This document shows, piece after piece, positions 1 to 64,000 of a stretch of DNA of 64,000 nt. A program made the position numbers and the translations under genes. Positions within the stretch are counted from its first letter, which is position 1, and each line of letters begins with the position of its first letter. The DNA is taken from contig JAQVER010000004.1 in assembly GCA_028697885.1 (NCBI GenBank), positions 1 through 64,000 on the forward strand. The letters run 5' to 3'. The notes beneath the pieces were generated by a model that was given only the letters and a program-made list of their open reading frames with translations, was not told where the DNA came from and made no database searches. The stretch is from Desulfocapsaceae bacterium (GTDB lineage: Bacteria > Desulfobacterota > Desulfobulbia > Desulfobulbales > Desulfocapsaceae).

Positions 1-1080
1 CTGGCCTGTGCCTGCAGTTACCATGAATGGCGTGCTATCGCCTGTATATCCACCTGAGAATACTATTTTATAACCCTCAGTTATGGATCCCTGATTAACT
101 AAAATTACAAGTTCGTATGGCTGTCCTAGTACCAATGTGCCTGTCGGCCACTGACATGAGACAAGCGTTGCTTCTTTATATGGCTGCTGGATAAACCTAG
201 ATATGGTTGAATCGGTGTATCCTTGAGAGGATGCAGTAAAGTTGACAAATCCTGGTGAAATGGCGGTAACTAAACCAGAAGCACTTATAGTTGCTATCGT
301 AGGTGTTGAACTTTTCCATGTCAGTGGTGGATTTGTAATCACCCCATTCGCATCTTTACACACAGCAGTAAGTTGACATGTCTGTCCAACAAACACGTTT
401 CCACAACCCGTTATATTTATTGTACCTGTCTGTGGTGGTGCAGGATTGCATGCCGCGTTTGCTCTGCGGTTGCCGCATCCATCATACTCGTACCCATTTA
501 ATGGCAGTTCACACTGCCAATCCGGTACACATGAAGTATCTATTACTGTAAAATCCACGGTTGCGTTTCCCCAGGTAGTGTTTATTATAACTTGATAATT
601 CCCGGGTACATTAATTTCCCAGTCGAAATGCCCAACAAAAGCCCACACCCAGACATACCAATACATATTGGTACAATTGCCCCCACATGCGGGAACATTC
701 CAGCTAAAAGGAAAAAATTGAGTTCCTGTGTCTTTATTTCTCCATACAATATCGATTGTTCCACTGCCTATATAATTATTAAGTTGTAAAAATATATAGG
801 CCATCTCGGATGGACTTATCCGTATTGGGTTTACACATGGACCTCCAGAGGGGGGATCGTCCAGAGGGAAGTTTTTGAAGTCTTTTGTAAATACCCCGCA
901 GTCTTTTGTTGCAGGCACGTTCCCGGGACAGTTAAAAGCATCGTTAGGTACTGGTGTACAAAAGTTTATAGTGTGCGCCGCCGATATGGTGTCTGACGAT
1001 ACTGCAAGGGACTTTAATGACATCCCTTCAGTTAATAAGAGTCCTAAACCTGGTCCCGAACTACTAGAAGAGAATCCCAT
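1..1080 (-). CDS. Ig-like (Big_2) domain surface protein, 3' end outside window
   Basis: The reading frame is open from an ATG at 1080 to the left edge, giving about 360 visible residues; the C-terminus is missing. The start overlaps the end of the upstream glycosyltransferase gene and a GGTGA-like site precedes it. Residues about 195-275 look like a bacterial Ig-like group 2 domain: a Cys-flanked strand, then TWKSS, ATIS, GLVTA and FTASS, the usual Big_2 strand pattern. The protein is rich in Cys, Asn and Gly, with WYVWVW and CGGNC segments. No clear signal peptide is seen, only a weakly hydrophobic start. Inferred role: virion or cell-surface adhesion or fibre. Domain call is moderate; the function is a guess from family and context. 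Confidence 0.7.
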   Translation of the reverse strand, partial: MGFSSSSSGPGLGLLLTEGMSLKSLAVSSDTISAAHTINFCTPVPNDAFNCPGNVPATKDCGVFTKDFKNFPLDDPPSGGPCVNPIRISPSEMAYIFLQLNNYIGSGTIDIVWRNKDTGTQFFPFSWNVPACGGNCTNMYWYVWVWAFVGHFDWEINVPGNYQVIINTTWGNATVDFTVIDTSCVPDWQCELPLNGYEYDGCGNRRANAACNPAPPQTGTINITGCGNVFVGQTCQLTAVCKDANGVITNPPLTWKSSTPTIATISASGLVTAISPGFVNFTASSQGYTDSTISRFIQQPYKEATLVSCQWPTGTLVLGQPYELVILVNQGSITEGYKIVFSGGYTGDSTPFMVTAGTGQ

Positions 1081-2395
1081 ATATTTCACCATATTTGTTA
1101 TGTTCTTTTGTCCTGCCAAGTACCTCGTCCCACTGCTGCACTATCTTATCCCACGTAAACTGCTTTGCCCATTCTTGTCCTGCATTTCCAAGTTTATGCC
1201 TGAACCCCGGATTGGTGCAGAGAGCTTCCATCTTGTCTGCAAGGCTATCAGTATCCACAAGACATCGTGTGGTACCGTTTTCAGTCATGTGCGTGGCTGC
1301 GACTGATGCCAGGAGTCCCCGCTCATTTTCCCCGAGGAGTTCAGGGAAAGATCCAAAGTTTGGAGCTACCTGTGCCTTTCCGATCGCCATGCTTTCAAGA
1401 TGAGTTTTCCCAAAACCCTCTGCACCGGATGCCGTGGCGTTTATATCAAAATAATTATAAAATTGGTTTATCGCATTATCGCTTATACTGAAAGGGTATT
1501 CTCCATAACTTAAAACTACATTGTTAAGAATATTTTGCTTTTTTATAAGATCAATAAGTGGTAATCCGTGTAATGATAAGGATGTGTGAATATGCAGCAG
1601 ACTATCTCTATAATCTTTATTAAATAACGCAAATGATTCTATCAGGCGTTCAAGCCGTTTCCTTAATCCCATATTCGTAGCCACACATCCGACAACAAAG
1701 TCTATTCCAAGATTATCTTTCAGCATGGTTACGTCTGATATCTTTCCATAAAATTCTTCTTCCCTGTGATTAATTATGATCTGCTCTTCTTCAAAATGCC
1801 TGCAGTCTTCGCTCATGCTGCCTTTACATCCCCGGCATCCCCGGTTAGATAATAAATCCTGGTTTTGTGCCTGTCTGTGACACTCTATACTCCATTTGCA
1901 GTGTGGTTCCGGGTGTTCGGTAAAAATCTCTGGATTCCAGCCGGGATAGATTACACTGCTTTCGATATGTTCCTGTGCTAACTCTTTTTGGCCTGCGTAT
2001 GTCTGTGAGATAACATGCATATTAGCAGCTTTTAAGTCGCTGCCCATGATTTGAGGTATCCCTTCTCCTTCTACCGGCACCCAAAAATATGTCGGGTTTT
2101 TTAATAATGAATAAATGTTAAAATGTGAATCTGCCTGATAAATACAGATAAGCGCATCTGCGTTTGATTTTTTCAAATTCTTTTTTAACTGGTCAATTTG
2201 CGGGTCCCCTGGATCGGTAGGGTTGAGTAATGGAAATACCTGGATATTTTCGAAATATTCGGGTGCAAAAAACGTCTGGAATCCTGTGATTGAAACTTCA
2301 TACCCACATCCAGATAAACCAAGAGCTAAATTACGTGCCATTCCCGCGTATGCACTTGTTCCTCTTGGGCTATCTGACAGTATGTGGATCTTCAT
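1064..2395 (-). CDS. GT-B glycosyltransferase (family 4-like) with Cys-rich insert
   Basis: 443 residues. The C-terminal half has the GT4 donor-site pattern: SGAEGFGKTHLESMAIG contains the EX7E pair, followed by a P-x-FGSFPELL segment. The N-terminal Rossmann half starts MKIHILSDSPRGTSAYAG, as in retaining GT-B enzymes. Between the halves (about residues 165-200) lies an insert with six Cys and several His, likely a zinc site, uncommon in this family. It probably transfers a sugar from a nucleotide donor to surface protein or glycan. Its stop is overlapped by the downstream Ig-like gene, so the two may be translationally coupled and the surface protein may be its substrate (inference). Confidence 0.8.
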   Translation of the reverse strand: MKIHILSDSPRGTSAYAGMARNLALGLSGCGYEVSITGFQTFFAPEYFENIQVFPLLNPTDPGDPQIDQLKKNLKKSNADALICIYQADSHFNIYSLLKNPTYFWVPVEGEGIPQIMGSDLKAANMHVISQTYAGQKELAQEHIESSVIYPGWNPEIFTEHPEPHCKWSIECHRQAQNQDLLSNRGCRGCKGSMSEDCRHFEEEQIIINHREEEFYGKISDVTMLKDNLGIDFVVGCVATNMGLRKRLERLIESFALFNKDYRDSLLHIHTSLSLHGLPLIDLIKKQNILNNVVLSYGEYPFSISDNAINQFYNYFDINATASGAEGFGKTHLESMAIGKAQVAPNFGSFPELLGENERGLLASVAATHMTENGTTRCLVDTDSLADKMEALCTNPGFRHKLGNAGQEWAKQFTWDKIVQQWDEVLGRTKEHNKYGEIYGILF

Positions 2396-2471
2396 ATTTT
2401 GCCCTTAAAAAAATTATGGAAAGGAGAGATTTCTCATCCTTTCCGTTTGGGTGAAATATTTTGTTGATAAC

Positions 2472-3050
2472 TTACACTGTCTTGGTCCAGAGATCCATGT
2501 CGATGCTAAACTGCGTCTGTGTTGCTACTACCCGTGTAGTTGCCTGTGCGACTGTGTTCACAAGCTGGATCTGCAATGTTTCCTGACCGTACAGAATAAT
2601 GCCTTTCCTGAACCTGTGTATCTGGTCATCATTCTTGTACAAGTCACCTGTGACTGCGTTTGCAACTGCTCTGTTATGCTGCTGTACGTTGCACAAACTC
2701 TGGTATATGTCCTTGATCAAGGGCACTACTGCCGTGCTTGGCGTTGTCTTCTGGATATTGACATGTATCAGTTCATTGATCTCTGTCGCGCCACTTGCCA
2801 TTCTCATCCAGAACGCATGTGCTGTAGCACGGTCTGCGCCTGCTGAGACTTGCTGAGTACCCATGATGGACATAACTCTTCCGGGCGGGCATGTGATTGT
2901 AATTACATTCCCTGTGTTGCCGGGTAGTAAATCCTGGGTTGCTGCAAGGTTGGTATTGGTGTTATCCACCGCTATTTGTTCTCTGTTCCACATATCGTTC
3001 TGCATTTCCCGAACGAATGAGGAGTATTCTTCAAATGTTGTGAATGCCAT
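2472..3050 (-). CDS. Virion-like paralogous family, copy A
   Basis: 192 residues. This is the largest-repertoire family in the window: related proteins lie at 35789-36406, 42557-43084, 49716-50234 and, short, 52353-52562. Shared features are a helical start (FEEYSSF), a GNVITITCPPG strand near residue 48, a GIILYG-x-E-x-LQI segment near residue 150 and a C-terminus ending D-M-D-L-W. The beta-rich pattern is compatible with a jelly-roll-type structural protein, but no known capsid family is recognised. A GGTGAT site overlaps the stop of the upstream gene, so translation is probably coupled. It forms an operon with two other candidate structural genes. Confidence 0.6.
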   Translation of the reverse strand: MAFTTFEEYSSFVREMQNDMWNREQIAVDNTNTNLAATQDLLPGNTGNVITITCPPGRVMSIMGTQQVSAGADRATAHAFWMRMASGATEINELIHVNIQKTTPSTAVVPLIKDIYQSLCNVQQHNRAVANAVTGDLYKNDDQIHRFRKGIILYGQETLQIQLVNTVAQATTRVVATQTQFSIDMDLWTKTV

Positions 3051-3056
3051 ATTTTA

Positions 3057-3827
3057 TCACCCTGAGAATCCGTATCTGTCTTTCATCTGCTGTACCTTTG
3101 CTATTGGGGTATTACCGCCGGTGTCCATGAAACCGATAGCTTTCGCCCGGTCTGTTGGATGCCCTGGAGCAATCATGGAATTTATGTTTGGATCCATGAA
3201 CCCATATCGCGCCTGTTTTGCTGAGACGGTTCCTGGCTGAAGTCCTGGCTGCTCGACATAACTCGCCGGCGACTGTATTTTTAACTGGGTATTTTCGTGC
3301 CCAAGCCTGTTGACCTCTTCTCCGAGTCTTGCGATCTCCGCTGTCATCTTATTCAATACATTCATGTCAGGTTCCATTCTGTTGTAGGAAGGGCTGAGTG
3401 GCGGTCTGTATGCCGCGGTCTGGATGTGTGGCGCCATAGATACCGTACCGGTCTGCGGGGTTTTATGGCATGACCCATTATAGAAAAACCCTCCTGCAGC
3501 TATACAATCTGCTTCCGTTACTGCTGGTTTCCATCCACTTAATATACCACTTACGAGTGCCGCTGCACCGTAATCAATCGCTGCTTCGACATAGATGTCA
3601 GAAATCCGCTGTCTTCCGTCTTTTGCTTTTCCTGCACCATATGCACCAATTCCAAGCGCAAGGGCACCGCCGCCCATGCCTGCCAGTGCTGATGGTGTGC
3701 CGAACGTACCGAGAGCTTCTATATTGGTTGTGGGATATACCCGGTCCACATATTCCCTCAGAAGTGCGGTCTGACCTGCCCCGACTACTACCCCGGTTGC
3801 TCCTGCCGCTAAAACTTTAGTTTCCAT
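3057..3827 (-). CDS. Membrane protein with coiled coil, possible virion component
   Basis: 256 residues. Three Gly/Ala-rich hydrophobic stretches lie at about residues 4-20, 42-66 and 84-100, the second very small-residue rich (GMGGGALALGIGAYGAG). A short coiled coil follows near 155-185 (EEVNRLGHENTQLK). The C-terminal tail repeats a YGFMD/IGFMD/YGFSG motif three times. Gly-rich membrane segments next to a candidate capsid-like gene suggest a virion membrane or assembly protein, but this is inference; no family is recognised. It sits between genes at 2472 and 3837 in one minus-strand operon. Confidence 0.55.
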   Translation of the reverse strand: METKVLAAGATGVVVGAGQTALLREYVDRVYPTTNIEALGTFGTPSALAGMGGGALALGIGAYGAGKAKDGRQRISDIYVEAAIDYGAAALVSGILSGWKPAVTEADCIAAGGFFYNGSCHKTPQTGTVSMAPHIQTAAYRPPLSPSYNRMEPDMNVLNKMTAEIARLGEEVNRLGHENTQLKIQSPASYVEQPGLQPGTVSAKQARYGFMDPNINSMIAPGHPTDRAKAIGFMDTGGNTPIAKVQQMKDRYGFSG

Positions 3828-3836
3828 AAAGCGGCC

Positions 3837-4250
3837 TCACATCGGGATTGCCGGGAATCCTGCCCCTCTTCCTATTCTGCCGCCGGATCTCATAGATTCG
3901 AGTCTTGTTTGCTGCTTCTGAATACTTGCAGCTGCAAGTTCATGACGCATGGATGCTCTCTGTTCGTTTGTCGCACCGCCGAATGCACCCTGTCCCTTAT
4001 GCGGGTACTGGACCATAACGGTATATGCGCCTACTGAGATCACTCTGCCATCCGGCATTACCATGGTACCTGTGCGACCATAGAGATTCTGTGATGCAAA
4101 CTGCGAGAGTGCGAGTCTTGCTGCGGCCTGAGGTTCTGAAGGATGCTCTGCCCTGAAGCTGACTTTTCTCAGGAAATTTGTCTTTTTGGTTGATGGATGA
4201 CCACGAACTACTGATACTTCTGGTGGATCCATAATGTTAAATTTTACCAT
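3837..4250 (-). CDS. Unknown small basic protein, first gene of the putative structural operon
   Basis: 137 residues, first in the minus-strand operon. The start at 4250 follows a strong AAGGAGG site about 8 bases upstream. It contains a beta-hairpin-like segment (GTMVMPDGRVISVG), a region rich in Arg/Gln/Ser and a Gly/Arg tail (GGRIGRGAG). No family recognised. Position and operon suggest a role with the two downstream putative structural proteins. Confidence 0.55.
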   Translation of the reverse strand: MVKFNIMDPPEVSVVRGHPSTKKTNFLRKVSFRAEHPSEPQAAARLALSQFASQNLYGRTGTMVMPDGRVISVGAYTVMVQYPHKGQGAFGGATNEQRASMRHELAAASIQKQQTRLESMRSGGRIGRGAGFPAIPM

Positions 4251-4436
4251 ATATTTGCCTCCTTATTTTTGGTTTTACCCCCCCTAAGGAGGGTTTTTTA
4301 ACATTCTGTAATATGTTTATTACAAGTATTTAATATTTCGTAATTAATATTATAGTAATTATGTAAATTCTAAATAAGTAGAATAATCATAAAATTAAAG
4401 AAAGTTTAAAATACCTGTATATGCATATTGGAATAT
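4251..4436. promoter_or_regulatory. Divergent promoter region
   Basis: AT-rich gap between divergent genes. Reading plus, TTTAAAATA at 4405-4413 lies about 28 bases before the GTG at 4437, the spacing expected for leaderless archaeal transcription. Reading minus, a TTAAATAC-like box near 4325-4335 could serve the structural operon. A C-rich/G-rich short hairpin (4279-4296) followed by T6 on the plus strand lies in the minus-strand leader. Confidence 0.45.
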
Positions 4437-4592
4437 GTGGCGAAGGATACAAAACCTACTTATGTGCAAGAAGAAACACATAAGATGGTTAAAGGATTTG
4501 CAGGCTATAAGGGGATCACAATCCCTGCTGCCTACAGTCTGCTGGTGACTGAGGGGTTAAAGGCATTACGTTTTGAGTTTCCAAAAAGTTAG
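4437..4592 (+). CDS. Small unknown protein, probably leaderless
   Basis: 51 residues from a GTG start; reading VAKDTKPTYVQEE, then KGFAGYKGITIPAAYS and a C-terminal ALRFEFPKS. No ribosome site, but a TATA-like box sits about 28 bases upstream. The GITIPAAY stretch resembles the beta-strand of AbrB/antitoxin-type proteins; that is a weak guess. It stops with TAG. Confidence 0.4.
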   Translation: MAKDTKPTYVQEETHKMVKGFAGYKGITIPAAYSLLVTEGLKALRFEFPKS

Positions 4593-4657
4593 ATTTTTAG
4601 TAATATTAATACTGTAAAGGGAAAATTATTAATACAGGCTGGAATAATTAGTACCTT

Positions 4658-4900
4658 ATGCGAACTGAGATAGATGGTGCTGAGTCGTTAATTAAAAAGA
4701 GTGTGCCTACACATGCAAAAATTTCAGGTTTTACCCCTGGCAAACGTGTTAAACTTGTAATTCCCAATGAGGATACTGTTTTTTCATTGAATTTTTTAAA
4801 TGCTGCCGAAATTATTGAACGGAACGTAACCAATGAAGGGAAGATCCTTGGCCTTACTAAATATGTTGGCAAGACTGTGTATGTTGTAGAAGTTAAGTAG
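4658..4900 (+). CDS. Tandem AbrB/DUF2080-like small protein
   Basis: 80 residues. Two short beta units can be seen: TPGKRVKLVIP (about 26-36) and a second ending KYVGKTVYVVEV. This layout (G-K-x-V-x-V-V-I-P) matches the short archaeal DUF2080/SpoVT-AbrB-like swapped-hairpin proteins. The gene at 7585 has the same two-unit layout. Such proteins normally bind DNA as dimers and regulate nearby genes; a role as local regulator is inferred. It ends with TAG and is followed six bases later by the next gene's ribosome site. Confidence 0.55.
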   Translation: MRTEIDGAESLIKKSVPTHAKISGFTPGKRVKLVIPNEDTVFSLNFLNAAEIIERNVTNEGKILGLTKYVGKTVYVVEVK

Positions 4901-4909
4901 GGAGGAATG

Positions 4910-5236
4910 ATGAGTACAAATTATTATCTCAGAACAAAAATTTGTGATTGCTGCCACAGATATGATGAGATTCATATTGGAAAAAGTTCTGTAGGATGGA
5001 AATTTTTGTTTCATGTTACTAAAACACTCAGGTCTGCTGACGATTGGTTTAAGGAAATAGAAACTTCTGGCGGCTTAATCTTTAGTGATTGTGCAACTCC
5101 AATCACTTTAGAAGAGTTTAAAATATTTATTAATGAAAAAAAGTCTACCAAGAGCCAAAAGGAAGTGTATTTTAAAAATGATCCTAAGTTTTGGACTGAT
5201 GGGGATTATGATTATCTGGAGGGGGAGTTTAGTTAA
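4910..5236 (+). CDS. Phage-type conserved hypothetical protein
   Basis: About 108 residues. It starts MSTNYYLRTKICDCCHRYDE and continues IHIGKSSVGWKF, a pattern I recognise from small conserved phage proteins with a CxCC motif; no function is known. A GGGAGGA site precedes the double ATG at 4907/4910; 4910 gives the usual start. It is followed directly by an ATG at 5237 after GGAGGGGGAG. Confidence 0.65.
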   Translation: MSTNYYLRTKICDCCHRYDEIHIGKSSVGWKFLFHVTKTLRSADDWFKEIETSGGLIFSDCATPITLEEFKIFINEKKSTKSQKEVYFKNDPKFWTDGDYDYLEGEFS

Positions 5237-5755
5237 ATGACCATAATTAACCCCATGAATCAATGCAATTCAGATGTTAGTATGAATATAACCACATCTC
5301 CCGCGATCAGGCGGCGGACCCATGATCTAAGAGATGCATCCCTGGAACAATTTTCGATACCTTCACGTATGACATGCGGTTCCGGGGAGCCAGGCGGGAG
5401 CAGCTCAAAGATAAGAAACGACTTTATCACTCCTATCCTATCCCGATTTGCTGCTCCTGCCTGTACTTCTTATGCTCGCCAGCCACGGCGGGCATACTCC
5501 CATAAGTCCCAACACTGCTGTACGCTATTGGAGAACCTTGCTAATACAGGTCAAGGGGTTGCAACCCTTATAGCAAAGCAGGATGCGGTGCAAATCCGCA
5601 GGGACTTTCCACACTTACTTAAATATGTAGCCCCCATGGAAACACTCAACCAGGCGAACCAAAATACTGGTTTAGACTTCAGTACCCAGCCTCTTGGCAG
5701 GGACTTTTATATTGAAGCAGTGTTATCCGGTGTGATTCCGGAGGGGGCTTTCTAA
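5237..5755 (+). CDS. Doubtful 172-codon frame overlapping a structured RNA
   Basis: An ATG follows the preceding stop directly and a GGAGGGGG site lies upstream, so initiation is plausible. The translated middle part (residues about 20-125) is Arg/Ser/Cys/Pro-rich and looks unlike protein, and the same bases fold into many long perfect helices (see 5291-5611). The last 39 codons (from ATG 5636, METLNQANQ to PEGAF) look more normal and could be a small gene of their own behind an AT-rich box at 5612-5625. Alternatives are an RNA element inserted into a gene or a chance open frame. Confidence 0.3.
   Translation: MTIINPMNQCNSDVSMNITTSPAIRRRTHDLRDASLEQFSIPSRMTCGSGEPGGSSSKIRNDFITPILSRFAAPACTSYARQPRRAYSHKSQHCCTLLENLANTGQGVATLIAKQDAVQIRRDFPHLLKYVAPMETLNQANQNTGLDFSTQPLGRDFYIEAVLSGVIPEGAF
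5291..5611 (+). ncRNA. Candidate structured RNA with tRNA-like 3' end
   Basis: Helices seen by eye: 5391-5404 with 5450-5463 (14 bp, one G-U); hairpin 5471-5480 with 5487-5496 (10 bp, loop AGCCAC); 5504-5510 with 5601-5607 (7 bp); 5515-5519 with 5577-5581; 5538-5543 with 5571-5576; 5553-5557 with 5565-5569 (7-base loop GTTGCAA); 5584-5588 with 5596-5600 (7-base loop TGCAAAT). The 7-bp closing helix abutting a 5-bp stem with a T-loop-like loop, then TCCA at 5608-5611, has the geometry of a tRNA acceptor plus T arm. The D-arm and normal spacing are absent, so it is not an ordinary tRNA. Class unknown. Confidence 0.55.
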
Positions 5756-5757
5756 TC

Positions 5758-6063
5758 ATGACTAACATCGATGCACTTATAGATTCAACAAAAATTCAAC
5801 TTATCGAATTAGTGGATGAGGATATACAATTACCTGAATGGCGCAGGCGTCATGAGTTCAAGCGAAAAATAGAAGTTGTGCTGAACAACCTTAAGATCGC
5901 GCTGGTGCAGGGCGAACTTGAGAAGGAGACACCTACCAGAAACAAATATAAAATTATATCATTAGAACTGGATGGTGATGAGGGGATCGAGCTTCAAGAA
6001 GGAGACGTACCCATAGGATATAACCAAATGTCTCGTATGTTGATTGCACTCAGGCCAGCGTAG
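5758..6063 (+). CDS. Unknown 101-residue protein
   Basis: Starts two bases after the previous stop with a GGAGGGGG site. Mostly helical and acidic (LVDEDIQLPEWRRRHEFKRK), with a C-terminal beta-type segment. No family recognised. It lies in the same run as the small gene at 6072 and the cytosine methyltransferase. Confidence 0.55.
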   Translation: MTNIDALIDSTKIQLIELVDEDIQLPEWRRRHEFKRKIEVVLNNLKIALVQGELEKETPTRNKYKIISLELDGDEGIELQEGDVPIGYNQMSRMLIALRPA

Positions 6064-6071
6064 GGGAAATT

Positions 6072-6236
6072 ATGGGCACGCCAAGAAAAATTGGTAGAGG
6101 CGGTAGAAAAATAGGAGTACCACGTTCCGAGGTAGAGAGAAAAAACCAGAGTCGTACTTGGCATGAGAACCATGCTAAAGGTAAGCACCTGCCTTGTGGG
6201 GTGCGAAGACAAAATAAAGAATTAAACAAAATATGA
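6072..6236 (+). CDS. Small basic protein coupled to the methyltransferase
   Basis: 54 residues. The N-terminus is Gly/Arg/Lys-rich (PRKIGRGGRKIG), followed by SRTWHENHAKGKHLPCG. Its stop overlaps the start of the methyltransferase by ATGA, so the two are probably translated together. Such a short basic peptide could bind nucleic acid. No family recognised. Confidence 0.5.
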   Translation: MGTPRKIGRGGRKIGVPRSEVERKNQSRTWHENHAKGKHLPCGVRRQNKELNKI

Positions 6237-7414
6237 TTACATTTTTTAGCGGATTTGCGGGCATCGGTGGGTTTGATGAAAGTATCCGCAGGGTGCTTCC
6301 AACCGCGAAATGTGTTGGAATATCGGAAGTTGATAAACATGCGATCCAAATCTATGAGCAACACTTTCCAAACGTCGTTAATTACGGAGACATCACAAAA
6401 ATCAAAGCGAAAGAACTCCCGGATTTCGACCTCTTTTGCGGCGGTTTCCCGTGCCAAGATCTTAGTAAATCAGGAAAACATGCAGGACTTCGTGGAGCGA
6501 GAAGCGGTTTATTCTTTGATAGTATCAGGATCATACGAAAAAAACGACCTCGCCTTGTATTCTATGAAAATGTTAAAGGATTGCTTAGTTCCCTTAAAGG
6601 CTGGGACTTTGCCCGAGTTCTCGTTGAACTGGCAAACCTTGGGTACTGTTGTGAGTGGGAATGTATTAACTCAAAGAAATTCGGTGTACCACAAAACAGG
6701 GAAAGAGTGTTCATTGTCGGACATCTTGGAGGCTTCCCCGGATCCAAAGTATTTCCTCTCAGAGAAAATGATCAAATATTTGACGAACAAAAGATTGAAG
6801 AGCGGTTTCAGCAAAATGCACATTGTCTGAGGGGCAGGGATTATTCGAACTGGAACGGGAATTTTATATCGCGGTGTTTGACCGGCGGCGGGAAAAGCGG
6901 CGGGCTGCATTCGGATATGACTTTGGTCAGAGTGGGAGTTATTGGTAAAGATCTTCAATCTACGAGAGTATATTCTGATGATGGGATATTAAAATGTTTT
7001 TCAGGTTCAGGTGGTGGGATGGGAGCTAAAACCGGATTATATTGCATTTCTCATCATCCCCGCTGCGGTGATCCTGCAAAAGGCGGGAACGGTATATTAG
7101 AATCTGAAAAGTTGTGTTATGCTGTCGACAGCCAGCCTTATCTAATCTCGGATTGCGGGCTGCACCGTGACCCGCAGGTGCGGACTGATACTGTCCCGCC
7201 TCTCCGGGCTAATACCGGTGCAACTCATAATAATGTCGTTAATGGGATCAGGAGACTTACTCCGCTGGAATGTGAGAGATTACAGGGGTTTGAAGATCAA
7301 TGGACTGCTGGTGTTGCCGATGTACACAGGTATCGTCTTTTGGGTAACGCTGTTACTGTCCCTGTGGTTGCCGCGATAATGGAGAAAATAGCGAAAATAT
7401 ACAGGTGGGATTGA
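6233..7414 (+). CDS. DNA (cytosine-5) methyltransferase, orphan
   Basis: 393 residues. Motif I (FSGFAGIGGF, start), motif IV with catalytic Cys at about residue 74 (GGFPCQDLS), motif VI ENV near residue 112, motif VIII QNRERVF, a variable target-recognition region of about 150 residues, and motifs IX-X at the end (RLTPLECERLQGF, LLGNAV). It transfers a methyl group from SAM to C5 of cytosine in a specific DNA site. No restriction enzyme gene is nearby, so it probably protects element DNA or acts in regulation. Full length for the family. Confidence 0.93.
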   Translation: MITFFSGFAGIGGFDESIRRVLPTAKCVGISEVDKHAIQIYEQHFPNVVNYGDITKIKAKELPDFDLFCGGFPCQDLSKSGKHAGLRGARSGLFFDSIRIIRKKRPRLVFYENVKGLLSSLKGWDFARVLVELANLGYCCEWECINSKKFGVPQNRERVFIVGHLGGFPGSKVFPLRENDQIFDEQKIEERFQQNAHCLRGRDYSNWNGNFISRCLTGGGKSGGLHSDMTLVRVGVIGKDLQSTRVYSDDGILKCFSGSGGGMGAKTGLYCISHHPRCGDPAKGGNGILESEKLCYAVDSQPYLISDCGLHRDPQVRTDTVPPLRANTGATHNNVVNGIRRLTPLECERLQGFEDQWTAGVADVHRYRLLGNAVTVPVVAAIMEKIAKIYRWD

Positions 7415-7415
7415 G

Positions 7416-7524
7416 ATGAAAAAGTGTTTATATTGTAAACAGGTGTGGATAAAAACACTCAAATGTGTTTTTGCTCTAAAAAATGTATTATTAATTTTAT
7501 AATCCTGCGTATGAAAAAGGAAAA
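7416..7524 (+). pseudogene. Frame-broken CxxC/FCSxxC zinc-finger peptide
   Basis: From ATG 7416 (two bases after the methyltransferase stop) the frame reads MKKCLYCKQVW and then loses sense. In the -1 frame from about 7451 it continues KNTQMCFCSKKCI, which completes a typical four-Cys finger (CxxC ... CFCSKKC). The switch falls at the A5 run 7451-7455. Either an indel in the assembly, a recent mutation, or ribosomal frameshifting could explain it. Confidence 0.45.
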
Positions 7525-7547
7525 GATAATATAAAACCCCAAAACTT

Positions 7548-7561
7548 TTTATACTTATAAT
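7548..7561 (+). promoter_or_regulatory. TATA-type promoter for 7585
   Basis: TTTATACTTATAAT lies about 30 bases before the ATG at 7585, and a GGTGA ribosome site sits at 7577-7581, so the gene probably has a short leader. Confidence 0.45.
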
Positions 7562-7584
7562 ATCAGTATTAGAATGGGTGAAAT

Positions 7585-7842
7585 ATGGATGATGAGCCTC
7601 TCCAGATAGGTAAAGAAGATTATATTAAAGTTACTGTTGGTAATGGCGGGAGCAGTGGTATTATTTATGTTCCTATAAAATATGCCGGGGAGAATGTTAA
7701 AGTTGTGATCCCTACCGGGAAGGGGAAATTACCTGAAATTATAGAAAAGAGAGTGGGAAAGGGTGTATTTAGTGGATATATCTATGTTCATAAAAGACAC
7801 CTTGGCAAGATGGCTAAAATCATATTTCCTGAAGGTGAGTGA
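7585..7842 (+). CDS. Tandem DUF2080/AbrB-like protein
   Basis: 85 residues with two similar units: VGNGGSSGIIYVPIKYAGEN plus VKVVIP, and VGKGVFSGYIYVHKRHLGKM plus AKIIFP. Each matches the short DUF2080 pattern (G-x-S-G-x-I-Y-V-P ... G-x-x-V-x-V), a SpoVT-AbrB-like swapped beta-hairpin. A tandem unit could form a pseudo-dimer binding DNA. It overlaps the next gene by four bases (GTGA), which has a likely DNA-binding start, suggesting a joint regulatory role. Confidence 0.65.
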   Translation: MDDEPLQIGKEDYIKVTVGNGGSSGIIYVPIKYAGENVKVVIPTGKGKLPEIIEKRVGKGVFSGYIYVHKRHLGKMAKIIFPEGE

Positions 7843-8285
7843 ATACGGTGAGAGAGGCCAGGTTTACAGAAGAGGCACATATTAAATTAGATCCTGACCA
7901 GCGTGAATTTTTAAAAAATCAACCGGACGGGATGTCAAATATTATCAGGAGAATGGTAAACGCTTATATGAATAAATATGATAAAGATCTTGCTGAAATA
8001 GAAATACGCCTTGTTGAAATAGAACCTGAATACTTGGCGTTGAAGAAAAAAAAAGAGGAACTTTTAAAAGAGCGTGCTGTCCGGGAAGCTGAAAACCGTG
8101 CAAAGGATAAACGGGTTGAGGATGCACATATTAAACTTCTCGAATTGTTTAAGAATAATTATAACCGCCTGGATAAAATACCAAATAGTTATTATAAAGT
8201 GTACTCTGATATTTGCGGTGTTTCTATTGATGAATTAAAATCGTGGCTTGAAGAAGAAGTTAAAAAGAAGGGGTTAATTAAATAA
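7839..8285 (+). CDS. Ribbon-helix-helix-like protein with coiled coil
   Basis: 148 residues from a GTG start overlapping the previous stop. The first 45 residues (IKLDPDQREFLKNQPDGMSN, then IIRRMVNAYM) look like a ribbon-helix-helix fold. A charged coiled coil follows (about 45-95) and the tail ends in another helical domain. Probably a DNA-binding or nucleoid-type protein; no named family. Confidence 0.5.
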   Translation: MNTVREARFTEEAHIKLDPDQREFLKNQPDGMSNIIRRMVNAYMNKYDKDLAEIEIRLVEIEPEYLALKKKKEELLKERAVREAENRAKDKRVEDAHIKLLELFKNNYNRLDKIPNSYYKVYSDICGVSIDELKSWLEEEVKKKGLIK

Positions 8286-8290
8286 ATCCG

Positions 8291-8659
8291 TTATGTTGTT
8301 AGTTTTACATGGTATCGGGCACAATATATTTGTTTCCAGTTATTAAAATCATACCCTGATTTAAATCCAAATTTATCATACATATTTTTTAAATCTGTGA
8401 TTGTTAGCGTTTCTCCTATTACTGTTTTTGGTTGCTTTATTTTATAATTCGCTATCGTTTTTTCTATCAGATTGAGATCTTCTTTATGCCTCTCCTCATC
8501 TTTAATTATATTCAAAAGTATGTCTGATTCGCGTGTAAGTGGTTTTATCACACCGATATTGATAAGATCAGTATAGAATCCCCTGTATGCTGGTCCTGCC
8601 TTTACTTCATCATCTTGCATTTCACGTAATTTTTTTATAATTGATTCTAAGCTTGCCAT
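8291..8659 (-). CDS. Small helical protein, weakly ferritin-like
   Basis: 122 residues. The helix ILLNIIKDEERHKEDLNLI carries a D-E-E-R-H spacing as in ferritin-like helices, and an earlier helix has QDDE. Only two of four expected helices are evident, so a metal site is uncertain. It faces the previous gene convergently (six-base gap). A TATA-like ATCTATAAATT lies about 20 bases upstream of the start. Confidence 0.4.
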   Translation of the reverse strand: MASLESIIKKLREMQDDEVKAGPAYRGFYTDLINIGVIKPLTRESDILLNIIKDEERHKEDLNLIEKTIANYKIKQPKTVIGETLTITDLKNMYDKFGFKSGYDFNNWKQIYCARYHVKLTT

Positions 8660-8710
8660 ATTTATTTAATTTATAGATGCAACTTAATAAAACTATCTGC
8701 CTGAAATGTC

Positions 8711-9067
8711 TTATTTATTATACGCTATTATCCTGGCTTTCTTCCATGGTTCCGGGAACTCGTGCTTTCTGTGGATCATCAGACAGGTTACTGCCGTCAC
8801 ATCACCCGGCAATTCCATATTAAAAGCGTTTCCGCAGATTACAGTAAGATTTACCGGCATATCCCAGCCAATGATCCTTAATGCACTTGAAACAAGCCCT
8901 GGATTTATTTCGACAGCATATACCTTCCTGACCATATCAGCCATCATTAATGAGAAACGTAGATCTCCGGCACCAACATCAAACACCGTGTCGTCCGGGG
9001 AGAGCTTTGAAAGACAGTCCTGATAATACATTTCTTCAGGCATGAAGAATATTTCCCATCCTTCCAT
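8711..9067 (-). CDS. SAM-dependent methyltransferase, probably 5'-truncated by frame shift
   Basis: From ATG 9067: 118 residues with class I motif I (VFDVGAGDLRF), motif II-like YAVEINPG and a short C-terminus. The frame stays open and protein-like further upstream (IERYDHSDHIECTIFQKEHG directly before the Met) but has no ATG, GTG or TTG there and runs into the 38-codon coiled-coil gene at 9097-9213 in another frame. A single-base indel near 9130 would fuse both into one enzyme. Substrate unknown. Confidence 0.6.
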   Translation of the reverse strand: MEGWEIFFMPEEMYYQDCLSKLSPDDTVFDVGAGDLRFSLMMADMVRKVYAVEINPGLVSSALRIIGWDMPVNLTVICGNAFNMELPGDVTAVTCLMIHRKHEFPEPWKKARIIAYNK

Positions 9068-9096
9068 ACCATGCTCTTTCTGGAAGATCGTGCATT

Positions 9097-9213
9097 CTAT
9101 GTGATCGCTGTGATCATATCGTTCAATTGATCTTTTGAAGCTTCTATTTCGGCTTCTGCTTTCGCTAATCGGCTTAATATTTCATTATTAAATTTTTTTT
9201 GTTCTTGTTCCAT
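9097..9213 (-). CDS. Short coiled-coil peptide, likely N-terminal part of the methyltransferase gene
   Basis: 38 residues (MEQEQKKFNNEILSRLAKAE, then AEIEASKDQLNDM). The start follows a good GGTGAAAT site, whereas the methyltransferase frame downstream lacks any start signal. It is best read as the 5' part of a broken or frameshifted methyltransferase gene. Confidence 0.5.
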   Translation of the reverse strand: MEQEQKKFNNEILSRLAKAEAEIEASKDQLNDMITAIT

Positions 9214-9226
9214 AAATATTTCACCT

Positions 9227-9464
9227 TTAATCCAATCTCGTCAGTTCATATACTTCCTTTGCTGTTGTTTCTTGCAATACTAAAGACAGGATGGAAATTT
9301 CTCTAATCATGTTCAGAGTGTTTCTTACCCATTCACTAACTATTGCCGGATTGTCTTTTTTTAACCGGCCGTGTATTTCTGTGGTTTCCATATCTTTTTT
9401 TGAGATTTTGATTTTTTTCAATCAATTCTTCCTTCCACTTCCGTATCGCCTCTTCTGACATCAT
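9227..9464 (-). pseudogene. Small helical gene split by a shift at an A7 run
   Basis: Frame 1 starts at ATG 9464 after GGGAG and reads SEEAIRKWKEELIEKNQNLK before losing sense and stopping at 9336. Frame 2, with only a TTG start at 9421, reads KKDMETTEIHGRLKKDNPAI and on to ELTRLD. Removing one A from the run near 9396-9402 joins them into one 78-residue helical protein. Function unknown. Confidence 0.45.
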
Positions 9465-9467
9465 TTT

Positions 9468-9911
9468 TTAGCTCCCTTGTATTATCGTATCTATCATATT
9501 TTTATTAAATGCTTTTAAAATTTCGGAGGCTTTTTTTGGATTTTCTTTTACCCATTTTTCCAGGTTGTCCGTTCCCTTCATAACCGCCTCTTTCATGTAT
9601 CCTATTACCGCCTTGTCGGGCTTGCTTATTATTTTTGATAACTGCTCAATCGGGATCTTTACGTGCCTTACAGCCATGGGTTCTTTGGCTTCTGCACTGG
9701 CAAATGCTTTAATATCCCAGATATCTCCTGGTTCACCATCCGGCTTATTGCCCAGGGCTGCCATAAACCCATATATCGTGGGTTTCATGTGTTCCATTAT
9801 CTCATCATAATCTGTACTCATCGGATCCATAAAAAGCTCTAAAGCTTCCTCCGGCGTATCCACATTACAGAAGCTTATTTCCTCGTTGTTTTTAAATTGT
9901 CTAAAAATCAT
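9468..9911 (-). CDS. Unknown protein, 147 residues
   Basis: The start at 9911 (MIFRQFKNNEE) is chosen because TTAGGGGT lies just before it; an upstream ATG at 9938 is possible. Mostly helical and acidic, with an ELFMDPMSTDYDEIMEHMKP segment and a Lys-rich C-terminus. No family recognised. Part of the minus-strand accessory operon 11728 to 8711. Confidence 0.5.
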   Translation of the reverse strand: MIFRQFKNNEEISFCNVDTPEEALELFMDPMSTDYDEIMEHMKPTIYGFMAALGNKPDGEPGDIWDIKAFASAEAKEPMAVRHVKIPIEQLSKIISKPDKAVIGYMKEAVMKGTDNLEKWVKENPKKASEILKAFNKNMIDTIIQGS

Positions 9912-9934
9912 TATTTTACCCCTAACTTTGTTTA

Positions 9935-10036
9935 TCATGCCTTTTCAGCCCAGTGATAAATTTCTGGGTATTCTTTGTTCGACCGGCCCACTATTAGCTC
10001 TGCTGTGTAGTCATCGAATTTGCTCGTGCCCCTCAT
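9935..10036 (-). CDS. Short peptide, 33 residues
   Basis: Start overlaps the preceding gene's stop (ATGA) and it ends just before the next gene. It reads MRGTSKFDDYTAELIVGRSN and ends EIYHWAEKA. The tight overlap on both sides supports a real small gene. No function visible. Confidence 0.4.
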   Translation of the reverse strand: MRGTSKFDDYTAELIVGRSNKEYPEIYHWAEKA

Positions 10037-10206
10037 TCAACTATCCCCTCGCATCCTGTCTCCACGATCTTGACTTTGCTTTCGTTATGATTTATTTCAA
10101 TGATTTTGCCTTCTGATACGAATGTATTGGCTGTAGCCAGTATTTCTCGTAAAGGTGTGCTTTCTGGAAATTGTTTTAGTGTTTTCTTTTCTATTTCTCT
10201 GATCAT
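10033..10206 (-). CDS. Small unknown protein, 57 residues
   Basis: The start at 10206 follows a GAGGGGT site; a longer start at 10275 is possible but overlaps the next gene. Helical first half (REIEKKTLKQFPE), beta-like second half ending VETGCEGIVE. In operon with neighbours; no family recognised. Confidence 0.4.
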   Translation of the reverse strand: MIREIEKKTLKQFPESTPLREILATANTFVSEGKIIEINHNESKVKIVETGCEGIVE

Positions 10207-10208
10207 TT

Positions 10209-10424
10209 TTACCCCTCTTTTTTCTCCAGTTTTTTCCATGCAGCATCTTTCTGGCTGCCTTCGGCCTGCCTGCATAATTCAATCAGGAAGTTTACAAAGG
10301 TGTTTTGAGATATTATTTTCTTAATTCTCCCTGTTTCTTTTGCCCTTATCTCGTTAAAGGGTTTAAGATCGTTTTTATTGATGTTTATTACTGTGGTTTT
10401 CCGGGTGTTTTTAATATTTTTCAT
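10209..10424 (-). CDS. Small helical paralogous protein, copy 1
   Basis: 71 residues. The core NKNDLKPFNEIRAKETGR, then NTFVNFLIELCRQAEG and a Lys-rich end, aligns with the proteins at 13362 and 13904. The three share an N-terminal basic strand, an LF/PF turn, an acidic helix with A/E-x-G-R, a D/T-F-x-x-FL-x-x-LYxR helix and a charged tail. Size and layout suggest a ribbon-helix-helix-type regulator or antitoxin; unproven. Confidence 0.45.
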   Translation of the reverse strand: MKNIKNTRKTTVININKNDLKPFNEIRAKETGRIKKIISQNTFVNFLIELCRQAEGSQKDAAWKKLEKKEG

Positions 10425-10656
10425 TGCTGTCTCCTTTGTTGTACCTGCTTAAGCAAAACGTAGAAAAACTATCCGCATTCGGCGGGTGGCTTTTGCCTAT
10501 TTTAATAATATCCTCTGTGGTTAGATTAAGAATCACGTTATGGAGACATAAATTATCAGAGCATGTGAACCATACACTTAACCCTGACCTATCTAAATTC
10601 ATATCGACCTTAAATATTTCAATGGTTCCTTCTTTGCAGTTCGGGCATCTGGTCAT
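10411..10656 (-). CDS. Zinc-ribbon protein, 81 residues
   Basis: Starts MTRCPNCKEG with a CPNC knuckle; a second pair CSDNLC lies near residue 33-38, so a zinc ribbon is likely. A C-terminal helix follows. Overlaps the neighbouring genes by four and fourteen bases. Function unknown. Confidence 0.5.
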   Translation of the reverse strand: MTRCPNCKEGTIEIFKVDMNLDRSGLSVWFTCSDNLCLHNVILNLTTEDIIKIGKSHPPNADSFSTFCLSRYNKGDSNEKY

Positions 10657-11291
10657 ACTAAATCTGCTCCCGTTGCATTTTTATAACACTCTTTTATATG
10701 CTCCTCACAGGCGATCTGAAAATATCCAATGTTCAAGTACCTGTGCGAACTGTTCGTATATCCGCAAATAGGGCATGTGTATATCTCTCCGCCCCGCACA
10801 TACTGGGGTTTAAAAGGCACTACTTGATCCCCTGCGTCCATCATATATTTCCAGATTTTTAGTAATTTATCCTTTGAAATGATACCATTGCAGGTAAGGC
10901 AGACAATTTGTTTACAGGGGTCTATTTTTATTTTTGAGAACGTACATACACAATTTTTCCCTGGTAATTTTATACCATCCCACTCCGCATCTCGCATTAT
11001 ATCTTCCCAGGCTTTATTTAAGCCCTTCTGGAATCCGGCCTCTGCTCCTTCCTGGGCTGGTCCTTCAATTACTTTTTTCCAGTTGTTGAGTATTTCTTCC
11101 AGATTACGTACCGGTGTTAAGACCTGTTGTTCCTCCGCCTGGACATACTTGTTCCAGTGATCTTCTACCTGCTCTATGAGGATTGCTGTCGCCACACAAA
11201 AAGGTTTGTCAAATTCGTTCAACCGGTCTACGTCGAAAAGATCAACGCTACGTTCGGGGTCACTTACAGCAGGTAGTGTTATTTTTCTCAT
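10653..11291 (-). CDS. Unknown protein with two Cys pairs, 212 residues
   Basis: An acidic helical N-terminal half is followed by CKQIVCLTCNG (about residue 128) and CPICGY (about 172), with a C-terminal His/Cys segment EEHIKEC. Two or three Cys pairs suggest a treble-clef or ribbon zinc domain. Overlaps the next gene by ATGA. No family recognised. Confidence 0.5.
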   Translation of the reverse strand: MRKITLPAVSDPERSVDLFDVDRLNEFDKPFCVATAILIEQVEDHWNKYVQAEEQQVLTPVRNLEEILNNWKKVIEGPAQEGAEAGFQKGLNKAWEDIMRDAEWDGIKLPGKNCVCTFSKIKIDPCKQIVCLTCNGIISKDKLLKIWKYMMDAGDQVVPFKPQYVRGGEIYTCPICGYTNSSHRYLNIGYFQIACEEHIKECYKNATGADLV

Positions 11292-11728
11292 GACACACCC
11301 TCCGTTACCGGGGAGTGTTGACCTGATCCTGAGAATCCCTGTGCAATCAGGTTGTTCAGCCAGGTGTTTAAAAATATGTTCAGGTCTTTTTTAATCTGTG
11401 GATTAAGTATCGTCTCAGTCTCGTCTGTATAAACCTGTTGATACGTGCCGGTTGAGTCTTGTTTAAAAGACAGTGCCTCAAACATTTTAAGATTCTTGAC
11501 GGTCCGTATCTCCATGTCAGGATCCGCCATGACATCACCGTTTTGTTTATAATTGTGAGCCATGGCAATAACTACTCCTTTTTCGGTACTGATCAGGAAA
11601 TCCAGATTTAAATCCATATAGGCACCGGACTTCATTTTTTTCGATTCTTTAAAGGTTGGTTCGCCAGCTGTGGTTAGAATCCCTAGCCGGACCATTAAGT
11701 TAAAATTTTTTTCGTAAATTGAGATCAT
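11288..11728 (-). CDS. DUF6908-like phage protein
   Basis: 146 residues. The segment YMDLNLDFLI ... VVIAMAHNYKQNGDVMADPD followed by MEI matches the DUF6908/DUF1249-type pattern (Y-x-D-L, L-A-H-x-x-x-Q-N-G-D, D-P-x-M-x), found in phage and plasmid accessory regions. Biochemical role unknown. First gene of the minus-strand operon, with a CGGAG ribosome site. Confidence 0.55.
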   Translation of the reverse strand: MISIYEKNFNLMVRLGILTTAGEPTFKESKKMKSGAYMDLNLDFLISTEKGVVIAMAHNYKQNGDVMADPDMEIRTVKNLKMFEALSFKQDSTGTYQQVYTDETETILNPQIKKDLNIFLNTWLNNLIAQGFSGSGQHSPVTEGVS

Positions 11729-11750
11729 ATTGTTCGTTCTCCGAGATTTT

Positions 11751-11805
11751 TACATGCTTGTACATGTAAGTACGTATGTATGCATGTGTGTATATTTAAG
11801 CGTTT
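11751..11805 (-). promoter_or_regulatory. Promoter and operator-like region of the 11728 operon
   Basis: Reading minus, CTTAAATATAC at 11790-11800 is a good TATA box. Between it and the gene lies about 40 bases of alternating purine-pyrimidine sequence with overlapping palindromes (TACATGTA, GTACGTATG, TGCATG), a likely repressor site. Confidence 0.45.
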
Positions 11806-11889
11806 TGTTTATATGTTCTGTTAAGTTGGCGGGTGATAAGAAATCTGTTAACCATCGGGTGATAAAAACAGGATCAAGATTTATGCTCC

Positions 11890-12177
11890 TTGATTAGTCT
11901 AACAACTACATCCTCAAAGCTCTCCCCCTTTCGCTTCAAAGAAGCCAACTCCCCTTATATAAGAATTATTCAGGAAAAAACGTATGAGGGCGAGATCATC
12001 AACTGCCTTCAGTTTACCCCAGATAGGGTAAGCAGAGAAACTATAAAGCACATGGTTAACAGTAGCGCAATAACAATATTTCTTACAGACCTTGCCCGAA
12101 AGCTGCAAGAAATCGGGGAGGAGTACAAAGACGTAGCAGACAAAGCTGAGAGAATGGCGCAAGCCATTTCCTCTTAA
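11890..12177 (+). CDS. Unknown helical protein, 95 residues or fewer
   Basis: A TTG at 11890 is the first possible start; no ribosome site precedes it, so the true start may be later. The middle reads EKTYEGEIINCLQFTPDRVS and the C-terminal helix LARKLQEIGEEYKDVADKAE. Upstream, CGGGTGATAA occurs twice about 26 bases apart. No family recognised. Confidence 0.4.
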   Translation: MISLTTTSSKLSPFRFKEANSPYIRIIQEKTYEGEIINCLQFTPDRVSRETIKHMVNSSAITIFLTDLARKLQEIGEEYKDVADKAERMAQAISS

Positions 12178-12328
12178 ATTTTTTTGCGACTCTTCTTCCG
12201 CCAGTTAGGTCAAGCATAAAAGATATAAACAAATAAGATATATCTTATGAACTATTAATCTGATTTAACTTAGTCTAAAAAGGTTCAGAATTTAGACAGT
12301 TAAACGCTATGCACCGGCATCAAAAAAA

Positions 12329-13033
12329 TAACACATCCACGTTTGATAAAGTGTGTTATTATAAATCGTAATGGGGCGATTCTGTTAAAAAATAATCTAT
12401 GAGTTATACGTGGATGTGTTATAATCTTTAACCGGTGCTGTTGGTGATTTTAACTGTGTAAATTACAATCTTAATCTTTTTTAAATTGTCTTCTGATGCT
12501 GGTTATTAAGTATAACTACTATTTTATACTGTTATTATGTGTATTGATTTTAACTGTGTAAATTACAATCTTAATCTTTTTATTTGTGGGTAGGCATGTT
12601 GAAATATCGCATGTTATTTGGTATGTTTCTTGATTTTTTGTGGGGCTGGTTCCTTCGATCCTGATATATTTGAAGGGATGCACATCCATATTTGCTATAT
12701 ACGTGGATGCTTAATCTGATTTAAGATGGCTGTTTTATGTGTTGACGTGGATGTGTTTGTGTGCTTGTGGCTTGTGCGTGGATACGTAACATATCAATAT
12801 GGATATGTTATTAGAATAATTGTGGACGTGTCACATATCAATGTGGATGTGTTTACATACTCGATAATGGATGTGTTTTGGTGTTTTGTGGATGTAAATA
12901 ATGTAAAATTGATACGAACTGTTGAAATGTTCAGGGTGCGAAGATGTTTAATTTCAAAAAATTAAATATGCCGGGAACGTCTCACAATTCTCGTATAGAG
13001 TAACACATCCATGTATGTACATATCCACATTAA
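12329..13033. repeat. Iteron array, candidate replication origin
   Basis: About a dozen copies of a motif near ACGTGGATGTGTTA in both orientations, for example 12329-12342 (minus) and 12408-12421 (plus), which are exact inverse copies, and 12680-12691, 12699-12710, 12745-12758, 12777-12789, 12799-12810, 12821-12834, 12841-12855, 12867-12880, 12887-12899, 13001-13014 and 13020-13030. The stretch has no convincing gene and is flanked by AT-rich DNA. Such clustered repeats are typical of plasmid and archaeal origins (initiator-binding sites). Confidence 0.6.
12445..12581 (+). repeat. 37-bp direct repeat, 100-bp period
   Basis: The 37 bases at 12445-12481 are repeated exactly at 12545-12581 (key start TGATTTTAACTGTG, end CTTAATCTTTTT). 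They lie inside the iteron region. No coding function; possible second protein-binding site of the origin. Confidence 0.7.
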
Positions 13034-13361
13034 TTAATATTATATCTGCAATTGTCGCAAGGTAAAATATTTCAAGAAATTCTTGAAATTTTAAGCTGTT
13101 TTTTGCCAGCGCAGGCTAAAATTATAGAATATATACGAAAATAATATTGATTTAGAAAATCGGATCGATACTCAGTTAAAATTAACCGGGATAAATATTA
13201 TCTTAATTATCGTACTTATAGTAAATTATAAATACTATTCATAGGAAGCAAATTTGACACAATATATATACCAGAATATAGATATTTAACAGATCTCAAT
13301 GGGAACGCAGAAAGAAATTAGGGCAATATATAGACCTTAAGTTGAAAAGGATAGGTACATA
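13034..13361. other. AT-rich non-coding stretch next to the iterons
   Basis: No gene seen. It contains a 10-bp-arm palindrome at 13069-13089 (ATTTCAAGAA, one base, TTCTTGAAAT) and long A/T runs that could unwind easily. Near 13261-13270 an ATATATATA box could promote the gene at 13362. Confidence 0.4.
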
Positions 13362-13562
13362 ATGGATAAAACCAAACTGGAAATCAGTAAAAAGAACCTG
13401 GCGTTATTCAGTCAGCTTGAAGCGGAAGAGGCCGGACGGAGAGGAATGGGGGGCATGAAACATGACGATTTTATGAAATTTCTGTTATGTGTATATTCGA
13501 GGGTTAAGGGAGACGATATTGTTTTGAATTTTGCCAGGGAACAGGCAGAAAAGGAGAAATAA
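13362..13562 (+). CDS. Small helical paralogous protein, copy 2
   Basis: 66 residues: ISKKNLALFSQLEAEEAGRR, then KHDDFMKFLLCVYSRVKGDD and IVLNFAREQAEKEK. Clearly related to 13904-14107 and, more weakly, 10209-10424. The two close copies flank a small region next to the candidate origin on opposite strands, which fits a copy-control or partition regulator (inference). Confidence 0.5.
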   Translation: MDKTKLEISKKNLALFSQLEAEEAGRRGMGGMKHDDFMKFLLCVYSRVKGDDIVLNFAREQAEKEK

Positions 13563-13619
13563 ATATGAAAGGTTTGAAAAAACATATCCTGTAAAAAAAG
13601 AACGAATAATGGAGACACA

Positions 13620-13799
13620 ATGACTAATATATATTTTCATAAAAAAGAATTTTGTGGTACACCTTTTTATGACTCCCGAAGGCTTAACAGAACCCGGTGT
13701 GCTAAGATTAATGCGCCAATTCAAATGCTAACCCATGCCTCGCTCTTCAGAGTGGGGGCATTGACTTTTAATTCATTGTTCACAGCCAGCCTCATCTAA
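13620..13799 (+). CDS. Uncertain 59-residue frame over an IS-end-like hairpin
   Basis: ATG follows GGAGACACA. The start (MTNIYFHKKEFCGTPFYDSR) is protein-like, but the second half overlaps a stable hairpin at 13735-13761 (ATGCC, CGCTC, loop TTCA, GAGTG, GGCAT), reminiscent of IS200/IS605 ends. It may be a remnant of such an element; no transposase is present. Confidence 0.25.
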   Translation: MTNIYFHKKEFCGTPFYDSRRLNRTRCAKINAPIQMLTHASLFRVGALTFNSLFTASLI

Positions 13800-13903
13800 T
13801 CTCGGTAGTTACTCCATTTTTTTTACACATATTTCATGTACTTTTAATACTATTCTGCCGACCCACCAAAAATTGTATATCCAAAGCCATATAAGTCATT
13901 TAA

Positions 13904-14107
13904 TCACCTTCCTATCTCTTTCTTCGCCTTCTCCCACGCATCATCGAGTACAATCGTATCACCGCTCACTCTTTTATATAACTCGGTTAAGAATAATATA
14001 AAATCTTCGTGCGGTATAGTCTTTCCTTTACGCAAAGCTTCCTGGTTTTTCACCCCGGAAAAAAGCAGGCGAGTTTTACGGCTCATATTTATCGCGGTTT
14101 CGGCCAT
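13904..14107 (-). CDS. Small helical paralogous protein, copy 3
   Basis: 67 residues: NMSRKTRLLFSGVKNQEALR, then HEDFILFLTELYKRVSGDT, IVLDDAWEKAKKE. Shares its whole layout with the protein at 13362. Start preceded by GAGGG and a shared palindromic TATA box. Likely DNA-binding or antitoxin-like; not proven. Confidence 0.5.
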   Translation of the reverse strand: MAETAINMSRKTRLLFSGVKNQEALRKGKTIPHEDFILFLTELYKRVSGDTIVLDDAWEKAKKEIGR

Positions 14108-14147
14108 AATCCCTCATTTTGTCTCATAAATCTCATATATCTATTAT

Positions 14148-14163
14148 AAAGTATATATACTTT
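14148..14163. promoter_or_regulatory. Palindromic bidirectional TATA box
   Basis: AAAGTATATATACTTT is a perfect 16-base palindrome between divergent genes. Its centre lies about 28 bases before the ATG at 14183, implying a leaderless transcript to the right, and about 48 bases before the minus-strand start at 14107, leaving room for that gene's GAGGG site. Confidence 0.55.
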
Positions 14164-14182
14164 TCAACACACTATTGTCTTC

Positions 14183-15076
14183 ATGACAGATACTGGAGCG
14201 GTTTTCAGGGCAGTCACGATAGGATACCCGGACAAGATCATAGCGGAAACGCTGGGGATCACTACCAGCACCCTTACACTATTAAAAAAAGAATTTGAAG
14301 AAATAAAAAGAATTCACGCACAGGGAGTACCCTGGTATGAGGCAGCAGACCAGCTAATGAAGGATAAAGGCGAGGTTTATTATGCCTATCATTGTCTGGA
14401 ATCTTCAAAAGAGGATCTTGAAGCAGAAGCAGTAGCGGAAAAGGACGGCACAGCCAGGCTTGAAACCCCGGAAGTTCCAAAATCACAGGGCGAAGAAGAA
14501 CCCCCTGAAAAGACAGGGAAACCGGGAAGGCCGAAGGCCGCTAAAATGCCTAAAAGAAAAGATGTTAAAGAGGTAAAAAAAGATAAAATAGACGAAGCTC
14601 TTCATGAAGAAGCTGAGAAAGGTTCAGGACGTGCACTTATGGAGGATGCCGGCAATGCCGGTACTGAGATCGCGCTGGCACGTCAGGAAATTGGTATGTA
14701 TGTCATAGATACAATGGATATGGCAGCCAGGGAGTTCGGATACGAGAAAGATCTAAAAGCGTTTTTAGGAGCAATTTACCAGTTCTTTATAGAAAATCAT
14801 GATACAATCGAACAAAAAGACGAGCAGATACGGCAACTGAACGAATCAATCAACAGGCTTATCGAAGCACTGGACGACAGAAACCGCAAGGCATTCATAT
14901 CAAAAGTCATAGATGCTCATGTTTTTGAGACAATGAGGAGGGATATGCCCATCAAACCTGAAAACCTACTCGCATATTCTCAATATCTCGAATCATTTTT
15001 AAAACCGATAAGTACGGAAAATTTATTAAAATTACAACCAGGAGAGACCTTAAATGGCACCAAAGCAACCCAGTAA
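14183..15076 (+). CDS. Helix-turn-helix protein with charged linker, 297 residues
   Basis: The first 50 residues resemble a helix-turn-helix (GYPDKIIAETLGITTSTLTL). Residues about 75-140 are a Glu/Lys/Pro-rich linker with KPGRPK, an AT-hook-like motif. The C-terminal half is helical with a coiled coil near 210-235 (IEQKDEQIRQLNESINRLIE). Start is leaderless. DNA binding is likely; a role in packaging, partition or regulation cannot be told apart. Overlaps the next gene by 23 bases. Confidence 0.5.
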   Translation: MTDTGAVFRAVTIGYPDKIIAETLGITTSTLTLLKKEFEEIKRIHAQGVPWYEAADQLMKDKGEVYYAYHCLESSKEDLEAEAVAEKDGTARLETPEVPKSQGEEEPPEKTGKPGRPKAAKMPKRKDVKEVKKDKIDEALHEEAEKGSGRALMEDAGNAGTEIALARQEIGMYVIDTMDMAAREFGYEKDLKAFLGAIYQFFIENHDTIEQKDEQIRQLNESINRLIEALDDRNRKAFISKVIDAHVFETMRRDMPIKPENLLAYSQYLESFLKPISTENLLKLQPGETLNGTKATQ

Positions 15077-16268
15077 AAGTGAACCGGGCCCAAGCGGAAT
15101 AATAGAGGTCACTGATACAGACGATTTTATGATAAATGAATGTGCTAAGCAATGGGGAGTTCCCAAAGCCGAAGCACTGCGCAGGCTGCTGGAGGCAGTC
15201 AAACAGAAACCACAGGGGCAGGAAGCACCCCCGGCAACAGATAAAACCATTAAAACAATACAGGAAGCAGCAGCGATAGGACTGGTAACCCCCGATCCCA
15301 ACGATATAATAAATACCATGGGAAAAGGAATATTAATAAAAAGTATGGGGAGACAGCTTAACGAAGAGGATGCAGTAAAGAAAAAAGGGTCTTTCGATAT
15401 AGACGCGCTGAAAGAATTAATGTATATGAATCTTTTAACAAAAATGGCCGGAGGCGGGGATAATACTCAATCCTCAACTGTACTGCAGGAAATGAAAGCT
15501 GAGAATGAAAAACAAAGACAATATTATGAGCAAAAATTAAAAGAGCAGGATGATAAATTAAAAGATTTGCTTTTTGAAAAGAAACTCCAGACTCTTGAAG
15601 ATACAAACACTAACAATATAAATTCATTAACAGGTCAGCTTGCGGAGATCGGACAGAGGATAGATTCACTTAGGGTACCTCCAGCAAACACAACCCCGGA
15701 GCAAGCAAAAGATACGGTGAACGAGCTTGAGGATCTTGGGAAAAGAATATCGCGTATAAAAGGGGCACTCGGTGAGATAGGTATAATTCCTCAAAATCCG
15801 GTTACGAACACACTCACAACAGGCAATCCAGGCAATGAGGTATGGCGTGAAAAAGACGGAAGTGTGAATAAAGTAATGTATGGGATAGATAAGCTAACCG
15901 GTGCGCTTGAAAAAGGGCTGGATGCATGGCAAAAAAAAAAACCTGATTTGAAACTTCTGGATGATACCCCGGCAACGGCAGGACCAGCACCAGCCCAAAA
16001 TATGGTTCAACCAGGTCACGTACTGATCCAAATGGAGCTGACAGATCAGGAATATTATAATTTATTAACCCATAAACCACAGCTAAACCCCGATGAGGAA
16101 CGCTGGTTCAACCAGAACCAGCATCGATTTAACATACAGCCGTATATACCGCCACCAACAGATGTAACAGATGTAACAAAGCAGCCAGAAGAGAAAAAAA
16201 GTGTAATAGAAAAAATACAGGAACAGGAAGAGGAGCAAGCGAAGCGGGCTAAAGAACTGGGAATGTAA
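15054..16268 (+). CDS. Large coiled-coil protein, unknown
   Basis: 404 residues, start after GGAGAG. An N-terminal helical segment (ECAKQWGVPKAEALRRLLEA) is followed by a long coiled coil (about 145-255) and a Pro/Gln-rich tail, ending in another charged coiled coil (EKIQEQEEEQAKRAKEL). Could be a scaffold, partition or nucleoid-like protein. No family recognised. Forms an operon with the HTH gene before it. Confidence 0.45.
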   Translation: MAPKQPSKSEPGPSGIIEVTDTDDFMINECAKQWGVPKAEALRRLLEAVKQKPQGQEAPPATDKTIKTIQEAAAIGLVTPDPNDIINTMGKGILIKSMGRQLNEEDAVKKKGSFDIDALKELMYMNLLTKMAGGGDNTQSSTVLQEMKAENEKQRQYYEQKLKEQDDKLKDLLFEKKLQTLEDTNTNNINSLTGQLAEIGQRIDSLRVPPANTTPEQAKDTVNELEDLGKRISRIKGALGEIGIIPQNPVTNTLTTGNPGNEVWREKDGSVNKVMYGIDKLTGALEKGLDAWQKKKPDLKLLDDTPATAGPAPAQNMVQPGHVLIQMELTDQEYYNLLTHKPQLNPDEERWFNQNQHRFNIQPYIPPPTDVTDVTKQPEEKKSVIEKIQEQEEEQAKRAKELGM

Positions 16269-16337
16269 TGCGTGGAAATAAAAAAAAATGCGATTTTACT
16301 TATATTAAAAACACCCGGAACAGGAATCAGGAGAAAA

Positions 16338-16715
16338 ATGCCAACAATACAGGAAATCTTATTTGAAATAAGACATCTGAACGATGAAAACAGTATCCAG
16401 AGATGGATCACTAACGGATTAACGAGTCTGACACCTGATTTACTTGAAAAAGCAATTATGGAGTGGCAGGATCCCCTTCTGGTTGTAGAATATCTCAATC
16501 TCGACAATACCTTAATAAAAATTATTGCAAAAATATTTATAAAAAACAACTGGGATCGGATAGAACCGATCTTTACAGATAAGTGGTTATTATATAACCA
16601 TATAAGTAAGGATTTACAAAAAAAACAGTTATTGGATACTCCAAAAGGCAGGGAATGGTTATCATATGTCCGTAGACGATGTTACTCTTATTTTTATAAA
16701 TATGCCTGGGAATAA
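16338..16715 (+). CDS. Unknown helical protein, about 125 residues
   Basis: The start at 16338 (MPTIQEILF) follows a GGAGAAAA site; an upstream GTG at 16272 is less likely. All-helical, with WDRIEPIFTDKWLLYNHISK in the middle and an Arg/Tyr-rich end (YVRRRCYSYFYKYAWE). No family recognised. Confidence 0.45.
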   Translation: MPTIQEILFEIRHLNDENSIQRWITNGLTSLTPDLLEKAIMEWQDPLLVVEYLNLDNTLIKIIAKIFIKNNWDRIEPIFTDKWLLYNHISKDLQKKQLLDTPKGREWLSYVRRRCYSYFYKYAWE

Positions 16716-16761
16716 TAACACCGAAAAGTATATATTTTATTAAAATAAGTATTAATCGAGA

Positions 16762-16818
16762 ATGTTGTGGGAAAAACTATTTTTCATACTAACCACACTC
16801 CCATTCTTCCCACAACAT
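16762..16818. terminator. 12-bp inverted repeat between operons
   Basis: ATGTTGTGGGAA at 16762-16773 pairs perfectly with TTCCCACAACAT at 16807-16818, followed by CCCTCTTTTA. It sits between two plus-strand genes and may be a terminator or an operator for the next gene. Confidence 0.45.
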
Positions 16819-16883
16819 CCCTCTTTTAAAAACAATCTATCAGGATAAATTATATTAAGTATAATAATTAATCTATAATAGGT

Positions 16884-17123
16884 ATGGAAAAAGATATTAA
16901 AATCAAAGAGTTGAAAGAACAATTAAATCATATTGATACTGCTATACGCGGGGAGCTTGTCAAAATAGAAAGGTTAAAGAGCAAAATTACAAAAGAGTAT
17001 CGGCATCATGATAAGAAAAAGTACGATGATAAGCGTAACGAAGTGCAGGTCAATTTAGAAAAACTTAAAACAGACCAGGAAAGGATCAAAAACGAGCTTT
17101 CAAAACTAGAGGCCACTATTTGA
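16884..17123 (+). CDS. Coiled-coil protein, 79 residues
   Basis: Almost the whole sequence is a heptad coiled coil (KELKEQLNHIDTAIRGELVK, later LEKLKTDQERIKNELSKLEA). No other domain. Function unknown. Confidence 0.45.
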   Translation: MEKDIKIKELKEQLNHIDTAIRGELVKIERLKSKITKEYRHHDKKKYDDKRNEVQVNLEKLKTDQERIKNELSKLEATI

Positions 17124-17139
17124 AACAGGAGAAATATAT

Positions 17140-17535
17140 ATGGTGCATAATATTCAGGCAATAGAAAAAGCGGTAATGACGACAGCAGACGAGAAAATGC
17201 TGAAACAAATGGCTAAAAGCATGCCTTATGATATTTACCAGCAGTTGAGTCCTGAGGCAAGGGGCAAGCTATCGAAGGTATATGGGAAAGAAGTACCGGC
17301 ATCCTCACCGTACCTAGGTGAACTCCCTCTCAAAAAGCAAAAAGAGAAAATAAAATTATATGTTAGAATGGGACCAATGCAAACAGGGGCGGGCATACAC
17401 GGTTTTATCTCAGTGTTCGAGGTACCTGAAAGTGACCTTGAAAAAGAAAGAGATTTCTTTGAGACTAAGTTAGGACTCAAAACATCTCTTAAAACTCCTG
17501 ATTGGGGCAGGGGTAAACTTCAGGAGGAATTGTAA
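17140..17535 (+). CDS. Unknown protein, 131 residues
   Basis: Start after CAGGAGAA. Helical N-terminus (AVMTTADEKMLKQMAKSMPY), then a beta-type middle (KIKLYVRMGPMQ, GIHGFISVFEVPES). No family recognised. Three-gene run with the coiled-coil peptide and JAB-domain gene that follow. Confidence 0.45.
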   Translation: MVHNIQAIEKAVMTTADEKMLKQMAKSMPYDIYQQLSPEARGKLSKVYGKEVPASSPYLGELPLKKQKEKIKLYVRMGPMQTGAGIHGFISVFEVPESDLEKERDFFETKLGLKTSLKTPDWGRGKLQEEL

Positions 17536-17646
17536 ATGCCAACAGCATTACCGATGACGAGCGGGCAGAAATTAGCAAGCGATTATGAGAAATTGAAAAA
17601 GGAAAATGAAGGGTTGCGCCAGGAACTGGCGATGAAGAGGTTGTGA
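17536..17646 (+). CDS. 36-residue coiled-coil peptide
   Basis: Starts one base after the previous stop, behind AGGAGGAA. Reads MPTALPMTSGQKLASDYEKL, then a short heptad helix (KKENEGLRQELAMKRL). It overlaps the next start (GTGA). The tight spacing supports a real small gene. Confidence 0.45.
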   Translation: MPTALPMTSGQKLASDYEKLKKENEGLRQELAMKRL

Positions 17647-19199
17647 CAACTATGCCTATAATCTACCCTGAAGGCGGGATGCCTGGTTTAACTCTCAGGC
17701 AAAAACAAAAACCACTTGACACGTTCAGGGTACAGCTTATACCTCTAAGAGCAGCACCAAAAACGAAAATCAAAGGGCCAGAAGATGTTGCGGCACTGGT
17801 CAGGGAGATGGAAGATTATGATCGTGAATCTGCGAGACTCATACATCTTGATACAAAAAATCAAGTGATGGGGATAGAAACTATAAGTATAGGCAGCCTG
17901 AACGCATCAATTGTCCATCCAAGGGAAACAGTTAAAGGAGCAGTATTAAATAACTCCGCTAATGTTATTTTCGTCCATAATCATCCCTCGGGAGTATGCG
18001 AACCGTCCAATGAGGACGTAGATATTTCAGGACGACTAAAAGAAGCATTTAATACTGTAGGTATAGTGTTACTGGATAGTGTAATAGTAGGAAAAGGCTG
18101 TCATTACTCTCTTAAGGAAAGCGGATTTTTAGGCGATGTACAAAATAAAAGGTTTATAAGTACATCTAAAGGAATATCAGAACGAATCTCAGATCTCTCC
18201 AAAGAAAAGCGTTTGGAGATTGCCCGCGGGATCGCGGCAACCACAGGACCGGCACAAGAACCGGGTAACTATATTACCCTCGATGAAATCTCTAAATTAC
18301 CTGCGGAAGAGCGGAAACGATACCTGAAAATACTGGCAGCAGGCGGGGTAAGAGAATCAACATCAAAACCACTACAGAAATTGAAATCAACTTATAATGA
18401 TTTTGCGAATACCGAATCAGCAGGACTCAAAGCAAAAATTGACAAAATAACTGTATGCACCGATAAACCAATTAACGAATCCCAGACCATAGGTGCTGCA
18501 ATCCCGATGAACGGGCATCTTGTAGGATATCACCTTACAGACAACCCGGACGAAGTGATACACAATCTCGGATCAGATGACCTTGTAGTCACGAACCCAG
18601 GCGGAGATCTAGGAGGCGGTTTTTATCTCAGCAGCGTCCCGGAATATTGGCGGGTTCGTTCACAGAAAAAATGGGATTTTGCAAAAAACCTCACTCAGTT
18701 ACAGCGTGCGAACCTGGTAAATATCATCCTCACGGATCCGCGATATAAGAAAGGAGGCGACTATCTTACAGATTATGAAGTAGACCGGTTGGTCCGCGAC
18801 CTTAAGATGTACGTGGATTCCGGGGATGTGACATATCTCACAATCACAGGGAACCAGCCACATAACGTGAATATCACAGAAGATCTCACCAGGAAGGCGG
18901 GAGTTCCGGCGCCAAAGGAACCCGGCCTTGTAGAAGTAACACTATCAGGTAAGTTCGTAGACGCCGCAGGTCTTTATACAAATCCGCTGCGGGATGAAGT
19001 TATTAACAGGGCAAGGGCATGGGGACTCATGAACAAGCCCGAACTCATGGGATTTACGCTAAATACCAAAAATGTGGTAAATGCATATCTGGAATCCATA
19101 GGGTATAGCGGCATGTTCACACGCTCCGGGATGACATCGAACCCAGAGATGGTAGTATGGGATCGGAAGGCAATCATAAGTTATCGGAAAGTCGTATGA
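17643..19199 (+). CDS. RadC-like JAB metalloprotease domain fused to an ADP-ribosyltransferase-like domain
   Basis: 518 residues. Residues about 40-155 match the RadC/JAB fold, with the JAMM zinc signature HNHPSG at 112-117 and Asp125. A helical linker (160-270) follows. The C-terminal part has an ART-like order: GYHLT with His297, GGGFYLS with Tyr328, a strand LVEVTLSGKF, and a final GYSGMF ... NPEMVVW with Glu502, compatible with an H-Y-E type ADP-ribosyltransferase. Phage polyvalent proteins combine such domains. The likely role is acting on host proteins at entry (removing a modifier, adding ADP-ribose); this is inference. The JAB call is strong, the ART call moderate. Confidence 0.65.
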   Translation: MTTMPIIYPEGGMPGLTLRQKQKPLDTFRVQLIPLRAAPKTKIKGPEDVAALVREMEDYDRESARLIHLDTKNQVMGIETISIGSLNASIVHPRETVKGAVLNNSANVIFVHNHPSGVCEPSNEDVDISGRLKEAFNTVGIVLLDSVIVGKGCHYSLKESGFLGDVQNKRFISTSKGISERISDLSKEKRLEIARGIAATTGPAQEPGNYITLDEISKLPAEERKRYLKILAAGGVRESTSKPLQKLKSTYNDFANTESAGLKAKIDKITVCTDKPINESQTIGAAIPMNGHLVGYHLTDNPDEVIHNLGSDDLVVTNPGGDLGGGFYLSSVPEYWRVRSQKKWDFAKNLTQLQRANLVNIILTDPRYKKGGDYLTDYEVDRLVRDLKMYVDSGDVTYLTITGNQPHNVNITEDLTRKAGVPAPKEPGLVEVTLSGKFVDAAGLYTNPLRDEVINRARAWGLMNKPELMGFTLNTKNVVNAYLESIGYSGMFTRSGMTSNPEMVVWDRKAIISYRKVV

Positions 19200-19342
19200 G
19201 CGAAGAGTTTGTGGGGATAGCTCATAAATTCCACGTAGATATTGCATTTCTCGAAGGAAAGTCTATCCCGCCGAATGTTATCTGGGAATATCCAGACCAG
19301 ATAGCGAAAGCAGAAAAGCAAAAGTGGAGAGGATCTGTATGA
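19196..19342 (+). CDS. Small protein, 48 residues
   Basis: ATGA-overlap with both neighbours. Reads MSEEFVGIAHKFHVDIAFLE, GKSIPPNVIWEYPDQIAK. No family recognised; could be an accessory to the JAB-ART gene or to the toxin-like gene behind it. Confidence 0.45.
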   Translation: MSEEFVGIAHKFHVDIAFLEGKSIPPNVIWEYPDQIAKAEKQKWRGSV

Positions 19343-19653
19343 AATGGTTCAGGGATATTTTCAACCAGCAGATTTGTCTGTCCCCCTAGGTGAATGAGCA
19401 CATCAACAACACGCATCCTGAAATGTCAGGGCAGGACGACAAAATACGCGATACCCTTTTTAATCCAGATGTTGTTGTTCGGTCAACTTCAGATCCTAAA
19501 AGTATATTATATCATCGGTATTATGTTACCACCCCGGTAACAAGTAAATATTTATGTGTTGTAGTTAAAATATTAACTAATGAAAAGTTTATATCAACTG
19601 CCTATTTCAGACCCACTGTAAAAAGGGGTGTAGTATTATGGAAAAAAAAATAA
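19339..19653 (+). CDS. PBECR2-like putative nuclease toxin with in-frame TAG
   Basis: From ATG 19339 the frame reads MKWFRDIFNQQICLSP, then TAG at 19387-19389, then VNEHINNTHPEMSGQDDKIR to RPTVKRGVVLWKKK at 19653. The pattern WFRDIF ... L-x(7)-HI ... HPEM, DP, KYLCVVVK, TAYF and VLW fits a conserved family with a BECR/RelE-like nuclease fold (PBECR2-type, by memory). The TAG replaces a residue inside the conserved block without changing its spacing. Restart at GTG 19390 or ATG 19396 would give a truncated protein. Paired with a DUF2283 gene behind it. Confidence 0.5.
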
Positions 19654-19856
19654 CAATCTGGTATGATAAAAAAGCCGACCTTCTCGAGGTCACATTTGAA
19701 AAAAAACCTGGATATTTCAGGGACACTGAGAACGACGCAGTGATGGAAAAAGTCGATATGAACGGAAACGTTATAGGATTCTCCATTATGCGTGTGAGCG
19801 CGCTACCGACTACGAAACAAATATCTATCGGGTTAAAAGGATTTGCAGTAGCCTAA
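19638..19856 (+). CDS. DUF2283 family protein, probable antitoxin
   Basis: 72 residues: ITIWYDKKADLLEVTFEKKP ... VDMNGNVIGFSIMRVS, the DUF2283 pattern (Y-D-x-x-A-D-x-L-x-V, later D-x-x-G-x-V-I-G-x-x-I). Overlaps the end of the PBECR2-like gene by 16 bases. DUF2283 genes often sit beside small toxins; the pair is read as a toxin-antitoxin system. Confidence 0.7.
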   Translation: MEKKITIWYDKKADLLEVTFEKKPGYFRDTENDAVMEKVDMNGNVIGFSIMRVSALPTTKQISIGLKGFAVA

Positions 19857-19875
19857 AAAAAGAAAAGCGGAAAAT

Positions 19876-19980
19876 TTACATTTTACCCTCAGCAACGGCA
19901 GCCTCGGCTAATCTACAGAACACTTCTAATTTTACCGGGTCTCTTGGCTTTCTGCGTATGCTACTTGGCGGATTCATCAT
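19876..19980 (-). CDS. Doubtful 34-residue peptide
   Basis: Basic start (NPPSSIRRKPRDPVKLEVFC) then Ala-rich helix. An AT-rich TATATATT box lies only about 12 bases upstream and there is no ribosome site. The rest of 19857-20096 holds only AT-rich promoter-like sequence. Confidence 0.25.
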   Translation of the reverse strand: MMNPPSSIRRKPRDPVKLEVFCRLAEAAVAEGKM

Positions 19981-20096
19981 AATTTTAATATATACTCATA
20001 TAACTATAATTATTTATTCTCTTTATGTTAGGAAAAGATAATATAATTAGTGAATAATAGTATATAATACATGGACTATGGTAAAGTGGAGACGGT

Positions 20097-20273
20097 ATGA
20101 TCGCAAGTGAGACGAGGATAGAGTTTCACGGCTCAGAAGATATGAAGAGGAAAAAAGTAAGGAGGCACCATCAATGGTATCTGAACCAACAGGCACGGAA
20201 TTTAAGGCAAACCGAACCACTGCACGACCGGGAGCCAACGTACTACTGTTACACCCAGCACCGGCGCCAGTAG
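20097..20273 (+). CDS. Doubtful 58-residue basic frame
   Basis: Reads MIASETRIEFHGSEDMKRKK, VRRHHQWYLNQQARN. A TATA-like TATATAATAC at 20059-20068 lies about 33 bases before it, fitting a leaderless start. However its last 100 bases overlap the better-supported gene at 20174. Confidence 0.3.
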   Translation: MIASETRIEFHGSEDMKRKKVRRHHQWYLNQQARNLRQTEPLHDREPTYYCYTQHRRQ

Positions 20274-20665
20274 CACAGCCGGCACCAAAAATCCAGAGCA
20301 CTCAGGATATCAAACAGGAAGTCTTAAACAATATCCAGACAGCAAAAACCATAGATGACCTTAAGCAAATCCTGAAAGATATTGGTTTCCTTCCGCTCGG
20401 GGGACTGGATAAGCGTGAATTAACAGACGCTTACCTGAATCGTTTCAACGTGCTTCAGGGCGAAATGCTCTTCGGGGCACGCATAGAAACCGAAGAAAAG
20501 CCGCGACTACTCGGTGGCCCATCGAGACAGGAGATTACTGAAAGAGAGGCACGTAAAAAAGCAGAGGCAGGAAAGAAGCTTAAAGGCCAGCAGCGGGTAA
20601 CATCGGCAACCAGCACTTCCAGGAGATTAGAAGAGTATGGGGTCAAAGAGGCAATGAGAAGATGA
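20174..20665 (+). CDS. Unknown Pro/Ala-rich protein, 163 residues
   Basis: Start behind AAGGAGG. The N-terminal 55 residues are low-complexity Ala/Pro; a helical domain follows (IQTAKTIDDLKQILKDIGFL), then a basic tail. Similar composition to the neighbours in 14-23 kb. Overlaps the next gene by ATGA. No family recognised. Confidence 0.5.
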   Translation: MVSEPTGTEFKANRTTARPGANVLLLHPAPAPVAQPAPKIQSTQDIKQEVLNNIQTAKTIDDLKQILKDIGFLPLGGLDKRELTDAYLNRFNVLQGEMLFGARIETEEKPRLLGGPSRQEITEREARKKAEAGKKLKGQQRVTSATSTSRRLEEYGVKEAMRR

Positions 20666-20808
20666 AGTTTAATGAACTTCTCTTACAGGGAGTTATTGAC
20701 AGTTTTGGAAAAGAGTTACTCAGAAATATAGCTGAGAACGAAAGGCGGAAAAGAGCAGAAGAACTTAAGAACGGTAGCATTGACGTAGAATTTAAGGTAA
20801 TTAAATGA
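20662..20808 (+). CDS. Small helical protein, 48 residues
   Basis: MKFNELLLQGVIDSFGKELL, then NIAENERRKRAEELKNGS. Coupled by ATGA to the gene before. No function visible. Confidence 0.45.
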   Translation: MKFNELLLQGVIDSFGKELLRNIAENERRKRAEELKNGSIDVEFKVIK

Positions 20809-20834
20809 CATAATTATAAAACAGCAGATTTTTT

Positions 20835-22007
20835 ATGGCGGACGACGATTTCAAAATAAGCGAGCCGGCGGATAAACCCATAGGTTATCCTCCAAAAAAC
20901 CCCATTATTAAACAAGCTCTCCAAAACCTTTATATTTCTATAATGGGTGCTTTAGACCTGGGCGACTTCGATACTTTTCTCAGGGAATCACAAGACCTGA
21001 CTTATGACGAAGCTAAGGATAAGATGATCCGGGAATTCGGAACATCAAAAGACCTGTCCGAAGCCAGTCTAAAAGCTAAAGATAAAGAAGCGGCATTGAA
21101 GATGCAGATAGCCGAACAGGAAGCACTTGCAGAGCAGCGGACGCTTGAACAGGAATTCGCGGAATTGGATGAGATCGCACGGAAAAGGTTAGGGGAGAAC
21201 CTGGAGTTATCAAGAAGGAATACTACTCTCGATCAGGAAGTAAAAAAATTGAAAGAAGAACTTAGTCGGGCAAAAACACCACTACCTCAACCACTACCTC
21301 AACCACTACCTCAACCACTACCTCAACCACTACCTCAACCACTACCTCAACCATTACCTCAACCATTACCTACTGAAATACCTAAACCGCTACACGGCAG
21401 TATGTATGCCGAGTATAAGAAACGGATCAGCCAGATAATCACAATAGCCGAGGTAAATGATTTAGCCAACGAGATCTTTGATATTCTTGAACACGGGGAA
21501 TTCGATAAACTCACCATGCAGGATATTGATGAAATGCGTACTGAGTTAAATAAAGTTGCAGAAACCAGGGCGATCAAACTTGCAGAAATGAAACTTCCCG
21601 GTACAAAACCAAAAATTACCAGGCCGAAAGCATCTGAGGAGGTAGAAAAAGAGCAGCTACCTAGAAAAAAAGAAAGACGAGAGGAACCTACTACCCCCAT
21701 CCCATCAGGGAAGGTACAAGTAGTTTATGTATATATAAGACCGGACACAGAAATATTCACATCAATGGGTGAAGAATATATTAGGGATTTTGAACTCGAA
21801 AGGACGATAAAAAGAAATCGCCTGTTATCATTCCCGGAGCATTGGTACACATTATCACCCTGGGGAAAAAGAGAAGTATATGGGTGGGATTTAGCAATGG
21901 CATTACGAGAAGCAGTTCGCATACATAAATTTTCATGGGACTCTTTAATTTATGATTATGGAATTCCGGCAGAATATATTAAAGAATGGCGGAATAAAAA
22001 TAAATAA
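20835..22007 (+). CDS. Coiled-coil protein with PLPQ repeat
   Basis: 390 residues. Helical and coiled-coil first part (about 55-148), then seven PLPQ units and a PLPT (149-180), then a helical domain and a basic linker. The last 90 residues form a compact domain (VVYVYIRPDTEIFTS ... KFSWDSLIYDYGIPAEYI). The Pro-rich repeat probably works as a stiff spacer. The DNA repeat (21279-21374) keeps the frame because units are 12 bases. No known family. Confidence 0.55.
   Translation: MADDDFKISEPADKPIGYPPKNPIIKQALQNLYISIMGALDLGDFDTFLRESQDLTYDEAKDKMIREFGTSKDLSEASLKAKDKEAALKMQIAEQEALAEQRTLEQEFAELDEIARKRLGENLELSRRNTTLDQEVKKLKEELSRAKTPLPQPLPQPLPQPLPQPLPQPLPQPLPQPLPTEIPKPLHGSMYAEYKKRISQIITIAEVNDLANEIFDILEHGEFDKLTMQDIDEMRTELNKVAETRAIKLAEMKLPGTKPKITRPKASEEVEKEQLPRKKERREEPTTPIPSGKVQVVYVYIRPDTEIFTSMGEEYIRDFELERTIKRNRLLSFPEHWYTLSPWGKREVYGWDLAMALREAVRIHKFSWDSLIYDYGIPAEYIKEWRNKNK
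21279..21374 (+). repeat. 12-bp tandem repeat inside a gene
   Basis: Six identical CCACTACCTCAA units (21279-21350) followed by two variant units beginning CCATTACCT. In-frame, coding PLPQ. The perfect identity of six units suggests recent slippage expansion. Confidence 0.9.
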
Positions 22008-22019
22008 GGAGATAAAATA

Positions 22020-22175
22020 TGAAATCAATTGAAATGCTTGATAGATATAGGGATGTAACATATCACCAGGAAGCGAGATGTTGACAATATATGCTTACCT
22101 GAATTGAAATGTTTGATTTAATAGAAGAGGGAATAAGATTTTATTCTAACATAACATATAAAGACAGGGAGGAAT
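22020..22175 (+). other. Short frames, probably a decayed small gene
   Basis: An AAGGAGATAAA site leads to a 21-codon frame (MKSIEMLDRYRDVTYHQEAR) ending in TGA. A second similar start at 22110 (IEMFDLIEEGIRFYSNITYK) overlaps the next gene. The two beginnings resemble each other, suggesting a duplicated or broken small gene. Confidence 0.3.
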
Positions 22176-22781
22176 ATGGCAGAAAAGACAGGTCCGAAAA
22201 GTCCGAGAAATAAGGTAGAGCGGGTATTGCTTATACATGGAAGGCCGGACTTTTTATATAAAGAATCATCACAGGTTTATTACTCTGTTAAAATAGACGG
22301 GAAAGAAATACCTCTTGGAAAAGTCGGTGAGACAGTAGTAGACTTGCTTACAAAAGTACCGGGAGCAGAGGTTATAAAAACAAATAAAAAAGAAAAAAGG
22401 CCAAAGATCCCTGTCGGTTACGGAATAAAATCAATTCAAAAATCCGGCAGTGGGGACACGGTAGTTCGTATATCAGCACCCACAGATGAAGACCTTCTTG
22501 ACAGGATCACAGCATTCGAGGAATATACATCAAAAAATGGATACGATATTCAGGAAAGATGTCTCTGGGTATGCAAGACCGACCCGAAACACGACATGGA
22601 AAAACCTATAGAACTGCCAAAGAAAAAATCAACGAGTGAAGAACGAATAAAAGCCAAATCCACTCAAATAGTTAAAGAACAGCATGAAATACCCCAACAC
22701 ACACAGCAAAACCCGGCAGTTATGTCAAAAAAAACAAAAGACCTGCAGGGCATTGCATTAAAAGTAATGGGGAAAACGTAA
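22176..22781 (+). CDS. Unknown protein, 201 residues
   Basis: Start behind GGGAGGAAT. Alternating strands and helices in the first 130 residues (VERVLLIHGRPDFLYKESSQ, VYYSVKIDGKEIPLGKVGE), then a Lys/Gln-rich disordered tail. No family recognised. Confidence 0.5.
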   Translation: MAEKTGPKSPRNKVERVLLIHGRPDFLYKESSQVYYSVKIDGKEIPLGKVGETVVDLLTKVPGAEVIKTNKKEKRPKIPVGYGIKSIQKSGSGDTVVRISAPTDEDLLDRITAFEEYTSKNGYDIQERCLWVCKTDPKHDMEKPIELPKKKSTSEERIKAKSTQIVKEQHEIPQHTQQNPAVMSKKTKDLQGIALKVMGKT

Positions 22782-22782
22782 T

Positions 22783-23232
22783 ATGCCCCCTGTATATCAA
22801 GAAACACTGGAACGCCTGAAAACCTCTAACGACAGAAAGGAAATAGCAATAGCGATGGTTGAACTTGCAGAACACGCAGAGCGATCATCTATATTAAGAG
22901 AAATCTTAAAAAAAACAAAACTCAGATATCCTTTTGATAATTTTGAATATGTTAAATGCCCTGGCAGGAAAGGATACTGGCGGCGTTCACCGGCAAATCG
23001 GGAGTTTCCCACAGTCGCCCAGGCAGAATTCAGGCTGGCAGCCTCAAAGGTAAATTCATCAATATATGGGATGAAAGGAATGGTTGACAGACTGGATGGG
23101 ACACAGGTACCTCTCAGGGACATTGTAGCTGGTGAAATGCTGCGGGGTACGAAGTTCACAAGCGATAAGGTAAAAGAAGAGCGTAAAAAAGAAAGAACTA
23201 TAGAACGGCTTACAAGGGAAGAACCATATTAA
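22783..23232 (+). CDS. Unknown protein, 149 residues
   Basis: Helical start (ETLERLKTSNDRKEIAIAMV), a middle with KCPGRKGYWRRSPANREFPT that may bind nucleic acid, then FRLAASKVNSSIYGMKGM and a charged tail. This middle and second half resemble hypothetical proteins common in phage structural regions; not a named family. Confidence 0.45.
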   Translation: MPPVYQETLERLKTSNDRKEIAIAMVELAEHAERSSILREILKKTKLRYPFDNFEYVKCPGRKGYWRRSPANREFPTVAQAEFRLAASKVNSSIYGMKGMVDRLDGTQVPLRDIVAGEMLRGTKFTSDKVKEERKKERTIERLTREEPY

Positions 23233-23289
23233 AGGTGGCATGCAAATAAGAATAATAAGCAGCAGGTAACCATGATGAAAGAGAGGCAG

Positions 23290-23800
23290 CAAAAGCATTA
23301 AGGGGGCAGCAGTTCAGCAAGAAAGACCGCAATTCTTATATATGATGCAGTAATAGTTAGTTTGTTCTTGCTGTGTGCAAGTGCTTTCCGGGTTACGGAA
23401 GGCAGTCCTGGGCAAGACGTGAAACTACCCCCAGATATTCCCAATAACACCATGAAGGGATGATGAGGACGTGCCGCGTAAGCGGTTTGTCCTCGGACCT
23501 GTTGCACTCATCACCTATAGAGATCAAGACGCGAAAGCCGAATAGCGATGAGAACCCTGAACAATGCTTCAGGTAAGGGCATGCTTTGCCCGTGGAGGAT
23601 TAGCGGACAGATGAAACATGCTGTTGAACGCTCCAAAGCTGCGGCAGGACAAAGAGCTTCCTGCTAGGCGAGTAACTATAGTACGGAAACGTAGAAGCTT
23701 GATCTCGATACAATTCATAGATGATGCAGATGGCCGGGTGCGTCACCTGCATGATAGACAGCACTCCGAGGCATGGGATTAGTCCGTTGCGTAATGAAAC
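23290..23800 (+). ncRNA. Large candidate structured RNA (about 500 bases)
   Basis: No protein frame is plausible here, yet helices are packed along the strand: 23302-23306 with 23428-23432; 23315-23323 with 23365-23373 (9 bp); hairpin 23382-23390 with 23396-23404 (9 bp); 23465-23470 with 23489-23494 enclosing CCGC-GTAA-GCGG at 23474-23485; 23556-23561 with 23568-23573; 23577-23581 with 23587-23591; 23602-23605 with 23629-23632; 23644-23649 with 23659-23664; TACG-GAAA-CGTA at 23682-23693; 23724-23729 with 23747-23752. Several GNRA loops occur on the plus strand only. It resembles the large ornate phage RNAs (GOLLD, ROOL) in style; the class is not identified. Confidence 0.6.
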
Positions 23801-23820
23801 CTTTTCCCGGATTCCTTTAA

Positions 23821-24027
23821 ATGACAACAACAGGTTATAAAATCCCCAACCTGGTAATGACAATCACGACTTATGAGTTAAGTGATAATAACTGGATTGC
23901 CACAGTAACACACACTTTTTTTGGGGATACCGAGACTGAACTCAAAGGTATAATGGAAGCTCATAAAAAAACAGACGTTTTCTTTGCGGCAAGTTTCACG
24001 GGTAATTTTAACGGTATAACTCTCTAG
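23821..24027 (+). CDS. Small conserved element protein, 68 residues
   Basis: Directly follows the large RNA. Reads TTYELSDNNWIATVTHTFFG, DTETELKGIMEAHKKTDVFF and AASFTGNFNGITL, a pattern I associate with small phage proteins of unknown function. No ribosome site is seen, so expression may start inside the RNA region. Confidence 0.5.
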   Translation: MTTTGYKIPNLVMTITTYELSDNNWIATVTHTFFGDTETELKGIMEAHKKTDVFFAASFTGNFNGITL

Positions 24028-24078
24028 AACAGCGAACCACGGATTTTAAAAGTATAAAAAAACAAACAAAACCCGGAA

Positions 24079-24723
24079 TCACCATGTCTGTCCGAAATGC
24101 TGTGCAGCTATAACGACATCTACAATATCGATTATTCCGTCACCGTTAATATCGTAGGCAGCATTCGATTGCATATAATACTGGGCAAGAAGAGTTAAAT
24201 CTGCAATATCTACAATACCATCCATATTTACATCGTATTTTGGGGCAACCACAACCCTTGATGACGACAATGTAAATGGTATATAATTCCCGTTAGGATC
24301 CACAAGTTTAATATTAAGAGGAGTCAGGGTACTATTATGGGTTACTCCAATGGTGGTAATGTTTAAAGTCATCAAAACACCGGGGTTAGATACGCCCGAA
24401 TTAGGTCCGAGAATTACTGCAAAGGTATAACCCGTGGATCCATTTGCAATAGTTCCAGGCATAAAAAACGTCTGTGATCCGTACAGTTTCAAATAATTTC
24501 CTTCGGTTATTCCATTTACTCTTATAATCGTAGGATCCCATGATACATTTGCCTGCCATCCTGAAGCCGAGTTCCCGTTAGGAATTATGTTTATATCCAC
24601 ATTAAAAGTCTGTCCAAGTTTAGCAGTCTGATTTATTATGCTGATATTTGCAGGTGTTGCCAAACCGACAACTGAAAACATCGAAAGCAATACCAAGAAC
24701 ATCAGGAATGGTTTTAATATCAT
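24079..24723 (-). CDS. Secreted cohesin-dockerin protein
   Basis: About 214 residues. The start at 24723 follows GGAGGC. A signal peptide (MILKPFLMFLVLLSMFSVVG) precedes a cohesin-type beta domain (about 25-150: GQTFNVDINIIPNG, WQANVSWDP). Two dockerin EF-like repeats (DVNMDGIVDIADL and DINGDGIIDIVDVV) end the protein. Cohesins and dockerins bind each other; having both suggests self-assembly or attachment to host surface scaffolds. Such proteins are common in Methanosarcinales and relatives. Convergent with the previous gene. Confidence 0.85.
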   Translation of the reverse strand: MILKPFLMFLVLLSMFSVVGLATPANISIINQTAKLGQTFNVDINIIPNGNSASGWQANVSWDPTIIRVNGITEGNYLKLYGSQTFFMPGTIANGSTGYTFAVILGPNSGVSNPGVLMTLNITTIGVTHNSTLTPLNIKLVDPNGNYIPFTLSSSRVVVAPKYDVNMDGIVDIADLTLLAQYYMQSNAAYDINGDGIIDIVDVVIAAQHFGQTW

Positions 24724-24782
24724 ATAATAGCCTCCATACAACTACTTTACTTTTTAAACATATAAAAGGTATGTAATTTGCA

Positions 24783-25385
24783 TCATTTTACACCGATTTG
24801 CACAGCAGCATTTTTCGAGATCAAAGCCCTGGCATTCGCAACAGGGATAGTAGCGATTTCTTCTTTCCTAAGTGTATAGTTCCGCATATCACTACCGACA
24901 AAGGTAGGAATAGTAATCAGCATACGCACCAGCATAAAATCTTTTTTTAAATCAACACAGGGTTCAACCTTCTTAGTCGCCACAGACTCCGGGACAGTAA
25001 CCTTTTTTTCATCGTGAAGTTTTTTACTTCTCCACTCATTCAGTGCACCGAACATCACATCATATAATTTCTTCTCTTCTGGAATCAGGTTCTCAGGCTC
25101 ATGCTGTTCTTTCTGTTTCAGCGATTTCCGGATAGAAGCTTCTTTCACGATTTTCCCCATCCTGATCTCAAGGATTGACTCAAAATTTATTTTCGCTACA
25201 TTAAGGTCGGAAGTCAGGATATTATACTTCACACCATCTTCGTCCGGGTTTGTCCGATCTATATTATTTTTAATTTCTTTAAATAATACATGAGCTTTCT
25301 CGTAAAAATCCTTATCAATGGCAGACAACTTAGCTTTTTGTTCTTCTTTAAGAACATCTTTCAAATTTAGCTGTGTGTCAGGCAT
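24783..25385 (-). CDS. GINS complex subunit (Gins51-like)
   Basis: About 200 residues; ATG at 25385 chosen (TTG at 25388 in frame upstream). The A-domain shows DFYEKAHVLFKEI, an ILEIRMGKIVKEA helix as in Sld5/Psf1-type subunits, and the EEKKLYDVMF helix. The C-terminal B-domain reads LVRMLITIPTFVGSDMRNYT, LRKEEIATIPVANARALISK, the FVG-x-D pattern of archaeal Gins51. GINS joins MCM and GAN/Cdc45 to form the replicative helicase. Together with PCNA and MCM in this window it forms an element-encoded replication set. Confidence 0.75.
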   Translation of the reverse strand: MPDTQLNLKDVLKEEQKAKLSAIDKDFYEKAHVLFKEIKNNIDRTNPDEDGVKYNILTSDLNVAKINFESILEIRMGKIVKEASIRKSLKQKEQHEPENLIPEEKKLYDVMFGALNEWRSKKLHDEKKVTVPESVATKKVEPCVDLKKDFMLVRMLITIPTFVGSDMRNYTLRKEEIATIPVANARALISKNAAVQIGVK

Positions 25386-25463
25386 CAAGTATTATAGATA
25401 GCTTTATGTATATTAAAGCTATTGTTTATAGCTAACAACTATTCAGGAGAAATTAACAGAAGT
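25386..25463. promoter_or_regulatory. Divergent promoter between GINS and RHH gene
   Basis: Overlapping AT boxes (ATGTATATTAAAG, 25405-25418) sit about 25 bases before the GINS start, fitting a leaderless minus transcript. The plus transcript has CAGGAGA before ATG 25464. AGCTAT/ATAGCT repeats lie in between and may be operator sites. Confidence 0.4.
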
Positions 25464-25679
25464 ATGGCCGATGAAGAGGAACAAGTTTACATTGGAGCAC
25501 GTGTACCAAAGCGGATTTCAACGATATTAAAAGAAATCTGCCAGAAAAGAGGCGAGGACGTTGCAGATTTTATAAGAAAAAATCTGTACATACAGCTTGC
25601 AGAAATGGGATATCTGACTGACGAAGATAAAAAAGCCCTGGGGATAAAGGTAGAGAAACTAAAAACAGAGAAGGAGTAA
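25464..25679 (+). CDS. Ribbon-helix-helix protein, 71 residues
   Basis: VYIGARVPKRISTILKEICQ, then KRGEDVADFIRKNLYIQLAE is a typical ribbon-helix-helix DNA-binding unit. The C-terminal 29 residues are identical to those of the next gene because of a DNA duplication. Probably a local repressor. Confidence 0.65.
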   Translation: MADEEEQVYIGARVPKRISTILKEICQKRGEDVADFIRKNLYIQLAEMGYLTDEDKKALGIKVEKLKTEKE

Positions 25680-25984
25680 AGGAGATATGGAACCACAGGA
25701 ATCTGAACAGCGGCAGAGAACACGAAAAGAGATATTGTCTGATGGACGCTCATGCAGGATTAATTTGAGCCACGGCGAAACTCTAATTATAGAAATATTA
25801 CTGGATATAAGGGCACAGAACGAACAGATAATAAAATTATTAGAAAAAGGAGAAAATCCCAACATACAGCTTGCAGAAATGGGATATCTGACTGACGAAG
25901 ATAAAAAAGCCCTGGGGATAAAAGTAGAGAAACTAAAAACAGAGAAGGAGTAAAGGAGATATGGAACCACAGGAATCTGAACAG
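25588..25984 (+). repeat. 123-bp direct repeat, 274-bp period
   Basis: 25588-25710 and 25862-25984 are identical except one base. The repeat contains the 3' end of one gene, the ribosome site AAGGAGAT and the first eight codons (MEPQESEQ) of the next. Confidence 0.92.
25687..25953 (+). CDS. Chimeric small protein made by duplication
   Basis: 88 residues. The first eight residues equal those of the 25961 gene and the last 29 equal those of the 25464 gene; the middle (ILSDGRSCRINLSHGETLII, EILLDIRAQNEQIIKLLEKG) is unique and coiled-coil-like. Sequence identity at both ends shows a recent tandem duplication with an inserted middle. Confidence 0.55.
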   Translation: MEPQESEQRQRTRKEILSDGRSCRINLSHGETLIIEILLDIRAQNEQIIKLLEKGENPNIQLAEMGYLTDEDKKALGIKVEKLKTEKE

Positions 25985-26191
25985 AAGGTTATAGACGCTA
26001 TGAAAGCTCTGGAAATAGCATCTGATCATCTTGCCAAACAAAATATTTTGGTATTTAAGAACGAAGCACAACGTATATCAAGGGGAACATTTGGCTGGCT
26101 GGTAGATTTAAAAGGATTTACTGGATTTGTGTTTGTAAAATATGATGGTATAGTCGTATCAGTAGTTAATCTAGAAAAAGGGGGTAAGTGA
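25961..26191 (+). CDS. Unknown protein, 76 residues
   Basis: Helical start (IDAMKALEIASDHLAKQNIL) followed by a beta hairpin domain (GTFGWLVDLKGFTGFVFVKY, then VVSVVNL). AAGGAGAT ribosome site. Overlaps the next gene by ATGA. No family recognised. Confidence 0.5.
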   Translation: MEPQESEQKVIDAMKALEIASDHLAKQNILVFKNEAQRISRGTFGWLVDLKGFTGFVFVKYDGIVVSVVNLEKGGK

Positions 26192-26838
26192 TGGAACCTG
26201 ATATATCAGAATTTAAGGACTTCAAACTTGTTCGAGCTATGTATGTGAGTCCCGAGATAATTGATCAATATTTTGGAGTTCTTGCAGGCTCGCCCGCCAT
26301 GAAATCATATGTTACTGCAATAGACCCTGCTACGATACTCCCGATAGAATCCTACACCTTCCGCGATCCTAAATCTTCGGTGTATTGGTTCAACATAACT
26401 TTCGTTGAAGGCAGAATTATCATCACTGGCGACTGTGGTGACAATGTGTTCGTAGTTGGCGGCACTAACGAGGATCTAAAGAACTGGCTCATTGACCTGG
26501 ATATGGATTACGCTCTTGGCAAGAGCAAGCAGGGCAGGGAATACTACGACCGGGAATATGCTGAGAGATATATAAAAGAACGGTTAACAGATGATGGCGA
26601 GCGCACTGAGGATGAAGCGAAAGCCATCATGGAGCAGTTAGATTTTGAGAATCATATTTTATTACAGAACTCAATGCGTGCTACAAACGAACTTCTGAAG
26701 ATATTCCCTGATTACTGGGAGTTGAGGTTATGGCGCTGGAATAATTATCAGAAAATGCAATACAAGCAGCTTGTGTTTGCCGGGAAGTTTCTGAGATATA
26801 GAAAAACCACAAGTGCCACTGGAATAGGAGGAAAATAA
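26191..26838 (+). CDS. Unknown protein, about 215 residues
   Basis: N-terminal alpha/beta half (SSVYWFNITFVEGRIIITGD, CGDNVFVVGGTNED), then a helical acidic half (GREYYDREYAERYIKERLTD) and a Trp-rich helix (WELRLWRWNNYQKM). It looks like a phage-type single-domain protein; no function recognised. Confidence 0.5.
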   Translation: MEPDISEFKDFKLVRAMYVSPEIIDQYFGVLAGSPAMKSYVTAIDPATILPIESYTFRDPKSSVYWFNITFVEGRIIITGDCGDNVFVVGGTNEDLKNWLIDLDMDYALGKSKQGREYYDREYAERYIKERLTDDGERTEDEAKAIMEQLDFENHILLQNSMRATNELLKIFPDYWELRLWRWNNYQKMQYKQLVFAGKFLRYRKTTSATGIGGK

Positions 26839-26841
26839 ACT

Positions 26842-27414
26842 ATGAGCAAATCAAAAATCTTTAGGTGCGGTACATGTGGTACAACAGTTTCAGTCAGTGA
26901 AGAAGCCATTAAAATGATTACCACTGGAATTGAATTCATCCTTAAGACTCCAGACATCAATGATAGACATAAAATTGCATATCTATCAGATCATGAAGTT
27001 GGCACTAATTTTGGAAGAGTAATCTTACCTGAAACAGAGATAATAGAAGTTATATTAAATCAAATATTGATCTGTGGTGCAGATAGGAATTGGGAAGAAG
27101 TACCACAGGTGCCAAAAGAAGAAAAAACTTTGTGCAAGCGTGATGTTATTATTGGTCACACCAAAAAAGAATGGAAAGCTGCAAAAGAAATCAAACCACA
27201 TACTGGTGAGGCACTCTGTAAGTGCGGGCACATTATCAGCGTAGTAGGTACTAAGTGGCAACATATTGATGAAATAGACGAGGACGACAAGCGTGCAGAA
27301 TTTTTTGGGCGTCAGATAAACACATGTATGGGTTACGGAAAATTCCGTAAATATCGGGAAACATGCTATCACTGTGCCTGTATCGATCCGTTACCTGCGG
27401 AGGAAAAACCATGA
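26842..27414 (+). CDS. Cys-rich zinc-binding protein, 190 residues
   Basis: Pairs FRCGTCG (residues about 7-11), GADRN region, CKCGH (about 126-130) and ETCYHCAC (about 174-180) suggest two zinc sites. Between them are helical and charged segments. Overlaps the next gene (ATGA). Unknown function. Confidence 0.5.
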   Translation: MSKSKIFRCGTCGTTVSVSEEAIKMITTGIEFILKTPDINDRHKIAYLSDHEVGTNFGRVILPETEIIEVILNQILICGADRNWEEVPQVPKEEKTLCKRDVIIGHTKKEWKAAKEIKPHTGEALCKCGHIISVVGTKWQHIDEIDEDDKRAEFFGRQINTCMGYGKFRKYRETCYHCACIDPLPAEEKP

Positions 27415-27698
27415 ACTTCTATGGAAAGCGAAAACTAACAACAATTCTCACACTATATATAATATCTGAACAACAACCAAGTAGGCTCGCCAAACCTGTT
27501 AATGAAAACAGGACGTATTCGACTGGCACTACAATCGAATGTACGGGTGGTAGCGATATCTCGTATTATATTCACATAAACAATAGTGACACACTCATTG
27601 AAATCCCCATGAAAGATGGAGAGAGTATCATGGCGAACAGTGAGTTTTTACCGCAATATCCTGGACAGGAAGAAAGAAAATATGGAGAAAAACCATGA
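27411..27698 (+). CDS. Unknown protein, 95 residues
   Basis: Start MNFYGKRKLTTILTLYIISE with ATGA coupling to the preceding gene. Beta-type second half (GTTIECTGGSDISYYIHINN, SDTLIEIPMKDGES). Overlaps the PCNA start (ATGA). Confidence 0.45.
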   Translation: MNFYGKRKLTTILTLYIISEQQPSRLAKPVNENRTYSTGTTIECTGGSDISYYIHINNSDTLIEIPMKDGESIMANSEFLPQYPGQEERKYGEKP

Positions 27699-28564
27699 TC
27701 CAAATGAGTTTGCACCCGCAGATTACCCGGCAGTTCATACATATAATAGGTAAGATAGTAGAAGAGTTCAGGCTGCATATTACCAAAGACGGCTGGAAAG
27801 TAATTTCTATAGATCCCGCGACTGTTGCGGAAGTAGAAATTAACCTGCCTAAAGAAAACTTTTTAAGTTATATGTTTAAGGAGTCTGACTTATGGACTTC
27901 AAACATTGACGATCATCCCACAGGAGTTCAGATTGATGAGATTGCTGTGGGAATAGAGATAGATAAGGTGAAGGATTTTTTAGATGCAGGATCAGAGCGG
28001 GTACTGGATATGGAACTTAATGAACCGATAGAATTTGCATTTATCCAGGCTGCTGAGAAATACCAGGATACACAGAGCATCCCAAGGTACGAACTTATAA
28101 TGAAGCAGGGCATGTTCTCAAAGAAAATACTGCTGATGCACGAATCAGAGGTCAGGAAGTATCCCAAGATCTATAAGTTGAAATTAGATTATAAAATACA
28201 ACTAGGAACCCTGGAACTTTTGCGTGTGATAAACAAACCCGGTAACGTAGATTATATCAGGTTAGGATATGACCGCGATACAGGCGGGATGAAATTCCTG
28301 GCAACGGTTGAAGACGGCAATGATCTCTTCACAGTTGAAAAACTTATTGAAATTGGAGACTTCCATGGATTAAGAGAACTCAATACAAACGGCAGAGCCA
28401 GCAGCCTTTACTCGATGGATTATTTACAGAGTATTGTATCGGTAATACCATCAGACTATGTGTGGTTACATATCAGGCAGGATTATCCATTGATAATTGA
28501 GTTTACACTGGGAACAACAGGGCAGTGCAAATACATACAGGCACCGCGAGTAGAAACGGGGTAA
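27695..28564 (+). CDS. pcn: PCNA-like sliding clamp
   Basis: 289 residues. The N-terminal domain reads FRLHITKDGWKVISIDPATV, AEVEINLPKENFLSY, as in archaeal PCNA, and the C-terminal domain has SLYSMDYLQSIVSVIPSDYV, then a D-x-PL-x-x-EF strand and the closing IQAPRVE (compare LAPRIE). Longer than the usual 245-250 residues, with extra sequence around residues 115-170. Clamps ring DNA and hold polymerase, ligase and nucleases. It is followed by a membrane protein gene and MCM, so it belongs to the element's replication block. Confidence 0.8.
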   Translation: MIQMSLHPQITRQFIHIIGKIVEEFRLHITKDGWKVISIDPATVAEVEINLPKENFLSYMFKESDLWTSNIDDHPTGVQIDEIAVGIEIDKVKDFLDAGSERVLDMELNEPIEFAFIQAAEKYQDTQSIPRYELIMKQGMFSKKILLMHESEVRKYPKIYKLKLDYKIQLGTLELLRVINKPGNVDYIRLGYDRDTGGMKFLATVEDGNDLFTVEKLIEIGDFHGLRELNTNGRASSLYSMDYLQSIVSVIPSDYVWLHIRQDYPLIIEFTLGTTGQCKYIQAPRVETG

Positions 28565-28567
28565 AAT

Positions 28568-28954
28568 ATGAGTAAAAGGACAAATTATAATATAGGCACT
28601 GCCATGGTTATTATTGGGGGACTATTATATGCAAGTATGTATAAATATTTATATAATACAGGTTATTTATTTTTATTATGGTTAAGTTGTATAACCATTA
28701 TTGGCGGTGGTCTGCTGCTGATATATATCACACGTGACTTGCATAAAGCATCCGAGAATATACAGCGAATAGAACAATCAATAAAGTCGCCCGACCCAGC
28801 GCAGCGAATTGTCATAACTATTACTGTAAATGACTTAAATATCGAAATAATAAACATGACTTTACAGGAGACGATCTCGGCACTGGAGATCAGCAAGATC
28901 CAATTAATACATCAATATACCGTGAAACCGATTGAGATAGTCAAGAACAAATAA
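28568..28954 (+). CDS. Small membrane protein, two helices
   Basis: 128 residues. Hydrophobic helices at about 9-27 and 32-54, then a cytosolic-type domain (RIVITITVNDLNIEIINMTL, QETISALEISKIQLIHQY). Lies between PCNA and MCM. No family recognised; it might tether replication or a regulator at the membrane, which is only a guess. Confidence 0.5.
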   Translation: MSKRTNYNIGTAMVIIGGLLYASMYKYLYNTGYLFLLWLSCITIIGGGLLLIYITRDLHKASENIQRIEQSIKSPDPAQRIVITITVNDLNIEIINMTLQETISALEISKIQLIHQYTVKPIEIVKNK

Positions 28955-28959
28955 GGGAT

Positions 28960-31050
28960 ATGCCATACTCAAAAGAACTCTGGACGGAATTTTATGGAAG
29001 ATATATGCATGATGAGATCTTAGAGTTGGCAAACAATTTCCCTGACAGAAAAGCACTCACAATACCATACACACTCCTTCAGGATTCATGGATAAACCTA
29101 ACGAATGGTTATGATTCTATTAATTATTTTTTCAATCACCCCGATATTGTAATAATTGATGCAAAAAGAGCACTGCATAGTTATATTATAGGAATAGAAC
29201 CCCCGAAAGACTGGGATACGGCAGAGGTAAAAATAATCGGGTACCCTTTAACAACTATCCGGGATTTAAGGCATAATCATATTGAAAAGTTCGTTTCAGT
29301 GACCGGAACGATAATGCGTAAGACAGAGGTACGGTTTAGGATAGTAACTGCTGCTTTTGAATGTAAGAGATGTGGTCACATAACAAACTTAATACAGGTA
29401 GACGGCAGGTTCGCCAAACCGTTCGAGTGCGAGAATGATATATGCGGGCGTAAAGGACCATTCAAATTGGTTAAAGATCAATGTGTGTGGGCGGATACAC
29501 GAAAAATAAGGATACAGGAAACATTTGATCAGATCATAAACGGAGAGCAAAGCCTGTCAGCCCTGGATGTCGTTCAGGTATGGGATGTAGAATGTCCGCC
29601 GCTCGGCAGCATCGTTACAGCAAGCGGGATTTTGCGTGGGATACAGGTCACAAAAGACGGTGAAGAAACAAGTGATTTTTATCCCATACTTGATGTAAAT
29701 AATATTGAGGTACACGATAAGGAAAAAACCATTGACCTGAGGCCGGAAGAGATAACTGAAATAGAAAAAATGGCGAAGGATGAGCACATAATAGACCGGC
29801 TCGTTGCGTCAATAGTACCCAGTGTACGAGGACATTTAATAATAAAAGAAGGCTGTCTGTGCAGCATAGTAAGTCCAAATAACTATCTTCTCCCTGACGG
29901 GAGGAAACTCAGGGGATATTGTCATATCATGCTCTGCGGGGATCCCAGCGTTGCAAAAAGTGTTATGATGCAGGGGATGTTAGGTTTAGTTCCGCGTGCC
30001 CAGTATGCAGCAGGCAAGGCAGCATCTACTAAAGGTCTAACCGTATCAGTGACAAAGGATAAAGGGGGCTGGGGTGATGGTGCATGGGTAGCGGAAGCCG
30101 GAATGCTGGTGCTTGCGGATTTGGCACTTGCTTTCGTGGACGAACTTGATAAGTTTGAGAAAGAAGAACAGCGGGATCTCAACACAGTTCTTGAACACGC
30201 AATAGTCCCGGTCCACAAAGCGGGAATACACAGGAATTATAACGCCAGGTGCCCGGTAATAGCCGGACTGAACCCAAAATTCGGGCGGTTTGATATGTAT
30301 TCTCCTTTAGCAAAACAGGTAAACGTACCCCCGGATACCCTGTCAAGATTTGACCTCATATTCATGATGTTAGATGTGCCAAGTGACCAGGACAAAAAAA
30401 CCACCAGGCATATAACTACGTTATGGAGAAAAACCACAGAGGTACACCAGAGGGATTTTAAGGATATTGAGGAAATATCCGTGGTATGGGGGCAGGATGC
30501 ATATACACCTGAAATACCCATCGATACACTCAGGAAATGGATCGCATACGCAAAGAAAATCAGAGTAAGGATTACTAAAGAATGCGAAGATTCCATTTAT
30601 GATTTTTTCATTGCCATAAGGCTGGCACAAATAAACGATCGCGAGGCGGGAATACCTGTTGTGTGGAGGACGCTTGACGGGATGATGAGGCTTTTAATAT
30701 GTGAGACGAGGCTCAGGCTCGGAAGGATAACGGAAATGCGGGATGTAGAGAGAGTAAAAACTCTTGTGCAGGAATCTTTCAAAGTAATGATAGATCCTGA
30801 CACAGGCAAGATGGATAGTGATATCATAAACGTAGGTATGGGAAAGAGCCAGAGGGACAGGATAAAAATTATCAGGTCGATCATCTGGGAAATGCAGGAT
30901 GAAAGTAACGGTGCAGTATCGCTTGATGATATTATAGCGAAAGCGGAAGATAGCGGGCTAAAGAAGGAATTTGTCGAGGATATGCTTAAAAAATTAAAAT
31001 CGGCAGGTGAAATAATTGAACCGAGTAATAACAGGTTTAGAGTCATTTAA
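28960..31050 (+). CDS. mcm: MCM replicative helicase
   Basis: 696 residues, full length. N-terminal OB/zinc part with Cys135, 138, 157 and 162 (CKRC ... CENDIC). AAA+ module: Walker A GDPSVAKS at 327-334, Walker B FVDELD at 392-397, sensor 1 AGLNP, arginine finger in LSRFD (Arg463), and a C-terminal winged-helix (EFVEDMLKKLKSAGEIIE). Hexameric 3'-5' helicase unwinding DNA at the fork. Many archaeal viruses and plasmids carry their own MCM. Probably works with the GINS and PCNA encoded nearby. Confidence 0.95.
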   Translation: MPYSKELWTEFYGRYMHDEILELANNFPDRKALTIPYTLLQDSWINLTNGYDSINYFFNHPDIVIIDAKRALHSYIIGIEPPKDWDTAEVKIIGYPLTTIRDLRHNHIEKFVSVTGTIMRKTEVRFRIVTAAFECKRCGHITNLIQVDGRFAKPFECENDICGRKGPFKLVKDQCVWADTRKIRIQETFDQIINGEQSLSALDVVQVWDVECPPLGSIVTASGILRGIQVTKDGEETSDFYPILDVNNIEVHDKEKTIDLRPEEITEIEKMAKDEHIIDRLVASIVPSVRGHLIIKEGCLCSIVSPNNYLLPDGRKLRGYCHIMLCGDPSVAKSVMMQGMLGLVPRAQYAAGKAASTKGLTVSVTKDKGGWGDGAWVAEAGMLVLADLALAFVDELDKFEKEEQRDLNTVLEHAIVPVHKAGIHRNYNARCPVIAGLNPKFGRFDMYSPLAKQVNVPPDTLSRFDLIFMMLDVPSDQDKKTTRHITTLWRKTTEVHQRDFKDIEEISVVWGQDAYTPEIPIDTLRKWIAYAKKIRVRITKECEDSIYDFFIAIRLAQINDREAGIPVVWRTLDGMMRLLICETRLRLGRITEMRDVERVKTLVQESFKVMIDPDTGKMDSDIINVGMGKSQRDRIKIIRSIIWEMQDESNGAVSLDDIIAKAEDSGLKKEFVEDMLKKLKSAGEIIEPSNNRFRVI

Positions 31051-31273
31051 AACATGGTTAGGAAAGTTATTGTGCAAAATAGGAATCCACAGTTGGACTA
31101 AAAACCATTGTGGTATTAGATTATGTAAAAGATGCCCGAAAATCGACAGGTATTATGGAGTAACTGGATTCTTGCGGTATATGAGTGATACAACAGATCA
31201 ATGTTTCCAAGATTATGAAAATGATGAGCAGTTACGCAGTCGTTGGGAAAGTTGGGATAAAGAGGTAGATTAA
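31016..31273 (+). CDS. Small zinc-binding protein (DUF1660-like)
   Basis: Frame starts at TTG 31016 overlapping MCM, but the conserved part LLCKIGIHSW ... CGIRLCKRCPK begins near residue 18, so the start is unsure. C-x-x-G-x-H-x-W plus CxxC resembles the DUF1660 small phage proteins. Function unknown. Confidence 0.5.
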   Translation: MNRVITGLESFKTWLGKLLCKIGIHSWTKNHCGIRLCKRCPKIDRYYGVTGFLRYMSDTTDQCFQDYENDEQLRSRWESWDKEVD

Positions 31274-31275
31274 GC

Positions 31276-31494
31276 ATGATACTTTGCAGGAAAGATGGCC
31301 GGGTGTGTGATTTCAGAAATGCGTACAAGCAGGTAAGGGGTACACATCTTATGATTGATATTTCAATATGCCGGTATAAAAAAGGTTCACCTTATCCCTC
31401 TCATATAGACCATTGTGTTGAACAAACCATGGGAAAGATTGAACAAAACAAGATATTATTGAACAAAAGGAGATGGAATGATGGTAAAGGATGA
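31276..31494 (+). CDS. Unknown protein, 72 residues
   Basis: Reads MILCRKDGRVCDFRNAYKQV, ISICRYKKGSPYPSHIDHC. Cys and His are spaced as possible zinc ligands. Overlaps the next gene by 17 bases. Confidence 0.4.
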   Translation: MILCRKDGRVCDFRNAYKQVRGTHLMIDISICRYKKGSPYPSHIDHCVEQTMGKIEQNKILLNKRRWNDGKG

Positions 31495-31930
31495 ATTAGA
31501 AGAACTAAAGGAAATTAAAGACGGTATTGCGGAATTGGCTAATATATTCAATCCACAGCTTACTGCAGAGGACAGGGAAATGGGTATAACAAGTGTAGAT
31601 CCGGGTAGTTCCAGGGCAGAAGTAATACTTGGTTATATCACAATAAGAGGGAAAAGAGCACAGATAACACTGAAAGCTGAAACAGATGAAGGTGAGTGGT
31701 TAGCTGAATTAAAATGTGAATTCTGCGAGGCAACAGCAAAGGGAACCCGTAATAAATTAATGGAACGTGGCTGGTCAAGAGTGGAGATTTCAGACAAGGG
31801 ATGGGATAATGGGCAAGTATTCGTAACCAACAGAATGGTATCTGCATGTCCCAAACACAAGAAAGAACTAAAAGAAAAAATGTTTCAAAGCTGGAAGAGT
31901 AGCAAGGAAGATATTGAACAAACCAGGTGA
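31478..31930 (+). CDS. Zinc-finger-like protein, 150 residues
   Basis: Coiled-coil start (DELEELKEIKDGIAELANIF), a beta middle (VILGYITIRGKRAQITLKAE), then KCEFCEATAKGT, LMERGWSRVEIS and SACPKHKKEL. The last block is a paralog of the protein at 32096, so the zinc unit was duplicated. AAGGAGA ribosome site. Function unknown. Confidence 0.5.
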   Translation: MMVKDELEELKEIKDGIAELANIFNPQLTAEDREMGITSVDPGSSRAEVILGYITIRGKRAQITLKAETDEGEWLAELKCEFCEATAKGTRNKLMERGWSRVEISDKGWDNGQVFVTNRMVSACPKHKKELKEKMFQSWKSSKEDIEQTR

Positions 31931-31934
31931 AAAT

Positions 31935-32099
31935 ATGAAAGCAAAGAAGCGAAAAGAAATACATATCCGTGATTGGATAAAGGACAAAGAGCACATCAGT
32001 TATTATGAAACCGAAGAATCTAAAAGACTCACGAGACTTTTCTGGAAAAACCAGGATCGCAAATATCAATTAAAAGATATGGGGTTTGAATTCGGATGA
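31935..32099 (+). CDS. Small charged protein, 54 residues
   Basis: Start at 31935 after GGTGAAAAT. Basic then acidic helix (KAKKRKEIHIRDWIKDKEHI), ending MGFEFG. Overlaps the next gene (ATGA). Function unknown. Confidence 0.45.
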   Translation: MKAKKRKEIHIRDWIKDKEHISYYETEESKRLTRLFWKNQDRKYQLKDMGFEFG

Positions 32100-32338
32100 A
32101 AGTAAAATGTGAATTTTGCGAGGCAATAGCAAACGGAACACAAGCTGAATTAATGGATATGGGCTGGTCAAGAGTGATTATTTATGCTCCGGTAAGGAAG
32201 ACAATAACAGCCTGCCCTATACACCAAGAAGAAGCAGCAGGAAAAATGACAGAGATTTTGCCGGGGAGGTTCAAGATAGAAACTAAAAAATGTCTTCGAA
32301 GGGGAAACTCTGGTGAAAATAAAAGAGGATCAACATGA
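32096..32338 (+). CDS. Zinc-finger-like protein, paralog of the 31478 gene
   Basis: 80 residues: KCEFCEAIANGTQAELMDMG, WSRVIIYAPVRKTITACPIH. CxxC ... C-x-x-H likely binds zinc. The tail (LPGRFKIETKKCLRRGN) is unique. Coupled by ATGA on both sides. Confidence 0.5.
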   Translation: MKVKCEFCEAIANGTQAELMDMGWSRVIIYAPVRKTITACPIHQEEAAGKMTEILPGRFKIETKKCLRRGNSGENKRGST

Positions 32339-32928
32339 AAGCTAAAATCACTAAAATTGAATATAAAATAACAACTACAATTAAAGGAGTGTGCCCACAC
32401 TGTAAAGAAGTTATAGATATAGAAAACGCTGAAGAGTTATCAGACGATGTGCCGCCACAGGAATATTTTGATAGGCGTACCGCTGCACTAAAACAGGGCA
32501 TTGACGAATATCTAAAATTTATGGGTAACAATCCTATATATAACAATTTCAATAATCTGATACAAACATGGAAGGAACGGGTGGAAGCATTACAAATAAA
32601 ATCATTAATAAAATCAGAATCAATATATGTATATAATGGCGACTGTCCATATTGCAATAAAAATGTAGACTTAAAGCTGGCACTATTTACAATACATAAC
32701 GCACCTCCTCGATTTAAAGACAATTCCAATGATGAGAAAACACTCATAGAATGGTTAAATATTCTTAAAGAAGATTCACCAGACCCAAGCAAAGATGCAC
32801 ATTTTATGGAAGACTGCCCCCGGTGTGGACAGATTATACACTTAACGAACGAGATGTTCTATAAAGGATCGGATTGTCCAATTCACGTTATAGATTTAAA
32901 AAATGCAAAACAAATCACAGAGACATAA
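32335..32928 (+). CDS. Triple zinc-ribbon protein, 197 residues
   Basis: Three Cys pairs: CPHCKE (about 20-23), CPYCNK (about 104-107) and CPRCGQ (about 160-163), with a final DCPIHV. Helical spacers lie between. Multiple ribbons suggest nucleic acid or protein binding; family not recognised. Confidence 0.5.
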   Translation: MKAKITKIEYKITTTIKGVCPHCKEVIDIENAEELSDDVPPQEYFDRRTAALKQGIDEYLKFMGNNPIYNNFNNLIQTWKERVEALQIKSLIKSESIYVYNGDCPYCNKNVDLKLALFTIHNAPPRFKDNSNDEKTLIEWLNILKEDSPDPSKDAHFMEDCPRCGQIIHLTNEMFYKGSDCPIHVIDLKNAKQITET

Positions 32929-32960
32929 TCTATGTTAAAAATATCTAAATGAGGTTGAAT

Positions 32961-33212
32961 ATGGCTAGTAGTGTTGTACATATAACAGATAAAAATTTCA
33001 GAGTAACTATACCTGAAGATATAAGGGTAATTGAAAATTTAAAACAGGGAGATTTTATACAAATAGATATTCAAAAGATAGATATCCCTGAAAATGAATA
33101 TAAATCTAAAAATGAAAAATCAGTACGTGCCTCGATAAGCGAATTAAACGAGAAACTTGAAGAATTGCCTGATAAAATTGCTAATGCTATATTAAAAACG
33201 AAGAAGGTCTGA
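32961..33212 (+). CDS. SpoVT-AbrB-like regulator
   Basis: About 83 residues; ATG at 32961 follows GAGGTTGA. VVHITDKNFRVTIPEDIRVI, ENLKQGDFIQIDIQK is the AbrB swapped-hairpin pattern, followed by a helical tail (ISELNEKLEELPDKIANAIL). Probably a DNA-binding regulator or antitoxin. Confidence 0.6.
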   Translation: MASSVVHITDKNFRVTIPEDIRVIENLKQGDFIQIDIQKIDIPENEYKSKNEKSVRASISELNEKLEELPDKIANAILKTKKV

Positions 33213-33251
33213 TTACTATTTTCTACCAACTGAAATAAATAGAGATATAAA

Positions 33252-33422
33252 ATGGTTAAAAGAAAGTGTGTAAAAATCAAAGTCTCTCATACAATTAATG
33301 AAGAATATGTTAAATGGATCGATTCTGAGGTTGCTAAGAACAGATTTGGGTCAAGGTCACATGCAATTGACTATGCAGTTATGCAGTTAATTAATAGTGA
33401 AAAGCCGCGTAAGTCCAAGTAA
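33252..33422 (+). CDS. Ribbon-helix-helix protein, 56 residues
   Basis: KIKVSHTINEEYVKWIDSEV, NRFGSRSHAIDYAVMQLINS is a clear CopG-type unit: a strand, helix, G-S-R-S-H-A turn and second helix. Likely autoregulated repressor. Confidence 0.65.
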   Translation: MVKRKCVKIKVSHTINEEYVKWIDSEVAKNRFGSRSHAIDYAVMQLINSEKPRKSK

Positions 33423-33436
33423 GGAGGAATAAATAT

Positions 33437-33688
33437 ATGTTAAAAATATTTATCGAAAACCTAACAGGAACTATAGTAAAATTCAAGGACGATAAAATAG
33501 CGAACCACATAGAGGATTTTGAAAAGATATTGGTGGTTATTAATAATATAACCGGGAAAAAAGCGTGGAGATGGATGTGTGATTCAAACACTAAATTAGT
33601 CATTGAACTAACCCCATCGGGCGAAAGTATTGAAGAAATAGAAAAAATACTTCAAGAACTGGAAATACACGAAAGACTAAAAATATGA
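33437..33688 (+). CDS. Unknown alpha/beta protein, 83 residues
   Basis: AAGGAGGAA site. Beta-alpha-beta pattern (KIFIENLTGTIVKFKDDKIA, ILVVINNITGKKAWRW, LVIELTPSGESIEEIEKI). Overlaps the next gene (ATGA). No family recognised. Confidence 0.45.
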   Translation: MLKIFIENLTGTIVKFKDDKIANHIEDFEKILVVINNITGKKAWRWMCDSNTKLVIELTPSGESIEEIEKILQELEIHERLKI

Positions 33689-33885
33689 GCACAAAGCTGA
33701 ACAGTCTTGCATACCGAAAGAATATTGAAGAAATAGCCCAGGGACTTTTCAATAAAGACAAGCTCATCAGTTTGAATAATCTTGCTATCAGAATTAAAAT
33801 AGAAACCGGTTATAGAATCAGTAACGGCACGTTAAGTTCGGTATATCGGAAGTTAAGGGAAGTGAATTCTATTTGCCGACAATAG
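33685..33885 (+). CDS. Small helical, possibly winged-helix protein
   Basis: 66 residues: IEEIAQGLFNKDKLISLNNL, AIRIKIETGYRISNGTLSSV, then YRKLREV. Helix-turn-helix-like second half. Overlaps the next gene by 13 bases. Confidence 0.45.
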   Translation: MSTKLNSLAYRKNIEEIAQGLFNKDKLISLNNLAIRIKIETGYRISNGTLSSVYRKLREVNSICRQ

Positions 33886-34082
33886 ATGAAATAGTTAAAG
33901 TCTCAAATAATGCGGTTGGATGCACGCAATATGATTTAGTCGAGTATAAGGGGATAAAACTGCTCACAACGAAAGCGAAACTTAAGCAGCTTATACACGT
34001 TACCTGGGAATTTACAAAGGATCCTGCTGTAAAAAAGCTGGCAGACGAAATGGGAATTGAATTAAGGAAATTGAGGCGATAA
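33873..34082 (+). CDS. Small helical protein, 69 residues
   Basis: Start at TTG 33873, inside the previous gene. Reads IVKVSNNAVGCTQYDLVEYK, LKQLIHVTWEFTKDPAVKK, DEMGIELRKLRR. Function unknown. Confidence 0.4.
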   Translation: MPTIDEIVKVSNNAVGCTQYDLVEYKGIKLLTTKAKLKQLIHVTWEFTKDPAVKKLADEMGIELRKLRR

Positions 34083-34306
34083 AAACGAGTGATAATAAAT
34101 TAACAATTGATTGGAAAGTAGGAATAGATCAGGCAATAAAAGACCAGATAGCAGGAAAACCTCACCCGGAAAAACTGAAAATACTTTTAGGGTGGGTGCG
34201 AGCAGTTAGAAACAGCTCTGGTAGTAAAGAATTACTTGAAAAAGCCAGAGTGCAAGAGAGGGAGATACAGCAAGATTTGAATATAATTTATGCGAATTTA
34301 AATTAA
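34061..34306 (+). CDS. Helical protein with no standard start codon
   Basis: An open frame with protein-like sequence (DWKVGIDQAIKDQIAGKPHP, EKLKILLGWVRAVRNSSG, EREIQQDLNIIYANLN) runs to TAA at 34306. Upstream the frame is closed at a TGA just before 34061 and holds only ATT/ATA codons, so either a rare ATT start or a frame error near the 5' end is needed. Confidence 0.35.
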   Translation: MKEIEAIKTSDNKLTIDWKVGIDQAIKDQIAGKPHPEKLKILLGWVRAVRNSSGSKELLEKARVQEREIQQDLNIIYANLN

Positions 34307-34318
34307 GGAGGAGTTTAC

Positions 34319-34579
34319 ATGCTTGAAATAAGAGATCCTAACATCGTTGTGAATTGTCCAAACTGTGGTAAAGAATACAATATGGATGAGTATTATAAAT
34401 TAAAAGATGATAAAGAACATGAAGATAATTTTAGTGGGGACATCTATAATCCAAAAATATGCTCAGCGTGCAATATTGGCTTTGGAATTGCAAAAATTAT
34501 AGGAATTTATAAAGGAAATACTAGATACTCAATAGAATTGGACTTAATTGAACCAAAAGATACTCAGCGAGCAGATTAA
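34319..34579 (+). CDS. Zinc-ribbon protein, 86 residues
   Basis: CPNCGK at about 14-17 and CSACNIG at about 50-53 form a probable zinc ribbon split by an acidic loop. AAGGAGGAG site. Followed directly by the DUF5131 gene. Confidence 0.5.
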   Translation: MLEIRDPNIVVNCPNCGKEYNMDEYYKLKDDKEHEDNFSGDIYNPKICSACNIGFGIAKIIGIYKGNTRYSIELDLIEPKDTQRAD

Positions 34580-34580
34580 C

Positions 34581-35372
34581 ATGAATAAAACAACAATCGA
34601 ATATGTCCTCAACCCGGACGGCACCCCAGGTTATAACTGGGCGATCATAACGGGATGCCTGCACCCATGCAGTAAACTTTACTGCTATAATACCATGAAA
34701 GCATCATCATCACTAAATCGGTTCTACAAGAAAAACCGCGAGAAAGAAACCAGAGAGTTGCACTTTGCAAAACCATCAGAAGGGTTATGGCCGTATGGGT
34801 TTGATCCCACATATTATTCCTATCGTCTTGAAGAACCGATGTTCAAGAAGAAGCCAGCTACGATCTTCGTGGCAAACGGGGGTGATCTTTTTGGAAAATG
34901 GATTCCAAACGAGATCATTAATTATGTCCTTACGGTTATCAGGGATTGCCCACAGCACACATTTATACTACTAACCAAGAACTACGGACGCTTATACGAG
35001 TTTGAGTTTCCAGATAACTGCTGGGTAGGATTTTCACGGAATTATAGTGCTGAAATTCACATGGACGGGATAAAAGCCAAAACAAAGTTCGTCTCATTTG
35101 AACCTCTTCATTACGGATTTAGTTTTGATTCACGCATCTGTGAGAACGGACAAACAGACGGCTACCGCAGGGTTGCACTACACGGAGTTTCATGGATTAT
35201 AATAGGTGCGGAGTCTGGTACGAGAGTGAATAAAATAATACCAAGGCGGGATTGGGTAATGACGCTTGTAAAATCAGCCCAAGATAAGGGAATACCTGTC
35301 TGGATGAAGAAAAATCTGGCGCCGGAAGTATTTGATAAATCCGAGTTGATCCAGGAATTGCCGGGCAGGTGA
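34581..35372 (+). CDS. DUF5131 / phage Gp37-Gp68-like protein
   Basis: 263 residues. It has NWAIITGCLHPCSKLYCYN near residues 14-32, a GDLFGKWIP segment, TFILLTKNYGRL, NCWVGFS, SFEPLHYG and WIIIGAESG, the order of conserved blocks in the DUF5131 family, whose Cys cluster is radical-SAM-like. These genes occur on phages and mobile elements; the reaction is unknown. Sits upstream of two amino-DNA methyltransferases and another radical SAM gene. Confidence 0.75.
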   Translation: MNKTTIEYVLNPDGTPGYNWAIITGCLHPCSKLYCYNTMKASSSLNRFYKKNREKETRELHFAKPSEGLWPYGFDPTYYSYRLEEPMFKKKPATIFVANGGDLFGKWIPNEIINYVLTVIRDCPQHTFILLTKNYGRLYEFEFPDNCWVGFSRNYSAEIHMDGIKAKTKFVSFEPLHYGFSFDSRICENGQTDGYRRVALHGVSWIIIGAESGTRVNKIIPRRDWVMTLVKSAQDKGIPVWMKKNLAPEVFDKSELIQELPGR

Positions 35373-35450
35373 ATAATAACGACTACAATTGAATTCCCGG
35401 AGTTATTCAGAATTACCAATATTTTTGGTGGTAAAAATCTGATTTTAGCG

Positions 35451-35642
35451 GTGTCCAGAGTAAAATATATTAGATGCAGAGAATTATTCGCAAATTTTAT
35501 AGTAAAATATACCGGGCATTTGCACGGCGAAGCATTTAATAAATACGAATTAATTTTAAAGTTTCTAGTTCAGAGCGAAACGAGTTTCATCATAAGAGAA
35601 CATGAATTAAAAAAGTTAATAGACAGCATGAAAGACGATTGA
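35451..35642 (+). CDS. Unknown helical protein, 63 residues or longer
   Basis: GTG start at 35451. The frame stays open back to 35373 with protein-like sequence (IEFPELFRITNIFGG) but no standard start. Reads KYIRCRELFANFIVKYTGHL, NKYELILKFLVQSETS. Function unknown. Confidence 0.35.
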   Translation: MSRVKYIRCRELFANFIVKYTGHLHGEAFNKYELILKFLVQSETSFIIREHELKKLIDSMKDD

Positions 35643-35652
35643 AGGTGAGAAA

Positions 35653-35778
35653 ATGCCTAAAATAACAGCGAAAGAAGATCAGATATGTACCGGGTGTGGT
35701 ATTAAAATAACTGAAGGAGAAGAGTGTGTTTATGATGCTCAATTTAATGAGTATTATTGCTTGTTATGCGGGGAGTAG
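35653..35778 (+). CDS. Small four-Cys zinc protein, 41 residues
   Basis: GGTGAGAAA precedes ATG. ICTGCGIKITEGEECVYDAQ, YYCLLCGE: two CxxC pairs in a LIM/PARP-like small finger. Overlaps nothing; ends TAG. Confidence 0.5.
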   Translation: MPKITAKEDQICTGCGIKITEGEECVYDAQFNEYYCLLCGE

Positions 35779-35788
35779 AAGGCAAATT

Positions 35789-36406
35789 ATGAAATTAAAT
35801 TTTAAACGAGATATAAATTCAAAATGTCCTTATGAATCAGGTGATATACAGGGGCAATTAAGACTGGAAGCAGCCATTGAAGAATGGAAACGTAAATACG
35901 GAACTCCATACGACTCATTAATGACGTATCTACAGGAAGAGAAGGGGTATAAAAAAGAACGGAAACTGATTACACACGAAGATCGGGAGTTTGTAACAAC
36001 ATTCAAATTGCCCAAAGGATACACAGGTCGTATTATAGAGATCCATCTACCAGAAGATTATAAACTAGGTATTTTTTATGGGATAGATTTTCAAGGAGCA
36101 CCTTGGAAGGATCTTTCTGCCCTTCACTATAGGATACGAGTAGCGGATGCGAATAACAATGAAATTGATGGTGCAACAGAGATTAGAATACAATCTGTCA
36201 GTCATAGCATAGGATTCATTAACAGCAATTTGTCTCCCCCCAGTTATACAATATTTTATGAAGGAATATCATCAGCGTATGATCCATTTAAATTTAAAAA
36301 TGCTATTGAAATTAATAAAGATAAAACACAGGAATATATAGTAATAAATCCGGCTATTAATATTGAAAATGTAGAGTATTACGGGACATGGGATCTATGG
36401 AAATAG
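35789..36406 (+). CDS. Virion-like paralogous family, copy B
   Basis: 205 residues from ATG 35789. Helical start (AAIEEWKRKYGTPYDSLMTY), then FKLPKGYTGRIIEIHLPEDY replacing the ITCP strand of copy A, and a C-terminus ending NVEYYGTWDLW, the family hallmark. It lies upstream of the amino-methyltransferase and overlaps it by 19 bases. Role unknown, structural is suspected. Confidence 0.45.
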   Translation: MKLNFKRDINSKCPYESGDIQGQLRLEAAIEEWKRKYGTPYDSLMTYLQEEKGYKKERKLITHEDREFVTTFKLPKGYTGRIIEIHLPEDYKLGIFYGIDFQGAPWKDLSALHYRIRVADANNNEIDGATEIRIQSVSHSIGFINSNLSPPSYTIFYEGISSAYDPFKFKNAIEINKDKTQEYIVINPAINIENVEYYGTWDLWK

Positions 36407-38016
36407 CTGAACCGGATTTATTCTCTTACTGCACACATGGAGATCTTGAATGGCATGGATGTTATGGCAGCGGTGCCAAGTATAACAGATACACAGTACC
36501 AGAATCAATCAGTCATCCGGCAAAGATGTCTTATGAGTTATTGGAGCGGATCTTCAAACACCTGGAATCCATGGAATTACTTGACCAGAAAAGCACTATA
36601 ATAGATTTTATGGCAGGAACCGGACGGACCGGGACGATGGCAGCTCTGCGCGGGTACAAAACCATATCAGTAGAACTTGAGCCAAAATTCATACAGATGA
36701 TTGCGGGGTATGATTGTGACGGCCTGACAATCAACGATTTTTTAGTAAAACCCTGTATATGTCAATCGGGGATCTTACATAACTCGCATAAAATACGCAC
36801 AGGTCTATTCGAAGTCGAATGTTCAGGGAATCCGCGAATAGTCCCCGTATGCAGATGCGGCACTAAAATACATCATAAGAAACATCATATACCAGGGAAC
36901 AGGGAATTGCTTGAAAAAGTCACAGGAAGGCACGTCAAATGGGATGTAATCATGGGAGATGCAAGACAGTTACGCAGATTAATGAACTTAACCAATTTAG
37001 TAGGATTGGTAAGTCCCCCATATTTTAACCAGGTTGCTTTTCAAGACAAGGAATTTATAAAATCCATTGCAGAGGATAAGAGCCAGAGGTACAGAGATGG
37101 CAGGTTAAAGGGGCACTACGGCAGCCCTGAAGCAATCAAGAGATATACTGAAAAATTAATGGGATCATATTCAACAGACGAGCGGAACATTGGCAATCTC
37201 CCCGATGGTCCGCTTGTTGGACTTATATCACCACCATATCAGGATATGGCAATGCCAATGGGAGTCCCCAGTCATATAAGAAAACTGGCAAAGGAAGGGA
37301 ATTGGATCAAAGCAATAGAATTAGAAAGGAAATGCGAAGAAGAAAATGTCAGGAAAGGAAATAAATACGGAATATCCACAGATGAAACCTTTAAGAAAAA
37401 GATAGAAGCCTCATTGAATATGGAACAGGGCAATTACAGCGGAAACCCTGAAAATATAGGTAATTTAAAAGACAGCCCACTTATCGGAATTACATCACCA
37501 CCATACGGCGAAGCACAGCAAGGGGCTGGAATAGTAAATAATGGTTATGATGGCCCGCATATACATGAAATGGGGAAAAACCAGCCAGCTAAAGTAGGGA
37601 AAAAATGTGGTTATTTAAGAGAACTTCACGGTAATAACCCGGCAAACATCGGTAACATCACAGACAGTATAAAAAACATAGTCGGAGAATCATACCTGAC
37701 AGCCATGTTAGAGGTATATTACCAGGCTTACATCTGCGGGATAAGTCCACTTATTGTAGTTACCAAAAACCCTACACGTAACGGGAAGTTGAGGAGATTG
37801 GATCTGGATACAATTAAAATTCTGCAATTAGCAGGCTATGAGATTTTTGATTACCATCGTGCGATCCTGTTTGACTCACATAAACAAGAAACTCTCGATG
37901 GATGCTCAAAGACGTTGCATAAAGGCAGGATAAGTTTCTTTAAACGTCTTGCTCTGGAAAAGGGTGGCACAGTAGCACAATGGGAAGACGTTATATTTGC
38001 GAGGATACCTCAATGA
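36388..38016 (+). CDS. Amino-DNA methyltransferase with three SPPY motifs
   Basis: 542 residues. SAM-binding motif I DFMAGTGRTGTMAAL near residue 70, and three copies of the catalytic S-P-P-Y motif (VSPPYF near 212, ISPPYQ near 275, TSPPYG near 372), each after a similar NIGNL-x-D-x-PL-x-G leader. Family enzymes (N4-cytosine or N6-adenine) use one such motif; repetition suggests internal duplication. Cys-rich segment near 125-170 may bind zinc. Start at 36388 or 36397. No nuclease partner seen. Coupled by ATGA to the next gene. Confidence 0.8.
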   Translation: MGSMEIAEPDLFSYCTHGDLEWHGCYGSGAKYNRYTVPESISHPAKMSYELLERIFKHLESMELLDQKSTIIDFMAGTGRTGTMAALRGYKTISVELEPKFIQMIAGYDCDGLTINDFLVKPCICQSGILHNSHKIRTGLFEVECSGNPRIVPVCRCGTKIHHKKHHIPGNRELLEKVTGRHVKWDVIMGDARQLRRLMNLTNLVGLVSPPYFNQVAFQDKEFIKSIAEDKSQRYRDGRLKGHYGSPEAIKRYTEKLMGSYSTDERNIGNLPDGPLVGLISPPYQDMAMPMGVPSHIRKLAKEGNWIKAIELERKCEEENVRKGNKYGISTDETFKKKIEASLNMEQGNYSGNPENIGNLKDSPLIGITSPPYGEAQQGAGIVNNGYDGPHIHEMGKNQPAKVGKKCGYLRELHGNNPANIGNITDSIKNIVGESYLTAMLEVYYQAYICGISPLIVVTKNPTRNGKLRRLDLDTIKILQLAGYEIFDYHRAILFDSHKQETLDGCSKTLHKGRISFFKRLALEKGGTVAQWEDVIFARIPQ

Positions 38017-38210
38017 CAATTATATGGAGAGTATATCTTTGTGGATATCATGATTCAGAAGATAGTACTCCCGATACGTTAGAAAGGAGAGAAAAATTTA
38101 AACACAGGACAGATTTAACAGATTATCCCGATTATACTTTTGACAGCCTATTAAATAATACCCAAGATTATGTATCAGGATGTTTTGTTGAGGTTGAACC
38201 GGTGTTATGA
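38013..38210 (+). CDS. Unknown protein, 65 residues
   Basis: ATGA coupling on both sides. Reads MTIIWRVYLCGYHDSEDSTP, then HRTDLTDYPDYTFDSLLNN. No family recognised. Confidence 0.45.
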   Translation: MTIIWRVYLCGYHDSEDSTPDTLERREKFKHRTDLTDYPDYTFDSLLNNTQDYVSGCFVEVEPVL

Positions 38211-38809
38211 TCCTTTTCCAACCAGAGCACGTCCAACCAATCCTTGAAGATATTAAGGTAAAAACCAGGCGTCTTGGCAAGAAGCGATGGAACGTGAATA
38301 CGGTTCATAAAGCCAAAACAGTCATGTTAAGCAAGGATTATTTTACTTTGCTCAGGATACTGACCTTGCACCAGGAACTTCTTGGAGCTATGAATGAAAG
38401 GGATGCTATAGATGAGGGCGGTTATACTCTTGAAGGGTACAAAGAAGAATGGGAACGAATAAACGGTAAAAATTCATGGGAAGCCGGGCTTTTAGTATGG
38501 GTAGTGCAGTTCGAGCGGGTATTTAACCTTGAGGAGATCTGTAATAAATGCTGGGGAAAAGTCGGATGTGACTCAAAGACCTGCTGCGTCAGGCAGCTGT
38601 TTGAATCAAGGGAATATATTACACCCAAAGAGATAGCGGAGTTTTGCTGCAGGCAGAGATGTCATCACTCAATGAAGTACCATGAGACATTATGTCCAGT
38701 CAAGCTTGCTGGTGTCAATACAAAATATTTGAGGGAACTGACAAAATCACAGGAAATAGAAACGGATAGCAAGGGTTATGCAATCAAGAGGCTGAATGAG
38801 TATGTATGA
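38207..38809 (+). CDS. ASCH-domain protein with Cys-rich tail
   Basis: 200 residues. MILFQPEHVQPILEDIKVKT start, RR-x-x-KRWNV, LLRILTLHQELLGAMNERDA, DEGGYTLEGYKEEWERING and VWVVQFE form the ASCH (PUA-like, RNA-binding) pattern seen in archaeal proteins. The C-terminal 70 residues contain about ten Cys, probably zinc-binding. Lies between two DNA methyltransferases, so it may read modified nucleic acid (inference). Confidence 0.7.
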   Translation: MILFQPEHVQPILEDIKVKTRRLGKKRWNVNTVHKAKTVMLSKDYFTLLRILTLHQELLGAMNERDAIDEGGYTLEGYKEEWERINGKNSWEAGLLVWVVQFERVFNLEEICNKCWGKVGCDSKTCCVRQLFESREYITPKEIAEFCCRQRCHHSMKYHETLCPVKLAGVNTKYLRELTKSQEIETDSKGYAIKRLNEYV

Positions 38810-40307
38810 TATGGGAGATATAATCAATATGATCCTCTGCGGCCATTCCCTTGAAGTCCTGAGAGAGATCCCTGCGGAATCCGTACACATGATTATGACT
38901 TCTCCGCCCTACTGGGGAAAGCGGTCTTATAAAACCACTCCTCGTATATGGGATGGCGATCCTGAATGTGAACACGATTTTAATATCAAGACAGAAACCG
39001 GGGATATACGGTATCGAGGAGTAGAAAGCTCAAAAGTTACGTTTCACAAAGATTTTACAGCTATCGAAGGTGACGGCAGAGGTTATTCATGCTCCATATG
39101 TGGTGCATGGAAAGGTGAATTGGGGCACGAGCCAACACCTGAACTTTATATAAAACATCTGTGCGATATATTCGATGAAGGAAAGCGGGTTTTAAAACCT
39201 TATGGCTCTTGTTATGTAAACCTGGGAGATACTTACGCAGCAACCCGGAGTTATCAAGTAGACGGATCAAAACAGACGCCCGGTAGCCAGCCAGAGATGA
39301 GAAGCTCAGTAAAAGATATAGGGATTCTCCCTAAAAGCCAGTGTTGTATCCCCGAACGATTCAAAATAGAAATGATAAATAGGAATTGGATTGCCCGCAA
39401 TACGATTATCTGGTATAAACCAAATGCCACTCCAGAAAGTGCCACAGATAGATTCACAAATAATTACGAGTATCTATATTTTTTTACAAAAAACAGTAAT
39501 CCTCTTTATTGGACAAACGAGAAAAACATGAGTTTAGTCCAACAACAGCCGAAGATCTCAGCAGAAGGAATAGATTGGGACTGGCAGCCTTGCAAGAAAT
39601 GTGCTGGTATCGGATGCCAAAAATGCTCAGGTATGGGAAAAGTAAAACATACTCTATGGGCAGGACATGATTATTATTTCGAGCAGCAGTTTGAGCCTTA
39701 TAAACAAAACAGGTGGGGAGGCAAATTTAAGAATAACGAGAATGTGAAAACATCACCAAAAGAAAAGCAATGCGGAGGTCAAGGATCTCTTAACAGAAAA
39801 GGATACGATTGTTATCCAAATCCCCTCGGAAGAAATATGCGTTCAGTCTGGAAAATAAAAGTATCTAATTTCAAAGGGGCACATTTCGCAGTATATCCGG
39901 AAGAACTATGCACAAGGCCGATCTTAGCTGGATGCCCGGAATTTGTATGTAAAAACTGCGGGATGCCGCGGGTAAAGATATTAAAACCAACAGGAAATAC
40001 TATAGGGAATAGTGGGTATGGCAGCAAGACCGCAGACCATATTAGATGCAGTCAGACTTCATCACTGCTAACTAAACAGGTACAGGAAAAGGCATTGGTA
40101 GGGTACAGCGAATGTGAATGTATTAATCCGGAATATGAACCTGGGATTGTTCTTGATATGTTTTCAGGCAGTGGGACGACTGTAAGTGTGGCCTTGAAAC
40201 TTGGCCGGCGAGGGATTGGTATAGACATGAACCCGGAATATGTGAAGATGGGCACTGCAAGGATCAAACCAATCCTGGAACAGACTAAGATAGAGGCATT
40301 TACATGA
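38796..40307 (+). CDS. Amino-DNA methyltransferase (N4-cytosine/N6-adenine)
   Basis: 503 residues. Catalytic TSPPYW near residue 34 and, at the C-terminus, motif I VLDMFSGSGTTVSVALKLG with GIGIDMNPEYV: the beta-type order (catalytic motif first). A zinc-like CKKCAGIGCQKCSGMGK segment near 265-281 and CKNCG near 385 are insertions. Overlaps the ASCH gene. Orphan: no restriction nuclease nearby. Confidence 0.9.
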   Translation: MSMYDMGDIINMILCGHSLEVLREIPAESVHMIMTSPPYWGKRSYKTTPRIWDGDPECEHDFNIKTETGDIRYRGVESSKVTFHKDFTAIEGDGRGYSCSICGAWKGELGHEPTPELYIKHLCDIFDEGKRVLKPYGSCYVNLGDTYAATRSYQVDGSKQTPGSQPEMRSSVKDIGILPKSQCCIPERFKIEMINRNWIARNTIIWYKPNATPESATDRFTNNYEYLYFFTKNSNPLYWTNEKNMSLVQQQPKISAEGIDWDWQPCKKCAGIGCQKCSGMGKVKHTLWAGHDYYFEQQFEPYKQNRWGGKFKNNENVKTSPKEKQCGGQGSLNRKGYDCYPNPLGRNMRSVWKIKVSNFKGAHFAVYPEELCTRPILAGCPEFVCKNCGMPRVKILKPTGNTIGNSGYGSKTADHIRCSQTSSLLTKQVQEKALVGYSECECINPEYEPGIVLDMFSGSGTTVSVALKLGRRGIGIDMNPEYVKMGTARIKPILEQTKIEAFT

Positions 40308-40367
40308 GTGCGATCCTTGTGCAGCGGAAAGGGTGGCTTAGTTATTTGCCGTAGGGGTACGGTTTAA

Positions 40368-41282
40368 ATGAAAATACGCCTGATCAGCTTAACCCCAACC
40401 GGATTCCCAAACCTCGCTTTAATGAAGATCTCGGCTTTTCATAAAGCCTGTGGTGATGAAGTCAGCACAGACGAGCCAGACCCGGATAAAGTATATATTT
40501 CCAGTCCGTTCTCACAATATAAAAATGCATGTGATTACTCTAAGATGTTCCCGGATGCAGAAATAAAATATGGGGGTTATGGTTTTTCGGATGTAAAACT
40601 GCCGGACAGCATAGAGCACCTTATGCCTGATTACTCTATATTTAATTGTGATCGGTCAATGGGTTTTACTACAAGAGGATGTATTCGTAACTGTTGGTTC
40701 TGCGTGGTGCCGAAAAACGAAGGTAATATCCGGAAAAACAGCCCGGTTCAGGAGTTTCATCACACAGACCACGATACAATAGTTCTTCTCGATAATAATA
40801 TTCTTTATTACAACGAATGGTTTATGCAAAACTCAGATTATATTTTAAAAAATAACCTGAAAGTACATATCGAAAGCGGAATAGATATTAGGTTAGTAAC
40901 AAATGAAAATGCCAAAAGGTTAGAAGAATTAAGGCACCAGAAACGCCTACATTTTGCCTTTGATGACCTTAAATATGAACAAGACCTAAGACGCGGTATT
41001 GAGTTACTTGAAGGGGCAGGGATAAAAAAGAGAGATTTAACATGCTATATCTTAGCATGGCCGGGAGGATTTGACGATGCATGGCGCCGGCAGGAAATAA
41101 TCTGGAAAGAATATGGGATTGATCCATTTATCCAGGTTTATAATAATTCCCGGAAAGATCCTTCCATCAGGAAACTTGCTCGCTGGTGTAATCTACCACA
41201 AATAAGAAAGAGTTGCGAATTTAGCGAATATAAAAGAAAGATCACTACACAGAAAAAAATGTCTTTCTCGGAGAACATATAG
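40368..41282 (+). CDS. Radical SAM protein
   Basis: 304 residues. Cluster motif GCIRNCWFCVVP with Cys105, 109 and 112 (CxxxCxxC). Before it an N-terminal B12-binding-like or partial Rossmann part; after it the TIM-barrel strands (VLLDNNILYY, KVHIESGIDIRL, HFAFDDLKYE). The tail (FSEYKRKITTQKK) is short. It belongs to archaeal/phage hypothetical radical SAM proteins; substrate unknown. A 13-bp inverted repeat spans its 3' end. Confidence 0.8.
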   Translation: MKIRLISLTPTGFPNLALMKISAFHKACGDEVSTDEPDPDKVYISSPFSQYKNACDYSKMFPDAEIKYGGYGFSDVKLPDSIEHLMPDYSIFNCDRSMGFTTRGCIRNCWFCVVPKNEGNIRKNSPVQEFHHTDHDTIVLLDNNILYYNEWFMQNSDYILKNNLKVHIESGIDIRLVTNENAKRLEELRHQKRLHFAFDDLKYEQDLRRGIELLEGAGIKKRDLTCYILAWPGGFDDAWRRQEIIWKEYGIDPFIQVYNNSRKDPSIRKLARWCNLPQIRKSCEFSEYKRKITTQKKMSFSENI

Positions 41283-41296
41283 CTCTGTGTAGTGAT
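41241..41296 (+). terminator. Inverted repeat at the end of the radical SAM gene
   Basis: ATCACTACACAGA at 41241-41253 pairs with TCTGTGTAGTGAT at 41284-41296, with an inner TTCTC-G-GAGAA stem. Position suggests transcription termination. Confidence 0.5.
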
Positions 41297-41353
41297 TATA
41301 CCTATATTAAATTAAAATACTTATAAACATTTCTAACTTAATTTGTGACGGCA

Positions 41354-41375
41354 TTGATATAGAAAACTATATCAA
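41354..41375. promoter_or_regulatory. Palindromic operator-like site
   Basis: TTGATATAG, AAAA, CTATATCAA: nine-base arms, about 40 bases before a ribbon-helix-helix-like gene. Likely autoregulation site. Confidence 0.45.
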
Positions 41376-41414
41376 ATAATAACTATATTCTTCTTCTTAT
41401 TCTCAGGAGCTATC

Positions 41415-41558
41415 ATGGGTGCAAATGTTTATCTACAGACTGATTTACATGAAAAATTAATAAAAAAAGGGCATGATCCCGGTAAATATGTCAATAAAGT
41501 TGTGAAGGAAGCATTGGAAAAAGAAGAAGTAAGTGGTACTAAAAGAATAAAAGGATGA
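41415..41558 (+). CDS. Small ribbon-helix-helix-like protein, 47 residues
   Basis: MGANVYLQTDLHEKLIKKGH, DPGKYVNKVVKEALEKEE: strand, helix, turn, helix of the short archaeal ribbon-helix-helix type. CAGGAG site. Sits behind a 9-bp-arm palindrome and before the sugar-nucleotide gene, four bases away. Confidence 0.55.
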   Translation: MGANVYLQTDLHEKLIKKGHDPGKYVNKVVKEALEKEEVSGTKRIKG

Positions 41559-41561
41559 ACG

Positions 41562-42557
41562 ATGAGAGCACTGATTATAGGAATTACCGGATTCGTAGGA
41601 TCGCACCTTGCAGAGTATCTTCTTTCTAAGGGAGTAGAGGTAGGTGGGTATTATGAACCTCTCGATGATTTAGATACTATAATAAAGATTAAAGATAAAA
41701 TTAGTCTTATCGGTAGCTGTGTAAGAGACGCAATTAGGTCGGAACCAGATTTTATTTTTATTATGGAACCCCAAAAAGTTGCACCAGGCTCAAATCCATA
41801 TTATGTATATGGGTTTGATGTAAATATAACTGGTACACTATATATTTTTGATTATATCCGTTATCTAAACCATAATCCAATAATCATACTTGCCGGGAGT
41901 AGTGAAGAGTACGGCTCTCCTCCATTAATAGAAGTACGGGAAATGTCAGGGTTTATGGGAGGACCAGAAAGAGTAAAAGTTAATCATACCCCAAAAAAAG
42001 TTCTCAAATTACCCATTACAGAGGACTTCTCACTCAACCCAATATCAATTCATGGGGCATCCAAAGCTGCGCAGGATATGCTTGGATATGCTTACTATAA
42101 GGAATTAGGTATGAAGATCATAAGAACCAGGGCATTTGATATAACTGGCGAAGGGGATCAATCCTCAACAGCCTCAGATATTGCGAGGCAGATAGTTGAA
42201 ATTGAAAAGGGAAATATTAAAGAGTTAAAAGTTAGTAGCCGGGAGATTTATAAGGACTTCGTGGATGTACGTGATGTTGTAAAAGCATATTGGCTTGCTG
42301 CAACAAGGGGAAAGCCCGGAGAAGCTTATAACGTCTGCAGTGGGAAAGCGAGATCTGTGCAGTCAGTGATAGATGCACTCAGGATGCAAAGCACAGCACA
42401 GTTTGAGATCATAGAGGATAAGACATTGCTGAAGGTAAGTGATGTGCCGGCAATCCAGGGTGATCACAGCAAGCTCTCAAAGCTGACTGACTGGAAACCG
42501 GAGGTCGGGTTTGCACAGACAATGGGAGATTTGCTGGATTATTGGAGGAATAATTAA
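41562..42557 (+). CDS. NAD(P)-dependent sugar-nucleotide reductase/epimerase (extended SDR)
   Basis: 331 residues. Rossmann GITGFVGSHLAEYL at residues 7-20; AGSSEEYG with the catalytic Ser; the helix IHGASKAAQDMLGYAYYKEL; DFVDVRDVVKAYWLA and EAYNVCSG typical of GDP-4-keto-6-deoxymannose reductase/dehydratase. The usual catalytic YxxxK is HGASK (His164, Lys168): Tyr is replaced by His, so activity may be lost or changed. First gene of the glycan cluster that follows. Confidence 0.85.
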   Translation: MRALIIGITGFVGSHLAEYLLSKGVEVGGYYEPLDDLDTIIKIKDKISLIGSCVRDAIRSEPDFIFIMEPQKVAPGSNPYYVYGFDVNITGTLYIFDYIRYLNHNPIIILAGSSEEYGSPPLIEVREMSGFMGGPERVKVNHTPKKVLKLPITEDFSLNPISIHGASKAAQDMLGYAYYKELGMKIIRTRAFDITGEGDQSSTASDIARQIVEIEKGNIKELKVSSREIYKDFVDVRDVVKAYWLAATRGKPGEAYNVCSGKARSVQSVIDALRMQSTAQFEIIEDKTLLKVSDVPAIQGDHSKLSKLTDWKPEVGFAQTMGDLLDYWRNN

Positions 42558-43084
42558 TGCAAATTATACGGGCTACATATGATTTTGTTAAAGAAATGCT
42601 GAGGCATGGATGGATTTTTGCTGATAATATATCACCGCATATTATAACACACGACAGTAGTATAATATTTCGTCATATAGTTACTAAACAAGATATTGGA
42701 AATGTTCTGGAAATAACATGTCCAGAAAACAAATATATCTCAATATGCGGACGAAACCACTTCGTTAGAAATTACCCTCCACACATATTTTCTTTACGGT
42801 GCAGTAATAAAAGCGATAGAGATATATCTCCAGGAACAGAAATTATAATACGTAAACGTAAAGAATGGATATTAAACGGAACAGAACTTTTTTATGAAAA
42901 CGCAGGCAACCTATCACCGATAATAGGTGAGAGAGTTAAGTTATGGAATGAAGAATTCCCTTTTCCTGCCGGGATAAGTATTTCATCTGGTGAAATCCTG
43001 TGTTTCCGAGTAGTTAATCCTAATATAGATATAAATAAAGTAGAATTGTTTATGCAGGCAGATATCTGGGAAAAGAAGGAATAA
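42557..43084 (+). CDS. Virion-like paralogous family, copy C
   Basis: 175 residues. Family signs: YDFVKEMLRHGWIF at the start, IGNVLEITCPENKYISICGR near residue 52, KVELFMQADIW at the end. Overlaps the reductase stop by one base. Alignment to copy D (49716) is clear. Structural role suspected; not shown. Confidence 0.55.
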   Translation: MQIIRATYDFVKEMLRHGWIFADNISPHIITHDSSIIFRHIVTKQDIGNVLEITCPENKYISICGRNHFVRNYPPHIFSLRCSNKSDRDISPGTEIIIRKRKEWILNGTELFYENAGNLSPIIGERVKLWNEEFPFPAGISISSGEILCFRVVNPNIDINKVELFMQADIWEKKE

Positions 43085-43085
43085 A

Positions 43086-43526
43086 ATGAACACAATAACC
43101 AAACAATATTTTTTAACGATTGCAAAAATATGCCCAGACGAACTAATAGGAAAACAAATAATTTATAAAAATGAGCCACGTATAATACACGATGTTTCTA
43201 TAGGTGGACAATTATTTTTATTAAATATTGGTTATAGTGATTACCAATGGGTACTAGCAGAAGATGCTACAGAAACCGAAAGTATAATAATTGATTCTAT
43301 GACCACGATGTATAGTAACATTATAAAACCAAAAATCTTCTCAGTAGTGTCTTTAATGAATAGTCTTGAAGACCTTGAGAAACGTGTAGGGTGCCCTGGT
43401 AGCGAGTCATCAAAACCGCTATTTGATAGTGTTCTAGCTCTCAGTAAGGAAGTTCTTGATCTTAAACTTAAAATTGATGAACTGGAGTTAAAACTCAAAG
43501 AAACTTGTACTGCGCATTCAGAATAA
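43086..43526 (+). CDS. Unknown protein with coiled-coil tail, 146 residues
   Basis: Beta/alpha first half (GKQIIYKNEPRIIHDVSIGG, FLLNIGYSDYQWVLAED) then a coiled coil (LALSKEVLDLKLKIDELELK). It resembles short accessory virion proteins only in layout. No family recognised. Confidence 0.45.
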   Translation: MNTITKQYFLTIAKICPDELIGKQIIYKNEPRIIHDVSIGGQLFLLNIGYSDYQWVLAEDATETESIIIDSMTTMYSNIIKPKIFSVVSLMNSLEDLEKRVGCPGSESSKPLFDSVLALSKEVLDLKLKIDELELKLKETCTAHSE

Positions 43527-43539
43527 AAGGTGATTATAT

Positions 43540-43926
43540 ATGAACCAACTAAAACCAACAAAAGAAAGGATAGAATTTGAAAATGCAAAAAAGAATCTTC
43601 GCGTGCTTGATTTAAAAGCCAGGCTGAGTGAAAAGGGGATAGATACAGCAAAAATTCCCCGCATAAAATTGGATGAGATTCTACGGCTTATGGATAAGCA
43701 GTATATTATTCATGATGAAAGTCAGAAGAAAATAAAAGCTATCCAGGACGAAGCCATACAGGAAGCCAATACTCTTAGTGCTGAGGGAGAAAAGATTGTA
43801 GAATCCCTCAGAAACAAGTATGGAACTCCCTGCATAACCATGGGAGAACCGGCACCATTAGAAAATAAAGAGTGTAACGAAGTACACCCGGAAGGTGCAG
43901 AGATCAAGCCAGAGGAAACGGCATAA
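43540..43926 (+). CDS. Coiled-coil protein, 128 residues
   Basis: Helical throughout (NAKKNLRVLDLKARLSEKGI, KIKAIQDEAIQEANTLSAEG) with an acidic tail. Overlaps nothing; 19 bases before the next ATG. Function unknown. Confidence 0.45.
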   Translation: MNQLKPTKERIEFENAKKNLRVLDLKARLSEKGIDTAKIPRIKLDEILRLMDKQYIIHDESQKKIKAIQDEAIQEANTLSAEGEKIVESLRNKYGTPCITMGEPAPLENKECNEVHPEGAEIKPEETA

Positions 43927-43945
43927 GAACAAAGGGAGTAATAAA

Positions 43946-44623
43946 ATGGATGCAAAATCACACGTACTGTTCACGGGAACACTGCTTAAGCAATCTGGAA
44001 AAAACGAGTCGTACAGTACGTGGGGTAATGCTCCAGATATAGATATGGGGTTCCTGCACCGATGGTATCGGCATCGGATCAGTGTAATCGGAGATGTTTT
44101 CAGGGAATGTAAAGGTGCACAGAACGATGCGGATCGGGACACAGTAGCATTGGGAATTATATCCCATCTATATCTTGATATTTTTAATGGTATAATCTTC
44201 CCTTTCGGTATCTGGTATCCAATATATCCAGAAAAAGTAGTAATAAACGAGGTTCTTGAGGATATTCCAAAGCTTCTCGTTGAAGATTTAAGGAAATTGT
44301 CCGAATTGGATCTGTGGTCAAATGAGTTTTATCAGAGCAGCAGGGAGTTAATGGAATTATTTGCTTCTAACTGGCAAACATGTGAAGATATGATAAGTTC
44401 AATGCTATACAGACTTATCTGGCATGCTACAGGTGGGAATCAAGATCTATTTATCGCATATCCCCTTTACAAAAAAGCAATTAAAGATATTGTGGCATTT
44501 ACCGGTGACACCAAATATAGATTGTCATGGTTTGATATAGCTATGCCATCTATAAATCAAAAATTCGAGGAGTTTGAAAGAGATTACACGATACTTATTA
44601 ACAAAACAATGGAGAGAGAATAA
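43946..44623 (+). CDS. Zinc-dependent phospholipase C-like hydrolase, putative
   Basis: About 225 residues. ATG 43946 follows AAGGGAG. HVLFTG, WGNAPDIDMGFLHRW and LGIISHLYLDIFNG carry His/Asp in the spacing of all-helical zinc PLC/S1-P1-like or HD-like hydrolases, which often begin H and contain PD, HR and H-x-x-x-D. The C-terminal half is helical. Substrate (lipid or nucleotide) unknown. Confidence 0.55.
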   Translation: MDAKSHVLFTGTLLKQSGKNESYSTWGNAPDIDMGFLHRWYRHRISVIGDVFRECKGAQNDADRDTVALGIISHLYLDIFNGIIFPFGIWYPIYPEKVVINEVLEDIPKLLVEDLRKLSELDLWSNEFYQSSRELMELFASNWQTCEDMISSMLYRLIWHATGGNQDLFIAYPLYKKAIKDIVAFTGDTKYRLSWFDIAMPSINQKFEEFERDYTILINKTMERE

Positions 44624-44624
44624 T

Positions 44625-45236
44625 ATGAAATTAGTATGCAGTATTTGTGGAGAAGAGACAGAAGAATCAGATATAGAAGTGAACGCTATATTTGAAGAAA
44701 TTCGATGTAAAATATGCCTTGCAACATATGGGCCAGTTCCGCTTGAAACATTAAAAGCCACAATCATCAGCGAATACGGCTTAAAAATAAAAGATATGCC
44801 TAAAGAGACATGGCATGAACTCATTATGCTGCAAATAAAGAAGGAAGCATTGAAATCAGAAACCCAGGAAAAGATCTCAAAACTAAAAAGTTCCCTGTTG
44901 AATATTGGCCGTGAAAATAAAATAGAAAAAATAAATGATGAAGCGTCTAAGGCACGCAACGATATTAATCATCAGATAGAGGTCATTCTAATACTTACCA
45001 AACACGGTTTAAGACCTAAAGAAATATCTATCACTATACAGACCCAGATAAAATCAATATTGGCAAGAAAACTGGCATTGAGATTGGATACCAAGAATCT
45101 TATTGAGGATGCAAAAAAAACAACTCAGGGGATAGAACTCAAAGATAAGATTCATGATATAATACTCGGTGCAGACAAGGAACGTAAAAAAATAGAGCAG
45201 GATATTGAATATATATTCACATCTGGAGCGAAATAA
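44625..45236 (+). CDS. Zinc-knuckle coiled-coil protein, 203 residues
   Basis: Starts MKLVCSICGEETEESDIEVN with a second pair CKICLA near 29-32, giving a zinc ribbon, then a long coiled coil (KKEALKSETQEKISKLKSSL, ARNDINHQIEVILILTK). Overlaps the next start by one base. Confidence 0.45.
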   Translation: MKLVCSICGEETEESDIEVNAIFEEIRCKICLATYGPVPLETLKATIISEYGLKIKDMPKETWHELIMLQIKKEALKSETQEKISKLKSSLLNIGRENKIEKINDEASKARNDINHQIEVILILTKHGLRPKEISITIQTQIKSILARKLALRLDTKNLIEDAKKTTQGIELKDKIHDIILGADKERKKIEQDIEYIFTSGAK

Positions 45237-47737
45237 TGTCTTTGATAGAAGATATTGAAGAATTCATGATGAGTATGCCTTATGGAGATATTGTAAAGCA
45301 GGTAACAGCCGAACCAGGACTAACTAAATACAATTATATTAAAAAAGCAGAGTCCGACATGTTCCCATTTGGGATAAAAGATATCAACAAATGGGAGTTC
45401 TATAAGTCAGACAAATATTCAGCATACTTATTCTGGAAAGTCGTTCAGGAGATAGAAGAAAATAAACCTGTCGTTCCTCAGATGTTAGCGAACATAGTCG
45501 TAGGACATTGCACACAACCCCGTATTCTCATATATGGATGTGGTACGGGACTCATTGCATTGGGGCTTCGAGGAATGGAACCTCAAAACGAAGATATTAC
45601 GATCGCAGATATCCCAGGAAGGTATTTTGAATTTTTACAATATCTTTCCAATAAATATGGGCTTGGATTCAAATTTATTCCTGTCCTTAACAGCAATGAA
45701 GATCCTATAAGTAAAAAATATGATGTGATCTTATTTAATGGCATACTTTCTGATATTGATCGGAAGGCTGTGATCATACGATTGGCATCTCATGTCGAGG
45801 ATATGCAGACATTATACCTGAATACTCTGGAAGCCCCCACAAAAAATTGCAGAATATCTCATTTTATTAAACAATTGAATGAGATAGATATGGAAGCTAC
45901 GGGTCACGAGGGAGATTTCTGGAGGGTATGGAGAAAGAAGCCTGTTGTGCAGCAACAAAAAGAGGAGATATCAAAAACAGAACCAATCAAGGAAACCCAT
46001 ATATTTCCTACCTCAATAGCCTGTCTTTCGACTTTACCCGGAACACCATGCGGTATTGCCACATACACGAAAATGCTTACTGATAGCTTATCAAAACGCT
46101 ATCCAACCAATATATTCAGGGATATTAATAAAGGGGTGCCAAAGAACGCACTTATACTTGCATCCATTGAATTCGGGATATTCCAGGATGTAAATATGCT
46201 CATCAATGCAGTTTATGAAACCAACTGGAAATTTGCTATCTGGCATACTGTAATGCGCGATCCATTCCAGGGATATACCAAATACCTAAAAAATGTGGAC
46301 ACGGCATATGACGTACATATCGTTCATACAATAGCGCAAAAGGCATGGCTTTCGAAATTTGTTGAAAAACCAATATATGTCGTTCCCCACGGAACGTTAT
46401 TATGGGATCCGATTCCTACGCCTCTTGCAAAACAAAAACTCGGGATCCAGGCGGATATGAGAATGGCATTTTGCTTTGGATTTGCCGCAGATAGCAAAGG
46501 ACTCGACGAGTTAATTGATATATCCAAAAAATTAAAATTAACCTTGCCTGATTTTAAGATAGTCATGTCAGCCGGTATTAATAATGCGACAAAGGAAGCG
46601 ACTGAATTTACTGTAAACCTGCAAAATAACCTGAAAAAGGTGGCTGAATCAAGCGGCACGATCGTTCTTGGTAAATACCTCTCTGATGAGGAAATCAATC
46701 TCTGGGCTTCTGCTTCGGATATTCTCTTATTTAATTATAAAACCCCGCCTTATATAGCTTCTGGATCTGGGGCAATGAAGAGGGTACTTGCTGCAGGGAA
46801 GCCAATAATATGTGTCGATGATAATAGGCTTGAGGAGCTTGTTGAAGGTGAGCATTGCCTTAAATTTAGGCCGGGTGATAGAAACTCATTAATACAATGT
46901 ATTCAAACATTGCTTATTGATAAAAAGCGTGCGGAAATGCTGGGGGAAAATTGTCATAAGCTTGCCGCGAAAACATCATGGGAACATACAGCAGAAAAGA
47001 TATTAGATATAATTGGCTCAACGATTATGGGTTATGGTCCTAATTACTACGATGAGTCTTATTTCATAGGTCGTAGTGGCGGAAAATATTATATTAATCC
47101 GAATGGTGAAAGGAAAGAGTGGAGTTATTATAATCCAGACGGTGAATGGTTAGGTGCGGATTATATAATGAAAGGAATAAAACAACTTCTGAATCCACGA
47201 ACTATGCTTTCCGTAGGCGAAGGACGCGGGACGTTCTGTGCTTATGCAAGGGATCATGGAATAATTGCATCGGGGATAGACTTTTCACAGTGGGCTATCG
47301 ATCACCCTTATCCAAAGGCAAAAGGGCTTATAGAGCTTGGGGATGTGAGAGATCTGAAATTCGAAGATCGCAGTATGGAACTTATATTTTGTTCTGATAT
47401 TATGGAACATATTTATATAGAGGACATGCAGGGGGCTATATCAGAAATAGAACGTGTAGCCGATAAATGGATCTTCTATAATATTGGATCAAGCATGGGA
47501 GAAGACGAAAACGGAGATCTTATTGTGGCTAAGAATCAGCTTCCTCCAAAAGATAGGCTTGTTACTGCAGTAGCCGGCCATGTCACGGTAAAACCAGAGG
47601 TATGGTGGCGGGAGAAATTAGGAGGGCATGGATGGAAATTCAGGGACGATTTGGTTGCTGAGTTCAGAAAGATTGTGCCTGCTGATGTTCTTACTAACTG
47701 GAAATGCATTCTGATTGCTGAAAGATGCGAGGTATAA
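45236..47737 (+). CDS. Methyltransferase-glycosyltransferase-methyltransferase fusion
   Basis: 833 residues. N-terminal part (about 85-230): SAM-like fold with ILIYGCGTGLIALGLR. Middle (about 255-600): GT-B glycosyltransferase with FGFAADSKGLDELID and the GSGAMKRVLAAGKPI donor helix. C-terminal part (about 620-833): a class I methyltransferase with MLSVGEGRGTFCAYARDHGI, FCSDIMEHIY. One chain with two methyltransferase domains around a GT4 suggests making or capping a methylated glycan. In the same operon as two GT2 genes. Confidence 0.75.
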   Translation: MSLIEDIEEFMMSMPYGDIVKQVTAEPGLTKYNYIKKAESDMFPFGIKDINKWEFYKSDKYSAYLFWKVVQEIEENKPVVPQMLANIVVGHCTQPRILIYGCGTGLIALGLRGMEPQNEDITIADIPGRYFEFLQYLSNKYGLGFKFIPVLNSNEDPISKKYDVILFNGILSDIDRKAVIIRLASHVEDMQTLYLNTLEAPTKNCRISHFIKQLNEIDMEATGHEGDFWRVWRKKPVVQQQKEEISKTEPIKETHIFPTSIACLSTLPGTPCGIATYTKMLTDSLSKRYPTNIFRDINKGVPKNALILASIEFGIFQDVNMLINAVYETNWKFAIWHTVMRDPFQGYTKYLKNVDTAYDVHIVHTIAQKAWLSKFVEKPIYVVPHGTLLWDPIPTPLAKQKLGIQADMRMAFCFGFAADSKGLDELIDISKKLKLTLPDFKIVMSAGINNATKEATEFTVNLQNNLKKVAESSGTIVLGKYLSDEEINLWASASDILLFNYKTPPYIASGSGAMKRVLAAGKPIICVDDNRLEELVEGEHCLKFRPGDRNSLIQCIQTLLIDKKRAEMLGENCHKLAAKTSWEHTAEKILDIIGSTIMGYGPNYYDESYFIGRSGGKYYINPNGERKEWSYYNPDGEWLGADYIMKGIKQLLNPRTMLSVGEGRGTFCAYARDHGIIASGIDFSQWAIDHPYPKAKGLIELGDVRDLKFEDRSMELIFCSDIMEHIYIEDMQGAISEIERVADKWIFYNIGSSMGEDENGDLIVAKNQLPPKDRLVTAVAGHVTVKPEVWWREKLGGHGWKFRDDLVAEFRKIVPADVLTNWKCILIAERCEV

Positions 47738-47750
47738 TTAAACCACAACA

Positions 47751-48764
47751 ATGAAAATCAGCATAAGCTTCGCAACTATCCGGAAGGGATGGATTGAGAA
47801 TACAATCAGATGCCTTGGCCGGCAAACGCTCACGCATAAAGATTGGGAACTTGTAATGATAGATGATATCCCGGAGGATCGAAGTGATTATGTGCTGGAA
47901 CTGGCACAAAAAGAAAATATTAATGTTAAATGGATGAGAAGTAAGACAAATCATTGGAAATCAAATAGGTTATTAGGAAATGCCAGAAACACCGGGTTTA
48001 TTCATAGTGACGGTGAACTCATAGTATTCCTGGACGATTATACCTGGGTGCCGGAGACGTTTTTAGAAGAACATTGGAACCGATATAAAGAGACTGGTAA
48101 TGGTATTATAGGGAGAGTGAAAACCGTAAAATATCAAGATCCTGTTAATTCACAGAATGATCTAACAATAATTGGAGAGGATGATAGATATAACATTGCT
48201 CAAAAAAATGGATATAACGCAATTCCTAACCCACTCTACGGGTGGTTTTATACTTTTAATGCATCAGCACCTTTAGAAGCTTTAATAAAAATTAATGGAT
48301 ATGATGAAGAGTTTGATGCTACCGGGGAAGATGATATCGATCTTGGGGAGAGGTTGACCAGAATAGGTATTAATTTTAAGTATATAATGGTACCAAAAAT
48401 TACAGTGTTTCATATGCAGCATGGAGGCAAAAATCCTCCTCATATGGGGTGCGGAGGTCAATTTAACATAAAAGGAGATCTCGCTGTATGTTCTAAATGC
48501 GGCTTTGAAGTTAAGTCTGCATTTGCAACTACCTATGATTTAGATATAAAGACACCAATTAACCTGCCAGATAGGTACGGGACTGATGACGTACATAAAG
48601 TACCCAGAACTCTTTATAATACTATATATGATGGGTGTTGGGGATTGTTAGAACGAAACCAGAGACGAAATCCCTGTGATGTAAATCTGGATTATTTTGA
48701 CCTTAAGGAAGCAAGAAAATTTAAAAATAAATATCCTTTTAAAAGTAATATGGAGCAGATATGA
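47751..48764 (+). CDS. GT2-family glycosyltransferase with zinc insertion
   Basis: 337 residues. GT-A pattern: ISFATIRKGWIENTIRCLGR start, DFDD-equivalent VFLDDYTWVPE (D-x-D region), GEDDIDLGERLTRIG near 190. An inserted MGCGGQFNIKGDLAVCSKCG region (about 215-240) looks like a zinc ribbon, unusual in GT2. Overlaps the next glycosyltransferase by ATGA. Confidence 0.8.
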   Translation: MKISISFATIRKGWIENTIRCLGRQTLTHKDWELVMIDDIPEDRSDYVLELAQKENINVKWMRSKTNHWKSNRLLGNARNTGFIHSDGELIVFLDDYTWVPETFLEEHWNRYKETGNGIIGRVKTVKYQDPVNSQNDLTIIGEDDRYNIAQKNGYNAIPNPLYGWFYTFNASAPLEALIKINGYDEEFDATGEDDIDLGERLTRIGINFKYIMVPKITVFHMQHGGKNPPHMGCGGQFNIKGDLAVCSKCGFEVKSAFATTYDLDIKTPINLPDRYGTDDVHKVPRTLYNTIYDGCWGLLERNQRRNPCDVNLDYFDLKEARKFKNKYPFKSNMEQI

Positions 48765-49711
48765 AGATCAGTGTAATAATCCCCACAAATCGCCAAGATA
48801 AATTACTGGATTTTGAGTTGCCTTCTTTTAGAACTCAAACTTTCCCTAAAGACGATTTCGAGATCATAATAGTGGATGATGCATGTATTAATAGGAAAAA
48901 TGATGTTGAGAGCTTTGCAATAGCGAATAAATTGAATATAAAATGGATGCGTGGAAAAAAGCCATATTATAGGTCTAATGCAAATATAGGGAACGCAAGG
49001 AACACCGGGCTTATTCACGCAACCGGAGAACTTATAATATTCATCGATGATTATTCATCTATATCACCTGCATACCTTGAAGGTATGTGGATAATATATA
49101 AAGAAAATTCTGGATATTCCCCGATAGGGCCCGTGACATCTGTGGAATTTTGCGATCGCCCTTTTTCTTTAAAAACAGTTAGTACTGATAAACGACTTGA
49201 CTTGATTAAATCTCATGGTATGGATACGGCAGAGTGCCCGAGTAATTGGTTTTATACATCAAATGCTTCTGCTCCCATGCGTGAAATCCTGAAATTAAAC
49301 GGCTTCTGGGAAATGGCCGATCTTACCAGAGAGGAGGATGCATTATTTGGCCTTGCATTGTCTAAGAATGGCTGGAAATTTTGTTTTGCAGGCAGCTTGC
49401 CCGTTTATCATATGATACACAGTAAAGAATTGGGAAATAAGCGATATAACCAGGTAAATTATAAAGATCTGGGATGGGATACTGTAGATATTGAAGGCCG
49501 GATGGTTGATGGCGGTGGTCCTGCAGGGCGGTGCGGACTTACTACGGCGCCGGAAGAGATACAGCTTGTTACGAAAGATATTTTTAATACAAAATATCCG
49601 GGATCCTGGGGATTGATAGAGTATTTTAATAATCATCCTAAATATCGGTTTAATGAAGAGACTGGATTTGATTTGCGTAAGGAAAGAAAAGAAATCGGTA
49701 TGTGGGTATGA
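48761..49711 (+). CDS. GT2-family glycosyltransferase
   Basis: 316 residues, paralog of the preceding gene: ISVIIPTNRQDKLLDFELPS, IIVDDACINRK, NARNTGLIHATGELIIFIDD and a TREEDALFGLALSKNGW helix. Lacks the Cys-rich insertion. Probably adds a different sugar in the same glycan. Nearest neighbour downstream is a virion-like gene, a possible substrate (inference). Confidence 0.85.
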   Translation: MKISVIIPTNRQDKLLDFELPSFRTQTFPKDDFEIIIVDDACINRKNDVESFAIANKLNIKWMRGKKPYYRSNANIGNARNTGLIHATGELIIFIDDYSSISPAYLEGMWIIYKENSGYSPIGPVTSVEFCDRPFSLKTVSTDKRLDLIKSHGMDTAECPSNWFYTSNASAPMREILKLNGFWEMADLTREEDALFGLALSKNGWKFCFAGSLPVYHMIHSKELGNKRYNQVNYKDLGWDTVDIEGRMVDGGGPAGRCGLTTAPEEIQLVTKDIFNTKYPGSWGLIEYFNNHPKYRFNEETGFDLRKERKEIGMWV

Positions 49712-49715
49712 ATTT

Positions 49716-50234
49716 ATGGAAACCTATGACGAATTTATTAAAAATATGAATTCTGCTAAATGGCATTTTTATAATAAAAAAACTCCACAAATTATAACTA
49801 ACCAAAATACAGAGATAGTGACTACACACAAAGTCAAAAACGGAGATTCGGGTTATATTTTAGAAGTAACGTGTCCCTCATCACATGTATTAACTATTAA
49901 TGGATTGTCTCTATCCCCACGTTTATTACATCATTTATCTATTCAATGTAGGGATAAAAATAATAATGAATTATCTGCTGAAACGAAAATCGATATATTA
50001 AAATTAGATTTTACTAATTGTCCTAAAGTGAGATTGTGTAGTAATTACAGAGAACTATCACAAACAATGGGTTCGAGGTCTAAGGCTAAAGGAGAGATGT
50101 TTTATTTAAAACATCTGGGATTTATTCTTTATGGAACGGAAAAATTAGCGGTATATATTTATAATGCAGATATAGATATTGTTAAAATCGACTTTTATAT
50201 GACATGTGATATTTTTGAAAGAAGTGTGGGTTAA
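49716..50234 (+). CDS. Virion-like paralogous family, copy D
   Basis: 172 residues from ATG 49716 (METYDEFIKNMNSAKW). YILEVTCPSSHVLTINGLSL near 45-64, GFILYGTEKLAVYIYN near 133-148 and a final KIDFYMTCDIF. Clear relative of copies A and C. Sits inside the glycosyltransferase cluster. Confidence 0.55.
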   Translation: METYDEFIKNMNSAKWHFYNKKTPQIITNQNTEIVTTHKVKNGDSGYILEVTCPSSHVLTINGLSLSPRLLHHLSIQCRDKNNNELSAETKIDILKLDFTNCPKVRLCSNYRELSQTMGSRSKAKGEMFYLKHLGFILYGTEKLAVYIYNADIDIVKIDFYMTCDIFERSVG

Positions 50235-50237
50235 TAA

Positions 50238-50465
50238 ATGGATAACGAAAGTATTTGTACAGAACAAATAGATGGGTTTACTTTAAAGAAAAAAATAATT
50301 AAACTAAAAAACCATATTACCAAAAACGATGATGAGAAAATAAAAGCATTACTTGATATAATAATTGAATTAACAAAAGAGCAAGATAATTTACAAGAAA
50401 ACATTAATAGCGAAGATAAAAAGCTTCAGGATGAAATTGATTGTCGCCATGGATGGATAAGATAA
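50238..50465 (+). CDS. Coiled-coil protein, 75 residues
   Basis: Helical, charged (LKKKIIKLKNHITKNDDEKI, LIDIIIELTKEQDNLQENIN-like heptads). Start four bases after copy D. Function unknown. Confidence 0.4.
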   Translation: MDNESICTEQIDGFTLKKKIIKLKNHITKNDDEKIKALLDIIIELTKEQDNLQENINSEDKKLQDEIDCRHGWIR

Positions 50466-50483
50466 AAAATAGAGGATGGGAAA

Positions 50484-50708
50484 TTGGACATAGTCGAAAG
50501 CCATTTACTTAAACCTGGTGAATACGGAAAACGAAAAGATGGGGTATGGATTGTTCGTTCTCCTAATGGATTGTGCGGAGATCTTTGTAACCATGAAGTT
50601 GTTGAACATGATGATAGGACGATTACAGTATCTCCATCAATACTTATCTCTGATGGTAATCAAACATATCATGGATATCTTGAAAAAGGCGTATGGAGAG
50701 AGGTTTAA
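50484..50708 (+). CDS. Small phage-type protein (DUF6527-like layout)
   Basis: 74 residues from TTG. DGVWIVRSPNGLCGDLCNHE, VVEHDDRTITVSPSILISDG and YHGYLEKGVW match short phage proteins with a W ... P-x-G ... H ... PSI ... HGYL-x-x-G-x-W pattern. The role is unknown. Ends two bases before the next ATG. Confidence 0.55.
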   Translation: MDIVESHLLKPGEYGKRKDGVWIVRSPNGLCGDLCNHEVVEHDDRTITVSPSILISDGNQTYHGYLEKGVWREV

Positions 50709-50709
50709 T

Positions 50710-51714
50710 ATGGAAGTCGCATTAATCAGCACTGAGGCACTTATTACCCCGCCGCAAAAGTACGGAGGTATTGAGAGTGTAACTTTTGATCTTTGCCGGG
50801 GCCTCACAGAAAAAGGTGTTGATGTTTGTCTGTTTGGTTGTAATGGCAGCCAGTCGCCGAGCGGCAGGGTTGTTGAAGTAATTGAGCAGGGTTGGGGTAA
50901 GCCAGGGCAGTGTGAGGATTTTGAAAAACGGATGGTCGATATGACTAAATACCTCCGGGGATTTGACGTTGTTCATGATAATAGCCATCAAAAACCATCC
51001 TGGAAAATACACCCGAAGGTCATTAATACAATGCACTGGATGCAGAACCCGGCTCAATGCAATCATACCAATGTTGTCGCCATATCCGAGATGCTAAAAG
51101 GACAGATCAAACCTTGGAATAAAGGAAAAGATATCAAAGTGGTGCATAACGGCTGCGATCTGTCGAAATACGAATTTAAAGAAAATAAATCAGAGCGATA
51201 TCTGTTTCTGAGTGCCATGTCCCCTGGAAAGGGTGCGGATGTGGCTCTTGAACTTGCAGTTAATATGAGCCTGCCTATGGATTTCGCAGGGCTTGGAGGT
51301 AGTGCTGCAGGTGCGATCGAGGAAGAATCTAAAACTAACCCAAATATCAGGTATTACGGTGAAGTAACAGAAGAAGAAAAAATATCTCTTTACCAGAATG
51401 CAAGGGCATTGATATTTCCGACTGGCGTACATGGGGACTGGCAGGAACCGTTTGGACTTGTGGCAATAGAGGCAATGGCCTGCGGCACTCCAGTCATTGC
51501 ATGGAATAGCGGGGCTATGCCAGAGGTTGTCCTTGATGGCCGGACCGGGTATTTGTGTAAAAGCATACCTGAGCTTGAGCAGGCTATAAACAACGTTGAT
51601 GTAATAAACCACCGGGAATGCCGGCGCCATGTCGAGGATAATTTTTCATATCTGGCCATGGCTGAAAAGTATATTACACTGTACAATAAATTATTGAACG
51701 GCGAATTTTGGTGA
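50710..51714 (+). CDS. GT4-family glycosyltransferase
   Basis: 334 residues. KYGGIESVTFDLCRGLTEKG near the start, VVHNGCDLSKYEF, FLSAMSPGKGADVALELA, and the donor loop EPFGLVAIEAMACGTPVIAW with EX7E. Typical retaining GT-B, WcaG/MshA-like size. ATG 50710 chosen (MEVALISTEA). Confidence 0.88.
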   Translation: MEVALISTEALITPPQKYGGIESVTFDLCRGLTEKGVDVCLFGCNGSQSPSGRVVEVIEQGWGKPGQCEDFEKRMVDMTKYLRGFDVVHDNSHQKPSWKIHPKVINTMHWMQNPAQCNHTNVVAISEMLKGQIKPWNKGKDIKVVHNGCDLSKYEFKENKSERYLFLSAMSPGKGADVALELAVNMSLPMDFAGLGGSAAGAIEEESKTNPNIRYYGEVTEEEKISLYQNARALIFPTGVHGDWQEPFGLVAIEAMACGTPVIAWNSGAMPEVVLDGRTGYLCKSIPELEQAINNVDVINHRECRRHVEDNFSYLAMAEKYITLYNKLLNGEFW

Positions 51715-51718
51715 GACT

Positions 51719-52351
51719 ATGAACGCAGAAATTTTACAACCGGTATTCGATTCCGTCCCTGGAATGATAAGCATGGAGGAAGGTTTGTACTTGTACGAAC
51801 TTGCCTCTAAATGTACAAAGGGAGTTATTGTTGAAATAGGAAGTAATGCAGGCCGCTCCACTATATGCCTTGCGAAAGGCTCAAAGGCCGGCGGGCAACT
51901 TGGCGGGGTAACCGTATATTCCGTGGACCCTCATAATGGTGGTGGGGCTACACCCGATCCTACGTGGTATGATGCCGGTGCATCTGGTACTCCAGATAAA
52001 AAATATTATATCAATCAGGGTGTGGGCTTTAATGCTTTCAAGGAAAGATTAAACCAGCATCATGTACAGGATATAGTATTTCCGCTTGTGGATTACTCCG
52101 AACTGGCTTATAAGAAAGGCTGGGACAGACCTGTCGAGCTTCTGTTCATTGACGCGGATCACCGGTACAATTATGTTAAAATGGATCTGGAATTATGGGG
52201 AAAACATCTCATACCAGGGGCAACTCTCCTGATGCATGACTCCACTTATACAGGTGTGAGACGAGTAATAAACGAGATGGTCATATCTAATCCGAGATTT
52301 ACGGATATCCGGGAAACCCCGATTTTCACTGCAAAGGTTGTTGGGGTGTAA
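51719..52351 (+). CDS. Class I SAM methyltransferase (Methyltransf_24-like)
   Basis: 210 residues. VIVEIGSNAGRSTICLAKG (motif I), VYSVDPHNGG, LLFIDADHRYNYVKMDLEL and LLMHDSTYTGVRRVI match the Methyltransf_24 type found beside glycosyltransferases. Probably methylates a sugar. Four bases behind the GT4 gene. Confidence 0.8.
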   Translation: MNAEILQPVFDSVPGMISMEEGLYLYELASKCTKGVIVEIGSNAGRSTICLAKGSKAGGQLGGVTVYSVDPHNGGGATPDPTWYDAGASGTPDKKYYINQGVGFNAFKERLNQHHVQDIVFPLVDYSELAYKKGWDRPVELLFIDADHRYNYVKMDLELWGKHLIPGATLLMHDSTYTGVRRVINEMVISNPRFTDIRETPIFTAKVVGV

Positions 52352-52352
52352 A

Positions 52353-52562
52353 ATGAGATTGCCTGTATTCGGTGGCTCAATAGTTATCGGTGAAACTGAT
52401 ATACATAACAATTGTGTGGTCGCCGGTATTATGAATAATACTACTGGAAAGGGTATTGGTTTTGTAGTGGATGCTGTGTGCGAAGAAGTTGTTGATTTTG
52501 AAATGAGTTATACACCTCCCGTAGCGATAAAATATATAAAAAGTATTGATTTATGGACATAA
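52353..52562 (+). CDS. Virion-like paralogous family, short copy E
   Basis: 69 residues. Only the final part of the family is present: KGIGFVVDAVCEEVVDFEMS, IKYIKSIDLWT, the same I-D-L-W end as copy A. The start, MRLPVFGGSIVIGETDIHNN, matches the small-strand part. Probably a reduced copy; it starts one base after the previous stop. Confidence 0.4.
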   Translation: MRLPVFGGSIVIGETDIHNNCVVAGIMNNTTGKGIGFVVDAVCEEVVDFEMSYTPPVAIKYIKSIDLWT

Positions 52563-52587
52563 AGCCTGTTATTGATAGGAAAATAAT

Positions 52588-53124
52588 ATGATATCTGAAA
52601 CTGAAACTGTGGAAGTTCCAGACGGCCATTTTGAACGCTGTCGCTGGCTGACTGAGCAGGCTAAAAAACATGGTAATGGTATCCTGGACATCGGGTGCTC
52701 GGACGGTTTCATGTTCCGGGATCTTACTCTGAGTGTTGTCGAAGCTGATTTAATATATGCCTTCCCGGAGCAGTATAAAGGAAAAATAAAATTCGTTAAG
52801 ACCGATGCACTTCACCTTCCATTTAAAGACAACTCTTTTAAATGCACGATCCTTGGAGATATGCTTGAACATGTTGAGGATCCAGTACGGGTACTCCGGG
52901 AGGTAAGCCGGGTGTCAAAACATGCTTATATCTCAGTCCCGAATGAGTGGGAGTGGGATGAAACAAAAAGACCGTTTCAGCATAGCCAGCATATCAGGTT
53001 CTATACATTATACACTCTTATTTCAGACCTGGAGAGAGCATTTGATCCTTCCTGCAATATAACGGTGCATAAAGCCCGCGGTGGTGGATGGTCGTTTTTT
53101 TGTGTTGAATGTAATAAGGTATAG
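52588..53124 (+). CDS. Class I SAM methyltransferase (Methyltransf_11-like)
   Basis: 178 residues. GNGILDIGCSDGFMFRDLTL motif I, ALHLPFKDNSFKCTILGDML, EHVEDPVRVLREVSRVSKHA and the SVPNEWEWDE loop. A glycan or quinone-type methyltransferase, last gene of the glycan cluster. Ends TAG. Confidence 0.85.
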   Translation: MISETETVEVPDGHFERCRWLTEQAKKHGNGILDIGCSDGFMFRDLTLSVVEADLIYAFPEQYKGKIKFVKTDALHLPFKDNSFKCTILGDMLEHVEDPVRVLREVSRVSKHAYISVPNEWEWDETKRPFQHSQHIRFYTLYTLISDLERAFDPSCNITVHKARGGGWSFFCVECNKV

Positions 53125-53138
53125 AGGTACTTCTGGTT

Positions 53139-53309
53139 ATGCTTGATGAGATAGCGGTAAGAAAGCTTAAATTAATCATAAGTAAAGAAATTGAAGGCTA
53201 TAATATAGAAATATCAAAACTACAGAAACAGATTGATGACTATAAAAAACGAATATGGATAGGACAGGCAAAATTAAGTGAAATTGATAAGATATTAGAA
53301 GAAGAATAA
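53139..53309 (+). CDS. Coiled-coil peptide, 56 residues
   Basis: LDEIAVRKLKLIISKEIEGY, EISKLQKQIDDYKKRIWIGQ: heptad-rich. Last plus-strand gene before the strand switch; converges with the Mom-like gene. Confidence 0.45.
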   Translation: MLDEIAVRKLKLIISKEIEGYNIEISKLQKQIDDYKKRIWIGQAKLSEIDKILEEE

Positions 53310-53331
53310 TATAAATAATCTTATTTTTGAA

Positions 53332-53820
53332 TTATGATATTATTCTTTCAAATTTTAATTTTTTATTACCTATTGTACCGCGTCTGTTAGGTCTACTCTT
53401 TGACCATGAGTATAATCTTTGGATCCCCAAATAAGTCCAATTAGCTGCTTTGTAAATGGTCCCTGAATGAATTCCGCTGTCAGCATAAGCAATTATTCGT
53501 TTTTCTTTACGATTTGCTCTTATCCATTTTTCAGCTAGTGATAATGCCCTGGATTCACTGTTTTTAGGGCTATCAAAAAGAAACATTCTTGATAATTCTA
53601 ATGTATTTTCCTGATCTTCCAGTCTTGCTACGGGATGGCAAAATATCATTACGCCTGCAAGTTCACATCCACAAAATATGCCCAAACTAAATTTATGCAT
53701 TGCTGGGGCATAGCCTAAATAATGGTTTGCTGTTATTATTCTTCTTGCTATTTTCCATGATACAGGTAACACATGTGTGGGAAGAATAGTTATTGAAATG
53801 GTTTGTAGTTTTTGATTCAT
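53332..53820 (-). CDS. Mom-like DNA base modification protein
   Basis: 162 residues. ARRIITANHYLGYAPAM, KFSLGIFCGCELAGVMIF, ELSRMFLFDSPKN and the block YADSGIHSGTIYKAANWTYL with G following fit the phage Mu Mom/GNAT-like family, which adds an acyl-amide group to adenine N6 and blocks host restriction. The motif (Y-A-D ... H-x-G-T-I-Y-K-A) is the conserved catalytic region. Substrate in this host is not known. Confidence 0.75.
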   Translation of the reverse strand: MNQKLQTISITILPTHVLPVSWKIARRIITANHYLGYAPAMHKFSLGIFCGCELAGVMIFCHPVARLEDQENTLELSRMFLFDSPKNSESRALSLAEKWIRANRKEKRIIAYADSGIHSGTIYKAANWTYLGIQRLYSWSKSRPNRRGTIGNKKLKFERIIS

Positions 53821-53832
53821 ATTTAGTATAAT

Positions 53833-54057
53833 TTAACCCTGTCCATAAATTGATCCTCCAAATAAGTTTTTTATTCTTTTATTCATTCTAAGAATCGTTA
53901 TTTGAGGGACATGAATCCTGCATGGTATAGGTTCTGATTGAGCTTTCCTGCAGAAGTCACAATAATCAATCCCCGCTTTTATTATTTGAAAATACTCACA
54001 TATATTGCAAGTTATAAACTGCCTTTCTTTTCTATCCTCTGTGATAATTATTGTCAC
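53833..54057 (-). CDS. Small zinc-binding protein, 74 residues
   Basis: CNICEYF and CDFCRKAQ pairs about 16 residues apart, then PCRIHVPQITI. Probably a zinc ribbon or Zn-finger accessory of the Mom-like gene just behind it. Confidence 0.5.
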   Translation of the reverse strand: MTIIITEDRKERQFITCNICEYFQIIKAGIDYCDFCRKAQSEPIPCRIHVPQITILRMNKRIKNLFGGSIYGQG

Positions 54058-54128
54058 ACCTTACTCCACTATGTATATTAATATTAAGTTATTAATTTAA
54101 TATACCATAACACTATTTTTTTATCTAA

Positions 54129-54392
54129 TCAATCCTGATTATGAGCCACCTTCATATAACTGATCATTTTACCGTTATATCTCCACAGCCATACTTTTCC
54201 ATGAAGATTTCCTTTAATCTTATCGCATCTGCCATGGAGTTCTTTTAATAGGCTCAATGTATGACCTGGTGATCGCGTGAGCACTGCAGCTACTTGTGCT
54301 GTCGTTAATTGTGCATCTGCTATATTAGGACCTGAATTGTGATCCCATGCATTATGCAGGATTTTTATAATCTTTTCATCTGTGGGTTTCAT
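54129..54392 (-). CDS. Winged-helix-like protein, 87 residues
   Basis: DEKIIKILHNAWDHNSGPNI, LTTAQVAAVLTRSPGHTLSL and LLKELHGRCDKIKG form helix-turn-helix plus wing. Likely a transcription factor. ATGA overlap with the gene upstream. Confidence 0.5.
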   Translation of the reverse strand: MKPTDEKIIKILHNAWDHNSGPNIADAQLTTAQVAAVLTRSPGHTLSLLKELHGRCDKIKGNLHGKVWLWRYNGKMISYMKVAHNQD

Positions 54393-54586
54393 GGTTCACC
54401 TGCCCGGAGTTCCAGTATTATTTTAGATCCGTATTTTAAAATTACGATTGTATAAACCACAGAACCTATAACCAGTATTGCTATACCCTTCATGGTTTCA
54501 AAATATAACCCAATAAACAGACTTAATATTGGCACTATACTTGGTATCAATATAAATATAATAAGAAATTTAATTCTTGTTTTCAT
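54389..54586 (-). CDS. Small membrane protein, two helices
   Basis: 65 residues; start at 54586. Hydrophobic helices near 7-27 and 35-52 (KFLIIFILIPSIVPILSLFI, IAILVIGSVVYTIVILKYG). Function unknown. Confidence 0.45.
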   Translation of the reverse strand: MKTRIKFLIIFILIPSIVPILSLFIGLYFETMKGIAILVIGSVVYTIVILKYGSKIILELRAGEP

Positions 54587-54588
54587 AA

Positions 54589-55377
54589 TTATCCCACATA
54601 AGTCACACTGTCTGTATGCTCGATGAAAAGACAACTTTCCCTTCCCCTGAGTTTACGTTTCCCAGGTGAGGTTTTTTTGACTGCTTCCAGCGTCCTTTTT
54701 AGCTCTGCAGTCCCACGCCATTTTAATGAATCTACCAGTGCCCGGAAAACATCTTTTTCACTGGTTTCTAAACCCGGACAAACGAGACGCATTATTTTCT
54801 CTGCTGTTTTCTCTTCCTCTTCTGTAGGACCTATGGATGCCATTCCGTTTGCATCTCTTGGTTGTCCTGGTATCAAATCATTAAATACTTTTTTTACATA
54901 GAAAGGGCATGTTATATCCTCTTCCATTATTTTAATAAAATGGTCCCTGAAAATGCTTACGGTTTTAAGAGATAATACTGTAAGTTTCTGCTGGCTATGA
55001 TACTCCATCTCATCCCATGCTTTTGGATCCGGGGATGATAATACCTCCCGGAGAAGTTTATAATATTCTTCCGCATATGTTTTAATAGTGGCTTCATCGA
55101 TTATGTCTGTTTCATTACCTAATGATTTCAAATACTCTACAATATCTTTGTGTTCCCTAAGTTTCTGTATTAATTCCCTTTCAGATAATTTATGATCGGG
55201 GTCTATGGTGTTACATGCATCTATTATTATCTTCTGCATCCCTGTTATGGGGAGATTTAATTTATTGTCTCTAAGTGTGCGTATTATTGTTACCGCAGCT
55301 CTAATTTCCTTTTCTTCCTGGAACTTTTCATCAGGTGTGTTCTCAGGTGTTTTTGAAAATATATTTTTCAAATTCAT
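54589..55377 (-). CDS. Unknown helical protein, 262 residues
   Basis: Acidic, helical throughout (ATIKTYAEEYYKLLREVLSS, MRLVCPGLETSEKDVFRALV), ending with VKKTSPGKRKLRGRESCL. No family recognised. Overlaps pyrE by four bases (ATGA), so co-translated. Confidence 0.45.
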   Translation of the reverse strand: MNLKNIFSKTPENTPDEKFQEEKEIRAAVTIIRTLRDNKLNLPITGMQKIIIDACNTIDPDHKLSERELIQKLREHKDIVEYLKSLGNETDIIDEATIKTYAEEYYKLLREVLSSPDPKAWDEMEYHSQQKLTVLSLKTVSIFRDHFIKIMEEDITCPFYVKKVFNDLIPGQPRDANGMASIGPTEEEEKTAEKIMRLVCPGLETSEKDVFRALVDSLKWRGTAELKRTLEAVKKTSPGKRKLRGRESCLFIEHTDSVTYVG

Positions 55378-55910
55378 ATTATATCATCCTTTAACAATTC
55401 CTGGGCTTTGATTAACGAGTATAACCGTACTCCGATATTCCGAAAAGCATCTTCAGCCCCATCCTCCCTATCAACCACAGATATTACGTCTGTTATCCTC
55501 ATACCAGCTTCTTTGAGTATTTTTATAGCGTTTATTGCTGTGCCGCCTGTGGTAGTTACATCTTCGACTAGCAATACCTTCATACCTTTATTGATCTTTC
55601 CCACAATTCTGTTTTTAACGCCGTGATCCTTTGCTTCCTTCCGGATTATTATTAGTGGACATTCACTTATTTGAGATACCATCACGCCGATGGGTACTCC
55701 TCCGAGTTCTACACAGGCAATGACATCAAATCTTATATCCTCTGACAGTATTTTTATCCAAATTTCATTGGCAATGAAAGCCAGTCTTTTTGGATCTCCG
55801 ACTGCCTGCTTTATATCGACATAATATTTGCTTTTCTTTCCAGAGGCTAAGGTAAAGTCACCGAACTTTACAGCCCCGGAGTCTATTAATTCTTGTATTA
55901 AACGTGCCAT
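55374..55910 (-). CDS. pyrE: Orotate phosphoribosyltransferase
   Basis: 178 residues, full length. DFTLASGKKSKYYVDIKQAV, ACVELGGVPIGV, FR-type loop RKEAKDHG, and the PRPP-binding motif VLLVEDVTTTGGTA at residues 112-125. It makes OMP from orotate and PRPP in pyrimidine synthesis. On a mobile element it would raise nucleotide supply for replication, or act as an auxiliary metabolic gene. Confidence 0.93.
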   Translation of the reverse strand: MARLIQELIDSGAVKFGDFTLASGKKSKYYVDIKQAVGDPKRLAFIANEIWIKILSEDIRFDVIACVELGGVPIGVMVSQISECPLIIIRKEAKDHGVKNRIVGKINKGMKVLLVEDVTTTGGTAINAIKILKEAGMRITDVISVVDREDGAEDAFRNIGVRLYSLIKAQELLKDDII

Positions 55911-55915
55911 TTAAT

Positions 55916-56107
55916 TCATCCCTTTTCCAGTTCCCAAAATACTGTTTTGCCTTTCTCGTTTCCTGTTATACCAGCATGCCCGATTTGCTCGCAAACTCCA
56001 TCTCTCTTCTTGTTTGCGATCTCAATTATCTCTTCCGGTGTAACGGTAGTACTATGAAATTTTAAAACAATATGTCGATATGTTACTACTGATACCAATA
56101 AAATCAC
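55916..56107 (-). CDS. Unknown protein, 63 residues
   Basis: MILLVSVVTYRHIVLKFHST, then TVTPEEIIEIANKKRDGVCE and a short beta end. Function not recognised. One base behind the J-domain gene. Confidence 0.45.
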   Translation of the reverse strand: MILLVSVVTYRHIVLKFHSTTVTPEEIIEIANKKRDGVCEQIGHAGITGNEKGKTVFWELEKG

Positions 56108-56108
56108 C

Positions 56109-56594
56109 TTATTTAATTCCTCTTTCTTTCATTATTTCAGAATATGCCTGGTTTATTTCTTTAGCTCTTTTTTCAAATTCTAATTTAGCCTCCTGGCTAT
56201 TTACCATATCTGGGTGATATGTTTTTATAAGCGACCTATACTTGTCTTGTACTTCTCTGGTACTCGCCAGCATTGATAGTCCCAGCTTGGCGTAGTTCAG
56301 TTCATTTATAGGAGTTTCCTTTACCTGTGGATCTGCATGTCCTTCCAGTTCTATTCTCCACTCGATTACCCTGGCGATCCCCCACATATTTAACCTGCAG
56401 TTGTTATGTTTCCTTGAGATAAACTCGTAGTCCTTGTTTTGATATTTAAATCTCAATATTGCTACATTTATATTTGCATCGTGCCTGAGATCAACGTTAA
56501 GTCCGTTAATATTAATCTTGGATAACCATTCTCTAATCTCTTTCATTGCCGTTTCAATGCTTTTTTCTGTTGATAATTGCCCTATTTGTGTCAT
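56109..56594 (-). CDS. J-domain protein with unique N-terminus
   Basis: 161 residues. The C-terminal 55 residues are a J domain: YAKLGLSMLASTREVQDKYR, LIKTYHPDMVNSQEA (HPD motif) and INQAYSEIM. The N-terminal 100 residues (LSKININGLNVDLRHDANIN, EFISRKHNNCRLNMWGIA) are unrecognised. It would recruit a host Hsp70 (DnaK). Next to the recombinase-like gene (ATGA overlap). Confidence 0.75.
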   Translation of the reverse strand: MTQIGQLSTEKSIETAMKEIREWLSKININGLNVDLRHDANINVAILRFKYQNKDYEFISRKHNNCRLNMWGIARVIEWRIELEGHADPQVKETPINELNYAKLGLSMLASTREVQDKYRSLIKTYHPDMVNSQEAKLEFEKRAKEINQAYSEIMKERGIK

Positions 56595-57274
56595 ATCAAA
56601 CTCCTTTTTACTCCTTCATTCAATGCCTTCTGGTAATTCCAATCGTTCCTGTACTCTTTTGCCATATCACTCCCCGGGGCCCAGCCCACAAACCTGCTGA
56701 CTTTTTCTGCGTCTCCCTGGAAGATCTCAAATGCATTATCTATCGCAAAACTCCTGAGTCCGTGTGGAGTTATTCTTCGTTTTACTTTTGCTTTTGTGGC
56801 CATGGCATCAAGCCTTCTGTTTATCTCCCTGTTTGATAATGGAAATCTCGCATAAGCGGCAACCATCCGCTCTACTGTTTCCTGGGTATATGGGAAGAGC
56901 CGATACTCCCGCGGTTGTGTATTCCTGTGAGTGATAAAACTTTTAAGTCCTGATTCCGCTTCAACCGTGCGACCTTTGGGGTGCCAGAAGATAACCCCGT
57001 TTTCTTTAAGCCCGTATTTTTTACAGTATGAACATGTCGAACCGCCGTGCCCTATATCACATACCTGTTTATCGGGAATGTATATTTTCCCTTCCCAGGG
57101 CTTGATCCACTCTTTCCTCCAGTGAGCTATCATTCCCTTATCCATCGCAAGATACATTGTACATGCTATTATAAATGCATTAATTATATCCCCGCCGGCA
57201 GCTACCTTGAGTTTATTGGCATCCTCTACATCAGGTGCACAATTTTTAGCCTTGGTGTTTTTGGTTCTGGTCAT
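56591..57274 (-). CDS. Tyrosine recombinase-like integrase
   Basis: 227 residues, shorter than most. The catalytic C-terminal half has ITPHGLRSFAID (His171, Arg174) and FVGWAPGSDMAKEYRND with Tyr208. The first catalytic Arg is not evident in its usual place. A Cys/His group, HGGSTCSYC near residues 76-84, is an insertion seen in archaeal integrases. Could integrate the element or resolve dimers. No attachment site was seen next to it. Confidence 0.75.
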   Translation of the reverse strand: MTRTKNTKAKNCAPDVEDANKLKVAAGGDIINAFIIACTMYLAMDKGMIAHWRKEWIKPWEGKIYIPDKQVCDIGHGGSTCSYCKKYGLKENGVIFWHPKGRTVEAESGLKSFITHRNTQPREYRLFPYTQETVERMVAAYARFPLSNREINRRLDAMATKAKVKRRITPHGLRSFAIDNAFEIFQGDAEKVSRFVGWAPGSDMAKEYRNDWNYQKALNEGVKRSLI

Positions 57275-57354
57275 ATAAAAAATAGGATAAAAATTAATAT
57301 TGTTGCCCAGATAAATAATTCCGTTAATGGGTCTGGTTCGCTATCCGAGTCCAT
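57271..57354 (-). CDS. 27-residue membrane peptide
   Basis: Acidic start then a hydrophobic helix (FIWATILIFILFFI). AAAGGATAA site, and it overlaps the integrase start (ATGA), supporting coupled translation. Confidence 0.45.
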   Translation of the reverse strand: MDSDSEPDPLTELFIWATILIFILFFI

Positions 57355-57358
57355 ATAA

Positions 57359-57751
57359 TTATCCTTTGGTTCCGGCGCCATCCTCTTTAATCTCTATAGC
57401 CAACACAATCAGTTTATATATTGTATTTTCCTTTAAGTGTATAGAAGTTTGATAATTTAATATAGGGATACCTGAATTCCGTATATCTAAGCTTGTATCA
57501 TATTGGTTTTTAAATTCTATTACCCTGATATTTCCGTTTGTTTTTTGAAAAAAATCAAATAGGGAGGCATCTGCTAATTCAAGCATTCGTAGGGTGTTAA
57601 TGGCTGAATTATAAACTCCGTTTATGCGTCCTACTGCCTCTTTCGTCTCGCTGTCTATCATGGCTTGGATCTTTTCAATTTTCCTGTTTGTCTCATCTTC
57701 AATTTCTTTTTTGATTATCTTTTCAATTTCACTTACTTTATCTGTTTCCAT
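57359..57751 (-). CDS. Coiled-coil protein, 130 residues
   Basis: Coiled coil (SEIEKIIKKEIEDETNRKIE) then a beta-rich end (NIRVIEFKNQYDTSLDIRNS). GGAGAAAGAGC site. First in the integrase operon. Role unknown. Confidence 0.45.
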   Translation of the reverse strand: METDKVSEIEKIIKKEIEDETNRKIEKIQAMIDSETKEAVGRINGVYNSAINTLRMLELADASLFDFFQKTNGNIRVIEFKNQYDTSLDIRNSGIPILNYQTSIHLKENTIYKLIVLAIEIKEDGAGTKG

Positions 57752-57837
57752 TGCTCTTTCTCCTCGAGTAAATTTTTTAAAAATTACTCTTTTCCAGAAT
57801 CACTCCATTATTGCTTTTTCTTCTGGTGTTTCTCCGA

Positions 57838-57945
57838 GTGTCATAACTGACAGGTAAACTATGACATTATGTCATAATAAAGGTTACTATTTTAGAAGAA
57901 TAAAAATCAAAATGTCATAACTTACCCATGAATATGACGTTATTA
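57838..57945. promoter_or_regulatory. TGTCATAA operator array
   Basis: The box TGTCATAA (or its complement TTATGACA) occurs at 57839-57846, 57859-57878 (two facing halves, ATGACAT then ATGTCAT), 57912-57919 and with a mismatch at 57931-57942. It lies upstream of the minus-strand operon that starts at 57751. Likely binding sites for a regulator. Confidence 0.5.
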
Positions 57946-59652
57946 AGTTAAAAGTCTCACATATATCAAGGGAATATTCGTACTGATTGTGTTTGCTCCG
58001 GCTGGGAATGGATCTGGTAATGGGGCAAAAATAAAAGCCGGTGCATATCCTACTCCCGGAGTCGTTGGTAATGTGTTAGGATATCCTAGAATTGGAAGTG
58101 TGGCTGCGATCGATGCTGCTCTTAATCCAGGGGTTCCATCCGAAACCGCTACCAGCCAATATAATGTACTCTTAATTAATTTCTGGTTTATAATTATTGT
58201 TTTTACTCCGCCGCCTCCGGCAGCCGAGGAGTCAACCGTCCCGGCATCGAGGATCAAACTGCCGGGATATAGATTTCCGTTATCTATATAAATTCCGAGC
58301 CGTGTGCTTGACGCCCCTGCCGTGCCTGCAGTAATGTTTATAGCGATCTCATCCAGATTTATAGTATTTGGAGTAATGAATGGAATTGCGACCATGGTGT
58401 TCGCGACTAAACCTGCTGTTGTTAATGTCGCCCCGCTGAGTGGTGTTGTATAAAATCTGTCTGTAGTAACACCTGTTATTCTATAAGAATGAATATCATC
58501 TCCGATATTTACTGATGGAATTGTTGCTTGTGCAAGCTGCTTGATCGTATCGTATGTATTGAATTCAGGGGCTAACGAATCATACCAATTGTAAGTACCG
58601 TAAGATTTTACGGCCGGAGCAGATCCCATGATCCCTCCGTGTATGGGATAGATAAATACCATTCCTTTGGCTTTACAAAAACTGTCAATAATTCTTAAAA
58701 ACTGGTTTGCCTGGTCTATAGTTAATTTCTGGCCGAACGCTTCGAGCGGTCTGTAATCTGGACCTTGGTCGAACATAACAAAAATAGGAACATTGCCCAA
58801 TTGTTGTTTAATTGCCAATATATATGCGTTCCATTTTACGTCATCCATCGTGAGAGTTTCTATCTCCTGGGTGGATGGAGTAGTCATGACTGCATCGAGA
58901 TTTTTCATGGCAAATGAAGAACTTAATAATATGTCTGTTGCCCAGCTTATAACTTCTACTCCATAATTATGAATATCATCTACAATTTCAGATGCCGCTG
59001 CAAGTGCCGCTTTTACTGAAATGTGATTTACATCCCCTGTTAGCTGTGCCATCAGCCTCGCTTGTTTTGTATTAATATCTATTAAAATAGATGTAATCCC
59101 ATAATCTATTTGCCTCTTTACCCAGCTTAAAAATAACTTCTGGTAATCCGCATTTGATTGATCCGGAAAATAATATAACATCTGGTTTTTCGGATCGTAT
59201 GGCTGTCCCTGGACTGCCCAGCCATGACTCACGGCCACGCTCGTCTGGAAGTCCTCTTTAGTCGTTGGGATCCCCCATTTACCCGGGTCTAATGCCATAT
59301 TCCATGTCTGATCTTTTGTAAATGCTTCTCCTGTCTCTTCGTTCCGGCATTCAGGATTTAAAAATTCAGAAGAGACACTGCCCCCGATTATTATATCTGG
59401 TATGCTGGTTTTTATAACCGATACTGCGTTTGCAAGACGTTCAAAACTGTATCCTCTCGTATTGCACGTCGCCTGGTCTGCTAATGGTAAATCAGAACAT
59501 TTTTCTGCTACCGGCTTTACTCTTGCAAATCCCAGATTTATATATTGTGTTTTTGTTTCTTTTAGAAGAGAAACCGTACTGGTAAGAAATCTCATGCCGT
59601 CGGTTGTCGAGCGGTATTGAGACGCTATCTTTACTTCTTTGAGGGTATGCAC
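57943..59652 (-). CDS. TIM-barrel plus beta-sandwich surface protein (fusion)
   Basis: 569 residues. Residues 1 to about 380 match the 61929 protein: a (beta/alpha)8 glycoside-hydrolase-like barrel with segments IGGSV, WGIPTTKEDFQTSV, FVMFDQGPDYRPLEAF and YPIHGGIMGSAPA. Residues from about 383 match the separate protein at 59662. The two domains come together here, so they probably work as one machine, likely receptor or glycan binding and cutting. Large stretches of DNA are nearly identical between the copies (see repeats). Confidence 0.7.
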   Translation of the reverse strand: MHTLKEVKIASQYRSTTDGMRFLTSTVSLLKETKTQYINLGFARVKPVAEKCSDLPLADQATCNTRGYSFERLANAVSVIKTSIPDIIIGGSVSSEFLNPECRNEETGEAFTKDQTWNMALDPGKWGIPTTKEDFQTSVAVSHGWAVQGQPYDPKNQMLYYFPDQSNADYQKLFLSWVKRQIDYGITSILIDINTKQARLMAQLTGDVNHISVKAALAAASEIVDDIHNYGVEVISWATDILLSSSFAMKNLDAVMTTPSTQEIETLTMDDVKWNAYILAIKQQLGNVPIFVMFDQGPDYRPLEAFGQKLTIDQANQFLRIIDSFCKAKGMVFIYPIHGGIMGSAPAVKSYGTYNWYDSLAPEFNTYDTIKQLAQATIPSVNIGDDIHSYRITGVTTDRFYTTPLSGATLTTAGLVANTMVAIPFITPNTINLDEIAINITAGTAGASSTRLGIYIDNGNLYPGSLILDAGTVDSSAAGGGGVKTIIINQKLIKSTLYWLVAVSDGTPGLRAASIAATLPILGYPNTLPTTPGVGYAPAFIFAPLPDPFPAGANTISTNIPLIYVRLLT

Positions 59653-60042
59653 ACAGACCTCTTATGATAATACCCTCACAAATATAAGCGGCAAATTTGC
59701 GGAACCAATAACCGCGGCCGCGGGGTAAGGGTCAGGTAATGCGGCAAACGCGAACGCTACTGCATATAGAGTTCCCGGAGTCGTTGGTAATGTGTTAGGA
59801 TATCCTAGAATTGGAAGTGTGGCTGCGATCGATGCTGCTCTTAATCCAGGGGTTCCATCCGAAACCGCTACCAGCCAATATAATGTGTTTTTCATTAATA
59901 TTTGATTTATAGTTATTGTTTTTACTCCGCCGCCTCCGGCAGCCGAGGAGTCAACCGTCCCGGCATCGAGGATCAAACTGCCGGGATATAGATTTCCGTT
60001 GTCTATATAAATTCCGAGCCGTGTGCTTGACGCCCCCACGGT
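58053..60042. repeat. Near-identical beta-sandwich DNA blocks
   Basis: The block 58053-58167 matches 59772-59887 base for base, then about 30-40 bases differ, then 58195-58310 matches 59914-60030 almost fully. Islands of identity in a diverged background point to gene conversion or exchange of modules. Confidence 0.85.
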
Positions 60043-60252
60043 TCCTGTTGTTATATTTACTGCAATTCTATCAAGGGTGATTGTTCTTGGGACTATGAAT
60101 GGGAGTGCAACGAGTGTACCTACCGTTAATCCCGCTGTTGTTAAGGTAGTCCCGTTTAAAGGAGTTGTGTAATACCTATCCCCGGTTACCCCATGTATTC
60201 TGTACGAGTGAAGGTCATTTCCAATGTTTGTTGATGGTATTATATTAGCCAT
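59662..60252 (-). CDS. Beta-sandwich surface protein
   Basis: 196 residues. DIHSYRI/NDLHSYRIHGVTGDRY start, TLVALPFIVPRTITLDRIAV, YIDNGNLYPGSLILDAGTVD and a Thr/Pro end. The whole protein equals the C-terminal module of the 57943 protein. A jelly-roll or carbohydrate-binding module is likely from pattern; not assigned. Starts right behind the 60253 gene. Confidence 0.6.
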   Translation of the reverse strand: MANIIPSTNIGNDLHSYRIHGVTGDRYYTTPLNGTTLTTAGLTVGTLVALPFIVPRTITLDRIAVNITTGTVGASSTRLGIYIDNGNLYPGSLILDAGTVDSSAAGGGGVKTITINQILMKNTLYWLVAVSDGTPGLRAASIAATLPILGYPNTLPTTPGTLYAVAFAFAALPDPYPAAAVIGSANLPLIFVRVLS

Positions 60253-61065
60253 TCAAATAAGTACCTCTCTCCAATCTTCTAGTGTGACTACCGCATTCGT
60301 TTGAGATGAGTCTACAGTATAATTGCTATTGGGGGGTACAATGAAAACTAACTGGAGGGTGTTATCCTCGCTCATTAATCCTGATTCGATCCCGACTTTC
60401 CCGGATGCGTAATTACCGCTGGCATTGCCCCAGAAATATCCGATGCCTCCACCAAGAGAGATTTGCACTCTCGCAGTCACAAATACTTCCATACTTTCAC
60501 TATTATAATTATTATATAGTGTATTAAGGGATTTTGAAGCTGTCACGTTAGAGTTGCTCAGGATCGCGGTTCCGGAATCTGTTTTGACGTACATGCTCCA
60601 TTTATATATTGTGGCCTTCTTGCCCGGTGTATTAGAAACCTCTAGAGCATAATAATGTGTTCCGGGTGAATCTGTCAGCGGATTGAACGCGGGCAGGTGA
60701 AGCTGGATGAACTTTGTTTTAGCTACACCGTTCAAAGTATTTACCTGATTTTCAACACCGGTTGCAGAATACCATGTTATTCCATCGTCGCTCACCTGTA
60801 TCTCTGCAGGTATGTGCCCATAATCAAGTGAAAAAATATAAGTATAGATGCTAACACGCAGGCTTGAACCAAGATCCCATGATATATATGCATCGTTAAT
60901 GCCGTCCACCTGCCCTGGAGTGGTAAGCTTGTTCGTTATCTCATTAGTTAAATCTGTAGTGGTTGCTGGATTTACCTGCCAGCCCGCAAAAACAGCTACT
61001 AATCCTAAAGTCACAAGCAAATTACCGTTATTTTTTATGCTGTTTTGTGGTAGTATATCTGCCAT
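60253..61065 (-). CDS. Discoidin-like surface protein
   Basis: 270 residues. A hydrophobic segment near 15-30, then a beta domain with INDAYISWDLGSSLRVSIYT, VSDDGITWYSATGVENQVNT and FIQLHLPAF, resembling F5/8 type C (discoidin) glycan-binding folds. The C-terminal part is another beta domain (SMEVFVTARVQISLGGGIGY). Part of the fibre operon. Confidence 0.55.
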   Translation of the reverse strand: MADILPQNSIKNNGNLLVTLGLVAVFAGWQVNPATTTDLTNEITNKLTTPGQVDGINDAYISWDLGSSLRVSIYTYIFSLDYGHIPAEIQVSDDGITWYSATGVENQVNTLNGVAKTKFIQLHLPAFNPLTDSPGTHYYALEVSNTPGKKATIYKWSMYVKTDSGTAILSNSNVTASKSLNTLYNNYNSESMEVFVTARVQISLGGGIGYFWGNASGNYASGKVGIESGLMSEDNTLQLVFIVPPNSNYTVDSSQTNAVVTLEDWREVLI

Positions 61066-61883
61066 TACGTCCTCTGTTCTACCAGAATATCCACATTCTG
61101 ATTTGCCGCAGACCCTGCAACCGCTACCAAGTTGGCATTGGTAATACTTAATCTCACTACATCCCCTGCATTCAATGTGTTTCTGTTGCCTGGTATTGCG
61201 CCGTTAGTTGCGTTTGCTATGCTATTAGCTAAAAAAACCTGCCCATTATTCAGCACATTTGCCCTGACAACCAGCGTCATGCCAAGAGGTACTGTTATGC
61301 TTGGAAGCAATGCTCCTGCCATAGGAGCATTGATGACCTGTGCAGTGAAAGCACAGAGATTTGCCGACAATATTGGTTCTGGTTTATATTGCGTTACCCG
61401 ATACATCGTGCATGCCCTTGGACTCCGTACCCTTAACTCATACACAGCAGTAAACTCCCGTGACTCCCCTGGGAAGATCTCACTTTCTCCGCACCAATTA
61501 ATCCCATTATGTGAGGAAATCACATATAACGTATCCCCGCCGTCGTTTGTTACCCATATACTGTTAGCCATCCTGTGACGGTCGTAATAGATAGCAATGC
61601 GGTCATATCCGGTTATAGGGGGCACCACTGTAGAATTTGCAATTATATCTGGACTATCAGGGCGTGTAGGTGTGGCGATTGTCACTACAGCCTGTGGATA
61701 ATTTACAAGAACATCGTCCGGGGTTGTTAATTTCTTGACAAGAAGTGATATCCCATTTAATATACTGACAAGATTTGATACTATTGCAGAAAGGGTAATG
61801 CCCGTGTTAGTTGTAGTATCTGATTGTCCCATACCACCCACATCACTTTTTTTTGTTTCAACCGGTTTACCTTTCGAATCCAT
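61065..61883 (-). CDS. Surface protein with S-x-D/N-G-x-x-W motif
   Basis: 272 residues. IWVTNDGGDTLYVISSHNGI NW-type segment near 120-140, then EIFPGESREFTAVYELRVRS, related to the partial protein at the right end. N-terminus has GTPases-like SLLVKKLTTPDD helix only. Beta-rich. Probably a virion spike or adhesin. Confidence 0.55.
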   Translation of the reverse strand: MDSKGKPVETKKSDVGGMGQSDTTTNTGITLSAIVSNLVSILNGISLLVKKLTTPDDVLVNYPQAVVTIATPTRPDSPDIIANSTVVPPITGYDRIAIYYDRHRMANSIWVTNDGGDTLYVISSHNGINWCGESEIFPGESREFTAVYELRVRSPRACTMYRVTQYKPEPILSANLCAFTAQVINAPMAGALLPSITVPLGMTLVVRANVLNNGQVFLANSIANATNGAIPGNRNTLNAGDVVRLSITNANLVAVAGSAANQNVDILVEQRT

Positions 61884-61928
61884 AATTTCCTCTATATTTT
61901 TAAATTATATACGCTATTCTTAATTAAT

Positions 61929-63170
61929 CTATCCATTGGCTAGTTGCTTGATTGTCTCAAATGTACTGAACTCAGGCGCCAGTGAGTCATACCAGTTGTA
62001 GGAATTATATGATAATATTGTCGGAGCAGATCCCATGATCCCTCCGTGTATGGGATAGATAAATACCATTCCTTTGGCTTTACAAAAACTGTCAATAATT
62101 CTTAAAAACTGGTTTGCCTGGTCTATAGTTAATTTCTGGCTGAACGCTTCGAGCGGTCTGTAATCTGGACCTTGGTCGAACATAACAAATATGGGCACAT
62201 TCCCCATCTTTGTTCTGATACCTGCTATATAAGCGTCCCACTTTGCTTCATCCATTGTGAGCGTTTCAATCTCCTGGGTGGATGGTGTAGTCATTACAGC
62301 ATCGAGTCTTGGTAATCTATAAGGAGAATTTAATAATATGTTTGTCGCCCAGCTAATAACATTTGTTTTTATATTAAATGATGCCCCGTATTCATGTATC
62401 CTATCTACAATTTGTGATGCCCCTGCAAATGCATCCTTTACGGAAATATGGTTTATATTTCCTGTTAATTCTGCCATTAACTTCGCCTGCTTCGTATTTA
62501 TATCGATTAATATAGAAGTGATTCCGCAATCTATTTGCCTTTTTACCCAGCTTAAAAATAAATCCTGATAATCTGGATTTGATTGATCTGGAAAATAAAA
62601 AGGCATCTGGTTTTTCGGATCGTATGGCTGTCCCTGGACTGCCCAGCCATGACTCACGGCCACGCTCGTCTGGAAGTCCTCTTTAGTCGTTGGGATCCCC
62701 CATTTACCCGGGTCTAATGCCATATTCCATGTCTGGTCTTTTGTAAATGCTTCTCCCGTCTCTTCGTTCCGGCATTCAGGATTTAAAAATTCAGCCGAAA
62801 CGCTACCGCCAATTATAATATCTGGTATGCTGGCTTTTATTACTGATACGGCATTTATAAGCCGTTCAAAACTATCCCCGTAAATATTACAATTGTTTTG
62901 TTCGTTTTGCGGTAGATCAGAACATTTCTCAGGTATTGGTGTTATCCTCGCAAAAGCCAGGTTGATATATTGGGTTTTTGTCTCTTTGAGAATAATAATA
63001 ATATCAGTTATAGATCTCATATTATCTGTTATTAAACGATATTGGGATACGATTTTTATATTATTAAGCGATTGCTGAACTGTTGGTTTTCCTCTGATTA
63101 GATAATATAATGCTAATAATGATGCTCCCACGCCTGCTCCGATTATAACTTTTTTTGTAGTCTCTGACAT
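61929..63170 (-). CDS. Membrane-anchored TIM-barrel protein
   Basis: 413 residues. N-terminal membrane anchor (VIIGAGVGASLLALYYLIRG), then the glycoside-hydrolase-like barrel (IGGSVSAEFLNPECRNE, GITSILIDINTKQAK, NPQ-like FDQGPDYRPLEAF). Paralog of the 57943 barrel but without the beta-sandwich tail. Catalytic residues cannot be assigned. Confidence 0.65.
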   Translation of the reverse strand: MSETTKKVIIGAGVGASLLALYYLIRGKPTVQQSLNNIKIVSQYRLITDNMRSITDIIIILKETKTQYINLAFARITPIPEKCSDLPQNEQNNCNIYGDSFERLINAVSVIKASIPDIIIGGSVSAEFLNPECRNEETGEAFTKDQTWNMALDPGKWGIPTTKEDFQTSVAVSHGWAVQGQPYDPKNQMPFYFPDQSNPDYQDLFLSWVKRQIDCGITSILIDINTKQAKLMAELTGNINHISVKDAFAGASQIVDRIHEYGASFNIKTNVISWATNILLNSPYRLPRLDAVMTTPSTQEIETLTMDEAKWDAYIAGIRTKMGNVPIFVMFDQGPDYRPLEAFSQKLTIDQANQFLRIIDSFCKAKGMVFIYPIHGGIMGSAPTILSYNSYNWYDSLAPEFSTFETIKQLANG

Positions 63171-63182
63171 ATAAATACCTTA

Positions 63183-63347
63183 TTATATTTTATAACATGT
63201 ATTTGCGTGATATATCTTGCTTTTATCTTCTATAAAAGCTTCTTTGAAGTTGTCAATTTCTTTTCCACAAACTTCACATTTTCCAATTATATAGCTGCTC
63301 AGATCCCCTTTTGAATTATAAACTGTTGTCGGTTGTTCAAACTTCAT
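63183..63347 (-). CDS. Small zinc-binding protein, 54 residues
   Basis: KCEVCGKEIDNFKEAF and NTC near the end; a LIM-like or treble-clef arrangement. It lies between the barrel gene and the partial surface gene. Confidence 0.5.
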   Translation of the reverse strand: MKFEQPTTVYNSKGDLSSYIIGKCEVCGKEIDNFKEAFIEDKSKIYHANTCYKI

Positions 63348-63353
63348 AATTCC

Positions 63354-64000
63354 TCATGCTATCGTTGCTCTTGATCCGAGTGAGAATGTGGATTGTGCTG
63401 CCACCCCATTAGTATATGCGACTCTCGCAAATCGTGTGGCTATTGCAGATTTTATTCTTCCTGCGAATCCACCGGGTACAGCTGTCGTAATTATTGCATC
63501 TTCATCTACCCATATGACTGTTTCGTTACTTTGCTGTATCCGGAAACCATTTGCAGCACTTATAACGTCACTTGCTGCGAGAACACCCATAAATCCTAAT
63601 CTTGAATTTCTAAAATCCCTTATTGCTCCAAAGTAAGTTGCATTAGGTCCAAGAGGGGTTGTCGTATCTAATACGGCATTCATGGGCGTTCCTAATATTT
63701 GTACAATTATATTTGTCAAATTTGTATTTCCTATTGGAAACGCAGGTCCTCCTAACGCACCGGATGCACTTGGTTGTAATCCAGAATAAGCAAGCCCGAA
63801 TTTATATTCTGATATCCTGTAAACCCCTCCCGTAAATGCTACTGCATCACCAACTGTTGGAGATCTCAATCGTAGTTCCCACACATCAACAAAATCCCAA
63901 TATTCACCCGGTAATATTGTAATTTCAGGCGACCATGTAAGGCCATCTGATGATGATATCACGTATAAAATATCTGTACCATCGTTTATTACTGCTATTT
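63354..64000 (-). CDS. Surface protein, 5' end outside window
   Basis: Frame is open to the right edge; the GTG inside is not the start. The visible 215 residues read INDGTDILYVISSSDGLTWS, ILPGEYWDFVDVWELRLRSP and match the 61065 protein. Beta-rich; same fibre operon. Confidence 0.55.
   Translation of the reverse strand, partial: IAVINDGTDILYVISSSDGLTWSPEITILPGEYWDFVDVWELRLRSPTVGDAVAFTGGVYRISEYKFGLAYSGLQPSASGALGGPAFPIGNTNLTNIIVQILGTPMNAVLDTTTPLGPNATYFGAIRDFRNSRLGFMGVLAASDVISAANGFRIQQSNETVIWVDEDAIITTAVPGGFAGRIKSAIATRFARVAYTNGVAAQSTFSLGSRATIA

Follow-up and report, generated by a model that had tools for sequence, protein, structure and literature searches.

A candidate structured RNA with strand-specific folding in a non-coding stretch of an archaeal element

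We identified a non-coding stretch in an archaeal element that folds, on one strand, beyond what is expected by chance. Judging by its modelled fold, the stretch probably encodes a genuine structured RNA that is new and lies outside the known families, and we see an even chance that positions 23379–23735 form the core of a free-standing non-coding RNA acting in trans for the element. All positions refer to the window, that is, the whole stretch of DNA analyzed (64 000 bases), which comprises bases 1–64000 of a 71,354-base contig.

A non-coding stretch with high G+C content

The 588 non-coding bases at 23233–23820 are flanked by ORF149 upstream (22783–23232) and ORF68 downstream (23821–24027), both on the plus strand and both with a coding score of 0.14. 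Scored against the element's own codon usage, the three ORFs of 54–87 residues within the stretch obtained −0.08, −0.12 and −0.02 per codon; on the same scale, ten neighbouring or short genes all scored between 0.02 and 0.16, and the values for known shadow ORFs were −0.11 to −0.24. None of the three had a Pfam match. The stretch is not protein-coding, in line with a first-pass annotation of this DNA, which had found no credible reading frame in 23290–23800. The same annotation had regarded the length of the gap as unusual in itself, which it is not: AT-rich gaps of 548, 519 and 407 bases are also present in the window. What is remarkable is the high G+C content of the gap, which amounts to ∼50% in the core versus 25–37% in most of the other gaps.

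Strand-specific folding of the core

On the plus strand, the core 23379–23735, whose limits were set after the fold had been seen, was 25.0 kcal/mol more stable than its dinucleotide shuffles (z −5.57), as against 9.7 kcal/mol (z −1.84) on the minus strand. The plus-strand value is the extreme of the window at its length: the excess surpassed that of every one of 206 tiles of 357 bases covering the whole window on both strands (mean −1.7, sd 5.5, best −17.1 kcal/mol), for which z-scores were calculated from few shuffles per tile. As a yardstick, 357 bases of a real group II intron (locus L032 in genome G549, see below) reached a z of −1.86 on the sense strand. The full 598 bases folded only mildly better than their shuffles (z −1.8 and −2.1 on the two strands), because the signal is confined to 23379–23735 and is absent from both the 5′ part and the 3′ tail.

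Two further measures were calculated for the plus and minus strands. In base-pair entropy, 23495–23735 fell below every one of 300 plus-strand shuffles, whereas the minus strand gave an ordinary value. Similarly, two GNRA tetraloops on stems of at least four pairs were predicted on the plus strand, a number that none of 150 shuffles reached (shuffle mean 0.07), and none on the minus strand of the stretch. These are the GTAA and GAAA loops of the first-pass annotation, which had correctly described them as GC-closed (by C-G and G-C pairs) and confined to the plus strand.

Nevertheless, the stretch might be non-coding DNA of raised G+C, such as a decayed foreign sequence, that folds well by chance and yields no functional RNA at all. 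Raised G+C by itself favours stable folding, the limits of the domains were drawn only once the fold was known, the full 598 bases reach a z of only −1.8, and no homologues of the candidate RNA were found. Furthermore, isolated 150-base windows elsewhere in the window reach similar or lower z-scores, down to −4.7; it is the 357-base scale, not that of 150-base windows, that sets the core apart from the rest of the window. We regard a chance fold as unlikely: the excess is relative to shuffles of identical composition, it is restricted to one strand and it lies above 206 of 206 tiles, and both the entropy and the tetraloops point in the same direction.

Predicted architecture and expression of the RNA

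The predicted structure of 23290–23812 contains >15 helices, most of them with a mean pair probability >0.8, and seven have at least nine pairs, exceeding the ten or more helices, several of nine base pairs, that had been claimed previously. The core is divided into two subdomains on the plus strand. Its 5′ subdomain (23379–23494; z −4.43, 0 of 300 shuffles) is predicted, also on the basis of pair probabilities, to consist of a hairpin (23380–23406), a stem (23408–23434) and a 12-bp hairpin with the GTAA tetraloop (23465–23494). In the 3′ subdomain (23495–23735; z −3.49, 2 of 300 shuffles), which has the low entropy on the plus strand only, a long predicted helix (23495–23512/23720–23735) surrounds a multi-branched domain. 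This inner domain (23520–23706; z −4.10, 0 of 300 shuffles) would be closed by a 9-bp helix, GAGATCAAG/CTTGATCTC (23520–23528/23698–23706), and would carry five or six hairpins, among them those at 23556–23573, 23577–23591, 23593–23635 and 23643–23665 as well as one with the GAAA loop on a TACG/CGTA stem (23682–23693).

Outside the core, a motif scan revealed a TATA-like box, CTTATATA, at 23335–23342 on the plus strand, 44 bases 5′ of the core, which would imply a transcription start at ∼23365. We treat this box as no more than suggestive, because 42 motifs of the same class occur in the window on both strands. Significant structure begins only 3′ of the box. A predicted 13-bp plus-strand helix whose loop contains the box (23315–23373; z −1.5) is probably not part of the RNA. 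The 3′ tail (23736–23808, plus strand; z +0.24) shows weak hairpins and possibly constitutes the 3′ end of the RNA, with the short T run at 23803–23806 (TTTT) as its terminator; no other terminator candidate, and no clear one, was found between the core and ORF68. The first-pass annotation had proposed a structured RNA of ∼500 bases. A non-coding RNA candidate that folds strongly on one strand is borne out, but since neither 23315–23373 nor the tail is significant, the core comprises ∼360 rather than 500 bases.

That the RNA is structured has good computational support, and from the above features we infer the following course of events. Transcription of the plus strand would start from the TATA-like box at 23335 and give a transcript extending perhaps from ∼23365 to 23808, which would fold into two subdomains, the 5′ one rich in hairpins and the 3′ one multi-branched. 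The GNRA loops could be available for tertiary contacts, and the RNA would act in trans, most likely by providing a scaffold to which proteins of the element or the host, or other RNA, would bind. We favour a free-standing RNA because the folding excess is strand-specific, both subdomains are significant, the GNRA loops and the low entropy are found on the plus strand only, there is no coding signal, G+C is ∼50% and a TATA-like box lies 5′ of the core. Weighing against it, and keeping the model evenly poised, are the orphan sequence, the post hoc core limits and the lack of a clear terminator before ORF68.

A possible leader of ORF68

The chief functional rival of a free-standing RNA holds that the stretch is a long leader acting in cis on ORF68. 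The end of the core is separated from the ORF68 start codon by 85 bases without a strong terminator, and no Shine–Dalgarno match was found for ORF68. In addition, the arms 23497–23511 and 23821–23835 are complementary (80% over 15 nt). The helix 23495–23512/23720–23735 excludes pairing of 23497–23511 with the ORF68 start, so that alternative folding could switch translation on or off. However, several complementary pairs are expected by chance at such a size, others were indeed found, and the complementarity is near chance level; Shine–Dalgarno matches are also missing from many other genes of the element. The candidate resembles long mRNA leaders and riboswitches in its position directly 5′ of a small gene and in the possible competing pairing at the start of that gene. 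It differs from them in having no Rfam riboswitch match, in a length of ∼360 nt, which is very long for a leader and far above what is typical, and in that no relative was found that keeps the candidate RNA together with ORF68. ORF68 itself has a weak match to PHROG 1487 (E 0.02), and neither the 186 genomes of the Methanoperedens order nor phages yielded a convincing homologue of it. Overall, we consider a leader function improbable, and a free-standing RNA remains our preferred explanation.

Search for homologues

Covariation among homologues is the usual proof of a structured RNA. A comparison with Rfam, to which the first-pass annotation had pointed, yielded nothing credible, either at gathering score across the window or at E 10 within 22800–27000; no family was matched, GOLLD, ROOL and group II introns included. 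Searches with blastn against plasmids and phages returned only chance matches of ∼25–40 bases, and DNA searches of the family and phylum of the genome bin that contains the contig, as well as of 186 genomes of the order to which a Methanoperedens relative of the element belongs (see below), gave chance-level matches only. A single-sequence covariance model of the inner domain (23520–23706), run on the same 186 genomes, produced one full-length match of 20.1 bits (E 0.004 per genome, ∼0.7 for the set of 186), which we rejected as a homologue as it sits within a helicase gene. Exact motif scans of IMG/VR gave 0, 12 and 1 matches; the 12 had little in common beyond the motif, and the single match was located in a phage protein gene. 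With no homologue in any of the collections searched, the RNA is an orphan.

ORF149 offered another way into related elements, as it has homologues in 5 of the 186 genomes of the order. The sequence behind these homologues differs from the candidate RNA, and no comparable fold was found there. Two of these places have features of their own. In genome G549 (contig C42; L032:7389–8260, minus strand), a group II intron with domain V/VI, lacking a long reverse transcriptase ORF, lies directly behind the ORF149 homologue. In genome G534 (contig C274; L031:3590–3900), repeated GCATAACAGTTATGC-like palindromes occupy the corresponding position and are possibly the origin of that element.

The intron in G549 raises the question of whether the candidate is the relic of a group II intron that has diverged or been truncated, a domain I-like part without the catalytic end, dead or dependent on help in trans, and a short TAGGCGAG...GTAGA stretch does look similar. 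We disfavour this explanation and hold it to be very improbable: the domain V/VI model RF00029, which found the G549 intron at 49.9 bits, gave no match at E 10 in 22800–27000, the D1–D4 models did not match even at E 10, and when the candidate was aligned locally to the G549 intron, 206 of 500 shuffles reached its best score. An nhmmer comparison with 30 group II loci and the G549 intron also gave no hit, although many of these loci may omit domain I, and domain I diverges fast, which makes similarity over domains I–IV a weak test. The candidate shares with the group II introns of the Methanoperedens order (RF00029, RF01998 and related) the character of a large folded RNA with GNRA loops and the same element lineage, one of them being located at the syntenic place in G549. 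Unlike them, it has no domain V/VI, no D1–D4 match, no reverse transcriptase and no above-chance similarity.

The host element

Among the genes of the contig are those for MCM, a GINS subunit and a PCNA-like sliding clamp, all of them proteins of archaeal replication. The MCM shares 58% identity with one in a Candidatus Methanoperedens MAG. There, the gene is surrounded by chromosomal genes and belongs to an apparently integrated element, which has an integrase gene next to a tRNA gene. Gene content and this integrated relative agree with the archaeal element named in the first-pass annotation and mark it as associated with Methanoperedens, a methane-oxidising archaeon. None of 92 other genomes of the bin's family had an MCM helicase match; the bin is therefore probably bacterial and the contig mis-binned. 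An archaeal SSU rRNA model gave no match in the bin, which is uninformative because this model also responds to bacterial sequences. The same 127 bases occur at both ends of the contig, which makes a circular element of about 71.2 kb probable. No match to the element was present among the CRISPR spacers of one relative, and scanning IMG/VR with the protein sequences of ORF149, MCM and a likely surface protein gave no relatives.

Several other features of the element were noted. An AT-rich, gene-poor region at 12178–13100 contains TGGATGTGTT and the complementary AACACATCCA many times and in either orientation; these copies look like the iterons of a replication origin. A Mom-family protein, from a family known from phage DNA modification, is encoded by this archaeal element at 53332–53820 on the minus strand (Pfam PF25680, E 5e-27). 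The proteins of 57943–59652 and 61929–63170 (minus strand) are 79% identical over 379 residues, suggesting that a gene for a likely surface or structural protein was recently duplicated. Within the ORF at 20835–22007, a 12-base unit is repeated 7.8 times in frame (21278–21371) and encodes repeated PLPQ. Tandem repeats inside genes are a known feature of Borg elements (PMC9879509).

Comparison with GOLLD and ROOL

In the literature searched, large ornate RNAs of mobile elements have been described from bacteria and their phages. The candidate belongs to no described RNA family and resides on an archaeal element; if real, it would bear on whether large structured RNAs are general to mobile elements. 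It also provides a concrete sequence to seek in existing metatranscriptomes. We keep the claim modest, because it concerns a single orphan sequence.

The GOLLD and ROOL RNAs found in bacterial phages and prophages often, although not always, lie near tRNA islands, and they form oligomers; the ROOL studied has 659 nt, and many GOLLD members exceed 800 nt (PMC12286853). The candidate's significant structure of 357 nt is smaller than either. It further differs from these RNAs in being carried by an archaeal element, in the absence of any tRNA or tmRNA from the window and in having no relatives. Their covariance models gave no match at gathering score in the window or at E 10 in 22800–27000, and the comparison drawn in the first-pass annotation does not extend to membership. 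That the candidate might be the first representative of a new class of large structured RNAs on archaeal mobile elements, forming a self-assembling or protein-loaded particle as ROOL and GOLLD do, is an analogy that we consider decidedly unlikely to hold. The likeness is one of kind: as with GOLLD and ROOL, we would be dealing with a large, multi-branched non-coding RNA that is carried by a mobile element and has no obvious protein partner.
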